DNA from: a virus
Length of the DNA stretch: 35,524 nucleotides
IMG/VR virus record: IMGVR_UViG_3300020233_000030
Coordinates: 1-35,524 of that record
Strand: one strand, 5' to 3'
Shown: in pieces, positions 1 to 35,524 of the stretch
Layout of the letters: the number at the start of each line of letters is the position of its first letter
Position numbering within the stretch: the first letter of the stretch is position 1
Notes under the pieces: generated by a model
Told to the model about the DNA's origin: nothing
Seen by the model: only the letters and a program-made list of their open reading frames with translations
Database searches by the model: none
Translations under genes and position numbers: made by a program

Positions 1-40
1 CCTCAGGGCTGCGGCGTGGTGGGGTATGCGTGAACTACTC
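1..40. repeat. Terminal direct repeat (left copy)
   Basis: These 40 bases are identical to 35485-35524. The large terminase gene reads in frame across the join, so the repeat is most simply the overlap left when a circular or circularly permuted genome is assembled. The unit genome would then be 35,484 bp. A true 40-bp physical terminal repeat cannot be excluded from sequence alone. Confidence 0.93.
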
Positions 41-277
41 GACCCGGATTTGGGTGACAACATTGCGCTGCCGGACGACGCCGAGTTGTTGGGCGACTTG
101 ACAGCGCCACGCTGGCGTGAAGCGACTGGCGGGCGGATACTTATCGAATCGAAAGACGACATTAGGAAACGGTTGGGGAGGTCTACGGATGTGGGTGACG
201 CTGTCGTGATGGGCATGTGGCAGGTAGACACTGTGACAGATATCGGCTCGGATTGGGTCGGCAACATCGACGTATGA
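2..277 (+). CDS. terL: Terminase large subunit, C-terminal part (continues from 34286)
   Basis: This is the 3' end of the gene that begins at 34286. Joined at the 40-base overlap the full protein is 491 residues. The frame phase matches exactly: codons start at base 2 here and at base 35486 at the far end. The segment holds the end of the RNase H-like nuclease domain that cuts the concatemer during packaging. The closing stretch GDAVVMGMW fits the final acidic position of TerL nuclease domains, where an Asp followed by a small-residue helix is usual. The stop is at 275-277, with a promoter-like sequence immediately after it. Confidence 0.9.
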   Translation, partial: LRAAAWWGMRELLDPDLGDNIALPDDAELLGDLTAPRWREATGGRILIESKDDIRKRLGRSTDVGDAVVMGMWQVDTVTDIGSDWVGNIDV

Positions 278-279
278 CG

Positions 280-288
280 TGCTAGGAT
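280..288 (+). promoter_or_regulatory. Candidate extended -10 promoter
   Basis: TGcTAGGAT fits the extended -10 pattern TGnTAnnnT and stands about 15 bases before the Shine-Dalgarno sequence of the gene at 310. No convincing -35 box is seen. Similar TGnTAnnnT boxes occur upstream of the genes at 682, 5124 and 7979, which raises confidence slightly. Confidence 0.4.
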
Positions 289-309
289 GCTCACATAGGA
301 GGAACGAAT

Positions 310-651
310 ATGCTGCTTGTTGACCCGTATTGGGCAAACCCGCAACTCTCGAAAATCACACCGTACAGCTTCACCGCGGAGTTATGTCGGGATCTGCGAG
401 ATATTGGGCCGCCAGGGCAGAGGCATCTTGTACCGAGTCTACAGTGGTTTGAAGGCACCTTCTCAGATCCATCCACATTACCGATGGGTTCAGTGTGGTG
501 GCTGATCGTTGACGCTGAAGCGGTAGGCAAACTGATCGTTGTAGATGCGCATATTTCGATGGATGCGTTTCCTACCTATTCGTGGATGAGTAATGGGGCT
601 TGGTGTGACGATGTACAGGCAGTGTTGACACAGGTAAGTTCTAAACACTGA
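310..651 (+). CDS. Hypothetical protein between terminase and portal
   Basis: This 113-residue protein is not recognised. It follows a strong Shine-Dalgarno sequence (aggaggaa, about 6 bases before the ATG), so it is probably translated. It has no signal peptide or membrane segment. It is rich in Trp and has Cys residues near positions 26 and 98. Its place between TerL and portal, with its own candidate promoter, suggests a packaging or head-related accessory role, but that is inference only. Confidence 0.7.
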   Translation: MLLVDPYWANPQLSKITPYSFTAELCRDLRDIGPPGQRHLVPSLQWFEGTFSDPSTLPMGSVWWLIVDAEAVGKLIVVDAHISMDAFPTYSWMSNGAWCDDVQAVLTQVSSKH

Positions 652-675
652 CACATCTAGTTAGCGTGTTACCCT
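648..675 (+). promoter_or_regulatory. Candidate promoter for a leaderless portal mRNA
   Basis: CTGACA (648-653) is 16 bases from TACCCT (670-675), and the latter is preceded by TGt, giving an extended -10. The portal GTG begins at 682, six bases after the -10 box and where transcription should start. No Shine-Dalgarno sequence precedes that GTG. The arrangement matches leaderless transcripts, which are common in actinobacteria. Confidence 0.5.
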
Positions 676-681
676 GTCGGT

Positions 682-1938
682 GTGACTGACAACGTGCGCG
701 CCCTCACACCGACACCCGACATGCTCCATATCGAGATGGGTGTCTCAGCGCCCCAACGCATCGCCAGTACACTGTATGACGATTTCCTACCCGAACTGCG
801 AGGCCAACAAGCACTACGCACGTGGCGGGAAATGTCAACAAACGACGCCACCGTCGCCGCCTACCTGTTCGCCATCTCGATGCTTGTCCGTGAAGTGGAT
901 TGGAGTGTCCAACCTGGCGACGAATCCACCCAAGCGAAAACAGCGGCCGACTTCCTCACCGAACAGGTAGACGCGTTGGCGCATCCGCTGTCGGACACGG
1001 TCGGTGAAGCATTCACGTCGTTGGAGTACGGGTTTGCGTTTCACGAAATCGTGTACAAGTTGGATGCAGGTCGGATTGGTTGGGAACGGTTCGCATACCG
1101 GCCACAAGACACACTCATCCGGTGGCAGTTGGATGAACAGCTCAGGCCGACAGCGTTCGTTCAAGGCACACCACGCGGCGGCACCATCGCCATCCCCACC
1201 GACACGAAAGGTATTCTGTTTCGTATGGACACCACCACCCCATCCGGCACACCCATCCTCCGCGGTGCATACCGGTCGTGGATGTTGAAGAAGAGGGCTG
1301 AAGAGTATTTGATGATCGGCATGTCACGCATGTTGAACGGCCTACCAATGGCACGCATCCCCGCCCACATTCTCGCGGCTGGGCCCGGCAACCCGATCTA
1401 TGACGCATTCAAACGCACCGTCACCCGTGTCAAGCGTGATGAGCAGATGGGTATCTTGTTGCCGTCCGACACTGATCCGAACGGTGTTCCGATGTACACG
1501 TTCGAACTGCTATCACCGACCGGTAACCCACAGTTCGACCAAATCGTGTCCGTCATCAGAATGTTTGCCTCCGATATGACTGCAACTGTCCTGGCACAGT
1601 TCATGAATTTGGGCCGCGACGCTGTCGGATCTAGAGCACTCGCTGAGCCGCAGCAGGAACTGTTCCAAACCGCCCTGGGTGCACAGATGGACATGCTCGA
1701 AAACGTCTTCAACCGTCAAGCCGTCCGACCACTGTTCGATTTGAACCCGTCACTGTCGGGGCCGAGGCCGAAGATTGTGCACAGCGATGTGAAAGACGTC
1801 GACATGACCGGCCTAGCGGAGCTCATGTTGAAGACGTCTCAAGCCGGTGCCGTCTGGTTCACCGGTGAAGAAGACGATCCGGCGTTGGCACAGTTGAAAG
1901 ACATGGCAGGCTTCGACGCCGACACCAAGATCGAATAA
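682..1938 (+). CDS. Portal protein (DUF935 / Mu gp29-like)
   Basis: The portal forms the dodecameric ring at one head vertex through which DNA is packaged and released. The 418-residue length suits the DUF935 (Mu gp29-like) portal group. The N-terminal part (about 40-80) holds a helix-rich segment with TWREMSTNDATVAAYL, and SLEYGFAFHEIVYK (about 113-126) is typical of this group. A long helical region with RMFASDMTATVLAQF (about 290-305) fits the stem and clip. It lies between TerL and a MuF-type gene, the normal order. The GTG start lacks a Shine-Dalgarno sequence and may be leaderless. The stop TAA overlaps the MuF ATG by one base. Confidence 0.85.
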   Translation: MTDNVRALTPTPDMLHIEMGVSAPQRIASTLYDDFLPELRGQQALRTWREMSTNDATVAAYLFAISMLVREVDWSVQPGDESTQAKTAADFLTEQVDALAHPLSDTVGEAFTSLEYGFAFHEIVYKLDAGRIGWERFAYRPQDTLIRWQLDEQLRPTAFVQGTPRGGTIAIPTDTKGILFRMDTTTPSGTPILRGAYRSWMLKKRAEEYLMIGMSRMLNGLPMARIPAHILAAGPGNPIYDAFKRTVTRVKRDEQMGILLPSDTDPNGVPMYTFELLSPTGNPQFDQIVSVIRMFASDMTATVLAQFMNLGRDAVGSRALAEPQQELFQTALGAQMDMLENVFNRQAVRPLFDLNPSLSGPRPKIVHSDVKDVDMTGLAELMLKTSQAGAVWFTGEEDDPALAQLKDMAGFDADTKIE

Positions 1939-4838
1939 TGCTCGTCGTCAAGACGGCCGACCCGGACTGGCAGCTCATACACGCGGCCGCGGACAAGCTG
2001 GCACCGAAACTTCGCACCGCATTCCGGGAAGCGTTCGACACACTCGCGGCACTCCTACCCCTCAACGACCTGACCGACCTGCTCGAAGCTGAAGCGTTCA
2101 ATGAACTGTCCGCACTCATAGCCGACCTCAGGTTGCCCGATATGGCACCGTTGGTGAACCTGCTCGCTAGCGCGCAAGTCACGACTGCGACAGCTATCGG
2201 CATCCGTTTCGACGTGCCGTCGCCAGCCATCTACACACTCAACAATCCGGACATTCTCCGATGGACCACCAGACGAGTCTCCGATCTGATAGTCGGCGTC
2301 ACCCAAGAAACAAAGAACGCTGTCACCAGCATTGTGCGTCAAGGCTTCATTGACGGTATCCCGGTACGTGTCCAAGCCAGACAGATCAGGCGCGTGGTTG
2401 GGTTGACGAACCGTGACGCCGGTGCTGTGCAACGGTTCCTCACCGGACAACTCGAAGCCGGCATCAAACAAGCCAGAGCCGAGACGATGGCGCAACGAAT
2501 GACAGACCGTCTCAAACTGCGACGTGCCGACGTGATAGCACGCACCGAATCTATACGTGCATCCAACCAGGGACAGCTACAAGCCTGGCGTGACCTGATG
2601 GACGCAGGCGGACTCGACCCGACCGTCACACGTCGTGTCTGGGTCGCGACAATCGACGACCGCACATGTTTCCCTGCCGGTACGCGTATATCAACGCCGG
2701 ACGGTGACAGGCCAATAGAAGCACTGGAACCGGGCGACATAGTTGACACGCCGCAAGGTCCGATGCCTATAGCAGCGACCGTTGGAACCTGGTGCAAGGA
2801 TGAATGGGTTGCAATTGTCGACTCCACCGGTCAGTTGACGATCTCGACAGCGGATCACGAATGGTGGTCAGATGGTTGGGTCGAGGCGCAGACACTCAAG
2901 ATCGGTGACTGTCTGCAATCTGTCGAGAACAAGCCGATCTATATCGTCGGTGTTGCCAAGTTCAGTCTCGGAGATGCGGACAACATGCCAGCCGTCTGCA
3001 CGCAACTCGGCATCCCTCGCAGCGTCCTTGACAGGATCATGCCAGTAGTCGCCATCGACCTCAAGGACGATACGGTTACCAACCACGAAATCGAATGTTC
3101 GTGCCCCATATTGATGTTCCTGGATGAACCTGATGCCTTGCCGCTGCAAGGATTCTCTGACTGTAGTTTCGATGCCTGTCTCACCGCGGAAACATCTGTA
3201 GCACCGCGCCGAACAGAAACGTCGATGTCCAGCAGCGGACGGCTTGACCCTGAACTTGTCACCACAATAGCGACAATCGACAAAGACGGGCGGTCGGCGG
3301 CATATCTCAGAGCAATGCCAGATGTCACGTTTCGACGCCCAGAACGATGTGCCGCACGACCTGCAATTCCGATACAGGGTGTGAGCATGTCGGCATGCCA
3401 ACGAACATACACGGTATCGGACATTCATCGACTGAGGAACGGTGAATGTCTTGTTGCATACAGGGCAGATCTTCTCAATCAACACATCCGATTTGTCGGC
3501 GAGGTAACACTGTCGGCTACAGAACCGCCGGTATCGCAAATCGTTTCCTTTGCCAGGACGGAAAGCAACACCGCAATGTTCACAGGTGAAGCTGTCGGGA
3601 TAGATCCGGGTTGCGAGATGGTAACAAACCGTCGTGCAGAAATGGCACTTGCCGCGGGGACGAACCTTAGCGACATATTCGACGCTGCAATAGTCGCAGA
3701 CATAGCGGAGGCGTTTACCGCGTTCTACACCAGTCATATCAACGGTGGCCATCCAGTGTATGATATCACAGTCCAAGGACCGGCATGTTTCTACGCAAAT
3801 GGCGTCCTTGTCCACAACTGCGGCATCTGTGCGGCACTTGATGGGCAGACTGTCGGATTCCTGGAACCGTTCCGCTCCACCGAACAGTACGTCGATTTCA
3901 CCGATTTAGGTACAGGGTTTGTGGCAGAATCGACGAAGCCGTTGCCGGAACCTATCGTCGAACAGACACCCCCCGCACACCCGCTATGTTTACCTGGGGA
4001 TGCTCTCATATCGACCGCTGGCCGCGTCACGGGTGCCACGAAACGGATATTTGACGGGGATATGGTCACTGTCCGCATCGGCAACGGTAACAGCTTCCGC
4101 GCTACCCCGAACCATCCGATACTCACGGACAGCGGATGGGTAGCCTGCGGCGATCTTGTACCAGGCTGCAATGTAGTCAGCGGCGGCAATGTCGATAGGC
4201 GACCATCGGTGAATGTGGATGACAGCTACATGCCATCCACTATTGAAGAAGTAGCGAACACGTTCCTGCATACGGTCAGCGTGTCTGCCGGTCCAGTGCC
4301 AGTTACCGCCAAAGATTTCCACGGCGATGGGGAAGGCTCCGATGTCGCAATTGTAGGGACCGACCTGTTGTTGCGCGACGACCGGTATACCCATGTCACT
4401 GAGCCAACCAGCCATGGTCCGTTCGTTGACAGTGGTATGTGCGGCAGCGTTCGTCTCGACAGTGGCCGCAATTTTCATGCGGTGCTCAACCGTCTGGATG
4501 CTGCCGCGGGCAGCGTCATGGGCGGCGGTGACCTGGTTGGTACGCTGTGCCGTGTCCATGCGCGACCACTTCAACGTTTCAGCTTCGGACTGGCTACGGA
4601 CAGCAACGGCACGTTCGGTGAGTCTGAGTCTGATAGCGCTGCGGGAAACGCCGAGACTGTTCGCGAGTCCGTTCTCAGACTCACCGGCAAGATATCGACT
4701 GACAAGGTCGTCGCAGTCGATCGTGACCCGTTTCATGGCTACGTCTACAATCTTGAGACAACGACAGGATACTACCAGACGAACGGTGTCGTTGTACACA
4801 ACTGTCGCTGTTCCACTGCACTCGTCTTCGACGAATAA
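1938..4838 (+). CDS. MuF-type minor head protein interrupted by two inteins
   Basis: The 966-residue precursor should splice to about 310 residues, the usual MuF length. The exteins are 1938-2666 (243 aa), 3819-3986 (56 aa) and 4803-4838 (11 aa). The N-extein is helical and carries the MuF segment RRADVIARTESIRASNQGQL. The spliced product would read DDRT-CGICAALDGQ ... PPAHPL-CRCSTALVF, the conserved metal-binding signature of MuF domains. The protein helps assemble the head and portal vertex and may be co-injected. Both inteins sit exactly before a conserved Cys, sites where loss by imprecise deletion would be lethal. The ATG overlaps the portal stop. Each intein also encodes an endonuclease on the opposite strand. 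Confidence 0.9.
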   Translation: MLVVKTADPDWQLIHAAADKLAPKLRTAFREAFDTLAALLPLNDLTDLLEAEAFNELSALIADLRLPDMAPLVNLLASAQVTTATAIGIRFDVPSPAIYTLNNPDILRWTTRRVSDLIVGVTQETKNAVTSIVRQGFIDGIPVRVQARQIRRVVGLTNRDAGAVQRFLTGQLEAGIKQARAETMAQRMTDRLKLRRADVIARTESIRASNQGQLQAWRDLMDAGGLDPTVTRRVWVATIDDRTCFPAGTRISTPDGDRPIEALEPGDIVDTPQGPMPIAATVGTWCKDEWVAIVDSTGQLTISTADHEWWSDGWVEAQTLKIGDCLQSVENKPIYIVGVAKFSLGDADNMPAVCTQLGIPRSVLDRIMPVVAIDLKDDTVTNHEIECSCPILMFLDEPDALPLQGFSDCSFDACLTAETSVAPRRTETSMSSSGRLDPELVTTIATIDKDGRSAAYLRAMPDVTFRRPERCAARPAIPIQGVSMSACQRTYTVSDIHRLRNGECLVAYRADLLNQHIRFVGEVTLSATEPPVSQIVSFARTESNTAMFTGEAVGIDPGCEMVTNRRAEMALAAGTNLSDIFDAAIVADIAEAFTAFYTSHINGGHPVYDITVQGPACFYANGVLVHNCGICAALDGQTVGFLEPFRSTEQYVDFTDLGTGFVAESTKPLPEPIVEQTPPAHPLCLPGDALISTAGRVTGATKRIFDGDMVTVRIGNGNSFRATPNHPILTDSGWVACGDLVPGCNVVSGGNVDRRPSVNVDDSYMPSTIEEVANTFLHTVSVSAGPVPVTAKDFHGDGEGSDVAIVGTDLLLRDDRYTHVTEPTSHGPFVDSGMCGSVRLDSGRNFHAVLNRLDAAAGSVMGGGDLVGTLCRVHARPLQRFSFGLATDSNGTFGESESDSAAGNAETVRESVLRLTGKISTDKVVAVDRDPFHGYVYNLETTTGYYQTNGVVVHNCRCSTALVFDE
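2667..3818 (+). other. Intein 1 in the MuF protein (384 aa)
   Basis: The intein begins with Cys in block A (CFPAGTRISTPDG). Block B carries T-A-D-H at intein residues 61-64. It ends with block F (HPVYDITVQG) and block G (NGVLVHN), followed by extein Cys at 3819-3821. All residues for standard protein splicing are present: Cys1, the block B Thr and His, the penultimate His, the terminal Asn and Cys+1. Between blocks B and F lie about 270 residues with no LAGLIDADG or HNH motif in this frame. That linker is the reverse-strand image of the endonuclease at 2868-3752. Confidence 0.93.
2868..3752 (-). CDS. Vsr-like (EDxHD) homing endonuclease, five zinc knuckles, antisense in intein 1
   Basis: This protein of 294 residues (from the ATG at 3752) is encoded entirely inside intein 1 on the opposite strand. 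A longer form could start at the GTG at 3815, opposite the intein's penultimate His codon, and a shorter one at the ATG at 3737. Its N-terminal two-thirds holds five tandem knuckles of the form CxxC-x(13-19)-CxxxC or similar, for example CPVCNKTF...CSLAC and CRYCGDKF...CSARC. The C-terminal third has a Vsr/DUF559-like core: Glu in TGIETTV, Asp in RTFDFVVG, and LEVDGDYWH with Glu and His, then a GWHVVRI strand. That is the E-D-x-H pattern of the I-Bth0305I family. It should cut intein-free MuF alleles to promote homing. No clear Shine-Dalgarno sequence or promoter is seen. Confidence 0.85.
   Translation of the reverse strand: MATVDMTGVERGKRLRYVCDYCSVEYVAKVRPRGKCHFCTTVCYHLATRIYPDSFTCEHCGVAFRPGKGNDLRYRRFCSRQCYLADKSDVLIEKICPVCNKTFTVPQSMNVRYRVCSLACRHAHTLYRNCRSCGTSFWASKRDIWHCSEICRRPPVFVDCRYCGDKFRVKPSAAGHRRFCSARCYRCFRGETGIETTVRESLQRQGIRFIQEHQYGARTFDFVVGNRIVLEVDGDYWHDPVKDAARDAELRADGWHVVRISETELGNTDDIDRLVLDRLQTVTDLECLRLDPTI
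3987..4802 (+). other. Intein 2 in the MuF protein (272 aa)
   Basis: The intein starts with Cys (CLPGDALISTAGRVTGATKR) and has a canonical block B, RATPNHPILTDSGWVACGDL. Block F is HGYVYNLETTTG and block G is NGVVVHN, followed by extein Cys at 4803-4805. The catalytic residues expected for splicing are all present. The roughly 180 residues between blocks B and F show no endonuclease motif in this frame. The opposite strand encodes a nuclease that overlaps almost the whole intein. The insertion is immediately before the CRC motif near the MuF C-terminus, leaving a C-extein of only 11 residues. Confidence 0.93.
3990..4736 (-). CDS. Vsr-like (EDxHD) homing endonuclease with HTH, antisense in intein 2
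   Basis: This 248-residue protein (from the ATG at 4736) lies wholly within intein 2 on the opposite strand. An alternative GTG at 4799 would add 21 residues. An N-terminal helix-turn-helix (residues about 8-40, NGLANSLGVSRSAIRLRL) is followed by a basic, helical linker. The nuclease core comes next: NERTMAGWL, YNCDIG and AVEIFGGNWH supply Glu, Asp, Glu and His, and GWHVAVIHI follows. This core aligns with that of the nuclease in intein 1. The last 60 or so residues lie opposite intein blocks A and B and may be only tolerated read-through. The stop codon pairs with codon 2 of the intein. No strong ribosome binding site is visible. Confidence 0.82.
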   Translation of the reverse strand: MKRVTIDCDDLVSRYLAGESENGLANSLGVSRSAIRLRLTERAVAVRSQSEAETLKWSRMDTAQRTNQVTAAHDAARGSIQTVEHRMKIAATVETNAAAHTTVNERTMAGWLSDMGIPVVAQQQVGPYNCDIGAFPIAVEIFGGNWHWTGRHADRMQERVRYFFNSGWHVAVIHIHRWSPIDIAAADYIAAWYKIAAGYPSAVREYRMVRGSAEAVTVADADSDHIPVKYPFRGTRDAASGRYESIPR

Positions 4839-4860
4839 GAGTATCTGTCATCGTTGTTGT

Positions 4861-4946
4861 TGGAGGAAGGTGGAGGAATCGAACCCCTACCCGTCAAGGT
4901 ACCCGAGGGTTCGAGCCTCGTTGCCAACCATTTAGCGGCACCTTCC
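4861..4946 (-). tRNA. tRNA-Ser (anticodon CGA)
   Basis: Read on the minus strand, the 5' end GGAAGGT pairs with ACCTTCC, followed by T and an encoded CCA (complement of 4861-4863). The anticodon stem CGAGG/CCTCG encloses CTCGAAC, giving anticodon CGA. A class II variable arm (TACC...GGTA) supports serine. The T-loop is TTCGATT. Position 8 is either missing or shared with the acceptor stem. It reads UCG, a codon this phage uses very often by eye. It lies two bases downstream of the Met tRNA on the same strand. Confidence 0.8.
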
Positions 4947-4948
4947 GT

Positions 4949-5017
4949 TGCGGGGGCCGGAATCGAACCGACATTTGCGGCTTATGAGACCGCCGGGCAA
5001 CCAATGCCCCACCCCGC
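4949..5017 (-). tRNA. tRNA with CAT anticodon (Met, possibly Ile2)
   Basis: On the minus strand GCGGGG pairs with CCCCGC. The D-arm is GGGC/GCCC with an ATTGGTT loop. The anticodon stem GCGGT/GCCGC encloses CTCATAA (anticodon CAT), and the T-arm is GTCGG-TTCGATT-CCGGC. CCA is not encoded. The G1-C72 pair argues against an initiator tRNA. Elongator Met or lysidine-modified Ile cannot be told apart here. At about 69 bases it is slightly short, with a six-pair acceptor stem. Confidence 0.78.
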
Positions 5018-5023
5018 TTAGAG

Positions 5024-5067
5024 GCCACCCGGAGTCGCATGAGACCTTCGCGGTCACTCCGGGTGGC
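5024..5067. other. Perfect 12-bp inverted repeat upstream of the tRNAs
   Basis: GCCACCCGGAGT (5024-5035) is the exact reverse complement of 5056-5067. An inner GACC/GGTC stem (5043-5046 with 5052-5055) could extend the structure. No T-run follows on either strand, so a classical intrinsic terminator is not shown. It may insulate the minus-strand tRNAs from the rightward transcript or be a processing signal. Confidence 0.7.
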
Positions 5068-5087
5068 ACTATCTCCGCTCCGCTACA

Positions 5088-5096
5088 TGCTACCCT
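5088..5096 (+). promoter_or_regulatory. Candidate extended -10 promoter
   Basis: TGcTACCCT matches the TGnTAnnnT pattern seen before the genes at 310, 682 and 7979. It stands 27 bases before the TTG start at 5124 and just after a strong hairpin. It could restart rightward transcription for the sugar cassette. There is no clear -35 box. Confidence 0.35.
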
Positions 5097-5123
5097 ACCA
5101 TCAGCCCCGATAGGAGGACATCC

Positions 5124-5309
5124 TTGGCTAAGGAACGAACACCAGCCGACGACTACCGCGATGCCCACCGCGCCTACATAGAGGCTGAACAACGTCACGT
5201 CTACCTGAATGAAAAAGCGCAGACAGCGAGCAATGAAGCGCAACTATTCCACCGGCGGTTAATAGACGCACAACAACAGTTACATGACTGGATAATCGGT
5301 GGTGATTGA
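5124..5309 (+). CDS. Small helical hypothetical protein
   Basis: This 61-residue protein starts with TTG, chosen because taggagg lies about seven bases upstream. The sequence is strongly helical and charged, with many Gln, Glu and Ala residues, and looks like a short coiled coil. It overlaps the start of the PseF-PseG fusion gene by 11 bases, so the two are probably translationally coupled. No family is recognised. Confidence 0.65.
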   Translation: MAKERTPADDYRDAHRAYIEAEQRHVYLNEKAQTASNEAQLFHRRLIDAQQQLHDWIIGGD

Positions 5310-6720
5310 CACACTCGCCGTCATACCAGCACGTGGCGGCAGCACCGAACTCAAACGCAAGAACCTGTTGCCGATAGACGGCACACCCATGTTCCTCCAC
5401 TCCGCACACGCAGCTAGGGACGCAGGCTGCCAAGTCGTCATATCCACCGACGATGCCGAGATTCGTTCCACCGCGATCGTGGCAGGATTCACGGTGCATG
5501 ACCGCGGCCCAGAGTTGGCTGATGTTGTCGTCGATGAGGTTGTCAAGGCTGCAACGGAGGGTTGGGACGGGCCGATACTGTTGGTGCAACCCACCGTGCA
5601 ACCAATCACCGCCGAGATCCTCACCGACTTCATACGAAACACCTCTGAGGTGGGTTGTCTCACTGCTGACAACACGCATCAGCTATGGAGCAACGGAGGC
5701 TGGATAACACCTCGCGTCAACAGACAAGACCGCCCTCTGAGCTCGCTGGTAGCACAGGAGCTCGGTATCAGATATTGGGCAACCGTTGCCGATATTGGCA
5801 AAGCTCCAACGCCGGTGCCTATGCCGTTCTCAGTCAACGATCTGGTCGACATCGACACTGCCAGCGACTACCGCTCGATCACGATTCCGAGATGTGTCGC
5901 GTTGTGGCCGATCGCTGACCAGACACACGGTATGGGTCATCTACGTCGCTGTCTCGCCATCGCCGAACAGCTACAACACCACCACATCGAGTTTGTGATA
6001 GACGACGTCGACGACGACATGTTGGAGATACTCGTCGAACGCGGCTGGCCATTCGAAACGTTTGCCGGTATCACAGACGACCATACCCCAGACTTGTGGA
6101 TTCTGGACAGGCTCGATAACACGGACATGCCGCAGCTCGACGGCAAGGTTGTGACATTCGAAGACGAATCGGACTATCCGGACGATGTGAAAATTGATGC
6201 CCTATATGAGGATGGTGTCGACTGGTGTGTCCTGAGGCCAGAATTCACAGCCGGCAGCTACCACGTCACCGACCAGACACATTCGTTGAAACTGTTAGTC
6301 ATGTTTGGCGGCACCGACCCCAGCCGGTTAGGTGCACGAATCTCGGAACTGTTTCCACACCACCAGCTTGAATGGATACAAGCTGGCGATGACAAGCCGG
6401 TAGCCGAACTGATGCACCAAGCCGACATTCTGATCACGTCGGCGGGTAGGACAGTGTTCGAAGCCGCCGCGGTCGGCATCCCTACCATCGTCCTGGCACA
6501 GAACCTGCGGGAGACGACGCATACGCATCTCGGGTATCGGCACGGCAACATCTATCTCGGGCTCGGCAAGCTTGTCACAGACCGTCAGATCCAAACCACC
6601 GTCGCGACACTCGAAGCCGACACCGGGTTGCGGCATGATTTGTCTGTACTCGGCAGACCAGACGGGTTAGGCTTACAGCGTATAGTTCATCGTATCGAGG
6701 CGCTACTGGGAGGTCTCTGA
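5299..6720 (+). CDS. PseF-PseG fusion: CMP-nonulosonate synthetase plus UDP-sugar hydrolase
   Basis: Residues about 1-195 are a cytidylyltransferase of the PseF/NeuA type, with IPARGGSTELKRKNL at the CTP site, and activate a nine-carbon sugar acid with CMP. Residues about 200-473 resemble PseG, which removes UDP from the 2,4-diacetamido sugar precursor. GMGHLRRCLAIAEQL carries the His expected to be catalytic (His17 in Campylobacter PseG), and LLVMFGGTDPSRLG and SAGRTVFEAAAVGIPTIVL form the nucleotide-binding C-lobe. In most bacteria these are separate genes. The adjacent PseI-like gene at 6914 provides the step between them. The start is GTG at 5299 or 5302. Legionaminic pathways use a different (NeuC-like) hydrolase, so a pseudaminic-type product is favoured. 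Confidence 0.82.
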   Translation: MVIDTLAVIPARGGSTELKRKNLLPIDGTPMFLHSAHAARDAGCQVVISTDDAEIRSTAIVAGFTVHDRGPELADVVVDEVVKAATEGWDGPILLVQPTVQPITAEILTDFIRNTSEVGCLTADNTHQLWSNGGWITPRVNRQDRPLSSLVAQELGIRYWATVADIGKAPTPVPMPFSVNDLVDIDTASDYRSITIPRCVALWPIADQTHGMGHLRRCLAIAEQLQHHHIEFVIDDVDDDMLEILVERGWPFETFAGITDDHTPDLWILDRLDNTDMPQLDGKVVTFEDESDYPDDVKIDALYEDGVDWCVLRPEFTAGSYHVTDQTHSLKLLVMFGGTDPSRLGARISELFPHHQLEWIQAGDDKPVAELMHQADILITSAGRTVFEAAAVGIPTIVLAQNLRETTHTHLGYRHGNIYLGLGKLVTDRQIQTTVATLEADTGLRHDLSVLGRPDGLGLQRIVHRIEALLGGL

Positions 6721-6917
6721 TGAATCGGACAGAACAACTGTATGCCGTACTCGAATCACGCTACGAGGCACACATCGAACATGTCGACGACACGTTCGTC
6801 GCGACTGTTTGGTTGGTGACGAAGACGGACCGTAGCAGGTTGGCGACGTTCATCGACGTCGATGAACGGTCTGCTAGGGACGCAGCGTACATGTTTCTGA
6901 TGGAGCGGCCACGGTGA
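6720..6917 (+). CDS. Small hypothetical protein in the sugar cassette
   Basis: This 65-residue protein is joined to both neighbours by four-base-type overlaps: ATG at 6720 overlaps the stop of the fusion gene, and its stop overlaps the GTG of the synthase gene. The middle looks like alternating beta strands (FVATVWLVTKTD). It has no membrane segment and no recognised domain. The context suggests an accessory role in the nonulosonate pathway, but the sequence gives no direct support for that. Confidence 0.6.
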   Translation: MNRTEQLYAVLESRYEAHIEHVDDTFVATVWLVTKTDRSRLATFIDVDERSARDAAYMFLMERPR

Positions 6918-7921
6918 GGCGTCTGGTTGCTGAGATAGGTTCAGCCAACGGCGACCTCCAATACGCACTCGACTGTGTGGATGCGTTCGCAGACGCTGGC
7001 GTGTCGATGATCAAGGGCCAGTTGTATACGGCTGACACGTTGACGTCGAAGACTGCGAAACCGTATGGGAAAGGCATCGTCGAGCCTGCCACCCAGCATG
7101 AAGCATTCTCCAAGACGCTAGACATCGCTGATTGGGCTGTGGTGCAAGACCGATGTGATCATCGTGGCATCAAGTTCTTCGCATCAGTGTTCAATGTGCA
7201 AGCTGTCGACACCGGTGTCGAGCAGCGTTGGTCTGCGTTCAAAATTGCATCGGGTGACATCACATACCGTATGCTGATTGAACAGGTAGCTGAGGCGTGT
7301 GAAGCGTCTGGTGCGTCGATGATTCTGTCCACAGGCGGTTCTACCCTGTCCGAGATTGAACGGGCCTACAACTGGATTCGTGATATCACTAAGAATGTCT
7401 ATGTGATACTGCTCGTCTGCACCCTGTCATACCCAACCAAGATCGAGGACGCACACGTCGACCGCATCACCACATTCCAGAACCTCGGTTACAATGTTGG
7501 CTATTCGGACCACACACGTGGCATCGCGGCAGCCGACTACGCATACCGGCTCGGTGCCACGATGGTTGAGAAACATGTCACGTTGACACCTGGCGCTGGT
7601 GGGGATCACGACTTTGCCATCACCCCTGCCGATGTGAAACAGTTGATGGCTGGTGAAGTGACTGGAGAATGGGACTGTGTAGCTGCTGGCGATTCGGAGA
7701 TCCGGATACACACCTGCGAGCTCGACGCTCGTATCGGTGCACGTAGGTCGCTGCACGCTGCTGTCGACATTGTTGAAGGTGACACAATCAGGCCGTGGCA
7801 TATCAGGACTGTGCGGCCAGGCGGCGGTATTGAACCGTACCAACTCGAACAGGTTGATGGCAGTCGGACAACATGCCATGTCGCGGCGGGTACGATGCTT
7901 GACTGGTCGATGCTCACCTGA
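6914..7921 (+). CDS. Nonulosonic acid synthase (PseI/NeuB-like)
   Basis: This 335-residue enzyme condenses a six-carbon amino sugar with phosphoenolpyruvate to make a sialic-acid-like sugar. The TIM-barrel motifs of NeuB/PseI are clear: GVSMIKGQLY (substrate Lys), STGGSTLSEIERA, VCTLSYPTKIEDAHVD, VGYSDHTRGIAAADYA, LGATMVEKHVTL and GGDHDFAITP. A C-terminal antifreeze-like SAF domain (about 275-335, RRSLHAAVDIVEGDTI) is also present, so the enzyme is full length. The GTG at 6914 overlaps the preceding stop. With the PseF-PseG fusion it covers the last three steps to the CMP-sugar; the earlier steps must come from the host. Confidence 0.88.
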   Translation: MRRLVAEIGSANGDLQYALDCVDAFADAGVSMIKGQLYTADTLTSKTAKPYGKGIVEPATQHEAFSKTLDIADWAVVQDRCDHRGIKFFASVFNVQAVDTGVEQRWSAFKIASGDITYRMLIEQVAEACEASGASMILSTGGSTLSEIERAYNWIRDITKNVYVILLVCTLSYPTKIEDAHVDRITTFQNLGYNVGYSDHTRGIAAADYAYRLGATMVEKHVTLTPGAGGDHDFAITPADVKQLMAGEVTGEWDCVAAGDSEIRIHTCELDARIGARRSLHAAVDIVEGDTIRPWHIRTVRPGGGIEPYQLEQVDGSRTTCHVAAGTMLDWSMLT

Positions 7922-7960
7922 CGTTACTTGATGTGATAGCTACACGTTTGTGATTCGTCG

Positions 7961-7969
7961 TGTTACGCT
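7961..7969 (+). promoter_or_regulatory. Candidate promoter for a leaderless protease mRNA
   Basis: TGtTACGCT is an extended -10 box whose last base is 7969. The ATG of the XkdF-like gene is at 7979 with no Shine-Dalgarno sequence between, so transcription would begin at or next to the start codon. The arrangement repeats that at the portal gene and begins the capsid gene block. Confidence 0.45.
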
Positions 7970-7978
7970 ACCCGGTAG

Positions 7979-8398
7979 ATGGATACGGTCAGATTCACCT
8001 GCCACATAGAAAAGTCGGAACCAGCCTTGAGGCGGTTTTGGGGACGTGGCTATGTCGTGTCGAAAGACGGCACCGCTATTGTTGACCATTCCGGTGATGT
8101 GATTGATACACCCGAAGCGATGACTGCACTCGAATCGGCATTCTACGACTTCGTACGTGAAATCCGGTCAGGCGATTTGGAACACACCGACTTTGACGCT
8201 GCCACGATGATTGAGGGTGTCATTGTGACGCCGGAGAAGCGTGCCGCTGGTCTGTTCCCTGACGAGATGCCTGATGGGATACTTGTCGGTTTCCAAGCCA
8301 ACGATTCTGATGCTGGTGATGCTTTGTGGGAAGGCGTGTCGTCTGGCAGGTTGACGGCGTTGTCGATTGTTGGTGAAGGTGAGAAGGTGAAACTGTGA
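7979..8398 (+). CDS. XkdF-like prohead protease
   Basis: The 139-residue protein resembles the XkdF family (Peptidase_S78_2), small proteases that process the scaffold or capsid during head maturation. The family pattern is visible: GRGYVVSKDG, then HSGDVIDTPEAMTALESAFYDFV, a His in LEHTDFDA, VEGVIVTPEKRA-like strands, VGFQAND and the closing ALSIVGEG with a candidate catalytic Ser. It sits directly before a scaffold-like gene, decoration protein and major capsid protein. Its stop overlaps the GTG of the next gene. Proteolytic activity is inferred from family and position. Confidence 0.75.
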   Translation: MDTVRFTCHIEKSEPALRRFWGRGYVVSKDGTAIVDHSGDVIDTPEAMTALESAFYDFVREIRSGDLEHTDFDAATMIEGVIVTPEKRAAGLFPDEMPDGILVGFQANDSDAGDALWEGVSSGRLTALSIVGEGEKVKL

Positions 8399-9285
8399 CA
8401 GCTTTGAACCGTCTCTTCGTCCGTAAACTCACGTCGATTGGTGTTGTCGAGGAGGGTGACGATCCTGAAGCTAAAATTATGCTGTTCAAACGTCGCACCG
8501 AGAAACGTGTCGTTCCTGCGTCGGAGCGTGACATGTTGGCCGGTCGCGGCATGGCTCTGCCGGACGGTTCGTTCCCTATCAAAACTGTCACTGACTTGAA
8601 GAACGCTGTGAAACTGTTTTTCAGGGCGAAAGACAAGACGGCGGCGAAACGTCACATCAAACGGCAAGCTGCACGCTTGGAGCGTGAAGACCTGCTACCA
8701 GATTCTTGGACGAAAAGCGCGGACAGTGCCCCAATCAAAGGAAACGCTATGGACTTCGAAACGTTGGGTCTCGACGACGAAACCCGCGAAGTCATCGAGA
8801 CAGCATTCGATGTGCTCCGTGCCAAAATCACGGAGTTGGAGGATGTTGAACCGGTCGACGTGTTGAAAGACGCACCGGACGAGGTGAAGAAACAGTTCGC
8901 AGACCAGCAGGCACAGATCGAGAAGCAGGCTGTCGAGTTGGCTGCCGAGAAGGACGCCCGCCTGACAGCAGAGTTCACGAAGACAGCCGAAACGTACACC
9001 GGTGTGTTGGGTGACGCCGCGGAGGCTGGTCCGAAGTTGAAGACGTTGGCAACCACTGACGCCTATGACTGGCTGGTTGAGAAGCTGAACGCTGTCGCCG
9101 CGATCGTCGCCACGTCGGATCTGTTCAAAGAGTTGGGTGTCTCAGATGAGGCAGATCCGAAGGAACAGATCACAGTGTTGGCGAAGGAGAAGCAGAAAGA
9201 CAATCCGGACTTGACGATCGAACAGGCCAAAGTGTTGGTTCGGACGGAACGTCCCGATTTGAAGACTGCTGAAAGGAGCATCTGA
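8395..9285 (+). CDS. Putative scaffolding protein with DUF6582-like N-terminus
   Basis: This 296-residue protein has a basic N-terminal part (about 1-105) with GMALPDGSFPIKTVTDLKNA and a Lys/Arg-rich helix. The rest (about 118-296) is acidic, rich in Glu, Lys and Ala and predicted largely helical, as in phage scaffolds. Position supports this: it follows the protease and precedes decoration and capsid genes, with which it forms an overlapping operon (GTGA at 8395, TGATG at 9285). An internal ATG at about 8750 after aaaggaaacgct could give a shorter scaffold-only product; this was not tested. Confidence 0.65.
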   Translation: MTALNRLFVRKLTSIGVVEEGDDPEAKIMLFKRRTEKRVVPASERDMLAGRGMALPDGSFPIKTVTDLKNAVKLFFRAKDKTAAKRHIKRQAARLEREDLLPDSWTKSADSAPIKGNAMDFETLGLDDETREVIETAFDVLRAKITELEDVEPVDVLKDAPDEVKKQFADQQAQIEKQAVELAAEKDARLTAEFTKTAETYTGVLGDAAEAGPKLKTLATTDAYDWLVEKLNAVAAIVATSDLFKELGVSDEADPKEQITVLAKEKQKDNPDLTIEQAKVLVRTERPDLKTAERSI

Positions 9286-9677
9286 TGGCGTACACAGAGA
9301 ACGCACAGGTCGTTTCCCAGGTCGCAGCTACCACGTTCGCAGCGGCAGACGTGTACAAGTTTGTGGACATGGTCGGCGGCAACGTCATCCTGCCCGCGAC
9401 GACAGGTAACGTCCTGCCGTACGGTGTCCTGTACTCCGCCACCGCAACCACGTCGACGGGTGCCGAAGCTGTCGACGTCGCTATCGGCGGCATCGTGAAA
9501 GTCCGGCTGGCTGCGTCGACGTTGTCGGCTGGCGACTACATCGGGTCGTCCACCGCAGGGTTCGGTATCGCACCAACCACCGACGCCTACGTCGCTGCGC
9601 AGATCGTGTCAGGTTCGTCCGGCAACATTCGTGTCGTGTCGGCGAAGCTGCTCACCGGTCCGCTCGGAGGCATCTAA
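9285..9677 (+). CDS. Head decoration protein (DUF2190-like)
   Basis: The 130-residue protein is small, rich in Ala, Thr, Val and Gly, and predicted all beta. The pattern AGDYIGSSTAGFGIAPTT followed by VSGSSGNIRVV resembles DUF2190-type capsid cement proteins that trimerise on the shell. It is directly upstream of the major capsid gene, the usual place. A Shine-Dalgarno sequence (gaaaggag) precedes the ATG, which overlaps the scaffold stop. Confidence 0.7.
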   Translation: MAYTENAQVVSQVAATTFAAADVYKFVDMVGGNVILPATTGNVLPYGVLYSATATTSTGAEAVDVAIGGIVKVRLAASTLSAGDYIGSSTAGFGIAPTTDAYVAAQIVSGSSGNIRVVSAKLLTGPLGGI

Positions 9678-9726
9678 CAACTGAGTCTGCGCGGACAGCG
9701 CCCAAACATATCTAAGGGAGGCTTAA

Positions 9727-10680
9727 ATGCCTGAACCAGGTTTGGGTGACGTCCACGTAGACACCGCCCTCACAGACGTATCAATCGGCTACTTCCAGTC
9801 GCTTGGCGACACAAGGCGCATCGCAACATCGGTGTTCCCGATCGTCCCATCGAGCAAGCAGTCGAACAAGTACCACGTGTACACCAAATCGGAGCTGCTC
9901 CGTACGGTGGCGCAGAAGCGTGCACCAAACAGCGAAGCGGCAGTACGGACGTATAAGCTGTCTCAGGGAAACTTTTTCTGCAACGTCGTGTCGGTAGCAG
10001 TCGACGTGTCCGAACAGGTGCGTGCAAACGCCGACCCTGTCCTAGACCCGGAAGACGACGCCGCGCGTTTGACGGTGGACGATGTGACGTTGAAGATGGA
10101 GAAAGACTTCGCCACGAACGTCCTATCAACAGGCGTGTGGGGAACCGAGCTCGCATCGACCGCGTCGTTCTCTTCGACTGGTCTGTTTCCGAAGATCGCG
10201 ACGGCGCACAAGACGGTGTTGCAAAACACTGGTTTGCGTGCCAATACGTTGCTGTTGACTGCGGACGGCTGGTACGACGGTTTGATGAACAACGCCGACA
10301 TCATCGCACGTATGCCAACCGATCAGCCACAGTTCGTGACTGAGGAGTTCATTGCGAAGACGTTCATGGTCGACAAAGTGTTCATCATGGACTCTGTCGA
10401 AACGACCAGTCCGGAGGGTTCGACTGCCGACACGTACGCGTTCGCAAAGACGAACAAGGCTGCGTTGCTGCACGTCGCTAGGAACCCCGGGCCACGTACA
10501 CCGTCCGCGGGGTATACGTTCACATGGACCGGTCTCGTCGGTGCAGGACGTGAAGGCATCCGTACCAAGCGGATGGACATGCCATGGAAAGACGCCTTGC
10601 CACGTGTCGAGACTGACGCCGCGTACGATTTCAAAGTCACCGGCACCGACCTCGGCTACCTGTTCACGGCACCTGTCTGA
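9727..10680 (+). CDS. Major capsid protein (HK97 fold inferred)
   Basis: This 317-residue protein is the best candidate for the shell subunit. Near the N-terminus SIGYFQSLGDTRRIATSVFPIV and YHVYTKSELLR resemble the E-loop and spine region of capsid proteins in this family. Further on, LLLTADGWYDGLMNN and MVDKVFIMDSVETTS are typical A-domain strands, and the C-terminus holds an arginine-rich stretch before VETDAAYDFKVTGTDLGYLF. It follows protease, scaffold and decoration genes. The Shine-Dalgarno sequence gggagg is clear. No large propeptide is evident at the N-terminus, so processing may act on the separate scaffold. Confidence 0.85.
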   Translation: MPEPGLGDVHVDTALTDVSIGYFQSLGDTRRIATSVFPIVPSSKQSNKYHVYTKSELLRTVAQKRAPNSEAAVRTYKLSQGNFFCNVVSVAVDVSEQVRANADPVLDPEDDAARLTVDDVTLKMEKDFATNVLSTGVWGTELASTASFSSTGLFPKIATAHKTVLQNTGLRANTLLLTADGWYDGLMNNADIIARMPTDQPQFVTEEFIAKTFMVDKVFIMDSVETTSPEGSTADTYAFAKTNKAALLHVARNPGPRTPSAGYTFTWTGLVGAGREGIRTKRMDMPWKDALPRVETDAAYDFKVTGTDLGYLFTAPV

Positions 10681-10841
10681 TGAAATATCGGGTGGTCGCA
10701 CCGGGACGTACACGGCTAGTCGCAGGCACTATCATCGACGGCGGTCTGATAGACAACGCCGATTCGCTGTGCCGGCTCGGTGTCATCAAACCCCACATCG
10801 TAGCAAAGAAAGCAGTGAAGAAGGCTGCGAAGAAGGGATAG
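10680..10841 (+). CDS. Small basic protein after the capsid gene
   Basis: This 53-residue protein starts at an ATG overlapping the capsid stop. Residues 1-38 look like a short beta domain (YRVVAPGRTRLVAGTII). The C-terminus is a Lys/Ala tail, VAKKAVKKAAKKG, that could bind DNA or the acidic capsid interior. Genes of this size and place occur next to capsid genes in many actinophages, without assigned function. Coding is supported by tight coupling on its 5' side and the four-base gap to the next gene. Confidence 0.7.
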   Translation: MKYRVVAPGRTRLVAGTIIDGGLIDNADSLCRLGVIKPHIVAKKAVKKAAKKG

Positions 10842-10845
10842 TTGC

Positions 10846-11634
10846 ATGAGTGAGGACATCACCGTGACGAGTGAGGACATCACTCCCCCGTTCATCAAAA
10901 CAGCATCGAGGGTGTGTATTGTCGGGTTCGCCGACGGGCATAGGGCTGATGCACCGTTCGACGAACCGGACATGGAGTTTTGGGGTCTGAACAGGCTGCA
11001 TACTGTCCTGCCGGACAAGACGTGGCATCGCTGGTTCGAACTCCACGACCTCGAAAAGTTTTACGGCCAGGACCAGGAGCATCAGACGTTCCTGAAAGCC
11101 GCACAGTTCCCGATCTATGTCCGGCCGCAAGACATGCAGATCGCCGAGCAGTGGGGTATCGACGCTGTCCCATATCCACGGGACCAGATCGTCGCCACGT
11201 TCCAACCCTACTTCACAAACACTGTGTCTTGGTTGTTGGCGATGGCGATCATGATGGAGTTCGAAGAGATCCACCTGTATGGTGTCGACATGGCGATGGA
11301 CAACGTGTTGCAGGCCGAATACGCCGAGCAGCGCCCGTCATGTGAGTGGCTGATCGGCCTGGCGCAAGGCCGCGGCATCAAAGTTGTGTTGCCGCCAGGC
11401 TCCGACTTGATGAAAGCGTCACATCTGTACGGTTTTGATGATGACGAATACCGGGCGAAAATGTCTGCCCGTGTCGTCGAGTTGGCGAACCGGAAGGAAC
11501 AGATCCGTGGCGAAATGCATCAACATAAGGCCCGTGCCGACATGCTCCAAGCCCGCATCTCAGAATTGGACGGGTCGATGCAGGAATGCCACTACCAGTT
11601 ACGTAACCTGATCACACAATCGGTGGGTGAATGA
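10846..11634 (+). CDS. Predicted glycosyltransferase-like protein (GT42/DUF115-like)
   Basis: The 262-residue protein has a Rossmann-like start (SRVCIVGFADGHRADAPF) and motifs MEFWGLNRLHTVLP and HRWFELHD. The segment MEFEEIHLYGVDMAMD resembles the GYKEIYLSGIDFY motif of Campylobacter CstII sialyltransferases (GT42) and of DUF115 proteins. Residues about 200-255 form a charged coiled coil. Since the phage also makes a CMP-nonulosonic acid, transfer of that sugar is a reasonable hypothesis, but the catalytic residues cannot be confirmed by eye. Similar uncharacterised proteins are common near capsid genes. A weak aaggga precedes the ATG. Confidence 0.5.
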   Translation: MSEDITVTSEDITPPFIKTASRVCIVGFADGHRADAPFDEPDMEFWGLNRLHTVLPDKTWHRWFELHDLEKFYGQDQEHQTFLKAAQFPIYVRPQDMQIAEQWGIDAVPYPRDQIVATFQPYFTNTVSWLLAMAIMMEFEEIHLYGVDMAMDNVLQAEYAEQRPSCEWLIGLAQGRGIKVVLPPGSDLMKASHLYGFDDDEYRAKMSARVVELANRKEQIRGEMHQHKARADMLQARISELDGSMQECHYQLRNLITQSVGE

Positions 11635-12080
11635 TGCCGTACACGAACGACCCAGCCAACGTCACAACGGACGCTATACGTGCCCTGATACGTGACACGT
11701 CGACGTCGACGGCTGTGAACCTGTTGACAGACAACGAAGTGGCGTGGCTCGAAGCTGACTATCCGAACGTGTACTACGCCGCCGCGGCGGGTGCGGACAT
11801 GATCGCTAGCGGTAAGGGTGACGCTGTGTTCCAGAAGAAGGTTGGCGATTTGGCCCTGTCGATGGGTGCGCCGAAAGCTGGGATAGCGGAACAGTACCGC
11901 ATGTTGGCTGCACGTCTCCGAATGACCGCAGCGTCGAGGGGTGTGAAACCGTACACAGGCGGCATCAGTGTGTCGGATAAGGATACGCAGCGTGCCGACA
12001 CCGACTGGGATCAGCCTGCGGCAGCCATCGGCATGAACGATTATGCCAACAGTTCTACTGGTGGGGTGATGCACTTCTAA
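11631..12080 (+). CDS. Head-tail connector protein (gp6-like)
   Basis: This 149-residue, helix-rich protein has IRALIRDTSTSTAVNLLTDNEVAWL near its start, a pattern seen in the first connector after the capsid gene in siphoviruses. It is followed by helices carrying YYAAAAGADMIASGKGD. Its place, directly before a small beta-rich closure protein and a gp10-like protein, fits an adaptor bound under the portal. The ATG overlaps the preceding stop. Confidence 0.65.
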   Translation: MMPYTNDPANVTTDAIRALIRDTSTSTAVNLLTDNEVAWLEADYPNVYYAAAAGADMIASGKGDAVFQKKVGDLALSMGAPKAGIAEQYRMLAARLRMTAASRGVKPYTGGISVSDKDTQRADTDWDQPAAAIGMNDYANSSTGGVMHF

Positions 12081-12406
12081 TGGCCTGGTCAACCGAGTTC
12101 GAAGAACTCATGCCGACGAACGTGACCGTGTCGGCGCTGTCCGGTCTGTCGACGGACGGGTACGGCACCGCCACGTTCACCACCGGCACATCGTACAAAG
12201 CACGAGTGTTGGGGAAGCAGCATTTGGTACGTTCGTTCGCTGGTGTCGAAGAGACTGCGAAGACGAAAGTGTGGATCTCGTCGACATCAACCTTTGCACC
12301 CAGCGTTCAGGTGACGTTGCCGGACGGCACCACACCTGAACTGTTAGCGTTGGAGGCTGTCCCTGATCAGGACGGTGTCCACCACACTATGGCGTCGTTC
12401 GCATGA
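12080..12406 (+). CDS. Head closure / head-tail joining protein
   Basis: The 108-residue protein is mostly beta and resembles head-closure proteins (SPP1 gp16-like). Its segment TTGTSYKARVLGKQHLVRSFAGVEE is followed by AKTKVWISSTSTFAPSVQVTLPDG, the usual strand pattern. It starts at the ATG overlapping the connector stop and overlaps the next gene by four bases. Assignment rests mainly on order and fold-like composition. Confidence 0.6.
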   Translation: MAWSTEFEELMPTNVTVSALSGLSTDGYGTATFTTGTSYKARVLGKQHLVRSFAGVEETAKTKVWISSTSTFAPSVQVTLPDGTTPELLALEAVPDQDGVHHTMASFA

Positions 12407-12822
12407 CGGCACCGATCAGGATCGACAACATTGACAAGCTACAGCAACAGTTGCGACGTATGCCTGTCAAGACGTTGGCTGCGGTCAGGGTAGCTGTGAA
12501 TGAGGAAGCAGAATCGATCCGTGGGAAGTCGTTGAACCTGGTGCCTGTCGGCGACACGGTAGCGTTGAAAAACTCGATCACCGTCACACCGGCAGTGGTG
12601 AAAGGCAGAACCGTCGTCGGGTTCGTAGGGGCTGGCGGTGCAGCCATCGACTATGCCGAAGCTGTGCATGAGACACCATCGAAACATGACCCGCCGTCGT
12701 GGGTAGGTAAAACTGTCAAGTTCCGTATCGGCGGGCCCAAGTTTATTGAGAAGCCAGCCAACGAAGCTAAGAAAGGCTTCGAACGGCGTATTTGGCGTCG
12801 AGTAGAACGGCAACTCAGATGA
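12403..12822 (+). CDS. Tail completion / neck protein (HK97 gp10-like)
   Basis: The 139-residue protein shows the HK97 gp10 pattern: an N-terminal helix (IDKLQQQLRRMPVKTLAAVR), then EEAESIRGKSLNLVPVGDTVALKNSI, in which the V-P-V-x-T-G-x-L-x-x-S-I-type motif is recognisable. VGFVGAGGAAIDYAEAVHE follows. It joins head and tail. Its C-terminus is basic (RRIWRRVERQLR). It overlaps both neighbours by four bases. Confidence 0.75.
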   Translation: MTAPIRIDNIDKLQQQLRRMPVKTLAAVRVAVNEEAESIRGKSLNLVPVGDTVALKNSITVTPAVVKGRTVVGFVGAGGAAIDYAEAVHETPSKHDPPSWVGKTVKFRIGGPKFIEKPANEAKKGFERRIWRRVERQLR

Positions 12823-13238
12823 CACTCCTGGATGCTGTCGCCACATATCTCGTCGCAAACACCACCCTGACGGTCGGTGGTACTACAGGCACGTTGGCGA
12901 AGGCACAGATGTTGGACACGCAGCCGGACACGGTCGCTGTCCTGTATGAGACTGGCGGTGCAGCATCCGAATACGCATTCTCCACATCCACCGGGCAAGC
13001 ACAAGTCATATATGAACGACCCAACTTGCAACTCCTATCAAGATCCGCCACCTACCAGACAGCACGGACTGTCGCTGAGACCGTGTATACCACTTTGGAC
13101 GGTCTGGGCGATATGACAATGTCCGGGACACGATATTTGGATGTCGACGCGGTGCAGGCACCGTTCTCGATCGGGCGTGACAAACAGGAACGCGAGCTCG
13201 TGTCGGTCAACTTTCGGATACGGAAAGAGGTCGGCTGA
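12819..13238 (+). CDS. Tail terminator protein
   Basis: This 139-residue protein follows the gp10-like gene, where tail terminators lie. The start chosen is the ATG at 12819, which overlaps the previous stop (ATGA); an upstream TTG would add nine unlikely residues. The mix of helices and strands, with SATYQTARTVAETVYTTL and a closing QERELVSVNFRIRKE strand, fits the tail terminator/DUF3168-like fold that caps the tail tube. Confidence 0.65.
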   Translation: MTLLDAVATYLVANTTLTVGGTTGTLAKAQMLDTQPDTVAVLYETGGAASEYAFSTSTGQAQVIYERPNLQLLSRSATYQTARTVAETVYTTLDGLGDMTMSGTRYLDVDAVQAPFSIGRDKQERELVSVNFRIRKEVG

Positions 13239-13414
13239 TGGACCGTGTCGCATCCAACGACCAGGCCGAAGCTGCGTGTAGGACGATGGCTGAGATGTGT
13301 GCCATGTTTCGTGACCATCTGGTACAGGTCGGATTCAAAACTGTCGATGCGCAGCGGATGGTCGAGTTGTGGATGGTGACGATGATGGAGAAGCATGATA
13401 CCCGCAACCTGTAA
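13238..13414 (+). CDS. Small hypothetical protein
   Basis: The 58-residue product begins at an ATG overlapping the tail terminator stop. It is helical and rich in Met, Asp and Glu, with two Cys residues. It is not recognised, though short helical proteins of this kind (VELWMVTMME) recur in actinophage tail regions. It overlaps the following zinc-finger gene by about 20 bases in another frame. Confidence 0.65.
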   Translation: MDRVASNDQAEAACRTMAEMCAMFRDHLVQVGFKTVDAQRMVELWMVTMMEKHDTRNL

Positions 13415-13706
13415 CACCACATCGTGCCGACAGATACTGTTCAGTGTCGAATCGTTTCGTGGGCAGGTGGAGACGAAATGTTCACGATGCCGCCAAATCC
13501 ACGTCTACACGTACGGTGGCGGACTTGCGGCGACTGCGGAGATACGGTGCCCGAATTCGTTCAAAGGACGAGACATGGGTGGCTGGTGCGGACAACTCAT
13601 CGCGAGGATTTCACCCGACGCTACGGGCAGTCTCAGCTACCGCTGTCCACGTTGTAAACAGGTCAAGACGGTACGGGTCACAAGCCCGGTACTAGTCTCA
13701 ACATAG
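13395..13706 (+). CDS. Com-like zinc-finger protein
   Basis: This 103-residue protein carries four Cys groups: CNTTSC near the N-terminus, CSRC, C...GGWC, and a C-terminal YRCPRCKQVKTV. The last resembles the zinc finger of Mu Com, the translational activator of mom. The pairs would bind one or two zinc ions and suggest nucleic-acid binding. No mom-like gene is seen, so a translational or regulatory role in tail gene expression is only possible. The start is the ATG at 13395, inside the preceding gene. Confidence 0.6.
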   Translation: MIPATCNTTSCRQILFSVESFRGQVETKCSRCRQIHVYTYGGGLAATAEIRCPNSFKGRDMGGWCGQLIARISPDATGSLSYRCPRCKQVKTVRVTSPVLVST

Positions 13707-13716
13707 GAGACACACT

Positions 13717-14124
13717 ATGGCTGCTGTAACAGGCAAATCAGGAATCGCACACTACAAAGGTGTGCCGGTGCTACGTATCAAAGACTGGTCGTGCACCGTC
13801 AACACAGACATCCGCGACATCACAACGTTCACAACCGGGACACTGACGTGGCGTTCAATCCTGCCAGGGTTGGCTGGCGCCGACGGCAACTTCTCAGGGT
13901 TCTGGGACGCAGCCGGATCGACGGCACAAACCGACGCCATCAACGCAGCACTCGCAGGTTCGACCGGGTCGGTAGTCCTGTATGTCGACAAGGCTGGTGG
14001 GGATAATCTGCGTGGCAACATCTACTTCTCCGGCCTGACAGCAGGCTCAGCGGTAGACGGCGACGCCACCGTCGACTTCCCGTTTTCCTTTAATGGCGCT
14101 GTCACATATAGCACAGCTACCTAG
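13717..14124 (+). CDS. Tail tube protein, paralogue 1
   Basis: The 135-residue protein resembles small tail tube proteins: MAAVTGKSG, then WSCTVNTDIRDITTF, LTWRSILPGLAGADGNFSGFWD and a C-terminal beta sandwich (NIYFSGLTAGSAVDGDATVD). It is clearly related to the product of 14585-15217, which shares WRS-x-x-PGL-x-G, FW, VDGDA and the final strand. A strong taggag precedes the ATG. Which paralogue forms the main tube cannot be decided here. Confidence 0.75.
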   Translation: MAAVTGKSGIAHYKGVPVLRIKDWSCTVNTDIRDITTFTTGTLTWRSILPGLAGADGNFSGFWDAAGSTAQTDAINAALAGSTGSVVLYVDKAGGDNLRGNIYFSGLTAGSAVDGDATVDFPFSFNGAVTYSTAT

Positions 14125-14130
14125 TGGGTA

Positions 14131-14583
14131 ATGATGACGCGCACATTACAGCTCGGCGGCAAACGTGGCGCTTCGTTGTCTGTCTTGGTCGACGAATCCG
14201 ACTACGACATCGTGGCTCAGTATTCGTGGTGTCTCGGATCGCATGGATATGCGTGCGGCCGTGTTGACGGTGAAGTGGTACTGATGCATAGGCTCATTCT
14301 TGGACTATCTGATCCAGACATCCAGACCGATCACATTAACCGTGACAGGCTTGACAACCGTCGAAGCAATCTGAGGCTTGCCACGCAACAGACCAACAAG
14401 CACAACGTACAAGGACGTGGAGCATCACAGTACCGTGGCGTTGGGTGGCACAAGGCAAGCAAGAAGTGGCGTGCACGAGCAGGTACACACTATTTGGGGC
14501 TGTTCAGTGACGAATCAGAAGCTGGCCGGGTTGTTGCCACATGGCGTCAAGAACATTGGTCACATGCAATCGAGGTGATTTAG
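14131..14583 (+). CDS. HNH homing endonuclease with AP2 domain
   Basis: The 150-residue protein has an HNH_3 nuclease core: VVLMHRLILGL, then QTDHINRDRLDNRRSNLRL and ATQQTNKHN, with the His and Asn residues expected for metal-dependent cutting. Residues about 100-145 form an AP2-like DNA-binding domain (YRGVGWHKASKKWRARAG, YLGLFSDESEAGRV). Such free-standing genes are mobile and cut alleles lacking them. It sits between two tail tube paralogues, six bases after one and one base before the other. Ribosome binding is weak (gtgggta). Confidence 0.88.
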   Translation: MMTRTLQLGGKRGASLSVLVDESDYDIVAQYSWCLGSHGYACGRVDGEVVLMHRLILGLSDPDIQTDHINRDRLDNRRSNLRLATQQTNKHNVQGRGASQYRGVGWHKASKKWRARAGTHYLGLFSDESEAGRVVATWRQEHWSHAIEVI

Positions 14584-14584
14584 C

Positions 14585-15217
14585 ATGGCTGCACTTTCAG
14601 GCAAAGTTGCCCGCATCAAAGCGACAGCGGCGACAGCGTCAGCATCCACCAACAACGCCGCCGCCATGTCCACGGACGGGCAGACGTTGTCGATCACGTC
14701 GACAGCGCGACGGCATTGGGCTGCTGCACCGACCGTCGCGATTGGTGGCACAGCAACCACCGACAGCTTTGCAACGAATCTGGTGCAGGGTGTTGTGACG
14801 TTCACAACACCGCACTCCACCGCGTCGGTGTATACGTTGGACGTATCAGCACTGACAGCGTCGTATGTTGGTGAAGGACGAAACTGGCAAGTCGCAACCG
14901 AGACCGATATGCGTGACCACACCGTCTTCTCCACATCGACATCTGATGTGCAATGGCGCAGCGTGGCACCCGGTCTGCACGGTGCAACAGTATCCATAGA
15001 CCGGTTTTGGGGGTCTACTACCGGGCCGGCATTCTTCGACCGGATGGTCGCTAACCAGGACACTGTTATTGAACTGTGGACAGACCAGGCGACGAGAAAC
15101 AAGTTGGAAGGGTACGCATATGTGGACGGTGACGGGTTCACAGTGCCGGTAGACGGCGACGCCGGCGAAGCCGTCACGTTGACCGTCAACGGGCAACTCT
15201 ATAGAAGCACAGCGTAG
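14585..15217 (+). CDS. Tail tube protein, paralogue 2 (longer)
   Basis: This 210-residue protein begins MAALSGKVARIKA, like paralogue 1 (MAAVTGKSGIAHY). It carries an extra segment of about 65 residues (about 18-85), rich in Ala, Thr and Ser. The C-terminal half matches paralogue 1: QWRSVAPGLHGATVSIDRFWG, VIELWTDQATRNKLEGYAYV and VPVDGDAGEAVTLTVNG. It may be the main tail tube or a decorated variant mixed into the tube. It is followed directly by the tail assembly chaperones. Confidence 0.72.
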   Translation: MAALSGKVARIKATAATASASTNNAAAMSTDGQTLSITSTARRHWAAAPTVAIGGTATTDSFATNLVQGVVTFTTPHSTASVYTLDVSALTASYVGEGRNWQVATETDMRDHTVFSTSTSDVQWRSVAPGLHGATVSIDRFWGSTTGPAFFDRMVANQDTVIELWTDQATRNKLEGYAYVDGDGFTVPVDGDAGEAVTLTVNGQLYRSTA

Positions 15218-15227
15218 GAGGACATCC

Positions 15228-15614
15228 ATGAGTTTACGTGACAAGATCCTGGCAGCAGACGACATCGAAATCGAACATGTTCCTGTCCCGGAATGGGACG
15301 TGACTGTCGATGTCAAGTCATTGACAATTGATGAGCAGCAGCGCTTCCTTGATGCTGTCAGGAAGCGCGGTGTTGAGGGTTTCGAGGTGGACCGTAAAAA
15401 GTTCGCCATCCAACTGCTCATCCGGACGGTGATTGATCCGGACACAGGCAAACAGGTGTTAGAGCAGGCCGACGCTGAGACGCTCGCGACGAAGTCGTCG
15501 AAGCCTGTGATGCGACTGTTCGAAGTGGCTGCGAACCTGGCAGGGTTGGGTGACGACCAGGTCGACAAAACGATCGCTGAGTTAAAAGGGACGGCCTCAG
15601 ACGATTCGTCCTGA
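15228..15614 (+). CDS. Tail assembly chaperone (gpG-like)
   Basis: The 128-residue acidic, helical protein lies between tail tube and tape measure, the fixed place of the G chaperone. The segment WDVTVDVKSLTIDEQQRFL and the following helices fit the family. These chaperones coat the tape measure during tail assembly. A strong Shine-Dalgarno sequence (taggagga) precedes the ATG. Near its end a run at 15581-15590 allows a -1 frameshift into the next reading frame. Confidence 0.78.
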   Translation: MSLRDKILAADDIEIEHVPVPEWDVTVDVKSLTIDEQQRFLDAVRKRGVEGFEVDRKKFAIQLLIRTVIDPDTGKQVLEQADAETLATKSSKPVMRLFEVAANLAGLGDDQVDKTIAELKGTASDDSS

Positions 15615-15745
15615 GGCTATCACGGGAGATGGGTATGACCGCTGCGGAGCTCACCAGCCGAATGTCGGGTAAAGAACTTGTCGAACACATCGCCGACATG
15701 CAGATAACAGCCGACGAACATGCTCAGGCTGAGGGGACTGTCTGA
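15585..15745 (+). CDS. Frameshift extension of the tail chaperone (gpGT-like)
   Basis: In the -1 frame an open stretch runs from the slip region to the TGA at 15743-15745. A shift after Lys at 15585-15587 would give a 172-residue fusion with 120 residues from gpG and 52 from this frame. Its sequence, REMGMTAAELTSRMSGKEL, has the typical T-segment pattern (MGMT-x-x-EL...MS-x-x-EL). The last -1 stop upstream is at the gct-gag codons, so slippage must occur at or after g-tta-aaa-ggg (15581-15590). An ATG at 15635 without a convincing ribosome binding site could instead start a separate small protein. Confidence 0.7.
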
Positions 15746-17706
15746 TGGCTATCGAAGTATCGACAATCGTCGCACGTTTAGAGATGAACATTGCGAACTT
15801 CGACAAGAACATTCGCAAAGCTGAAAAACGTCTCCGCACACTCGCAGGTGCCACCAAAAAGACTGCCGGACGTATGGAGACACTCGTCGCGTCGCTAAAG
15901 AAGGTCGCGGTACTGTTCGGGATCGGATTCGGTGCACGCAAAGCAATATCGTTCGTCTCAGGTCTCGTTAGCAAAGCGTCCGACTTTGTTGAAACGATCA
16001 ACGCTGTCGAAGTCGCAGTCGGTGACGCATCGACAGAAATCTTTGCGTTCGGTGAAAACGCTGCACAGGCGCTTGGACTGTCACGCACCGCGTTGAACCA
16101 GACAGCAGTCATGTTTTCATCGTTCGCACGCCGCATCGACTCAGCCGACGTTGCAGGCGTATTCGAAGAATATGTGACGAGGGCGACAGACTTTGCGTCA
16201 GTCATGAACTTGGACATGGACGAAGCACTAGTCAAGTTCCAAGCCGGGCTCGCCGGTGAAGTCAGGCCTTTACGCAGGTTCGGCATCGACATGTCTGAGA
16301 ACACGGTGAAAGCGTTCGCACTCGCGAATGGTATCGGTGAAGCCGGACGGCAGATGACTGAAAACGAACGCATCCAGGCACGCTACGGGACGTTGATGGA
16401 ACAGACCGCAGAGTTCGCAGGCGACTTTGCGAACACGTCCGGCGAGTTGGCAAACCAGCAACGCATCCTCACAGCACTATGGGAAAATGCGCAACAAGAA
16501 CTCGGTACAGAACTTCTCCCAACGATGAAAGACCTCATCGGTGTAGTAATCAGTCTGATACCTACTGTGAAAGCGTTGGGTAATCAGGGCATCGTTGCTG
16601 CGAAAAACCTTATCACAATGGTGTCACCGTTCCTGTCAGTGATAAAAGCTGCTCAAGACATGTCCACGACGTTCACTGACGGTGAACAGAAGACGACGCT
16701 GCTTGGCACGTCGTTCGGTCTCCTAACCAAAGCGTCGACTGCTATAGGGAACGTCTTGTCACCCGTGATGGTGATGGCTCGGAGAGTAAACAAAGGGTTT
16801 GTCGACGCGGCCGGTGCCGTGTCGACGTTGACTAGGCAGCAGCTAGCGATGAAACGTTCCATGAACGCGTCGAAGCAGCCGATACTTGACGTCTTGACAG
16901 CGGAGGAACAGTACGCGGAAGAGGCACGCAGCCTCGCAGCCAGCATCGCCATTGTGACACAGAGACAGATGGCGCAGATACGGGTACTTATCGACTCTGC
17001 CGCCGAGTTCAACAACTGGCGTCAAATCACTGTCGACGCTACGAAAGAAACTGAGCGAGACATTCGTGATTCGATGTCGTCCATCGTTGACCTGTTCGAG
17101 GATGCACCGGAGAAAATCAAGACCAGTGTCGATGAGATGATTGCCAACATTTTGGCACAGAAAAAGATGGCGAAAGCATTCCAGACAGTGATGCGCCAGT
17201 TCGCTGCCGGCGGCCTCGACGCGCTCGTCGACGAGTTCGAAAAGGCCGGACCTGCCGCGGTCGACCAGGCCGGTTTGCTTGCTGAAGATATGGGGAAAGC
17301 ATTCAACCTAGATGTGAATCTGCGTATAGCGTTGGGTGAATCTGTCGACCTGTTAACCAACGACTTTGCGTTACGGCAACGATTCAACGAGCTCGGTTTG
17401 ACAAACGCTGAGGCGTATCTGCGTGGGTTCGGGAATCCTGTCCCGTTCATCAACCCGCTACCGACCGTCACGTCCAGTGTTGAGCGTGACCTGCTGCGTC
17501 CAGGTGTCGGTTCGGGACAGGTACCTGATGTTATTCACGCACCGAGCAGACAGATACGGCCGTCAGGTGCACGGTCGTCAATGTCAATTGGTGAGATGAC
17601 TGTCAACGTGACCGGCATTTTGGACCCGTCAGATCCTGCATCGGCGAGGCGTGTAGCGGTTGAGTTGCGTGAACAGTTGGATCGTCTGAACGCTGAGGTA
17701 GCGTAG
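15745..17706 (+). CDS. Tape measure protein
   Basis: This 653-residue protein sets tail length and is mainly helical. It starts with a typical segment (MAIEVSTIVARLEMNIANFDKNIRKAEKRL), followed by a hydrophobic stretch around 50-75 and a second near 265-275 (LIGVVISLIPTV). The segment ALNQTAVMFSSFARRIDSADV and the nearby FQAGLAGEVRPLRRFGIDMS are common in tape measure proteins. Being short, it predicts a short tail, around 100 nm if about 1.5 angstroms per residue holds. The ATG overlaps the chaperone-frame stop. Confidence 0.88.
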   Translation: MAIEVSTIVARLEMNIANFDKNIRKAEKRLRTLAGATKKTAGRMETLVASLKKVAVLFGIGFGARKAISFVSGLVSKASDFVETINAVEVAVGDASTEIFAFGENAAQALGLSRTALNQTAVMFSSFARRIDSADVAGVFEEYVTRATDFASVMNLDMDEALVKFQAGLAGEVRPLRRFGIDMSENTVKAFALANGIGEAGRQMTENERIQARYGTLMEQTAEFAGDFANTSGELANQQRILTALWENAQQELGTELLPTMKDLIGVVISLIPTVKALGNQGIVAAKNLITMVSPFLSVIKAAQDMSTTFTDGEQKTTLLGTSFGLLTKASTAIGNVLSPVMVMARRVNKGFVDAAGAVSTLTRQQLAMKRSMNASKQPILDVLTAEEQYAEEARSLAASIAIVTQRQMAQIRVLIDSAAEFNNWRQITVDATKETERDIRDSMSSIVDLFEDAPEKIKTSVDEMIANILAQKKMAKAFQTVMRQFAAGGLDALVDEFEKAGPAAVDQAGLLAEDMGKAFNLDVNLRIALGESVDLLTNDFALRQRFNELGLTNAEAYLRGFGNPVPFINPLPTVTSSVERDLLRPGVGSGQVPDVIHAPSRQIRPSGARSSMSIGEMTVNVTGILDPSDPASARRVAVELREQLDRLNAEVA

Positions 17707-18972
17707 ATGGGTGCATTGAATGTTGGCCGTGTCGGGTTGGAGGCAGCATCGACTGATAATGTGCAGGCTGTGTCGTGGCGTGCAAACGACGGCCGCCAAC
17801 AAGTCACCCTGTCGGGCAGGTTTAAAGCCGCAACGGTTGCGAATTCGCAGGCGTTGCGTAACGAGTTGAATGCGCAGACAGGGAAACTTGTTGCGGTGAC
17901 GTGGGCCAACGACCCGGCAGTCGACGGGTTCTACATTCTCCGCAACGTCCAACTACAGGCCGCAACTAGGGACAGGGCGTTCGACACCGGCATGTTTCCG
18001 TTCACCATCCAGCTCGATAGAGTCGGTTCAGAATCCGAAACGGAGATCCAGTCGCTGCTCACCGGCACCGTCTTGACCAATTTCCACGGTCTGATAGCTG
18101 CCGAAACGAAGCCGTTCCATTCGGCACCGGTCGGGCATTTAGCATACAACTCTGGGACAGGGGCACCGACGAAACGCACCAGGACAGGTGACGAGGGTGA
18201 CGTTGTCTGGTACGACGGGATTTTGAATACGGTAGATCCGACGTGGTCTGTCGCCGCGGCAGCGTTCTATACCGGATCTGTCAGGGTCAAAATGTCTAGC
18301 CTGCTACGGTCGGGTACGGATGCACCGAACGACCCTGACGATTGGGAACTATCAAACACGTTGGTGAAAGTCACACCCGACACTACCGCTGGTGTATCGA
18401 ACGGCAGGCTGAACATGTCGTGGTATGACGGGACACAGTGGGACACTGCGGTACCGTTCAAAATCGTGTACGACGCTGGTGTCGGCAACAACGTGATACC
18501 GCAATGGCATTACGTGTCGATCATTCGCAACGACCCCGAAACGTGCATTGTCAGGCTGATACGTGACGGCATCGCCGCACCCGGCGCATCACCCCACCGC
18601 CACATTCTCGACATCAGTCTCCGTCGCGGTTCACTGTTCGTGTCGTTCTATTACACGTGGACAGGGATCACAGTCAACTACGACCTGATACGTGACAGCG
18701 CAGACGCTGCGTCAGCGTTCACACCCACAGGTGCAACGTCATCACCGGGTGTGTTGGATGATGTCGCAACAGGTGGCAACAAGTGGCTGATGGTGACGTC
18801 GAAAACGAACACGGCACAGACCGTCGCAGGCGGCCTGAGGGTTAGCGGACCGAAATACGATTTCATGATCGGAGCCGAAATCGGTGCCGCAGGTACAGGA
18901 GACACTGCAGCCGATCAGGCATTGCAGTACTTCGGCTGGATCTCTGAACGCGACCGCGCCGTACGACGATGA
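17707..18972 (+). CDS. Distal tail protein
   Basis: The 421-residue protein follows the tape measure. The N-terminal 115 residues (MGALNVGRVGLEAA...QVTLSGRF, LVAVTWANDPAVDGFYILRN) resemble the ring-forming domain of distal tail proteins. The rest looks like a beta-sandwich insertion (about 130-400) with WYDGILNTVDPTWSVAAAAFYTG and could be carbohydrate-binding, which is not proven. It starts directly after the tape measure stop. Confidence 0.7.
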   Translation: MGALNVGRVGLEAASTDNVQAVSWRANDGRQQVTLSGRFKAATVANSQALRNELNAQTGKLVAVTWANDPAVDGFYILRNVQLQAATRDRAFDTGMFPFTIQLDRVGSESETEIQSLLTGTVLTNFHGLIAAETKPFHSAPVGHLAYNSGTGAPTKRTRTGDEGDVVWYDGILNTVDPTWSVAAAAFYTGSVRVKMSSLLRSGTDAPNDPDDWELSNTLVKVTPDTTAGVSNGRLNMSWYDGTQWDTAVPFKIVYDAGVGNNVIPQWHYVSIIRNDPETCIVRLIRDGIAAPGASPHRHILDISLRRGSLFVSFYYTWTGITVNYDLIRDSADAASAFTPTGATSSPGVLDDVATGGNKWLMVTSKTNTAQTVAGGLRVSGPKYDFMIGAEIGAAGTGDTAADQALQYFGWISERDRAVRR

Positions 18973-18976
18973 GGCG

Positions 18977-20203
18977 GTGATTGCAATCATAGCTGAACGT
19001 CTGATGGCCCCCGGCTCGTACACGGTACCGTTACGCATCGACGCGCCCTATTCGATATGGGACACGGTGAAAACCGTCGCAGAAGCTGGCGGCGGCCATA
19101 TCGTTATCACACCGCAACGACTCGACCCGCGCCTGGTCGGTGATACGTCGATGCTGGCCGCCGCCAGATATGCAGGCCCGGTCCTGTCGAAAACGTTCAC
19201 CGACGGTGCATTCAGGGTCGGCGGTGCAGGGATGGGCTGGTGGCTCGGCGACGACACTGCAGGCCCTGTCTATGAGACCGCTGTCACATTGACAGGCGCT
19301 AACCTGTCGACAGCATTAACGGCACTGCTGCCGGCAGCAGTCACATTGGGGACAGTCACGGCTACGGGGAATCTGTTCACCGGCACCTTCCACTACGAGA
19401 CACCACGCGACGCAATCGCGACGTTGATGGCAACAACAGAAGCCGAATACCGGATCAACCCTGACGGCACGATGGACGCTGCCGTGAACCAAGACCTGTT
19501 CACTATCGTCACACCGACTGTTGTGGTGACAAGGTTCGGTTCGGGGTCAGACCCGAACTTTGCCGGTGTGCCAGTCGCGACGTTGAAATCTGTCGACGAT
19601 GCATACAGCTACGCGACGAGGGCGCTGCTTGTCACTGTCGCAGCGGACGGTTCAGCGTCAACAGACGCATCCGCGAATCAGGCACCTGTAGCGACAGGGA
19701 AAGACATCAACGGCAACACGATCGTCCGCACATTGGTGTACAATTCGGGGCCTGGAGGCGCGTCGACACCTGGCCTGTATCTCGCATCCGAACTGGGTGA
19801 ACATCTGTTGACGACAGAGTCGACGTTGACGACAGGCTTCTGGGAACTTGCCGGCGGCGGCTGGAACGTCGGCGACGCATTCTGGGTGTATGACGACCCT
19901 GCGTTCGTCGACACCGCGAACCAAGTACAGTTCCGTGGCGACGTTATCCATCCGAGAAAGATGCGTCTCATCGGTGCATCGTGGCCTCTGGTCGATGGGA
20001 TGGGTGTCGCGTTCCGCGACGACGCTGGTGTGTATACCGATTTGACGGATTGGATACGTTGGGAGGCGCAGGACCAGACGGCAGGTTTCGGTACTACAGG
20101 CACCGACATTGCCGGCGGCGTTGGCGGTGGTGGAGGTTCGACGGTTCAGGGTGCGTCGACGTTGACGGTGCGGTCGATGGTTGCGAGGGCGGCAGGATGC
20201 TGA
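18977..20203 (+). CDS. Tail tip / baseplate hub protein
   Basis: This protein of about 408 residues follows the distal tail gene. The start is uncertain: GTG at 18977 just after the previous stop is preferred, ATG at 19004 is an alternative, and the frame is open further upstream into the neighbour. Segments such as YSIWDTVKTVAEAGGGHIVI and FHYETPRDAIATLMATTEAEYRI resemble hub domains of siphovirus tail-associated proteins. The C-terminus has a glycine-rich linker (GGVGGGGGS). No protease or lysozyme motif is seen. Confidence 0.65.
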   Translation: MIAIIAERLMAPGSYTVPLRIDAPYSIWDTVKTVAEAGGGHIVITPQRLDPRLVGDTSMLAAARYAGPVLSKTFTDGAFRVGGAGMGWWLGDDTAGPVYETAVTLTGANLSTALTALLPAAVTLGTVTATGNLFTGTFHYETPRDAIATLMATTEAEYRINPDGTMDAAVNQDLFTIVTPTVVVTRFGSGSDPNFAGVPVATLKSVDDAYSYATRALLVTVAADGSASTDASANQAPVATGKDINGNTIVRTLVYNSGPGGASTPGLYLASELGEHLLTTESTLTTGFWELAGGGWNVGDAFWVYDDPAFVDTANQVQFRGDVIHPRKMRLIGASWPLVDGMGVAFRDDAGVYTDLTDWIRWEAQDQTAGFGTTGTDIAGGVGGGGGSTVQGASTLTVRSMVARAAGC

Positions 20204-20739
20204 CCGTCGTCCCTAATCTTGACAGTCAACCCGGCAGGTGGCGTAGCATGGTTCAACACCTCGCCGGGTTCGGCATCGTGCCTGTACGGTTCCGAGCCGA
20301 ACCGGCAACCGGGCGCAGCGAATGGTACGGTGCTGATCTTTGGGATGTGGCGAAATGTCAAGCCGTTACTAGGACGTACCGTAGGTTGATGCGGCACCTC
20401 CAAACCGTCAACGCGGACAGGTTCATGATCGTTCAAGACGACATACGGTTCACCCAACCACCCCACCCCACAACTGGTGTGCATCTGTGTGGCGGCTACC
20501 GGCTGCACACGTACCGGCACGACGGCCAGCATCTTGTACAAACCGCTGAGTCGTTTATTGTCGACCCGACCGTTTCGGATCATGTCTGTCCGAAAGCGTT
20601 CACTGTCACGGCAGGCATGCTGCCGCTCCTTGAAGACGCCTGGACAGATGAGACACGGCAGGCATGTGAAACATGGACACCGCTTCTAATCGAAGCCACA
20701 TTCGATGAGGTGCCGATAGCTGATGACACGATTCACTAA
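20197..20739 (+). CDS. Possible glycosyltransferase (GT25-like)
   Basis: The 180-residue protein begins MLTVVPNLDSQPGRWRSM, then HLAGFGIVPVRFRAEPATG, and has FMIVQDDIRFTQPP, which looks like the LEDD metal-site motif of GT25-type transferases that modify lipopolysaccharide or collagen. The start is the ATG at 20197 after ggcagg, overlapping the hub gene stop. A role in glycosylating tail fibres is suggested by its place just before the fibre gene. The substrate is unknown, and the family call rests on short motifs. Confidence 0.5.
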   Translation: MLTVVPNLDSQPGRWRSMVQHLAGFGIVPVRFRAEPATGRSEWYGADLWDVAKCQAVTRTYRRLMRHLQTVNADRFMIVQDDIRFTQPPHPTTGVHLCGGYRLHTYRHDGQHLVQTAESFIVDPTVSDHVCPKAFTVTAGMLPLLEDAWTDETRQACETWTPLLIEATFDEVPIADDTIH

Positions 20740-21751
20740 CCGCAACCCCGCCATTAGACGCACGTTGCCGCCGTCTGACCCGCCACACAATGTAGGGATC
20801 GGACATGTCGACACGAACGCGATTCACGACAACGTAGCTGGCGAGATTGACGCTATCGCGGTGAAGGCTGCGGCGGTGGCTGCCGATTTGGTGTTGATTG
20901 AGGATTCTGCGGCTGCGTTGGTGAAGAAGAAGGTGTTGCGGTCGGGGTTGTTCCCGTTTAAAGATTCACCTGTCGGTGCGACAGCGTTGGGTATTTCGGC
21001 GGGTGCCGTGAACACGGCAACGACAGTCACAGCAGTCGGCTATCTGGCGTTGTCTGCAAACACGACAGGTTCGGCGACTGCAGCTTTCGGATATCAAACA
21101 ATGAAGGCAAACACGACAGGTAGTGAAAACAGTGCCTTCGGATATTTAGCATTGTGGACAAACACGACAGGTAGTGAAAACAGTGCCTTCGGATATTCGG
21201 CATTGCGGACAAACATAACGGGTACCAGAAATTGTGCCTTCGGGTGGGCAGCCCTTCTGTCAGTCACAGCGTCGGCAAATGATGCTTACGGATATTCGAC
21301 ATTGCGGTCGCTAACGACAGGTGTCAGCAACAGTGCTTTCGGATATTCGGCATTGTATTCACCTGGTGGTGTAGTGGCGAACGCCACCACAACAGGCGCA
21401 CGCCAGGTGGCCCTTGGTAGGGAAACGGGCCAGGCATCGGCTACGCAACGCAACGACATTGTAGCAATCGGATACCGTGCCCTCATCGATGCTAACGACA
21501 CGGTAGCTGTCGGCTCCGGCGCACAAGCCTTACACGCCAACGCAGTAGCTCTTGGTAAAGGCATTGTTACCACCGCTATCGCGCAAGTCGCTATCGGAGC
21601 CACCCATATCGAAATGTCTGAACAGACAGCACCAGGAGTCGGTGCAGCCAACACAGGCCGACTCTACCTGGTAGATAACGGTGCAGGTAAAACCCAACTG
21701 ATGATCCAATTCAACACTGGCGCAGCCATCCAGCTCGCCATCCAAGTCTAA
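20723..21751 (+). CDS. Tail fibre protein with adhesin-like repeats
   Basis: The 342-residue protein probably binds the host receptor. Residues about 115-215 contain tandem repeats of about 17 residues, such as NTTGSENSAFGYLALWT, related to the head repeats of trimeric autotransporter adhesins (YadA/Hia: SxAxG, NxAxG). A second repetitive part (about 230-295) has VAIGYRALIDANDTVAVGSGAQAL. It likely forms a trimer. The N-terminus is helical and would attach to the tail tip. The ATG lies within the end of the glycosyltransferase-like gene. Confidence 0.8.
   Translation: MTRFTNRNPAIRRTLPPSDPPHNVGIGHVDTNAIHDNVAGEIDAIAVKAAAVAADLVLIEDSAAALVKKKVLRSGLFPFKDSPVGATALGISAGAVNTATTVTAVGYLALSANTTGSATAAFGYQTMKANTTGSENSAFGYLALWTNTTGSENSAFGYSALRTNITGTRNCAFGWAALLSVTASANDAYGYSTLRSLTTGVSNSAFGYSALYSPGGVVANATTTGARQVALGRETGQASATQRNDIVAIGYRALIDANDTVAVGSGAQALHANAVALGKGIVTTAIAQVAIGATHIEMSEQTAPGVGAANTGRLYLVDNGAGKTQLMIQFNTGAAIQLAIQV
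21043..21360 (+). repeat. 51-bp tandem repeats in the tail fibre gene
   Basis: The unit is 51 bases (17 codons). Copies starting at 21109 and 21160 are nearly identical over 38 bases, while flanking copies are more diverged. Such in-frame repeats can expand or contract by recombination, changing fibre length. Confidence 0.8.
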
Positions 21752-21761
21752 GAGGCTCTCA

Positions 21762-21977
21762 ATGGCGACAATCAAACTCACAATCCCAACCCAACACGTC
21801 CAACGAGTCGTCCACGCCCTGTCAGCATCAGCAGGGTTACCGGACACTGCGGCGAACGCGAAAAAGGCACTGGTCGGTCACATCAAAGCAACCGTCCGCA
21901 ACGTCGAACATTCCGAGAAGGAACAGGCAGCGCTCGACAACATCGCAGAACCTGACGTTGAAGGGATCGTATCGTGA
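21762..21977 (+). CDS. Small hypothetical protein after the tail fibre
   Basis: This 71-residue protein has an N-terminal strand (MATIKLTIPTQHVQRVVHAL) and helices with many Ala, Lys and Glu residues. A Shine-Dalgarno-like gaggct precedes the ATG. The pattern resembles short proteins located between tail fibre and lysis genes in other siphoviruses. No function is assigned. Its stop overlaps the GTG of the next gene. Confidence 0.65.
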   Translation: MATIKLTIPTQHVQRVVHALSASAGLPDTAANAKKALVGHIKATVRNVEHSEKEQAALDNIAEPDVEGIVS

Positions 21978-22120
21978 CACTCGAAACACTCATCTTCCTC
22001 CGCACACTGCTCGGCAATCAGCAACTATCGGTAGGTGCACCCGACTTCACAGAAAGTGTGAAAGCTGTCACCGAAGCTATGGCTCAACTCGACGCGGCGA
22101 TAAGTGAGGCTCAAAGCTGA
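21974..22120 (+). CDS. Small helical hypothetical protein
   Basis: The 48-residue protein begins at a GTG that overlaps the previous stop (GTGA), and its own stop overlaps the next ATG. It is predicted to form two helices (LETLIFLRTLLGN and FTESVKAVTEAMAQLDAAISE). No membrane segment is long enough to be certain. The close coupling in the lysis region supports coding. Confidence 0.6.
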   Translation: MTLETLIFLRTLLGNQQLSVGAPDFTESVKAVTEAMAQLDAAISEAQS

Positions 22121-22446
22121 TGACGTACCCGACGTCGATGATGGGCTGGCTACAAGCAGCAGCCGTCATGACAGTCCTGTTGACGGCGTGGACAGGGTTC
22201 GGCCTATCACTGCTACGCCGTTACATCAACGGCACCATCTCAGACGTGGTACGCACCTCCATCGACACAGCGATGCAACCCGTCCAACTCCAACTCACGA
22301 CCATGAACGGTGAATTGTCGAGGGTGCGTGTCATCGAGGAGAAGATCAACAATGGCTTGGAAAAACGTCAGGAACGTATCGAAGTGAAGATGGACACGTT
22401 GATCGACCATTTCATGTGGGACGGCGGCGAACGGCGCACACAGTGA
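22120..22446 (+). CDS. Membrane protein with coiled coil, possible second holin or spanin-like
   Basis: This 108-residue protein has one clear membrane segment at about 10-31 (LQAAAVMTVLLTAWTGFGLSLL), followed by a long charged helix (about 60-95) ending MWDGGERRTQ. One transmembrane helix with a coiled-coil tail next to an endolysin fits a lysis accessory or regulator of the holin. The ATG overlaps the preceding stop, and its own stop overlaps the endolysin GTG. Confidence 0.6.
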   Translation: MTYPTSMMGWLQAAAVMTVLLTAWTGFGLSLLRRYINGTISDVVRTSIDTAMQPVQLQLTTMNGELSRVRVIEEKINNGLEKRQERIEVKMDTLIDHFMWDGGERRTQ

Positions 22447-24086
22447 GGTCGGGTGTAGCAGCCTGGGGTGACCAGACAGTATGGGACGTCGGACTGTCAG
22501 CGAATTGGCCCGACATCACACTCCCCATCATCCAAGACGACATCGACCACATGTACGACTCGGGCACCATCCCGTTCCTACACGCTATGTTCAAACCGGC
22601 CACCTCTGCGCCGTACCCGATCGTTGAACACATCCGCCGTGGCGACTACGACTGGGCGATCGAAACGTGGCTTACACAGGTCCTCCAATATGTCGGTACG
22701 GGTAGGAAGTGTGTCATCGTTCCGTACCCGGAGATGAACGGACCATGGGTTGCTTACGGACCGGATCGCAACAACTTCCGTGCCAAATCGTCCATCGACA
22801 TCTACCGCAACTTCGTCGAGAAGGGCAAGGCGATGGGGCTCCGGTCGGACGAGGTGTTGTGGTGTTGGGCACCCAACGACGTCGGCTGGGGCAAGACGTC
22901 AGACTATTGGCCCGGCAACGATGTGGTCGATATCGTCGGCGGCTCCGCATACAACTGGGGCGGCCTGACGCCCGGTGAACCGTGGGAGACACCCGCCCAA
23001 GTCATCGACCCGTACGTCACAATGATCCGCCGCCTGACCGACAAGCCGATCATCGTCACACAGACCGGAGCGGGTGAAGGCGATACACGCACACCGCAAT
23101 GGTTAGATGACCTCACCGCCTACACACAGACTGGTATCATCGACGGATTCATATGGTTCTCCATATCGGAGTTCACCTATCAGCCGGGCCCGGCAGATTT
23201 CAACAGTCGGGTCGCAGGGCTCGACAGTAGCAGACCGGACGAATGGTTCCAGGAGGCGACGATGCCGTACCCCGACAGGTTCCCCACCGCGACGTGGGTC
23301 GGGTCGAAGATGCCGGGCAAACCGTGGCGTGGCGTCACGCAGCCTGTCGTCGTGTTGCACACGTTGGAGTTCAATGGCTGGCCCGACCCTCAAAGGTGGG
23401 ACTCGCCGTCGCACCTTGTCGCCAACCCGAACACCGGCGAACTACGACAGTACCTTCCAATGGATCGGGCAGCCTACTCCGTCCGTGACAACGCTCTCGA
23501 GGATGACAAACCGACATGGCAGGTCGAAATGTGGGGCAAAGCCGCGAACGTCCCCAACTACTCAGACGACTGGTACCGCGGCGTCGCCGAGCTCGTCAAC
23601 CTGTTCAACGAGCACTACCAGATACCGGTCACCTTTGCAGATTTCACCAACGTCCAGTACGGCAAGTATGCACCGGCGAGGATGACCGACGCTGAGGTTC
23701 GTGCGTTCACCGGGTTCCTCGGTCACGCGCATATGGGGCGCGGCACCGATTCACACTGGGACCCAGGCAAGCTCGACGTGACGAGGGTGTTGCAGTTCGC
23801 AGGCGGCGTACACGAACCGCCACCGGGAGGATATCAAATGAGGACAGTCCAATACGGCGACGGCACCAAAACGAAACGTGACGCTACAGTAGCTGCGGCG
23901 CAACGTGCCATGACGATCAAAGGCTACCGCGACGACAACACCATCGACGACCTGTGTGGCGCTGACGGCATCTTCCGATCAGGCACCAGGCTACAGACGG
24001 AACGGTTCCAGACAGCGACAGGTATCCCCGTGACCGGAATCGTCGACGATGAGACATGGACCGAAATAGACAAGGAGCAACCATGA
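22443..24086 (+). CDS. Endolysin: GH26-like domain, amidase and peptidoglycan-binding domain
   Basis: The 547-residue protein begins at GTG 22443, overlapping the previous stop. Residues about 10-270 resemble GH26 hydrolases: VIVPYPEMNGPWVAYG supplies the acid/base Glu, followed by VLWCWAPNDVGWG and DVVDIVGGSAYNWGG. The usual nucleophile position reads KPIIVTQTG rather than ...EFG or ...ETG. Residues about 285-455 form an Amidase_2 domain, with LHTLEFNG and GHAHMGRGTDSHWDPGKLD providing zinc ligands. Residues about 470-545 form a PG_binding_1 domain (AQRAMTIKGY, TERFQTATGIPVTGIVDDET). It should cleave the host cell wall at lysis; the holin gene follows. Confidence 0.88.
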   Translation: MRSGVAAWGDQTVWDVGLSANWPDITLPIIQDDIDHMYDSGTIPFLHAMFKPATSAPYPIVEHIRRGDYDWAIETWLTQVLQYVGTGRKCVIVPYPEMNGPWVAYGPDRNNFRAKSSIDIYRNFVEKGKAMGLRSDEVLWCWAPNDVGWGKTSDYWPGNDVVDIVGGSAYNWGGLTPGEPWETPAQVIDPYVTMIRRLTDKPIIVTQTGAGEGDTRTPQWLDDLTAYTQTGIIDGFIWFSISEFTYQPGPADFNSRVAGLDSSRPDEWFQEATMPYPDRFPTATWVGSKMPGKPWRGVTQPVVVLHTLEFNGWPDPQRWDSPSHLVANPNTGELRQYLPMDRAAYSVRDNALEDDKPTWQVEMWGKAANVPNYSDDWYRGVAELVNLFNEHYQIPVTFADFTNVQYGKYAPARMTDAEVRAFTGFLGHAHMGRGTDSHWDPGKLDVTRVLQFAGGVHEPPPGGYQMRTVQYGDGTKTKRDATVAAAQRAMTIKGYRDDNTIDDLCGADGIFRSGTRLQTERFQTATGIPVTGIVDDETWTEIDKEQP

Positions 24087-24301
24087 CGCCACTATTGAAA
24101 GACATCCTCGAACGTGCAGCCTGGACCTTCCTGCAAGGCTTCGCGACAGTGATCCTCGCAGCCGGAGTCATCGACATTTCAATTCTGCAAGCCGCAGGGC
24201 TCGCGGGCGGGATGGCTGTCCTATCGCTCATCAAATCGTTGGCAGCATCCAAGATAGGGGCATCCACGGCGCAAGGCGGCGTCAACACGTACGAGTATTA
24301 G
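24083..24301 (+). CDS. Holin (phage r1t type)
   Basis: The 72-residue protein starts at the ATG at 24083, preceded by aaggag. It has LKDILERAAWTFLQGFATVIL and a second hydrophobic stretch AAGLAGGMAVLSLIKSL, the two-segment pattern of r1t-type holins, then a polar tail ending NTYEY. It would form membrane lesions that release the endolysin. It overlaps the endolysin stop by four bases and is the last rightward gene, followed at once by a large hairpin. Confidence 0.85.
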   Translation: MTPLLKDILERAAWTFLQGFATVILAAGVIDISILQAAGLAGGMAVLSLIKSLAASKIGASTAQGGVNTYEY

Positions 24302-24305
24302 AACC

Positions 24306-24372
24306 GTGGGGTCGTTTCTGGCGGGTGGCTTCGCCCTTCCCCCTTACCGGTCACCTGCCGGGACGACCCCAC
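24306..24372. terminator. Large hairpin between converging gene sets
   Basis: GTGGGGTCGT (24306-24315) pairs perfectly with 24363-24372. An inner 8-bp stem (24320-24327 with 24352-24359, one G-T pair) lies below it. It starts four bases after the holin stop and overlaps the 3' end of the last leftward gene. A bidirectional terminator is likely although no long T-run is present. Confidence 0.75.
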
Positions 24373-24608
24373 AACACCACATCACGGTCCGGCCGATGCT
24401 GGCAGTAGAAATGGTTTAGCGGGACACCAAACTCGGCTTCGATCAGGTACGATTCGTGACACACACTACCAGGCGCTAGGAACCCGTTATAGGCATCGTC
24501 AGCCAAGAGTAGTAGCCGTAGCCGCAACGCTAGTTTGCGTGCCGTGACGTCTATCTCATCCACCGCACACCGACAATCTGGTGGAACCAGTGACGCATAT
24601 TCAGCCAC
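24351..24608 (-). CDS. Hypothetical protein, last gene of the leftward set
   Basis: The 85-residue protein begins at GTG 24608 with a modest tcagg upstream. It is Leu/Arg-rich in the middle (KLALRLRLLLLADD) and ends with VCHESYLIEAEFGVPLNHFYC, where Cys and His could bind metal. No family is recognised. An overlapping short reading frame (24551-24655) has the better ribosome binding site, so either this gene is translated by coupling from it or the region holds a frameshifted gene. Confidence 0.5.
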   Translation of the reverse strand: MAEYASLVPPDCRCAVDEIDVTARKLALRLRLLLLADDAYNGFLAPGSVCHESYLIEAEFGVPLNHFYCQHRPDRDVVLWGRPGR

Positions 24609-24655
24609 ACACCGTACCTGACGTGTAGACGGCGCTGTGTGCCACGTTTCATCAT
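24551..24655 (-). CDS. Possible 34-residue basic peptide
   Basis: The ATG at 24655 follows ataggagacg and overlaps the previous gene's stop in ATGATGA style. The peptide is Arg/Trp-rich (MMKRGTQRRLHVRYGVWL). It overlaps the 85-residue frame that starts at 24608. It may be a real leader peptide, or the start of one gene whose continuation is in another frame. Confidence 0.4.
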   Translation of the reverse strand: MMKRGTQRRLHVRYGVWLNMRHWFHQIVGVRWMR

Positions 24656-25005
24656 CGTCTCCTATCTGAAAGCCGTCTACGTCCCTGTGCCAGCCGGTTC
24701 GACACGTCCAACGCCTTCACCGCATCAACACGCCCAGCCTCAGCTATCTGTCGTCGCCGGATCTCACACTCGATACGTGACTGTGCCGCTGCGGTCTCGT
24801 CGCGATGCTGCATCCGTTCCTCGTTGTACGCCGAATCAATCGTCGCAGCTACGACGATGGTGGAAGCAACAACAGCCAACACCCATGCGGCTATCGGCAC
24901 CCAACCCGTCGTCGCAGACCCGATGAACCATCCGACGATGAATACTGTCAGCGCGGTAGGGATGACACGGTTCCACGGAGTACGAAATAGGTCACTCATC
25001 GTCAT
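24652..25005 (-). CDS. Membrane protein with C-terminal coiled coil
   Basis: This 117-residue protein has two probable membrane segments, at about 13-33 (VIPTALTVFIVGWFIGSATT) and 36-55 (VPIAAWVLAVVASTIVVAAT). A charged helix rich in Arg, Glu and Ala follows. A strong aaggagg precedes the ATG at 25005; a second in-frame ATG lies at 24999. Function is unknown. The topology would leave the coiled coil in the cytoplasm. Confidence 0.7.
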   Translation of the reverse strand: MTMSDLFRTPWNRVIPTALTVFIVGWFIGSATTGWVPIAAWVLAVVASTIVVAATIDSAYNEERMQHRDETAAAQSRIECEIRRRQIAEAGRVDAVKALDVSNRLAQGRRRLSDRRR

Positions 25006-25186
25006 CTGCCTCCTTCATTAAGTCGCTAGCCATCCGCTGAGCCTGTGACAGCAGCAAACGTCCGTCCAAATCTGGTGACCGTCGACGGTCAGATTCATTC
25101 ACAAGGTTTTGAGCCCTGAGGATCTTCTCTGCCCGCGTCATCGCATTCCACTCACTTTGCAGCGGCCAGTCATACGGCTCATGCAT
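24992..25186 (-). CDS. Small hypothetical protein
   Basis: The 64-residue protein starts at the ATG at 25186, with gagg eight bases before it; an upstream TTG at 25192 is less likely. It is highly charged and helical (WNAMTRAEKILRAQNLVNE) and ends in an acidic run (EADDDE). It overlaps the next gene's start by 14 bases. No family is recognised. Confidence 0.65.
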   Translation of the reverse strand: MHEPYDWPLQSEWNAMTRAEKILRAQNLVNESDRRRSPDLDGRLLLSQAQRMASDLMKEADDDE

Positions 25187-25517
25187 CGTCAACCTCAGTG
25201 TTAAGAGCGGCAGTAACGATCCGCCACGTTTCCTCGAAGTCGCTGAGCCTCAGAACGGAGACACCGTTCACTTTCTTGGGCGCAAGTTTCTCGGCGTACG
25301 GGCCTATCCCCGACTTTGCCCAATTGATGTAGTTGCGCTCCTTCATTGCCGCCTCAATGTCGAGGTTGTCGATGAACTCGTCACGAGTCATCAACGTACC
25401 GTTCCCGTACGCCTCAACGACAGAGCAGACTCGCTCAACATCTAGGTTGGTCCAGTCTCGTACCTCGATGGTTGGTGCAAGCTCAACGTCGTTTCGTGTT
25501 ACCAAGTCAGTCACCAT
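25179..25517 (-). CDS. Hypothetical protein
   Basis: The 112-residue protein starts at ATG 25517, eight bases after ggaggt. It is acidic and mixed helix/strand. The middle RNYINWAKSGIGPYAEKLAPK is followed by VSVLRLSDFEETWR. A small DNA- or protein-binding role is possible, but nothing diagnostic is seen. Its ribosome binding site lies in the 3' end of the upstream gene, within a 19-base sequence that occurs twice (see repeat at 25520). Confidence 0.65.
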   Translation of the reverse strand: MVTDLVTRNDVELAPTIEVRDWTNLDVERVCSVVEAYGNGTLMTRDEFIDNLDIEAAMKERNYINWAKSGIGPYAEKLAPKKVNGVSVLRLSDFEETWRIVTAALNTEVDDA

Positions 25518-25776
25518 TCACCTCCACAGGCCACACCTGGACGAACCCGACGCTGCACAGACATTGATCAGGGAATGGTTGGATGGGTCCACTGTGGTTT
25601 ACTATCCCTGTTCCGTGACAAACCGGGCATTCTTCGTACAGCGTCTTACCTGTAAGTGCGGCATCTACAATTGTTGCCATGTTTGCGATGTCGTCTGGCG
25701 TGACAGGTGTGCCGTCGCCGTTCAGCCCGTAAAACCCGTAGGCTATGACGGCTGCTTCGTAGTCAGGAAACGTCAT
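25507..25776 (-). CDS. Zinc-knuckle hypothetical protein
   Basis: The 89-residue protein starts at ATG 25776 (ggaggtcgacg upstream). Residues about 50-75 hold CPVCHGTG...CLC, a DnaJ-like CxxCxGxG half-site that probably binds zinc. The N-terminal part is helical (DYEAAVIAYGFYG). Its C-terminus VQVWPVEV is almost the same as that of the upstream gene (VKVWPVEV), because both carry a repeated 19-base sequence that also provides the next ribosome binding site. Confidence 0.65.
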   Translation of the reverse strand: MTFPDYEAAVIAYGFYGLNGDGTPVTPDDIANMATIVDAALTGKTLYEECPVCHGTGIVNHSGPIQPFPDQCLCSVGFVQVWPVEVNGD

Positions 25777-25800
25777 CGTCGACCTCCACAGGCCACACCT
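25520..25800 (-). repeat. Two copies of a 19-base sequence carrying a ribosome binding site
   Basis: ACCTCCACAGGCCACACCT occurs at 25520-25538 and 25782-25800 on the plus strand. Read on the minus strand each copy encodes the VWPVEV C-terminus of one gene and contains GGAGGT for the next gene. The two junctions probably arose by duplication or recombination. Confidence 0.85.
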
Positions 25801-26107
25801 TGACCATGTATTCATCGAACGGTTCACCAGACATGTCACGCAGTTCAATCAGGCTGTCTGGTGCTTCACCCTTCACAATTGCATCATGAACAGGCTTCCA
25901 CTTCTCATAGTCGTAGGTGCCTTCACGATGTACGTACAGTGTCTCACTCAACAACTCACCAAACCCATACTCGTCAAGCACGTCGATGACACGGTGATAC
26001 CAACAACGAACATCAACGATGCCACGGGCAGCCCAAGCCTCATCGCAGGTGCATCCGAAACCGAGTTTGTCGTGCCAGTCTTGATGCTCAGGACGATAAA
26101 CAGTCAT
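25763..26107 (-). CDS. Hypothetical protein
   Basis: The 114-residue protein starts at ATG 26107 with only a weak site upstream (gagacacgaca). The N-terminal part has GFGCTCDEAWAARG and VRCWYHRVIDVL, where three Cys and one or two His residues could bind zinc. The rest is acidic and helical. The end overlaps the next gene's start. No recognised family. Confidence 0.65.
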   Translation of the reverse strand: MTVYRPEHQDWHDKLGFGCTCDEAWAARGIVDVRCWYHRVIDVLDEYGFGELLSETLYVHREGTYDYEKWKPVHDAIVKGEAPDSLIELRDMSGEPFDEYMVKVWPVEVDDDVS

Positions 26108-26472
26108 TGTCGTGTCTCGTCGTGGAGCTGCCCAAACACCGTATCAAGCCGTTGACGTTCCCACTCTGAACGCTCCGACTTGGCAGCGTCGTCGATGCGT
26201 TCCTGTGACGCGAGAGCAACCATCGGACCCGGCTGTCTGGCACCAACAACGGGACTGTCAACAGCGACGTGGCAAGCCTCACGGTACGCTGCGACAGCTT
26301 GCTCATTGTCGGTGAACATCTCATGCAGATACGGGTCGCCCTCAGCCATCGACTTGACGTCACCAATCTGATGCTTCCAGCCGCGTAGTTCCCAACCGAT
26401 GTCGGAGCTTTTCAGGGTGACGGTGGCGGTGGCACCGTTCACTGTCTGTGTCATCTTGGATTGTTGTCTCAT
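26104..26472 (-). CDS. Hypothetical protein
   Basis: The 122-residue protein starts at ATG 26472, after the stereotyped leader aaggaggaacg. The N-terminal third looks like beta strands (NGATATVTLKSSDIGWEL) and the remainder is helical and charged (DDAAKSERSEWERQRLD). No catalytic motif was found. The preceding gene's stop and the leader overlap, so coupling is likely. Confidence 0.68.
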   Translation of the reverse strand: MRQQSKMTQTVNGATATVTLKSSDIGWELRGWKHQIGDVKSMAEGDPYLHEMFTDNEQAVAAYREACHVAVDSPVVGARQPGPMVALASQERIDDAAKSERSEWERQRLDTVFGQLHDETRQ

Positions 26473-26687
26473 CGTTCCTCCTTCTCCGACATCGTTTCGA
26501 TAATCGAATCAACCACGACATCGACGATCTGGTAGACGTACAGCTTCGGATCACTGTTGTCGTCAGTTAACACATTTCTCATATCGGCAGGGTTTGGGAA
26601 GGGTATAGGGGCTGCGTCAACAGCAGCCAGCAGCGCACGTATCGCCTTCGCCCGTACCGTCTGTGACGGCCCGTACTTCCTCGTCAT
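26469..26687 (-). CDS. Small hypothetical protein ending KEER
   Basis: The 72-residue protein starts at ATG 26687 after aaggaggaac; an upstream in-frame ATG lacks such a site. It is helical at both ends, with KAIRALLAAVDAAPIPF and VYQIVDVVVDSIIETM. Its last codons, AAG GAG GAA CGA TGA, are also the ribosome binding site and start of the next gene. Confidence 0.68.
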   Translation of the reverse strand: MTRKYGPSQTVRAKAIRALLAAVDAAPIPFPNPADMRNVLTDDNSDPKLYVYQIVDVVVDSIIETMSEKEER

Positions 26688-27097
26688 TGTTCCTCCTTCG
26701 GATAGTGCAAACCACATGTGACGTTGCCACACACCGGCAACGACTGATGGATACGGTCAATCACCTCGGCCGGTGTCAACAGTTCACCGAACCGCATCGT
26801 CACATACGTCTCCCACGATATCGGGGCGGAAGCGTCGGCTGGCAACGAATCATATGCGGCGTCCCTGGCGGTCTTGTGTTGCTCATCAATCGTCGCGGCT
26901 ATCAACTGTGAACCGTTCGGTGCGAACCGTTGCCCCTTCTCATAGAGCCGCATCAGTCCGGCCCACACGTCTGAAACGTCGTACTGTTGGATGTCGTAGA
27001 AGTATGCGACGGCGTTCTCGGCGTGCCACGGATCGTTCGGGAACCTTGCCGACACCCACCGGACCAGTTCTTCCCATTCGGTTGAGGTGACAGTCAC
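26684..27097 (-). CDS. Possible replicative helicase loader (G39P-like)
   Basis: The 137-residue protein starts at GTG 27097 (gggagacgacga upstream). The helical pattern WVSARFPNDPWHAENAVAYFYDIQQYDVSDVW, then GLMRLYEKGQRFAPNGSQL, resembles small helicase-loading or replisome organiser proteins of the G39P type, in which one helix bundle is followed by a proline/Asn turn. It lies two genes from the replication initiator, which supports the idea. CGNVTCGLHYPKEEQ at the end may bind metal. Confidence 0.45.
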   Translation of the reverse strand: MTVTSTEWEELVRWVSARFPNDPWHAENAVAYFYDIQQYDVSDVWAGLMRLYEKGQRFAPNGSQLIAATIDEQHKTARDAAYDSLPADASAPISWETYVTMRFGELLTPAEVIDRIHQSLPVCGNVTCGLHYPKEEQ

Positions 27098-27474
27098 TCG
27101 TCGTCTCCCAACACGACACCCATCTCGTCAGTTCCGTCTAGTCCAAACTCTGCAAGTACCGCGTCAGGGTTCGGATGTTCACGGCGGGAAATTATCGACA
27201 CCAAACCCTCGTCGGACTTATCGTCTGTGTGTTCGAATGTTGCGTCGGCAGATTTCTGAATGCGTGTCGGTTCGTCATACTTCTCGAACCATTCACGCTC
27301 AGTCATCACCTCCACAATCTCACCGTCAACATAGGTGAGTAGCGGATGGGCCCGCATTCCATCCAACTCAGTCTCGACGATGAACGTGACAAGTCGACGT
27401 ACAGTCTCGTCATCCCAGCGGCGTTCACCAAACTTCTGATAAGCAGCATCAAGAGTTTCATCGCTGATATTCAT
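27094..27474 (-). CDS. Acidic hypothetical protein
   Basis: The 126-residue protein starts at ATG 27474 after aaggagctccg, overlapping the initiator stop by four bases. The N-terminal half is helical (MNISDETLDAAYQKFGERRW); the C-terminal part is Asp/Glu-rich and ends VVLGDDE. It resembles no known family. As the gene immediately after the replication initiator it may assist replication. Confidence 0.65.
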   Translation of the reverse strand: MNISDETLDAAYQKFGERRWDDETVRRLVTFIVETELDGMRAHPLLTYVDGEIVEVMTEREWFEKYDEPTRIQKSADATFEHTDDKSDEGLVSIISRREHPNPDAVLAEFGLDGTDEMGVVLGDDE

Positions 27475-28232
27475 CGGAGCTCCTTCATGGCTGCGGCAGT
27501 CTCAGCCCGAGCCACATCATTCCGTGACAACGATGTCCGTGGCGTGTCCAGATCGGCCCAGTTCGTTGCGATAGCGTTCGGTGTCATCGTCGCACCAGAC
27601 ATGTTCACCCGGTATACCAACGCCCTTCGAGCCACATCAGCCGGATCGGCGTCGATGTCGCAGAGTTGTTGTGCGGCTTTCTCGATTCGGCCCCACTGCG
27701 GTTTCGTGACTTCGGCGGCGTGCCAGTCCATGGCTGCGACGAGTGCGTTCTTCATCAATGTGCGGTAGTTGCGTGTTTCTGCGACGACGGTTATCTGGTT
27801 GTTGTTATCTGGTTGTTTGTCTTGGTTATCTATAGGGTCAAGTTTCTTTACCAGTTGGTGTGAACTTTCTTTACCAGTGTGGTCAAGGTTCTTTACCGGT
27901 GAAGTTTCTTTACCAGTTGTGAAAGGGAGACGCTGCACCTCGCCATGAACGTAATACTGATGCGCCTGGCTGCTACGGACGACAGTGATCCAACCATTCA
28001 ATTCGAGGTTGGTGAGAGCCTTCTTCGCTGTTGGTCTTGTCATCGGCAACACTGAAGCGATGTATCGGTGACCTGGCCACGCATGGCCGTCTGTCTCAGC
28101 GAGCTTCATCAGTAGTGCATAGACACGGTACGCGGCGTTTGTGACTCCCATGTCAAGAGTGCAGTCGTGAGGTATCTGAGCGAACGGTATCCCAGTAGCG
28201 ATGATACGTGAAGTTTCGGAACGTGCCGGCAT
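27471..28232 (-). CDS. Replication initiator with winged helix (HTH_36-like)
   Basis: The 253-residue protein starts at ATG 28232 (taggag eleven bases upstream). Residues about 25-95 form a winged helix: LDMGVTNAAYRVYALLMKLA, HAWPGHRYIASVLPMTRPTAKKALTNLELNGWI, as in HTH_36 replication proteins. A polar linker (about 105-150, with repeated TGKE- and VKKLD-type words) is encoded by iteron-like DNA repeats. The C-terminal part (about 160-253) is helical and may recruit the helicase loader. The layout recalls lambda O, whose gene contains the origin. A transcription regulator role is the main alternative. Confidence 0.7.
   Translation of the reverse strand: MPARSETSRIIATGIPFAQIPHDCTLDMGVTNAAYRVYALLMKLAETDGHAWPGHRYIASVLPMTRPTAKKALTNLELNGWITVVRSSQAHQYYVHGEVQRLPFTTGKETSPVKNLDHTGKESSHQLVKKLDPIDNQDKQPDNNNQITVVAETRNYRTLMKNALVAAMDWHAAEVTKPQWGRIEKAAQQLCDIDADPADVARRALVYRVNMSGATMTPNAIATNWADLDTPRTSLSRNDVARAETAAAMKELR
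27791..27918. other. Candidate replication origin: iterons next to an AT-rich tract
   Basis: Four copies of a tttctttaccagt-like word begin at 27843, 27866, 27888 and 27905, spaced 23, 22 and 17 bases apart. The third differs at two bases. Adjacent at 27791-27835 is an AT-rich tract with two identical 13-base repeats (ttatctggttgtt at 27791 and 27805). Repeats plus an easily melted tract inside an initiator gene match the arrangement of lambda-type origins. Confidence 0.6.
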
Positions 28233-28267
28233 CTGGTAGACTCCTATCGTCGATGATGATGGTCGGC

Positions 28268-28276
28268 ATAGTAGCA
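28268..28276 (-). promoter_or_regulatory. Candidate promoter of the replication gene
   Basis: On the minus strand TGcTACTAT is a good extended -10 box, about 36 bases before the initiator ATG at 28232. It directly follows the hairpin at 28277-28311, so transcription may stop and restart here. Confidence 0.45.
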
Positions 28277-28311
28277 GGAAGCCGCCACGGTTCAAAGCTG
28301 TGGCGGCTTCC
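28277..28311. terminator. Perfect 12-bp hairpin upstream of the replication gene
   Basis: GGAAGCCGCCAC (28277-28288) pairs exactly with 28300-28311 across an 11-base loop. No T-run follows on either strand. It lies between two leftward genes and immediately before a promoter-like box, suggesting a terminator or attenuator that separates the upstream genes from the replication genes. It could also be a protein-binding site. Confidence 0.6.
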
Positions 28312-28321
28312 AGTTCACCTC

Positions 28322-28480
28322 CTATTTCTTGGCGTCTTGGAACCAGGCGTCACGCACCGCATCCAACAAGACACCTATCGGCTGATCCGTACCCAAACCC
28401 TTGTCGACACAAAACTCTTCGACCGCCTTGTGCAACCTCGGCAAAGCCACGTTCCTCTTGGTAGGTTTCTTATCCGTCAT
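28322..28480 (-). CDS. Small hypothetical protein
   Basis: The 52-residue protein starts at ATG 28480 directly after aaggaggaacg, the strongest ribosome binding leader in this region. The N-terminus is basic (MTDKKPTKRNVALPRLHKA), and the middle VEEFCVDKGLGTDQPIGVLLDAV looks helical. No family is recognised. The excellent leader argues for high translation. Confidence 0.7.
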   Translation of the reverse strand: MTDKKPTKRNVALPRLHKAVEEFCVDKGLGTDQPIGVLLDAVRDAWFQDAKK

Positions 28481-28504
28481 CGTTCCTCCTTCCATCATCG
28501 TTAC

Positions 28505-28987
28505 TCATAAAAGACGTCCCTGATAGTGCTCATAGGCATCGGAAACAGCTCCGGAACCAGGAAACAGATCAACGAAATCGTCACCTTCCTTCCACCCGAT
28601 CAAGTCAAGCATCCACCAGACAAACTTCGTTGGCTTTGCCCCGATGAACCCTCGACGAAGCGTGATAGGAACAGAGACGTAATCCCGAACCGTCACCCGA
28701 TCGTTATCTGTAGTGCGCGCAGACCGGAAGAGCACTGGTTCCCACGCATACGCCGGATCGACATTCTTCTTGAATGAGGCAAACGGTTTCACCCAAGCTG
28801 CGATGCGCACACCATCAGCGCAAAGCGGCAACACCATAGCCAAAGTTGTCGACGCAGTAGAAAGCGCCCACCCATCATATTCCTCTAAGTGAGCTAGTAG
28901 GGCTACGTGGTTGACACCGTAATTGCGTCCGTCGTCATAGAATTGTTCCATCCCAGGATATGGTGGATCAGCGTATGCGAACCTCAT
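28505..28987 (-). CDS. Orphan adenine DNA methyltransferase
   Basis: The 160-residue protein starts at ATG 28987 (gggaagatcgacg upstream). MRFAYADPPYPG contains the catalytic DPPY motif of N6-adenine or N4-cytosine methyltransferases, and FVDLFPGSGAVSDAYEHY the SAM-binding FxGxG motif, in circularly permuted order. WVKPF and VRDYVSVPITLRRGFIGAKPTKFVWWMLDLI are typical of MT-A70/phage methyltransferases. No restriction partner is present, so self-protection against host nucleases or regulation is likely. Confidence 0.82.
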   Translation of the reverse strand: MRFAYADPPYPGMEQFYDDGRNYGVNHVALLAHLEEYDGWALSTASTTLAMVLPLCADGVRIAAWVKPFASFKKNVDPAYAWEPVLFRSARTTDNDRVTVRDYVSVPITLRRGFIGAKPTKFVWWMLDLIGWKEGDDFVDLFPGSGAVSDAYEHYQGRLL

Positions 28988-29268
28988 CGTCGATCTTCCC
29001 ACTGCCGTTCGAGTACGGCCCTCAAAATCTGCTCATTCTCAAACCGTCGAGCGTTCGGGATGATGCCGCCGTCCAGCCACAGATGATGTATTTCGGCACA
29101 CAACATCGCCACATTCTCCAACACGTCCCGGTACCGTGATCCGCCCAACTGTTTGCCCAACAGGTGCGCCATCTCCAACCGTGGACGAGGTGTCATACAA
29201 CCCGGGAACTCGCAAAATCCACCAGCCCGTTCTATCGCAGCATCTCTCAATTCAGACAGGTTGCTCAT
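28984..29268 (-). CDS. Small HNH endonuclease
   Basis: This 94-residue protein has FCEFPGCMTPRPRLEMAHLLGKQLGG and then ENVAMLCAEIHHLW, that is Cys-x4-Cys, EMAHL and LC-x3-HH, the HNH pattern with a structural zinc site. Its small size and place among replication genes suggest a phage-specific nuclease rather than a mobile element. The ATG at 29268 has a weak ribosome binding site. It overlaps the methyltransferase start by four bases; a linked restriction role is possible but unproven. Confidence 0.78.
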   Translation of the reverse strand: MSNLSELRDAAIERAGGFCEFPGCMTPRPRLEMAHLLGKQLGGSRYRDVLENVAMLCAEIHHLWLDGGIIPNARRFENEQILRAVLERQWEDRR

Positions 29269-29432
29269 CGGTCTTCGTCTTTGAACATTGACGGATCACA
29301 CCAACGGCACCAAGCCGTCCACTCAAGTTCTGTCCGGTTCCAGTTCGGGTGCTCATCAACACGGATGTCCTGTCCCCTCCTGAACTTGCCGCAAACATCA
29401 CACTTCATTGAGGGGTGTTTCAGATCAGTCAT
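29265..29432 (-). CDS. Zinc-ribbon protein
   Basis: The 55-residue protein starts at ATG 29432 (gggagacgaaaca upstream). CDVCGKFRRGQDIRVDEH and AWCRWCDPS give two CxxC pairs about 30 residues apart, a small zinc ribbon. No further signature is seen. Overlaps on both sides tie it to the HNH gene and the next gene. Confidence 0.65.
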   Translation of the reverse strand: MTDLKHPSMKCDVCGKFRRGQDIRVDEHPNWNRTELEWTAWCRWCDPSMFKDEDR

Positions 29433-29641
29433 TGTTTCGTCTCCCACCTGCGGCGACACAAGCCACAAATATCGGAACCTTCCGGGTCGACTTGGTCAAG
29501 GCATTTGACAGCAACCTTATGTGCCGATGAATTACCTTCTTCATCGCGGACAATGAGCCAACGTTTAGCCTGTGTCAACGATGGACAATTGGCATACAGG
29601 TGGTCACAGTTGACACCGATGAACGCTTCATGACTACTCAT
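29429..29641 (-). CDS. Small Cys-rich hypothetical protein
   Basis: The 70-residue protein starts at ATG 29641, with ggaatt upstream. It holds five Cys residues, including C-x6-C near the start and CGLC near the end, so zinc binding is possible. It overlaps its neighbours by four bases on each side. The function is unknown. Confidence 0.6.
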   Translation of the reverse strand: MSSHEAFIGVNCDHLYANCPSLTQAKRWLIVRDEEGNSSAHKVAVKCLDQVDPEGSDICGLCRRRWETKQ

Positions 29642-29880
29642 CGGCTGTCAATTCCGGCACATGTTTTACCGTTCCACCATTGGCTACCTTCTTCTGCTTG
29701 CATGTATGAGATGTGGTGCGGATAGACGTTGCCGTGTTCACATTTCTCGGAAGGGATAAGGACAGCGTCTTCGATGAGGCTACGTATCGGGTCGGGCATT
29801 CCATCGAAGTCAGTTGATAGGTCAAGCGCCGCGGCTTGATCGTAGTCAATCCAATACAAGGTCGTATTGCTTCTGTTCAT
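29638..29880 (-). CDS. Hypothetical protein
   Basis: The 80-residue protein starts at ATG 29880, whose ribosome binding site (ggagctcgacgactg) lies in the tandem repeat at the end of the upstream Rad52-like gene. It has WIDYDQAAALDLSTDFDG and EKCEHGNVYPHHISYM, with Cys and His residues that could bind a metal. No family is recognised. Confidence 0.65.
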   Translation of the reverse strand: MNRSNTTLYWIDYDQAAALDLSTDFDGMPDPIRSLIEDAVLIPSEKCEHGNVYPHHISYMQAEEGSQWWNGKTCAGIDSR

Positions 29881-30296
29881 CAGTCGTCGAGCTCCTTGTC
29901 GAGCTCCTTGTCGAGCTGCTTGTCGAGGAAATAGGAGTCCTGAGACCACAGATGCAACCCCAACCCGATACGCATAGCGCACCGTTTCACACCATCCGAC
30001 ACGGCATCCTTCAACCTCGCGCCCTCAGTGTTCCAATTATCTGGCTGTTCAACATCGCCGATCTCTTGCACCGTCACAGTCTTACCGTCGATGGTGAATG
30101 TGCATTCGAGGACACACCCTTCGATGCTGCTGTCACCCTTGACAATCTCGACGATGCGCATATCGAACGGTCCGACAATTGATAGGAGACGTTCGGTGAC
30201 AGTCGAATGCGGCACATACGAACCGAACTTTCCTTTCGGCGGTGCTTTGACGAGATGCGGCGGGAAAGGTCTCGATAGTTCATGTAGCTGTCTCAT
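29880..30296 (-). CDS. Putative Rad52-like single-strand annealing protein
   Basis: The 138-residue protein starts at ATG 30296 after taggaggaacga. The motif DAVSDGVKRCAMRIGLGLHL matches the A-x-(S/T)-D-A-x-K-R-x-x-x-x-x-G-x-G-L signature of Rad52/Sak-type annealing proteins. It is preceded by a beta-rich core (CVLECTFTIDGKTVTVQEIG). It would anneal DNA ends during replication and recombination, as in many actinophages. It ends in a 4-residue repeat tail (LDKQLDKELDKELDD) encoded by a 12-base tandem repeat, which could vary in copy number. Confidence 0.65.
   Translation of the reverse strand: MRQLHELSRPFPPHLVKAPPKGKFGSYVPHSTVTERLLSIVGPFDMRIVEIVKGDSSIEGCVLECTFTIDGKTVTVQEIGDVEQPDNWNTEGARLKDAVSDGVKRCAMRIGLGLHLWSQDSYFLDKQLDKELDKELDD
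29886..29927 (-). repeat. 12-base tandem repeat (LDKE tail)
   Basis: About three and a half copies of a cttgtcgagctc-like unit encode the LDKE repeats that end the annealing protein. The last copy also supplies the GGAGCTC ribosome binding site of the next gene. Slippage would change the tail length by whole repeats without shifting the frame. Confidence 0.8.
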
Positions 30297-30305
30297 TCGT
30301 TCCTC

Positions 30306-30542
30306 CTAAAACAGTGCCTCAGTCTCACCGGGCTCCGCGACAAGGACGTACATGTCCTGCCGATTCGTATGAAAATGCTGGTCACATTTCACCGTGTCAA
30401 TCAGGTAACCTTCACGACGGAGATCCCACACGCGGGCTGCAACACGTGGCATCCGGAGTGTGAGGAACACTGTTGAACAGACACCGTCGTGGTTGATACG
30501 TGAGGCTTGTAGCAGGTTGAGTATGCGGTCTTTCTGACTCAT
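30306..30542 (-). CDS. Winged-helix DNA-binding protein
   Basis: The 78-residue protein starts at ATG 30542 after ttggaggaacga. KDRILNLLQASRINHDGVCSTVFLTLRMPRVAARVWDLRREGYLIDTV is a winged-helix domain as found in phage HTH proteins, with a final strand (MYVLVAEPG). It could be a small transcription regulator. Repression versus activation cannot be told. An upstream open stretch lacks a ribosome site, so this start is preferred. Confidence 0.68.
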   Translation of the reverse strand: MSQKDRILNLLQASRINHDGVCSTVFLTLRMPRVAARVWDLRREGYLIDTVKCDQHFHTNRQDMYVLVAEPGETEALF

Positions 30543-30568
30543 TCGTTCCTCCAACTTGTAGTTTAGTG

Positions 30569-30673
30569 TCAGGGTGTGACACGTCCAAGTTCGGTTTGCG
30601 CAGCGACAAATACGCCAACCCACAACACGGTGAGCAGGACGATGAGTAGCACGGTGGCTTTCACATCATCCAT
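30569..30673 (-). CDS. 34-residue single-pass membrane peptide
   Basis: The short reading frame starts at ATG 30673 and overlaps the preceding gene's 3' end by eight bases. Residues 6-25 (ATVLLIVLLTVLWVGVFVAA) form a good membrane helix with a short polar tail. The ribosome site is weak (gtgagtgg). Small membrane peptides are frequent in phage early genes, often acting on the host. Confidence 0.5.
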   Translation of the reverse strand: MDDVKATVLLIVLLTVLWVGVFVAAQTELGRVTP

Positions 30674-30914
30674 CCCACTCACCCACATTCCCCTGTACCG
30701 GATAGGTACGGATCACTCGCGCTTTCTTCGAGACTGTGACTTCCAAGATTGCGGCATCGTCGATGTCTTGATCTTTCGTCCGTGCAACGATGCGTAGCAC
30801 AGCACGTCCATTGAGCGTTGCCAGTCGTTCTACAACAATGATTGATTCTGCACCTTCCGGATACCACACCATCCCAAACTGTGTGCAGAATGCTATCGGA
30901 CGGTCACTCATCAT
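30666..30914 (-). CDS. Hypothetical protein
   Basis: The 82-residue protein begins at ATG 30914 or 30911, both close after aaggagaccg. It is mostly beta strands (AESIIVVERLATLNGRAVLRIVART, AAILEVTVSKKARVIRTYPV). No motif is recognised. It overlaps the next upstream gene by about eleven bases. Confidence 0.65.
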   Translation of the reverse strand: MMSDRPIAFCTQFGMVWYPEGAESIIVVERLATLNGRAVLRIVARTKDQDIDDAAILEVTVSKKARVIRTYPVQGNVGEWDG

Positions 30915-31125
30915 CGGTCTCCTTGACTCTGCCGTCTGCATAGGCATAGGCAATTGCAACGAACACCTTGTGGCGCGGCGTCATCGGCTGATCTTTCAGA
31001 CCGAACAGTTCATGACCGGCAAGGGCACGTTTAGCGATCTCCTGTGTGGGAAGCCAATTCTCTAAGTCACGCATCCGCTTCGGAACATCTGCATATGGAT
31101 GAAACACCGAGTCATAGTTATCCAT
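30904..31125 (-). CDS. Hypothetical protein
   Basis: The 73-residue protein starts at ATG 31125 (aaagagacagacc upstream). The helical segment MRDLENWLPTQEIAKRALAG and a second helix HKVFVAIAYAYADG suggest a small helical bundle. It has no known family. Both ends overlap neighbouring genes. Confidence 0.62.
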   Translation of the reverse strand: MDNYDSVFHPYADVPKRMRDLENWLPTQEIAKRALAGHELFGLKDQPMTPRHKVFVAIAYAYADGRVKETDDE

Positions 31126-31645
31126 GGTCTGTCTCTTTCGTGAACACGTCACCATCGGCGAGGTCTTGTAGGAACTTGGGTGCCCTGTCTCGTGGCGTCT
31201 CCGACAGTCGCGGATACTCATCGTCATACCATTCATAAAACGTGTCACGGACAGCCTGAGACATCCACGAACGTTTCATATAGTCCGGGTTCACCACATC
31301 ACCCAGCGGCACATAGTCCTGACGTATAGCATCCGAAGCGTATTCGAGAGCTCCAAGTTTGTCGATGCAACGTTCTTTGCGACCGAGCCGGTACCGGACG
31401 ATCACGTCGCCGACTGCTGCTGCGCCACCGTCACCCAACAACTCGGCCAGCTTCATGGCGGCCGCGTCCTTCACCTGTTTGGCGGCGGCGGATTGACGCT
31501 GCGCAGCCCGCCACACAGTAATGGCTTCCGTCATGTCGGTGATGTCTGCGATGCCGATGTCGTCCGGTGTCAACTCTTCACCTTCCACATGGATACGTTC
31601 AGCGATGTCGAGTGCAGCGCGAACAGTCTGGTGCTCGTGGTTCAT
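31118..31645 (-). CDS. Helical hypothetical protein
   Basis: The 175-residue protein starts at ATG 31645 after cgggacatcga. Residues 40-75 form an Ala/Gln/Lys-rich helix (VWRAAQRQSAAAKQVKDAAAMKLAELL), then strands (AAVGDVIVRYRLGRKERCIDKLGAL). This order, long helix followed by a small beta domain with a charged RLGRKE turn, occurs in phage proteins of unknown role. Nuclease inhibition of the Gam type was considered but not supported. Confidence 0.65.
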   Translation of the reverse strand: MNHEHQTVRAALDIAERIHVEGEELTPDDIGIADITDMTEAITVWRAAQRQSAAAKQVKDAAAMKLAELLGDGGAAAVGDVIVRYRLGRKERCIDKLGALEYASDAIRQDYVPLGDVVNPDYMKRSWMSQAVRDTFYEWYDDEYPRLSETPRDRAPKFLQDLADGDVFTKETDHG

Positions 31646-31887
31646 TCGATGTCCCGTTCTTCGTTCCAGCTCATCAGCTCGTATGCGGCATGATGCAGCA
31701 TCGTCACAGTATCGGAGATTGCCTGTGTCGACAGTCTGTCGAGGTGGATGGTGATGTCACCTGCTGTCGCAGCGACACTGATACGCAGCACCGGTGTCGA
31801 ATCCAGTTCAGCGGTGACGTGTAGGTGGTGGCAGCTGTCAGGTATCAGAGCGACAGTCGTGTACGCCCGTTTGTCTTCGGTGGTCAT
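31642..31887 (-). CDS. Hypothetical protein, first gene after promoter P2
   Basis: The 81-residue protein starts at ATG 31887, directly after aaggaggaacgaaca and about 19 bases after the predicted transcription start. It is beta-rich at first (AYTTVALIPDSCHHLHVTAEL, VLRISVAATAGDITIHL), then helical. It is unassigned. Its upstream region closely resembles that of the gene at 33178. Confidence 0.68.
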   Translation of the reverse strand: MTTEDKRAYTTVALIPDSCHHLHVTAELDSTPVLRISVAATAGDITIHLDRLSTQAISDTVTMLHHAAYELMSWNEERDIE

Positions 31888-31912
31888 TGTTCGTTCCTCC
31901 TTGTGTAATCTC

Positions 31913-31941
31913 ATCTTACCACACTGTGCGGTCAGGTGCGT
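31913..31941 (-). promoter_or_regulatory. Leftward promoter P2
   Basis: On the minus strand ACGCAC (31941-31936) is 17 bases from TAAGAT (31918-31913). The sequence after it, gagattacac-aaggaggaacga, nearly repeats that after P1. The same -10 and leader in two places supports a real promoter. Confidence 0.6.
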
Positions 31942-32111
31942 TCCTTAATCCACGTCTCAATCGTCGACCTGCGCCACACCTTCACCCGTCCGGCACCGAC
32001 AGTGGCGTCATGCGCAGGTAGTTTGCCGCGTAGGTGCATCACAGCAACAGTGTCTCGTGTGGCTCCGATACGTTCAGCGATCTCGGCTATCCCCATCACA
32101 TCCAACGTCAC
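31932..32111 (-). CDS. HTH protein (AlpA/excisionase-like)
   Basis: The 59-residue protein starts at GTG 32111, which overlaps the previous stop (GTGA), with ggatgg upstream; an ATG at 32096 is the alternative. It has LDVMGIAEIAERIGATRDTV and later VKVWRRSTIETWIKERT, the helix-turn-helix plus W-R-R-S-x-x-x-x-W pattern of AlpA, MerR-like and excisionase proteins. Because no integrase is present it more likely regulates transcription. Its 3' end overlaps promoter P2. Confidence 0.75.
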   Translation of the reverse strand: MTLDVMGIAEIAERIGATRDTVAVMHLRGKLPAHDATVGAGRVKVWRRSTIETWIKERT

Positions 32112-32386
32112 GTCGTCACCATCCCATGCTCGAGTATTCGTTGAGCTGCGAGCCGTAACGCCAGGTCGTGTGAATGGCCGCCAGCATCAACCCGTAAGGT
32201 GCCGTATGGGCATGTGCACGTCGTGGCATCCGGTGTGACTTCCACTTGCCACAGGCCGCTGTCACCCTCCACAGTGCCGGTGACGGATGTGATGATGCCG
32301 TCGGTGTGTGTCATGTCGATAATGGTGACGTGTCCGGCTGTGACATATCTGACAGCTTTCACATCGACATCGCCGAGACGTTTCAC
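32108..32386 (-). CDS. SWIM-like zinc-finger protein
   Basis: The 92-residue protein starts at GTG 32386, overlapping the previous stop. Near the end is WQVEV...CTCPYG followed by GGHSHDLALRLAAQR. SWIM fingers have CxC...CxH, so here the third ligand would be His instead of Cys, giving CxC...HxH. SWIM domains bind DNA or protein. The N-terminal part consists of beta strands (VRYVTAGHVTIIDMTHT). Confidence 0.6.
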   Translation of the reverse strand: MKRLGDVDVKAVRYVTAGHVTIIDMTHTDGIITSVTGTVEGDSGLWQVEVTPDATTCTCPYGTLRVDAGGHSHDLALRLAAQRILEHGMVTT

Positions 32387-32595
32387 GCTGCACACTCGGT
32401 GTCGAGTGTCGTCATGTCGGGTTCGATGCGCCAACCACCAAAGTCGTTGACAATCATCACCACCACAGTCAGGTCACAGTTGTGGCAGGCGAGTGTCGCG
32501 GAGTCGTCGCGGTTGAACGCTTCTATGCGGAAGTCGTGGCCGTTGTCAGTGAACCGTTCCTCCAATCCGACTAGCAGATCAGTCAACGTCAACAT
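32383..32595 (-). CDS. Small zinc-site hypothetical protein
   Basis: The 70-residue protein starts at ATG 32595 (ggaggtatctg upstream). The centre has TLACHNCDLTVVVMI, one CxxC pair, and a single Cys near the C-terminus. The N-terminal half is helical (LTDLLVGLEERFTDNG). Partner and function are unknown. Confidence 0.62.
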   Translation of the reverse strand: MLTLTDLLVGLEERFTDNGHDFRIEAFNRDDSATLACHNCDLTVVVMIVNDFGGWRIEPDMTTLDTECAA

Positions 32596-32792
32596 CAGAT
32601 ACCTCCGATGTCATATCCACATAGTGTCGCCTTTCCAATGGACGGGTAATACAGATGCATTACACCTCCACGCCGGATTTGAATAAGCGCAGTTAATCGT
32701 GGCTGTCTGCGTCCCTGTGGAAAACAGAATTTGCAAGGAGCGTTGGTGACGATGCGGCCTTGTGCGATTGCAGCAATAAGGCTGTCCTTCAT
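32595..32792 (-). CDS. Small hypothetical protein
   Basis: The 65-residue protein starts at ATG 32792 directly after aaggaggaacg, which is encoded by the last codons of the preceding gene. It has CKFCFPQGRR and a later single Cys; one CxxC pair could bind zinc with a partner. The remainder is beta-like (LTALIQIRRGGVMHLYY). No family recognised. Confidence 0.62.
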   Translation of the reverse strand: MKDSLIAAIAQGRIVTNAPCKFCFPQGRRQPRLTALIQIRRGGVMHLYYPSIGKATLCGYDIGGI

Positions 32793-32959
32793 CGTTCCTC
32801 CTTCTTGTCGGCTTCGAGCATATCCACCCGGGCATCAAGCAGGTTGATCGTCGCAGTCTGCTGGTCGACTTGGCCTATGATCTTCTCGATGCCGGTGATG
32901 AGCCGTCCAACGTGGTCTGTGAGAATATCGACTGCTTCTGTCAGCGTCTCTTCGTTCAT
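32789..32959 (-). CDS. Short coiled-coil protein ending KEER
   Basis: The 56-residue protein starts at ATG 32959 after aaggaggaacg. It is a single amphipathic helix with heptad-like spacing of Leu, Ile and Val (LTEAVDILTDHVGRLITGIE and IGQVDQQTATINLLDARVDML), so a dimeric or trimeric coiled coil is likely. The last codons AAG GAG GAA CGA TGA form the next gene's ribosome binding site. Confidence 0.68.
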   Translation of the reverse strand: MNEETLTEAVDILTDHVGRLITGIEKIIGQVDQQTATINLLDARVDMLEADKKEER

Positions 32960-32980
32960 CGTTCCTCCTTCGGATGCGGG

Positions 32981-33178
32981 TCAGTCGTTGGTGTGAATGT
33001 GTTCAGATGTTGCGTCTCCGTGTTCTACCCTGTCGAAGTCGGGATGTGTGCATCGTGTCCTAGCTTCGTAGCTGTAGGAGCGGCAGCCGCATTGGACACA
33101 TTCGACGAGTTCGTCTCCGTAGAACCAGTCGTGTGACGGGTCTGTGTTGGCGGTGAGTTTGCGGCGGTTAGTTTGCAT
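32981..33178 (-). CDS. Zinc-ribbon-like protein, first leftward gene
   Basis: The 65-residue protein starts at ATG 33178 after aaggaggaacg, about 16 bases from the predicted start of transcription at P1. It contains ECVQCGCRSYSYEARTRCTH, with CxxCxC and a later C-x-H that could bind zinc. As the promoter-proximal gene it is probably among the first expressed. Function unknown. Confidence 0.68.
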   Translation of the reverse strand: MQTNRRKLTANTDPSHDWFYGDELVECVQCGCRSYSYEARTRCTHPDFDRVEHGDATSEHIHTND

Positions 33179-33200
33179 CGTTCCTCCTTGCTGTAATATC

Positions 33201-33229
33201 ATCTTACACCTGTGTGGCTGGTAGTGCAA
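33201..33229 (-). promoter_or_regulatory. Leftward promoter P1
   Basis: On the minus strand TTGCAC (33229-33224) is exactly 17 bases from TAAGAT (33206-33201). The leader atattacag-caaggaggaacg follows. This is the best promoter in the window and heads the leftward gene set. Confidence 0.7.
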
Positions 33230-33230
33230 G

Positions 33231-33258
33231 TTGACATGTCTACTGGTTGGTATGTCGA
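33231..33258. promoter_or_regulatory. Possible operator between divergent promoters
   Basis: GACATGTC (33232-33239) is a perfect 8-base palindrome next to the -35 box of P1. TTGACAT (33231-33237) and ATGTCGA (33252-33258) form an imperfect inverted repeat. A further ATGTC lies at about 33284. A regulator binding here could act on both promoters. No regulator is identified. Confidence 0.35.
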
Positions 33259-33275
33259 CACACATCATGTACCAT
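33247..33275 (+). promoter_or_regulatory. Candidate rightward promoter for the terminase genes
   Basis: TTGGTA (33247-33252) is 17 bases from TACCAT (33270-33275). The TerS start is at 33362, leaving an untranslated leader of about 80 bases. It is divergent from P1 with no overlap of the boxes. Confidence 0.45.
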
Positions 33276-33361
33276 CGTGGCATGTCCGGTGTGTGGGGGT
33301 GGAGATGCGGGTTCGTTCCTCCGCTCCACCCCCACAACCGGTCGACGAGACGGAGGAACAC

Positions 33362-33847
33362 GTGGCGACATACACCGACGAGCAGAAACGTGAAGCAGTC
33401 GACCTGTATCTAGAATACGGCGCAGCCGAAGCAGCGACACGCACAAGCATTCCACGACGCACCATCTCATCATGGATCACTAAACGAGGACTTGCCCAGG
33501 CAAAGGGTCAACAAACAGAAGCAGCCCGTCAACAGCTCGCAGCCAAAAACGCTGAACGTCGTGAACGCATCCGTACCACGATCTTGGAAAAAGCTGAGGA
33601 CATACTCGACCGTATGGATCAGCCGCACGTCGACTACCGTGCCGCCGGGAAAGAACTTCACCAGGTCGAGTGGGATACGGCAAGGTCCGGTGATGTGAAA
33701 AACTATGCCGTGTCGTTCGCCATCCTCATCGACAAGTATCGTTTGGAGATGGGTGAACACACGTCCAAGATTTCTGTTGCTGATGCCGAGTCTGTGTTGG
33801 ACGCCGAGATTATGCGCCTGTCTGAACAGCACGCCGCGCGGCAATGA
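33362..33847 (+). CDS. terS: Terminase small subunit
   Basis: The 161-residue protein starts at GTG 33362 after cggaggaacac; the frame is open upstream but has no good site there. Residues about 3-50 form a helix-turn-helix (YTDEQKREAVDLYLEYGAAEAATRTSIPRRTISSW) that would recognise the packaging site. The middle is a helical oligomerisation core (LEKAEDILDRMDQPH...). It is the first rightward gene, upstream of TerL, from which only one gene separates it. Confidence 0.78.
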   Translation: MATYTDEQKREAVDLYLEYGAAEAATRTSIPRRTISSWITKRGLAQAKGQQTEAARQQLAAKNAERRERIRTTILEKAEDILDRMDQPHVDYRAAGKELHQVEWDTARSGDVKNYAVSFAILIDKYRLEMGEHTSKISVADAESVLDAEIMRLSEQHAARQ

Positions 33848-34302
33848 GACCCGCGTATCAAGAGAACACATCAACAACAGACGGCGACTGTGCCCGTGCA
33901 TGTATAGCTTCACTATGTGAAGTGTCCTTGTCTGATATCCCCGAGATGGATTGGGTAGCTGCCGACAATGATGATTGGTCAGCACATTGGGAACCGGTAG
34001 AGATGTGGCTAAAGACACGCGGCCTCCGGCTTGTGTTTTGGAACCAATGGGGAGATGGCTGGGATACGAGCAAATATCCGATCGGCTATGCACTTGCATC
34101 CTCACGGTCTCCAAGATGGTCACACGGACACGCCTATGTGGTACATGATGGCGAGTTGGTTCACGATCCTTGGACAGGTTCTACTAGTGCGGTTCCTGTT
34201 GATGCATATGACAGACGGTGGGTTGAGGGGTATGTAACGGTTGAACATATTGAGCATCCCGATGAGATGTTGCTGAGACAGTTTGATGACTTCGACTCTT
34301 GA
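33844..34302 (+). CDS. C39/papain-like cysteine peptidase-like protein
   Basis: The 152-residue protein has TTDGDCARACIASLCEVSLSD near its N-terminus, where Cys in DCARACIASL fits the catalytic Cys of C39/papain-like phage proteins. HGHAYVVHDGELVHDPW carries the His and the following Asp-Pro. Proteins with GDCxRACxAS...VHDP occur in many phages, usually without proven activity. It overlaps both TerS (ATGA) and TerL (17 bases), an unusual place that suggests an early packaging or host-directed role. Confidence 0.6.
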   Translation: MRPAYQENTSTTDGDCARACIASLCEVSLSDIPEMDWVAADNDDWSAHWEPVEMWLKTRGLRLVFWNQWGDGWDTSKYPIGYALASSRSPRWSHGHAYVVHDGELVHDPWTGSTSAVPVDAYDRRWVEGYVTVEHIEHPDEMLLRQFDDFDS

Positions 34303-35524
34303 ACGGTTGCAGGCGAAGAAGGCGATGCTTTCCAAGCTTCGTAGCGTCGATGCTGAACGCTGGTGGAACAACCCCATACAGTTCGTTGACGACGTTGTCT
34401 CGTTCCCGGATTTGGACGACGGCACACCCGGCGGCCTATCCACATATCAGGCCGACGAACTGGATCAGCTTGCTGAACATCACCGCGTAGCCGTTAGGGG
34501 CCCGCGTGGTTCGGGTAAGACGATGCCGGCAGCGTTGGCGTTCTGGTGGTTTGCCTGCACCCGGGAACTGGCCGGGGCTGATTGGAAGATTCCAACCACC
34601 GCAGGTTCGTGGCATCAAATCTCTGTGTATCTGTGGCCCGAGATACGGAAATGGCGGAACCTGATTGATTGGGACAGAGTCGGACTTGACAAGCCGCGTC
34701 TCGGTGTCGAGTTCTTGACACACCAGATGAAGTGGGGTCACGGTGAAGCGTTCGGGCGTGCAGCAACCGACCCTGATTTGATTGAGGGTGCGCATGCTTC
34801 AAACATGCTTGTCATCATTGATGAAGGCAAATCGGTTGCGGACGGTATCTGGAACGCAATCGAAGGCTTCTTCAGTAATCCTGGCGAACATTACGTCATG
34901 GCGTTGTCGACACCGGGTGCAGCGTCGGGACGGTTCCACGACATTCATATGCGGATGCCTGGGCTCGAGGACTGGTGGCCGATCAAGGTCACTATCGAAG
35001 AAGCCGTCGATGCCGGCCGTGTGACACAGACGTGGGTGGATCAGATGCGACTGTTGTGGGGTGAAGATTCGGTCATGTATCGTTGCCACGTCCTCGCCGA
35101 GTTCGCCGGTGAAGAAGACGGCGTTATTCCGATGGCGTGGGTCGAAGCCGCTATTGAACGTGGCAGACAGACCGATATGGAGTCGTGTCGGCCGTATCGG
35201 ATAGGTGTCGACGTTGCAGACACAGGAACCGACCAAACCGTCTTCGCCTACATTGACCACAACGTTGTGTACAGGTTGGAGAAGATTACTCACGGCGACG
35301 TTGTCGATCATGCAGACAAACTCGCCACCCGTGTTGTGACGGGTACGAAAGTGGTGATTGATTCGATTGGGATAGGTGCCGGCACATTAGCGGCGGCGAA
35401 GAAACTTGGATTGGACACGTTCGGGTTTGTAGCATCAGCCGGTACGAAACGGAAAGATCGGACTGGCACGTTCGGGTTTTTCAACCTCAGGGCTGCGGCG
35501 TGGTGGGGTATGCGTGAACTACTC
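34286..35524 (+). CDS. terL: Terminase large subunit, N-terminal part (continues at base 2)
   Basis: The gene starts at ATG 34286 within the end of the previous gene and runs off the window. With bases 2-277 it gives 491 residues. The ATPase domain holds the Walker A motif HRVAVRGPRGSGKT (about residue 70) and Walker B LVIIDEGK (about 175), with an SAT-like coupling motif at MALSTPGA. The nuclease domain has RIGVDVADTGTDQTVFAY with the first catalytic Asp and VVIDSIGIGAG with the second. It is the packaging motor that pumps DNA into the prohead. Confidence 0.92.
   Translation, partial: MTSTLERLQAKKAMLSKLRSVDAERWWNNPIQFVDDVVSFPDLDDGTPGGLSTYQADELDQLAEHHRVAVRGPRGSGKTMPAALAFWWFACTRELAGADWKIPTTAGSWHQISVYLWPEIRKWRNLIDWDRVGLDKPRLGVEFLTHQMKWGHGEAFGRAATDPDLIEGAHASNMLVIIDEGKSVADGIWNAIEGFFSNPGEHYVMALSTPGAASGRFHDIHMRMPGLEDWWPIKVTIEEAVDAGRVTQTWVDQMRLLWGEDSVMYRCHVLAEFAGEEDGVIPMAWVEAAIERGRQTDMESCRPYRIGVDVADTGTDQTVFAYIDHNVVYRLEKITHGDVVDHADKLATRVVTGTKVVIDSIGIGAGTLAAAKKLGLDTFGFVASAGTKRKDRTGTFGFFNLRAAAWWGMRELL
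35485..35524. repeat. Terminal direct repeat (right copy)
   Basis: Identical to bases 1-40. The terminase reading frame continues across the join without change of phase, which supports a closed genome rather than a chance repeat. Confidence 0.93.

Follow-up and report, generated by a model that had tools for sequence, protein, structure and literature searches.

In a viral DNA record, a MuF-like head morphogenesis gene carries two in-frame inteins, and opposite each of them the complementary strand holds an open reading frame for an EDxHD-type nuclease. The two elements are very probably mobile inteins that splice from one strand and encode a homing nuclease on the other. Inteins with antisense nucleases are widespread beyond this contig, with more than 100 loci in public phage and bacterial DNA, and their linker DNA is under constraint in both frames.

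The MuF gene and its inteins

The window, meaning the whole stretch of 35,524 nucleotides analysed here (IMG/VR record IMGVR_UViG_3300020233_000030), contains the MuF-like gene at 1938-4838 (+), with a Portal_Mu gene immediately upstream. It is a single unbroken sense ORF of 966 aa, in which the exteins occupy 1938-2666, 3819-3986 and 4803-4838 (+). The N-extein matches phrog_3517 (head morphogenesis, 7e-30) and Phage_Mu_F (1.2e-5, under the Pfam cutoff), and the whole MuF protein matches Pfam Intein_splicing at 42.8 bits (cutoff 35.8).

Intein 1 (384 aa, 2667-3818, +) lies at MuF site 1 (T|C). It begins with Cys1 (2667-2669), ends with VHN at 3818 and is followed by Cys+1 at 3819; its HINT fold is assigned from a match to Pfam Hint_2 (35.9 bits, cutoff 28.4). 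Three relatives share its site and architecture (L012, L014 and L016). Intein 2 (272 aa, 3987-4802, +) lies at MuF site 2 (HPx|C), with Cys1 at 3987-3989, VHN ending at 4802 and Cys+1 at 4803. Across 22 aligned inteins C1, T40 and H43 (block B TxxH) and N272 are invariant, and the terminal motif is (H/S)N. In the AlphaFold2 model of the intein 2 sense chain the HINT halves reach a pLDDT of about 90 around a disordered linker, and Foldseek matches the model to the Mtu RecA intein. The full set of splicing blocks that an earlier note on this DNA had read in both inteins was thus confirmed. So was its claim that the sense linkers hold no endonuclease, as a Pfam search of the sense frame of the MuF gene returned no endonuclease family.

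Do these elements splice at all? A real nuclease could sit within an insertion that stays in the protein, the extra MuF chain being tolerated as a loop; this has been proposed for the ShiLan elements, in-frame insertions that apparently do not splice and that conceal a nuclease, which provide the precedent (PMC11855218). However, the ShiLan elements lack splicing motifs, whereas the inteins described here have full HINT motifs with C1, T, H and N invariant, the Intein_splicing match and an intein fold, and such a tolerated loop is highly unlikely.

Antisense nucleases in codon register

The antisense ORF opposite intein 1 spans 2868-3815 (-). Its upstream part is a mere complement of block F/G, so the likely start of the nuclease, HEN1, is ATG 3752 or alternatively ATG 3737, giving a gene at 2868-3752 (-) with its stop at 2868-2870. 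HEN1 consists of several Cys-pair zinc-ribbon motifs followed by a DUF559/EDxHD nuclease domain. It matches DUF559 in Pfam (29.6 bits, cutoff 20.6; 6.5e-7) and I-Bth0305I in the PDB (3r3p, 9e-6), and its fold is assigned from these sequence matches. In an alignment with four viral relatives E195, D221, E231, D233, H238 and D247 are invariant.

Opposite intein 2 the antisense ORF spans 3990-4799 (-), and by the same reasoning about block F/G the nuclease, HEN2, probably starts at ATG 4736. It occupies 3990-4736 (-), its stop (3990-3992) facing intein codon 2, and encodes an HTH followed by a Vsr/EDxHD catalytic domain. The single-sequence match is weak (MTES_1575, 2.4e-3), and the family profile matches 3r3p at 4e-5. 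The structure was predicted for HEN2 from an alignment of viral-contig loci, and the AlphaFold2 model (pLDDT 87.2) has the Vsr/I-Bth0305I fold of Vsr-type PD-(D/E)xK enzymes; its top Foldseek match is 3r3p (5.5e-4), with VIA Z of 10.5 to Vsr and 9.2 to I-Bth0305I. The earlier note had proposed a Vsr-like E-D-x-H nuclease core on the antisense strand of each intein, and the profile searches and HEN2 fold agree with it. Among 23 aligned homologues E105, D131 and E140 are invariant or nearly so. The catalytic His is present in the window copy and missing from some relatives, and the conserved GGxWH motif is absent in some members, so some of the nucleases may be inactive. The diverse alignment A1 held too few conserved blocks for a degenerate-pattern scan.

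Both antisense ORFs pair codon opposite codon with the sense frame, with the shared boundaries that had been noticed before. Every amino acid was computed to keep a codon other than TTA, CTA and TCA, so that stop-free coding of any protein is possible only in codon register, which makes this register necessary. The same rule holds for any antisense gene within translated DNA. Neither window linker contains an internal antisense stop, against about 6 expected in each, the single antisense stop counted per element being the nuclease's own stop codon. Across 36 elements there are likewise none, with 1-24 expected in each and P0 down to 3e-14, values that shared ancestry prevents from being simply multiplied; the ATG starts were picked partly by eye.

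Conservation exceeds what an open frame entails. With the sense protein held fixed, HEN-frame similarity lies above the null by z 5-12 for HEN2 and 15-22 for HEN1, with the window's own HEN1 at 15-20. For divergent pairs in the reverse comparison, with the HEN protein held fixed, sense-linker similarity exceeds the null by 0-7.5 sd, and for HEN1 by about 0. Two close pairs (L003-L010 and L003-L118) were left out, since near-identity inflates z in both frames. The earlier note had proposed to test both frames for purifying selection; the excess is large in the nuclease frame and small in the reverse comparison. HEN distances track those of the splicing domains (r 0.64) more than those of the exteins (0.43), and the inteins are conserved at 40-45% against 21% for the exteins.

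These measurements bear on whether the antisense ORFs are mere shadows, kept open and similar by chance through high GC content and sense conservation. Codon-register antisense frames are indeed often open at high GC, and the GC-rich Gordonia elements, taken by themselves, are not significantly open (P0 0.08-0.30). However, members of low GC (0.38-0.45) are just as open, the HEN frame is conserved over the sense-fixed null, and HEN2 has a confident nuclease fold besides the Pfam and PDB matches. The shadow reading is already refuted and retains practically no probability.

Candidate start signals precede both genes. For HEN1 a TATCAT box (3760-3765, -) lies 7 nt before ATG 3752; it is a weak match, to the consensus only, scoring P = 0.018 against synonymous recodings, and at this distance would give a leaderless mRNA. 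For HEN2 a TAGTAT box (4769-4774, -) lies 32 nt before ATG 4736 (P = 0.068), which is only suggestive in the window and stronger in relatives. A search for a Shine-Dalgarno sequence ahead of the two window starts gave no clear candidate. Many relatives have an antisense -10 box, a Shine-Dalgarno sequence (GAGGT) and an ATG within the intein, and over 36 related elements the antisense sigma70-like promoter scores top the synonymous null with a Stouffer z of 10.8. The weak window promoters, together with an antisense stop in L162 (1 of 92 elements in a later parse), would suit a homing gene that worked in the past, has since become a mostly silent passenger and moves by ordinary phage recombination. 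This is quite unlikely, as E105, D131 and E140 are kept in 23 diverse copies and catalytic constraint across such divergence needs ongoing function.

Distribution, empty sites and alleles

The nuclease is antisense within an intein, its frame open, in each of the 23 HEN2 loci that the first scans gave and in 78 of 79 further loci, 6 of them from bacterial genomes; 10 phage-record loci share the architecture. The many antisense stops in close relatives that would have counted against the earlier note's proposal were not found; L162 alone, among the 92 elements of the later parse, has an antisense stop. Many of these loci sit in sequenced phages, annotated merely as "head protein". GE_vB_HIL (L121) was considered as an exception and rejected, since the record is unverified and its frame is broken.

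Distribution among relatives is patchy. No close relatives were found with the exteins of the window's own MuF as query, and evidence on empty sites was therefore taken from other phages. Snoke has an insertion at site 2 only, fEg-Eco06 at site 1 only and fEg-Eco19 at neither, and their extein DNA is about 89-94% identical, so that the in-frame insertions have exact empty alleles. In Gordonia phages extein DNA is 96-98% identical while the inteins at one site are just 53-57% alike. The differing allele (Nordenberg, SchottB) carries an antisense nuclease of another, LAGLIDADG-like family: the Nordenberg protein matches phrog_5046 (2e-15) and has a short I-MsoI-like motif, and Pfam named no family for it. 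No same-strand endonuclease was seen in homologous MuF inteins, a finding that would have spoken against the earlier note.

Phage homing endonucleases can exclude rivals, and the antisense nuclease might work in trans, by excluding intein-free competitor phages or as a regulator, rather than in homing. L150, a nuclease outside an intein, would fit such a role. The MuF site next to this lone free-standing HEN2 copy is empty, and the frame opposite the gene is closed; the copy could equally be an escapee from an intein. Given that 78 of 79 copies lie inside an intein, and that site occupancy varies between near-identical genes as homing predicts, an exclusively trans role is unlikely, although the two roles are compatible.

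Mechanism and related systems

We infer splicing, antisense expression, cutting and homing to proceed as follows. Read in the sense direction, the HINT domain would cut itself out of MuF and the exteins would rejoin, leaving the long sense linker as a by-product chain. Read in the antisense direction and the same codon register, the DNA would yield an EDxHD (I-Bth0305I/Vsr-like) homing endonuclease that carries a DNA-binding module of its own, zinc ribbons or an HTH. Inside the intein, many relatives also provide this gene with a promoter-like box, a ribosome site and an ATG. During mixed infection, MuF alleles that lack the intein would be cleaved by the nuclease where the intein inserts; the break would be mended from the copy with the intein, and the element would spread in this way. 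That such elements began when a free-standing nuclease gene entered a mini-intein, as had been suggested, is plausible.

Mobile inteins of the canonical kind, with a LAGLIDADG or HNH endonuclease, share with these elements the HINT domain, nuclease DNA between blocks B and F, and precise in-frame insertion at conserved motifs. However, their nuclease is inside the spliced-out chain, whereas in the window no nuclease is part of that polypeptide; it is encoded independently on the complementary strand, from a start of its own. EDxHD enzymes such as I-Bth0305I share catalytic fold and key residues with the HENs. Known EDxHD homing endonucleases are borne by introns or stand free between the halves of split inteins. 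In such fractured genes two ORFs carry the intein halves; here the sense ORF is continuous, and the nuclease lies antisense inside an intein that is not split.

Nuclear group I introns, which are self-splicing elements too, can likewise have a homing gene on the opposite strand, e.g., I-DsqI, which is expressed and active there (PMC9548176). These introns splice as RNA, so no protein need be encoded by their opposite strand, whereas here both strands must stay open. In ShiLan an HNH gene is inserted out of frame in phage methylases; the likeness is that an in-frame insertion conceals a nuclease in a different frame, but the ShiLan nuclease is on the same strand, belongs to the HNH family and comes without a splicing domain (PMC11855218), a combination that the window elements do not share. 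Rfam gave no group I intron match around antisense nucleases in methylase genes. Among open-licence papers, none was found that describes an intein with an endonuclease encoded antisense within it.

These elements probably represent a whole class of inteins in phages of several bacterial phyla, with codon-register antisense nucleases, often an internal promoter, and more than one origin, from nucleases of the unrelated EDxHD and LAGLIDADG-like kinds. Both products would then be genetically locked together: the nuclease gene has to leave the sense chain open and is constrained by it, and vice versa. A mobile intein is commonly defined as a single polypeptide that unites a splicing part and a homing part, and such a class does not fit that working definition. 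It would account for the many phage inteins that resemble mini-inteins with odd linkers, and for the homing genes of such inteins that are missing from annotation. To our knowledge, few fully antisense overlaps in codon register with recognisable products on both strands are as long or as widely conserved. The elements offer a clean natural system for two genes sharing one stretch of DNA, in which a substitution silent on one strand can kill the product of the other, making splicing and homing separable experimentally.

Two coding strands in the head gene inteins

The window is a viral record from IMG/VR, 35,524 bases long. Its MuF-like head gene is a single continuous ORF of 966 aa (1938-4838, +) directly preceded by a Mu-type portal gene (682-1938), and its exteins, the host-protein parts outside the inteins, resemble phage head-morphogenesis (MuF-like) families. 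It is interrupted by intein 1 (2667-3818, +) at MuF site 1 (T|C) and intein 2 (3987-4802, +) at MuF site 2 (HPx|C). The earlier note credited both with full splicing residues and no sense endonuclease; Cys1, a terminal VHN and Cys+1 are indeed present in each, and the sense reading of 1938-4838 gave zero endonuclease family matches in Pfam. Opposite the linkers lie the minus-strand nucleases HEN1 (ATG at 3752 or 3737, stop 2868-2870) and HEN2 (ATG at 4736, stop 3990-3992, which lies opposite intein codon 2). Both share the codon boundaries of the sense ORF, in agreement with the one-to-one codon pairing first described. The longer minus-strand ORFs of a mechanical ORF list start opposite blocks F and G.

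The Vsr-like nuclease claimed for the antisense strand was recovered by profile libraries and structure prediction alike. HEN1 scores above the Pfam DUF559 cutoff and matches the I-Bth0305I catalytic domain (PDB 3r3p) at 9e-6, and the HEN2 family profile matches the same structure at 4e-5. An AlphaFold2 model of window HEN2, built with 22 viral homologues, has a mean pLDDT of 87.2 and an N-terminal helix-turn-helix. Foldseek ranks 3r3p first for this model, and in VIA-align the Z scores are 10.5 and 9.9 against Vsr, 9.2 against 3r3p and 9.1 against 3hrl. The sense intein 2 model is of high confidence only at residues ~1-66 and 236-272, the HINT halves, with confidence mostly <50 at 129-232; its structure matches are solved inteins, with Mtu RecA at the top. 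The models thus predict with confidence a nuclease on the minus strand and, on the plus strand, a splicing domain, the latter with a formless linker.

The PHROG profile phrog_15127 (“head protein”) spans the intein linker of this gene, and seems to model the nuclease shadow as a capsid protein.

Open frames, constraint and expression signals

In codon register, where antisense codons lie exactly opposite sense codons, an antisense stop is possible only opposite TTA, CTA or TCA. Given the codon usage of each locus, 1 to 24 codons of this kind are expected per element (an intein with antisense nuclease), and no internal one was observed in 36 of 36; the single one counted for either window element is the nuclease’s own stop. 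The many stops in close relatives that the earlier note had named as counter-evidence are thus absent from these 36 elements. P0 reaches 1e-12 to 3e-14 for individual low-GC elements and openness is not significant for GC-rich elements taken singly, these values being kept per element and not multiplied as the elements are related by descent.

Why is this register used? Each amino acid has at least one codon without a stop in the codon-register complement (computed), but the remaining two antisense registers have 5 and 6 dipeptides that unavoidably force a stop. HEN1 and HEN2 contain such dipeptides; only the codon register is able to host any nuclease.

Whether both frames are under selection, a check suggested in the earlier note, was assessed by holding one protein fixed with synonymous recoding as the null for the other frame. 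With the sense protein fixed, the HEN proteins are more similar than the null by z 5-12 in HEN2 pairs and by z 15-22 in HEN1 pairs. With the HEN protein fixed, the excess for the sense linker is only 0-7.5, and ~0 for HEN1. The linker DNA is therefore primarily a nuclease gene with the sense chain carried along, the latter’s own constraint in HEN2 elements being at most weak.

Many relatives have a -10 box within the complement of blocks F-G, for example TGCTATAAT in Snoke and 1N2-2, or TTGACT-16-TATAAT in fEg-Eco06; a GAGGT-like site and then ATG come after it. Promoter scores are raised relative to synonymous recodings of the sense chain (mean z 1.8; Stouffer z 10.8 across 36 non-independent elements). 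The nuclease start is ATG in 35/36, partly by choice of start. Signals in the window are weak (TAGTAT 32 nt before the HEN2 ATG, TATCAT 7 nt before that of HEN1).

Distribution and mobility

HEN2 matched 127 phage records (tblastn), nearly all beneath genes labelled head, minor capsid or hypothetical protein. At all ten phage loci examined closely a MuF intein holds the nuclease on its antisense strand, in codon register. The same antisense-in-intein architecture was found at 23/23 distinct HEN2 loci from the first viral-contig scans and at 78 of 79 additional loci (six come from bacterial genome assemblies, and three of the 78 extend past a contig edge). The HEN1 arrangement likewise occurs at L012, L014/L015 and L016. 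In the annotated phage records examined the antisense nuclease was never entered as a gene, even in Snoke, where the intein is annotated. The sole exception among the 79, L150, is a natural control: its HEN2-type gene (3836-4702, +) is free-standing, just 3' of a MuF gene (4646-5191, -) with an empty site 2, and the frame opposite the nuclease is closed (longest 110 codons).

Snoke has an intein at site 2 only, fEg-Eco06 at site 1 only and fEg-Eco19 at neither, and their spliced MuF DNA is 89-94% identical with exact junctions. Among the matches listed for 607 related MuF records, most places align to the spliced protein unbroken; the insert is therefore patchy. The Gordonia phages Fosterous, Sedona and Nordenberg share 96-98% identity in extein DNA, while their same-site inteins are 53-57% alike. 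The site 2 inteins of Nordenberg (MuF locus 3062-6169) and SchottB carry, instead of EDxHD, an antisense ORF in the same codon register with a LAGLIDADG-like motif; the Nordenberg protein matches endonuclease family phrog_5046 at 2e-15. At least two unrelated nucleases thus occur in this antisense design. Over 78 elements, HEN distances track splicing-domain distances (r 0.64) more closely than those between exteins (0.43), and identity is higher for inteins (40-45%) than for exteins (21%): nuclease and splicing domain move as one.

The analysis shows that both strands carry open frames whose products have homologues and predicted folds, that both are under constraint, and that the insertion is exact and patchy. 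In the proposed mechanism MuF would be spliced, the antisense nuclease gene would be transcribed, its product would cut the empty MuF site, and repair would then copy the intein into the cut allele. A nuclear group I intron likewise has an antisense homing gene, which is expressed and cuts the intron-lacking target (PMC9548176), although in that case translation of the opposite strand is not required. Searches of the open-access literature found no report of an antisense endonuclease in an intein; the nearest case among those papers, the ShiLan element, has a same-strand nuclease and is apparently non-splicing (PMC11855218).

Related and neighbouring loci

One HEN2-type intein (L162) has a stop in its antisense frame and a sense ORF that is still open, and its nuclease is possibly decaying. 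HEN1-like nucleases also lie antisense in DNA methylase genes, either internally or at the gene end, at L011 (Mycobacterium phage Camster gp54-gp57), L044, L047 and L052, where no splicing element was found; annotated Camster gp55 appears to be a wrong-strand ORF. In the latter three a common tail, LTxxExxYVxxELRK, closes the upstream methylase fragment. At L040 the frame opposite a HEN1-like gene (3857-4642) is open over 279 codons despite a GC of 0.30 and is apparently fused to a methylase start, with no intein seen at the locus. In the window, tRNA-Ser(cga) and tRNA-Met(cat) lie back to back on the opposite strand directly 3' of the MuF gene (4861-5018, -). A cytidylyltransferase whose C-terminal half is glycosyltransferase-like (5299-6720, +) and a NeuB-family synthase with a SAF domain (6914-7921, +) are possible phage-borne nonulosonic (sialic-type) acid genes.

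What the first reader, a model, noticed from the sequence alone, without database searches (positions are those of the whole stretch)
3990..4736. The two antisense nucleases share a catalytic core but not a DNA-binding domain
The nuclease in intein 2 has an HTH and linker in place of zinc knuckles, while DIGAF...AVEIFGGNWH aligns with FDFVV...LEVDGDYWH of the first. Either the arrangement arose twice with related nucleases, or one ancestor duplicated and exchanged the reader domain. In both, the likely ATG lies opposite the His codon just before block F, and an alternative GTG lies opposite the penultimate His codon.
Basis: partly seen in the sequence, partly recalled or inferred. Interest (0 to 1): 0.75.

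Follow-up and report, generated by a model that had tools for sequence, protein, structure and literature searches.

The report
Intein nucleases encoded on opposite strand
Two protein-splicing elements (inteins) inside one phage capsid gene each carry, on the opposite DNA strand, a gene for a DNA-cutting enzyme, so both strands of the same DNA are read as protein; the same layout turns up in many other phages, and how the enzymes cut and spread is still to be tested.

Summary
Window 1938-4838 (+) is a MuF-type head gene with two inteins. Each holds a Vsr-like (I-Bth0305I-type) nuclease ORF on the other strand, codon-aligned. Nuclease 1 has five zinc knuckles and nuclease 2 a helix-turn-helix; the cores are homologous (hhalign probability 96, E 4.6e-9; same best PDB fold). 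Both frames are real. Codons that would be sense stops are 0 observed against 359.7 expected in 89 intein-borne nuclease-2 relatives and 0 against 41.5 in 10 nuclease-1 relatives, but 155 against 138 in 28 other loci. Fast-evolving codon positions switch strand inside the intein. The layout is widespread: 94 of 96 non-redundant nuclease-2 loci, including Salmonella, Gordonia, E. coli and Vibrio phages. "Duplication plus reader exchange" is disfavoured: splicing domains form two clades matching nuclease type, and one clade of all intein-borne cores is rejected (AU p 1.5e-7). At least two captures fit best. The start-codon parallel is real for nuclease 2, not conserved for nuclease 1; the GTG is a trivial echo of the penultimate His. 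Only two of five alternative frames never force a stop, and nested separate nucleases occur in exactly those two. Cleavage, homing and antisense expression are inferred.

The parts
1938..4838 (+). Host ORF: MuF / SPP1 gp7-like minor head protein, 966 codons, interrupted by two in-frame inteins
   Evidence: Pfam Phage_Mu_F E 1.2e-5, Intein_splicing 5.9e-11; PHROG head morphogenesis
2667..3818 (+). Intein 1 (384 aa), inserted before the first Cys of the DDRT|CxxC motif; Cys1, block B (STADH), block F (VYDITV) and VHN|C present
   Evidence: coordinates read from the sequence
2868..3752 (-). Nuclease 1: five zinc knuckles plus Vsr/DUF559/MTES_1575-like core, codon-aligned antisense to intein 1; ATG 3750-3752 (another ATG at 3735-3737); GTG at 3813-3815 not supported
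3201..3698 (-). Zinc-knuckle reader region of nuclease 1 (five CxxC...CxxxC units)
   Evidence: alignment
2949..3191 (-). Catalytic core of nuclease 1 (ETxIE ... DF ... EVDGDYWH ... RD)
3987..4802 (+). Intein 2 (272 aa), inserted before the Cys of the HPL|CRC motif; Cys1, TPNHP, VYNLET, VHN|C present; its second codon (Leu TTA, 3990-3992) is the nuclease stop TAA
3990..4736 (-). Nuclease 2: HTH, helical linker, Vsr-like core, codon-aligned antisense to intein 2; ATG 4734-4736 opposite the block-F His
4614..4715 (-). Helix-turn-helix of nuclease 2 (model helices at residues 8-41)
   Evidence: model pLDDT about 90 there; HTH_58 E 0.064 for the window protein, HTH_7 E 1.7e-9 for a relative
4191..4439 (-). 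Catalytic core of nuclease 2 (YNCD ... VEIFGGNWHW ... GW)
4861..5018 (-). Two tRNA genes (Ser, Met) on the strand of the nucleases, just upstream of nuclease 2 on that strand; possible antisense transcription unit, not shown

Best explanation
Each intein is a mobile protein-splicing element whose homing endonuclease is not fused into the intein but is a separate gene on the opposite strand, codon-aligned inside the intein coding sequence. The sense strand is translated right through: the two ends of the intein ORF form the splicing domain, and the middle, the reverse complement of the nuclease, only has to stay open as a linker. The antisense strand makes the nuclease from an ATG opposite (nuclease 2) or near (nuclease 1) block F. 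It should cut the intein-less MuF allele at the insertion site (its DNA-binding module reading the site, its Vsr-like core cutting), and repair copies intein and nuclease together. The two inteins of the window belong to two lineages with distantly related nucleases, each tied to its own site; their antisense layouts most likely arose by separate captures of nucleases of the kind found next to intein-less MuF genes. Shown by computation: both coding frames, the shared core, the two lineages, site association, joint inheritance of intein and nuclease. Inferred: cleavage, homing, splicing, antisense transcription, the capture route.
For: Zero sense-stop codons (TTA/CTA/TCA) in intein-borne nucleases against 359.7 (89 nuclease-2 loci) and 41.5 (10 nuclease-1 loci) expected from local synonymous usage; other loci 144 vs 128.3 (26) and 11 vs 9.6 (2); in L196 the nuclease has no TTA where its host gene uses it for 21 of 36 Leu codons, 0 sense stops seen, 17.4 expected. 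Codon-position rates flip strand within the intein: sense position 3 fastest in the splicing blocks, sense position 1 (nuclease position 3) fastest in the middle (506 nuclease-2 pairs; 6 nuclease-1 pairs). 94 of 96 non-redundant nuclease-2 loci have the codon-aligned reverse frame open. Nuclease core and splicing-domain distances correlate (Mantel r 0.73, 90 type-2 loci) more than core and N-extein (0.25, 88 loci). CAT/ATG preference at block F. Sites: 11 of 11 nuclease-1 inteins before the first Cys of CxxC; nuclease-2 inteins before the CRC-type Cys, L104 excepted. Freestanding nuclease convergent with an intein-less MuF gene in L012, L016-L018, L198 (type 1) and L102, L140 (type 2).
Against: No promoter-like site on the nuclease strand in 2500-5400; no expression data. 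Nuclease 2 lacks a counterpart of the C-terminal Asp residues invariant in nuclease 1, so its chemistry is unsure. The N-extein is hard to align, so its low Mantel correlation may partly be noise, and in nuclease-1 inteins (11) the core-extein correlation is 0.80. The labels use openness of the sense frame, so intein versus other is partly circular; the loci were, however, found by nuclease similarity alone. Core tree: 87 columns, 36 of 69 branches open; N1 intein-borne rows as one clade is not rejected (p 0.19).
Confidence: 0.85

Rival explanations
1. One ancestral antisense-nuclease intein duplicated within a MuF gene and one copy exchanged its reader domain.
For: Both nucleases share a core and the same codon-aligned antisense frame, and sit in the same gene.
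Against: Splicing domains of the two inteins are in separate clades (98/99), 24.5% identical in the window; zinc-knuckle cores group with freestanding zinc-knuckle nucleases; one clade of intein-borne cores rejected, p 1.5e-7. The common frame is expected anyway because it never forces a stop.
Confidence: 0.1
2. The antisense ORFs are shadow ORFs: only the sense strand is coding and the antisense frame is open because of GC content.
For: Codon-aligned antisense frames are often open in GC-rich genomes (recalled); window GC 0.56.
Against: Antisense proteins match known nuclease families and folds; nuclease codon positions 1 and 2 are the conserved ones; frames stay open at nuclease GC 0.29 (L196) and 0.33 (L105).
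Confidence: 0.01
3. The nucleases are real but the sense frame through them is not translated; the inteins are split, dead, or bypassed.
For: L199 is such a case: intein halves lie in separate ORFs with the antisense nuclease between and 9 sense stops.
Against: Zero stops in 94 of 96 non-redundant nuclease-2 loci and 11 of 11 nuclease-1 intein loci; splicing motifs intact.
Confidence: 0.04
4. The nucleases no longer home; they are retained for another role, such as cutting rival phages' MuF genes.
For: Freestanding relatives sit beside intein-less MuF genes, where they could exclude rivals.
Against: Joint inheritance of nuclease and splicing domain with a weak link to the host gene in type 2 and site specificity look like homing; the two roles do not exclude each other.
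Confidence: 0.1

Closest known systems
Canonical homing inteins with a fused endonuclease domain (e.g. PI-SceI)
   Same: Hint splicing domain with a site-specific nuclease inside the element, in its central part
   Different: Here the nuclease is a separate polypeptide on the other strand. One locus (L030) shows the fused form at the same MuF site with a DUF559-type core
Fractured genes: split inteins with a free Vsr-like nuclease ORF (Dassa et al. 2009; recalled, paper not held)
   Same: Same nuclease superfamily, separate nuclease ORF between intein halves
   Different: Window inteins are continuous; the nuclease ORF overlaps them, antisense. L199 looks like a split, antisense form
I-Bth0305I (PDB 3r3p, 'Mobile intron protein')
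   Same: Best PDB match of both cores by fold and of nuclease 1 by sequence
   Different: Known from an intron (its PDB name); other DNA-binding parts (recalled)
Group I introns with antisense homing endonuclease genes (recalled, no call)
   Same: Endonuclease gene antisense inside a splicing element
   Different: Intron sequence need not stay open as protein; here both strands must encode protein
Collaborative homing (freestanding nuclease next to the target gene; seen in passages of PMC2988022 and PMC10448857)
   Same: Nuclease adjacent to the gene carrying the insertion site (L012, L016, L102, L140, L198)
   Different: Those neighbouring genes are intein-less here; relation to homing untested

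Membership tests
Intein (Hint domain) | Nucleophile Cys1, block B T..H, block F, His-Asn and +1 Cys | tested here: met
   for both inteins
Intein (Hint domain) | Protein splicing activity | not testable with these tools
   -
Vsr-like (I-Bth0305I-type) homing endonuclease | Core homologous to I-Bth0305I / Vsr | tested here: met
   N1: 3r3p E 3e-13 by profile, Vsr 1cw0 0.0022, Foldseek 2.2e-5. N2: no sequence match to 3r3p, Foldseek 8.3e-4, 1vsr prob 1.0
Vsr-like (I-Bth0305I-type) homing endonuclease | Full set of catalytic residues (E, D, H, D; motif name EDxHD recalled) | tested here: inconclusive
   N1 keeps E, D, H and D as invariant columns; N2 keeps near-invariant E105, invariant D131, E140, H147 but no invariant Asp after WH
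Vsr-like (I-Bth0305I-type) homing endonuclease | Cleaves the intein-less allele at the insertion site | not testable with these tools
   -
Canonical homing intein | Nuclease domain in frame within the intein | tested here: not met
   nuclease on the opposite strand
Split intein / fractured gene | Intein halves in separate ORFs | tested here: not met
   window ORF 1938-4838 continuous; met by L199
Mobile element moving as a unit | Nuclease and splicing domain inherited together, apart from the host gene | tested here: met
   Type 2: Mantel 0.73 vs 0.25 for N-extein; type 1 not distinguishable, 0.73 vs 0.80 with 11 loci

The most novel reading that the evidence does not exclude
There is a large, unrecognised class of inteins whose homing endonuclease is frame-decoupled: a full gene threaded through the intein on the opposite strand (rarely the same strand in another frame). 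The genetic code dictates the frames used: of five alternative frames only two can carry any protein without forcing a stop in the intein frame, and these are the two observed. Such inteins arose at least twice, are linked to freestanding, split and fused forms at the same capsid-gene sites, and make phage MuF genes a large set of protein genes with both strands coding.
Probability: 0.75. Interest if true: 0.92.

Novelty: new variant of a known kind. Interest (0 to 1): 0.85.

Why it matters
Homing inteins are taught as fusions of a splicing domain and an endonuclease. Here the two are separate gene products sharing one stretch of double-stranded DNA, which frees the nuclease from folding inside the intein and from capsid-gene expression, at the price of avoiding three codons. 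It gives a clean natural system for antisense overlapping genes, with freestanding relatives as controls; it offers a path between freestanding nucleases, split inteins and continuous homing inteins; and it means that many public phage records, including cultivated Salmonella, Gordonia, E. coli and Vibrio phages, hold an unannotated nuclease opposite their head gene.

Tried and rejected
Promoter and terminator scan of 2500-5400: one promoter-like site on the plus strand, expected 1.6; no terminators; gave no support for antisense transcription. Rfam on nine loci for introns around freestanding nucleases: no match at gathering score. Sequence search of nuclease 2 against PDB: nothing. 'Shadow ORF' and 'sense frame not translated' were considered and rejected. 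GTG opposite the penultimate His as a start: rejected for type 2, since the stretch between it and block F evolves like sense-coding sequence. Papers: ten searches listed none that I could see describing an antisense endonuclease inside an intein; I judged this from titles, abstract starts and passages of PMC3229294, PMC8966425, PMC6801210, PMC10448857, PMC2988022 and PMC7090010. The library holds no bioRxiv and not Dassa et al. 2009, so absence from print is not established.

Rows dropped before counts: one search used hits of at least 60 bits clustered at 90% identity (134 left) and skipped loci with too few reference codons (5 of 94 type-2 intein loci; L196, handled). L096 and L202, open in the same frame but without intein blocks, were left out of intein sets from then on and stand among the 'free' loci, as do L030 (fused), L199 (split) and L201 (same strand). 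Searches used a hand-picked list of about 40 of the 96 type-2 rows and all usable type-1 rows, and dropped L032, L109, L041 from the core tree. In one search six type-2 loci had no recognised C-block; L104's site was read by eye, and one parse (L169) is an artefact.
Full report
What is there. Window 1938-4838 (+) is one 966-codon ORF: a MuF / SPP1 gp7-like head protein with two inteins. Intein 1 (2667-3818) sits before the first Cys of DDRT|CGIC, intein 2 (3987-4802) before HPL|CRC. Opposite each lies a long minus-strand ORF, nuclease 1 (2868-3752) and nuclease 2 (3990-4736), in the frame where each antisense codon is the exact reverse complement of a sense codon. The nuclease-2 stop TAA is the reverse complement of the Leu TTA that follows Cys1.

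Shared core, different readers. BLASTP between the two gives E 0.002 over 70 residues; family profiles (10 and 6 sequences) align over the core only, hhalign probability 96, E 4.6e-9. Pfam MTES_1575 matches 6 of 10 and 6 of 6 members; DUF559 and Vsr match only type 1. AlphaFold models (mean pLDDT 80.4 and 79.2) both have I-Bth0305I (3r3p) as best PDB match, E 8.3e-4 and 2.2e-5. Type 2 has one helix-turn-helix in the window and extra upstream reader sequence in several relatives; window type 1 has five CxxC...CxxxC units. Type 2 lacks an invariant counterpart of the last Asp of type 1, so its catalytic set may differ.

How common. Nine of nine first relatives of nuclease 2 in viral contigs lie antisense in a MuF-like intein. 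With a profile, 181 relatives were found and 80 kept, six more in bacterial genome contigs, 125 phage records by tblastn of which I opened 18, and one plasmid record (opened, frames not examined). Of 110 type-2 loci examined, some overlapping or duplicate, 108 have no stop in the codon-aligned reverse frame; the two exceptions, L102 (Acinetobacter phage) and L140, are freestanding beside an intein-less MuF gene. In 17 of the 18 opened phage records the gene table shows a head or hypothetical gene on the sense strand and no nuclease gene on the other strand at that place; L102 is the exception and annotates the nuclease as a hypothetical protein (same calls). The Snoke record even annotates the intein.

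Both frames are under selection. The codons TTA, CTA and TCA would be sense stops. In 89 intein-borne type-2 loci 0 are seen and 359.7 expected from local synonymous usage, in 10 type-1 loci 0 and 41.5; in 26 and 2 other loci 144 and 128.3, 11 and 9.6. L196, nuclease GC 0.29, has 0 against 17.4. Across 506 pairs of type-2 inteins the fastest codon position is sense position 3 in the splicing blocks and sense position 1, i.e. nuclease position 3, in the middle; type 1 shows mostly the same with only 6 pairs, two of its middle segments going the other way. So the selected strand switches twice within one ORF. Over the N-terminal splicing block of type 2 the contrast is weaker (0.34-0.38 vs 0.42-0.47) and the nuclease tail opposite it is conserved, which may be true double coding; this is only suggestive. 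The nuclease frame is intact over the matched stretch in 93 of 105 intein-borne loci; most of the 12 others stop near the C-terminus, while L210 (codon 4) and L152 (codon 39) have early stops with the sense frame open, as expected if nucleases decay while splicing stays needed.

Start codons. In type 2 an ATG lies within -8..+3 codons of block F in 70 of 88 loci, 63 tallied at -1 or -3, GTG in 10, TTG in 3, none in 5. The His codon there is CAT 63: CAC 7, against 29: 46 at the penultimate His (Fisher p 5e-11), which points to selection for ATG. In type 1 only the window and L011 of 11 have such an ATG; in most others the conserved N-terminus begins elsewhere.

One origin or two. HMMs of the N-terminal splicing block separate the two intein types among 103 placed loci (the window ORF holds both types and scores with both). 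The splicing tree puts 11 type-1 and 37 type-2 inteins on opposite sides of a 98/99 branch; the window's two inteins are 24.5% identical there. In the core tree a 100/98 branch holds 32 zinc-knuckle-type rows, 11 of them in antisense inteins and 21 not; one clade of all intein-borne cores is rejected, p 1.5e-7, one clade of the type-1 intein-borne cores is not, p 0.19. Type-2 freestanding L102 and L140 nest among intein-borne rows, so escape also seems to occur. Core and splicing distances correlate at 0.73 in both types; core and N-extein at 0.25 in type 2 (88 loci), at 0.80 in type 1 (11 loci). Type 2 thus looks like a unit that moves between MuF genes; type 1 is undecided. L104 carries a type-2 unit at a third position, before the second Cys of the CxxC motif (read by eye).

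Why this frame. Counting dipeptides for which every codon choice yields a stop, the five alternative frames force 5 (same strand +1), 0 (same strand +2), 0 (codon-aligned antisense), 6 and 5 (other antisense frames). Intein-nested separate nucleases are codon-aligned antisense in all cases but one; L201 has its nuclease on the same strand with the intein in the +2 frame. So the frames seen are those in which any nuclease can be carried without changing an amino acid. This explanation was fitted after seeing the data, but the one exception falling in the only other free frame speaks for it.

Other solutions at the same sites. L199: split intein with the antisense nuclease between the halves. 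L030: a MuF gene with a mini-intein at the first site and, at the CRC site, an intein with the nuclease fused in frame (DUF559 E 2.7e-17). L012, L016-L018, L198: freestanding type-1 nuclease convergent with an intein-less MuF or portal-MuF gene, 2 bases apart in L198. A route from neighbouring freestanding nuclease to antisense capture is plausible but inferred.

Limits. No expression, cleavage or splicing data; no antisense promoter found, though two minus-strand tRNA genes lie just upstream of nuclease 2. Novelty is judged on a library without bioRxiv and without the 2009 fractured-genes paper.

Noticed in passing
L199:3668-7261: Split MuF intein: portal-MuF-IntN ORF and a separate IntC-MuF ORF with an antisense zinc-knuckle nuclease between them; possible natural trans-splicing pair.
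   Followed up: partly
L201:2587-5163: MuF-type intein whose separate nuclease is on the same strand in another frame (intein frame +2 to the nuclease).
   Followed up: partly
L030:2021-4780: MuF gene with inteins at the same two sites as the window: a mini-intein and an intein with a DUF559-type nuclease fused in frame.
   Followed up: partly
L096:2674-4963 (Mycobacterium phage Camster): A DNA methylase gene appears cut in two by an antisense zinc-knuckle nuclease, with no intein blocks seen; gene 55 is annotated on the strand opposite the nuclease.
   Followed up: partly
window 4861-5070: Two minus-strand tRNA genes (Ser-CGA, Met-CAT) just after the MuF gene, with a strong inverted repeat near 5024-5070 seen by eye.
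   Followed up: no
window 3987-4802: PHROG 15127 (head protein) matches residues 684-907 of the MuF ORF, which includes the stretch opposite nuclease 2, so a 'head protein' profile probably contains nuclease shadow.
   Followed up: no
window 5299-7921: Two ORFs look like nonulosonic (sialic) acid sugar genes, judged by eye from the translations.
   Followed up: no
L210, L152: Intein frame open while the antisense nuclease has an early stop: decaying nucleases.
   Followed up: partly
L038, L036: Intein blocks in DNA-polymerase-like and ribonucleotide-reductase-like genes near other Vsr-like nucleases; host genes judged by eye.
   Followed up: no

Follow-up and report, generated by a model that had tools for sequence, protein, structure and literature searches.

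In Bacillus subtilis, SpsG, SpsE and SpsF act in turn on UDP-sugars by UDP removal, condensation with phosphoenolpyruvate and CMP activation, yielding CMP-legionaminic acid (PMC7439481). PseG, PseI and PseF of Campylobacter jejuni carry out the same types of reaction. Maf flagellin glycosyltransferases attach nonulosonates directly to serine or threonine residues of a filament protein (PMC11339370). Among phages, mycobacteriophages such as Maravista encode glycosyltransferases that are proposed to act on the capsid protein (PMC11256854). We found nothing on point in the open-access literature concerning phage-encoded nonulosonate synthesis or nonulosonates in virions, although reports may exist elsewhere. 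Here we describe a phage head operon that appears to join a bacterial nonulosonate operon to a phage-encoded candidate transferase. Because the gene set recurs in related phages, these phages are likely to cover their own virions with a sialic-acid-like sugar.

The window analyzed is the whole of IMG/VR virus record IMGVR_UViG_3300020233_000030, a contig of ~35.5 kb (35,524 nucleotides). A 40-bp direct repeat is common to both ends, the reading frame of the large terminase continues into the terminal repeat, and the C-terminal part of the terminase lies at the start of the record. Because of the repeat and of the terminase reading across the join, we regard the record as a complete, circular genome; it is siphovirus-like. 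The gene order is terminase, portal, MuF-type head protein, two minus-strand tRNA genes and the nonulosonate cassette, followed by an S78-like protease, a probable scaffold, a small head protein, the major capsid protein (MCP) and a glycosyltransferase-like (GT) gene, and then by connectors, the tail genes with the tape measure among them, and an endolysin (Table 1). The small head protein returned no match in a family search and has homologues in four cassette phages (L002, L039, L056, L063). Among the other large ORFs tested for a further transferase, no glycosyltransferase family was found.

Table 1. Features of the head gene region, in positions of the window.
Feature	Coordinates	Strand	Remarks
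Portal	682-1938		
MuF-type minor head protein	1938..4838	+	Two inteins; conserved neighbour upstream of the cassette
Bifunctional fusion, 473 aa	5299..6720	+	GTG start; predicted CMP-nonulosonate synthetase (NeuA/PseF-like) and PseG-like UDP-sugar hydrolase
65-aa ORF between the two enzyme genes	6720..6917	+	Shares bases with the stop of the fusion (TGATG) and the start of NeuB (GTGA)
NeuB-family nonulosonate synthase, 335 aa	6914..7921	+	C-terminal SAF domain
S78-like head maturation protease	7979..8398	+	PF14550, E 4.5e-5; conserved neighbour downstream of the cassette
Probable scaffold	8395..9285	+	Position conserved in cassette phages; matches only families of unknown function
Small head protein ahead of the MCP gene	9285..9677	+	Position typical of a head-decoration protein; candidate acceptor
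Major capsid protein (MCP)	9727..10680	+	phrog_1005, E 3.3e-63; candidate acceptor
Predicted CMP-nonulosonate transferase, 262 aa	10846..11634	+	GT42/Maf-type sialyltransferase fold; directly downstream of the MCP gene

The fusion consists of a CMP-nonulosonate synthetase part (residues 1-196) and a PseG-like hydrolase part (residues 198-473). The former matches Pfam CTP_transf_3 at 48.9 bits (cut-off 22.6), and the latter matches NCBIfam PseG (TIGR03590) with an E value of 8.6e-19, its 68.2 bits lying below the equivalog cut-off of 153.55. The score against PseF (TIGR03584), 46.7 bits, is likewise below its equivalog cut-off of 205.7. An AlphaFold model of the fusion (pLDDT 83.9), for which fold matches were also sought with Foldseek, matched CMP-NeuAc synthetase 1eyr (Z 22.5, residues 2-196) and C. 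jejuni PseG 3hbn (Z 18.3, residues 198-428). The second half also matches MurG-type glycosyltransferases (Z 23), as expected because the GT-B fold is common to both. When the hydrolase domains of six phages were combined in a profile and searched against PDB sequences, the best match was C. jejuni PseG (3hbm, E 4.2e-10). Two PseG residues, H17 and N255, are reportedly important for that enzyme (Rangarajan 2009, a study cited in PMC7439481); they correspond to H214 and N402 of the fusion, and both are invariant in the six phages. The metal-binding DxD of the synthetase part, D184/D186, is also invariant in the six phage fusions. The P-loop lysine of the GGSK motif (K16 in NmCSS) is a threonine in this fusion and a lysine in three of the six.

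The synthase contains both a NeuB domain (PF03102, 167.5 bits; cut-off 22.1) and a SAF domain (PF08666, 34.9 bits; cut-off 21). Thirteen positions that we take, from the structure of the Neisseria enzyme (NmNeuB), to be substrate, metal and phosphoenolpyruvate residues are identical in the phage protein: E25, K53, Q55, K129, S132, S154, Y186, S213, H215, E234, H236, D247 and R314. Both metal histidines are kept. N184 of NmNeuB is a leucine throughout the clade of the phage NeuB, and E134 is an aspartate. Near the N-terminus, all five phage NeuBs have other residues in place of the N-H pair of the GxNHxG motif, which is retained in the PDB references and the Actinomycetota relatives. Scores fall below the equivalog cut-offs both for PseI (TIGR03586, 186 bits against 340.25) and for N-acetylneuraminate synthase (TIGR03569, 194.8 bits against 399.65). 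The 65-aa ORF that precedes the NeuB gene, which went unmentioned in earlier work on this DNA, overlaps the fusion gene by 1 base and the NeuB gene by 4 bases, and because of these overlaps the three ORFs are probably translationally coupled. It gave no family match, and no homologue was found in related loci.

These data bear out much of an earlier note made from the sequence of the window. The note had described a PseF-PseG-type fusion and a full NeuB synthase with a SAF domain amid head genes, and its coordinates for both ORFs are correct; CTP_transf_3 and both NeuB domains score over their curated cut-offs, the C-terminal part of the fusion is PseG-like, the model contains both folds, and the flanking genes are those for the portal, the MuF-type protein, the S78-like protease and the MCP. 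The three late steps that it ascribed to the cassette, UDP removal, condensation with phosphoenolpyruvate and CMP activation, are likewise predicted by the families, the folds and the retained catalytic residues. PseB, PseC and PseH, stated to be absent, were not found in searches of the complete circular genome.

The cassette recurs at the same place in other IMG/VR contigs, in the order MuF, cassette, protease, scaffold and MCP. The series MuF, fusion, NeuB, protease, scaffold, capsid and GT was seen in L002, L039 and L063/L219, and the cassette lies between MuF and protease in L002/L237, L039/L217 and L063/L219. Two further contigs end within the series, one after MuF, fusion and NeuB (L042) and one after MuF and fusion (L040). 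Proteins of the related phages are ~34-47% identical to those described here, with invariant catalytic positions. This conservation of the arrangement had escaped the earlier note. The relatives were found by alignment-based scans of IMG/VR; single-protein queries (P0001 or P0003) run against viral and genome contigs returned no relatives, so alignments were needed. INPHARED contained no match to the fusion and PHROGs none to the fusion or NeuB, and the cassette is thus unseen in the annotated phage sets used, in which just three weak matches to NeuB were obtained.

Outside phages the fused gene is a long-established architecture of bacteria. Among 80 loci in cellular genomes that have a related hydrolase, 61 encode this fusion, nearly all of them with a NeuB gene nearby, and the pair of fusion and NeuB is common in bacteria and archaea alike. 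The suggestion that the phage had devised the fusion for substrate channelling is thereby ruled out. The CTP_transf_3-PseG fusion and NeuB operons of Bacillus, Clostridium, Solirubrobacterales and Acidimicrobiia share the fused gene and the gene order with the phage cassette. The phage copies differ from this bacterial and archaeal operon in forming a divergent clade of their own, in lacking the N-H pair of NeuB, and in lying within a head operon with a capsid-linked GT42-fold gene. In a NeuB tree, made by a quick method and having long branches, so that only the well-supported groupings are used here, the phage copies form one clade (SH-aLRT 98) that is sister to NeuBs of Acidimicrobiia and Solirubrobacterales (Actinomycetota; support 98) and separate from the PseI, NmNeuB and SpsE references. 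The tree thus suggests that the genes were captured once, long ago, from an actinobacterial lineage, which would have been followed by long retention. Actinomycetota are indicated in this way for the donor side of the NeuB gene only, and not for the host. Relative to B. subtilis, the phage enzymes are homologous to SpsE, SpsF and SpsG and are predicted to perform the same three late steps, but SpsF and SpsG are separate genes in B. subtilis and SpsE (1vli) falls outside the phage NeuB clade. The likeness to the C. jejuni pathway lies in the reaction types, PseG H17/N255 and the NeuB/PseI metal ligands; the phage enzymes nevertheless score below all curated equivalog cut-offs, the PseI reference sits elsewhere in the tree, and the phage has no PseB, PseC or PseH.

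The gene next to the MCP gene, which does not figure in the earlier note, encodes a candidate transferase for a last pathway step. Its model (pLDDT 90.8) has as best fold matches CstI (Z 11.3, 171 residues aligned) and CstII (Z 11.0), followed by a Pasteurella sialyltransferase (Z 10.9) and Maf (Z 10.7). Foldseek returned four matches with E < 0.001, all of them CstII, and a search of the family profile against PDB sequences gave sialyltransferases for all of the top eight matches, each weak (E 0.018-0.28). By itself, the protein had no significant family match and no match in Pfam; PF06002 matched two of the 49 family members, weakly (best E 0.021), and not the protein described here. HPPK and thiamine pyrophosphokinase have the same fold (Z ~10), and the fold is therefore no proof of a transferase; much of the transferase argument is carried by genomic context. 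The protein is far shorter than Maf, and it has an additional long C-terminal helix of 60 residues. The GT42 base histidine is not apparent; when the sequences are aligned by hand, without gaps and starting at the GxD strand, A160 falls at the position of CstII H188. Conserved family-wide are H67, E158, Y159 and R163, which we consider candidate catalytic residues. The protein is 47% identical to its counterpart in L002, a higher value than for the cassette enzymes of the same pair.

The genomic context was evaluated in contigs found solely via the capsid protein that offered at least 7 kb upstream and at least 2.5 kb downstream. Nonulosonate or cytidylyltransferase genes were present in all six capsid-related contigs with the GT gene and in none of the 12 without it, a distribution with a probability of 1 in 18,564 were the contigs independent, which phylogenetically they are not. 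Three of these contigs, L226, L240 and L283, are more distant in their capsid proteins and arrange their genes differently; for L226 and L283, only the cytidylyltransferase was seen within the available stretch. GT homologues also lie near NeuB or cytidylyltransferase genes in the viral contigs L018, L022, L034, L036, L045, L053, L111 and L123. The link is not universal, because Microcystis phage PP496355 has a distant GT homologue, before the terminase, with no NeuB in the stretch read. The capsid-adjacent gene thus resembles CstI/CstII and Maf both in fold (Z 10.7-11.3) and in its genomic link to CMP-nonulosonate genes.

Families, folds, the catalytic residues of hydrolase, synthase and CMP-synthetase, gene order and co-occurrence were all computed, and they are consistent with a single late-expressed pathway comprising the three enzymes and the capsid-adjacent transferase. 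The PseG-like half would strip UDP from a host-made UDP-hexosamine-type sugar, NeuB would condense the freed sugar with phosphoenolpyruvate to a nine-carbon nonulosonic acid, and the NeuA/PseF-like half would activate the latter with CTP. The GT42/Maf-fold protein could then move the sugar from CMP onto a virion protein, most likely the MCP or the decoration protein, which the same operon encodes. We infer an acceptor of this kind because, in the capsid-related phages seen, the GT gene comes after that for the capsid, and because Maf, which is near in fold, modifies a self-assembling filament protein. That the cassette and the GT gene constitute a pathway for nonulosonylation of the virion, probably of the capsid, fed by a host UDP-sugar, has in our estimation a probability of about 0.5. 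We hold a little more tentatively that this is a tailed phage lineage with a nearly complete virion nonulosonylation system, taking nothing but the UDP-sugar from its host. Against the virion pathway count the fold shared with kinases, the GT42 base histidine that is not apparent by hand alignment, the loss of the NeuB N-H pair, the replacement of K16 by threonine, the derivation of the acceptor from gene position and the phylogenetic dependence among the co-occurring contigs. Compared with the capsid glycosylation proposed for Maravista-type phages, this phage would also encode the enzymes that make the sugar and activate it with CMP, and its predicted transferase has a sialyltransferase fold. 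If the virion pathway is real, nonulosonic acids would join the chemistry of phage particles and the route from UDP-sugar through attachment would be virus-encoded. It would also assign a specific, testable function to a family with the sialyltransferase fold that occurs in tens of contigs from uncultured viruses, provide a possible minimal protein nonulosonyltransferase with a domain of ~190 residues, and help to explain in a new way how phage particles might be acidic or escape defences and predators.

The identity of the sugar bears on another explanation, that of the earlier note, in which the cassette makes CMP-pseudaminic acid from a PseB/PseC/PseH intermediate diverted from the host. 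PseG and PseF are the first and second curated families for the whole fusion, the hydrolase domain matches C. jejuni PseG best among PDB sequences, and the best PDB match of NeuB is 8h2c, a pseudaminic acid synthase. We nevertheless consider this specificity improbable: none of the PseF, PseG and PseI equivalog cut-offs was reached, NeuB lies outside the PseI clade, and SpsE/F/G take the same steps to legionaminic acid. Diversion of the intermediate also fares poorly. Among 20 cellular genomes with the fused operon, some of them metagenome-assembled and possibly incomplete, PseC exceeded its cut-off in two and PseB in two, and matches to PseB in the nearest Actinomycetota relatives (L136, L140, L165) were no better than generic, none exceeding the PseB cut-off. 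When the neighbourhoods of nine bacterial or archaeal loci were searched for genes of the precursor steps, dTDP-glucose dehydratase/GalE-type and polysaccharide genes came up, and no DegT-type aminotransferase was among the strong matches listed. The predicted product is most safely stated as a CMP-activated nonulosonic acid derived from a host-supplied UDP-sugar, with the exact sugar kept general. Less likely again is that the GT42-like protein is no glycosyltransferase but, say, a structural protein or one resembling pterin or thiamin pyrophosphokinases, and that the cassette only feeds CMP-nonulosonate to host enzymes. The kinases of like fold, the lack of a Pfam match and the base histidine not apparent by hand alignment would all accord with such a role. 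It does not sit well with the complete co-occurrence in the capsid-related set, with the presence of the family near NeuB or cytidylyltransferase genes in unrelated phages too, or with the ranking of sialyltransferases above the kinases, slight by fold and seen again in the PDB-sequence profile search.

Modification of the host surface, although unlikely, deserves somewhat more weight than a pseudaminic acid product. The CMP-nonulosonate would then alter the cell surface through the phage GT or host transferases, excluding competing phages or masking receptors, a role often proposed for phage glycosyltransferases (discussed in PMC10202952), and the bacterial relatives of the cassette do sit among polysaccharide genes. 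However, the location of the genes in a late head operon, with the GT gene after the capsid gene in the related phages seen, is a better fit to virion assembly than to exclusion early in infection. We give very little credence to the idea that the genes are mere passengers, taken over as an operon from bacteria and now neutral or in decay. The operon is clearly bacterial in origin, the NH motif of NeuB has been lost and K16 of the fusion replaced; yet the frames are open, the catalytic residues invariant, and the position of the cassette conserved despite protein identities of only ~34-47%.

The minor head protein gene MuF, the conserved upstream neighbor of the cassette, carries two inteins, and the strand opposite the second of these holds an ORF of its own (see the table below). 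Its translation combines an HTH-like part with an endonuclease motif that resembles Vsr/MTES_1575 (Pfam E-value of 0.0024) and reads IAVEIFGGNWHW...RVRYFFNSGWHV. The antisense protein is retained in two other contigs, with scores of 188 bits in L103 and 173 bits in L108, whereas the sense-strand intein 2 scores lower in the same loci, at 124 and 138 bits, respectively. Because the antisense protein is better conserved than the intein it opposes, the homing endonuclease of MuF intein 2 may be encoded antisense, within the intein itself.

Features of the window outside the cassette
Feature	Position	Strand	Remarks
MuF head gene	1938-4838	+	two inteins, ~aa 243-628 and ~aa 698-956
269-aa ORF	3990-4799	-	opposite MuF intein 2; HTH-like part and Vsr/MTES_1575-like endonuclease motif
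tRNA-Ser(CGA) and tRNA-Met(CAT) genes	4861-5018	-	between MuF gene and cassette
61-aa ORF	5124-5309	+	immediately 5' of fusion gene, whose first few bases it shares
HNH endonuclease	14131-14583	+	phrog_99, E-value 3.9e-32; between major tail protein gene and next tail gene

No counterpart of the tRNA pair was seen in L002, one of the viral contigs with the same cassette in the same slot.

Relatives of the predicted sialyltransferase-fold (GT42-like) protein adjoin NeuB and/or cytidylyltransferase genes in nine other viral contigs (L018, L019, L022, L034, L036, L045, L053, L111, and L123), in gene arrangements that differ from that of the window; L034 and L036 each contain two GT42-like copies. 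These arrangements suggest that a broader range of viral nonulosonate systems exists.

In the cellular Solirubrobacterales loci L140 and L165, genes that read as KdsB/KdsA/KpsF-like in translation lie near the cassette relatives.
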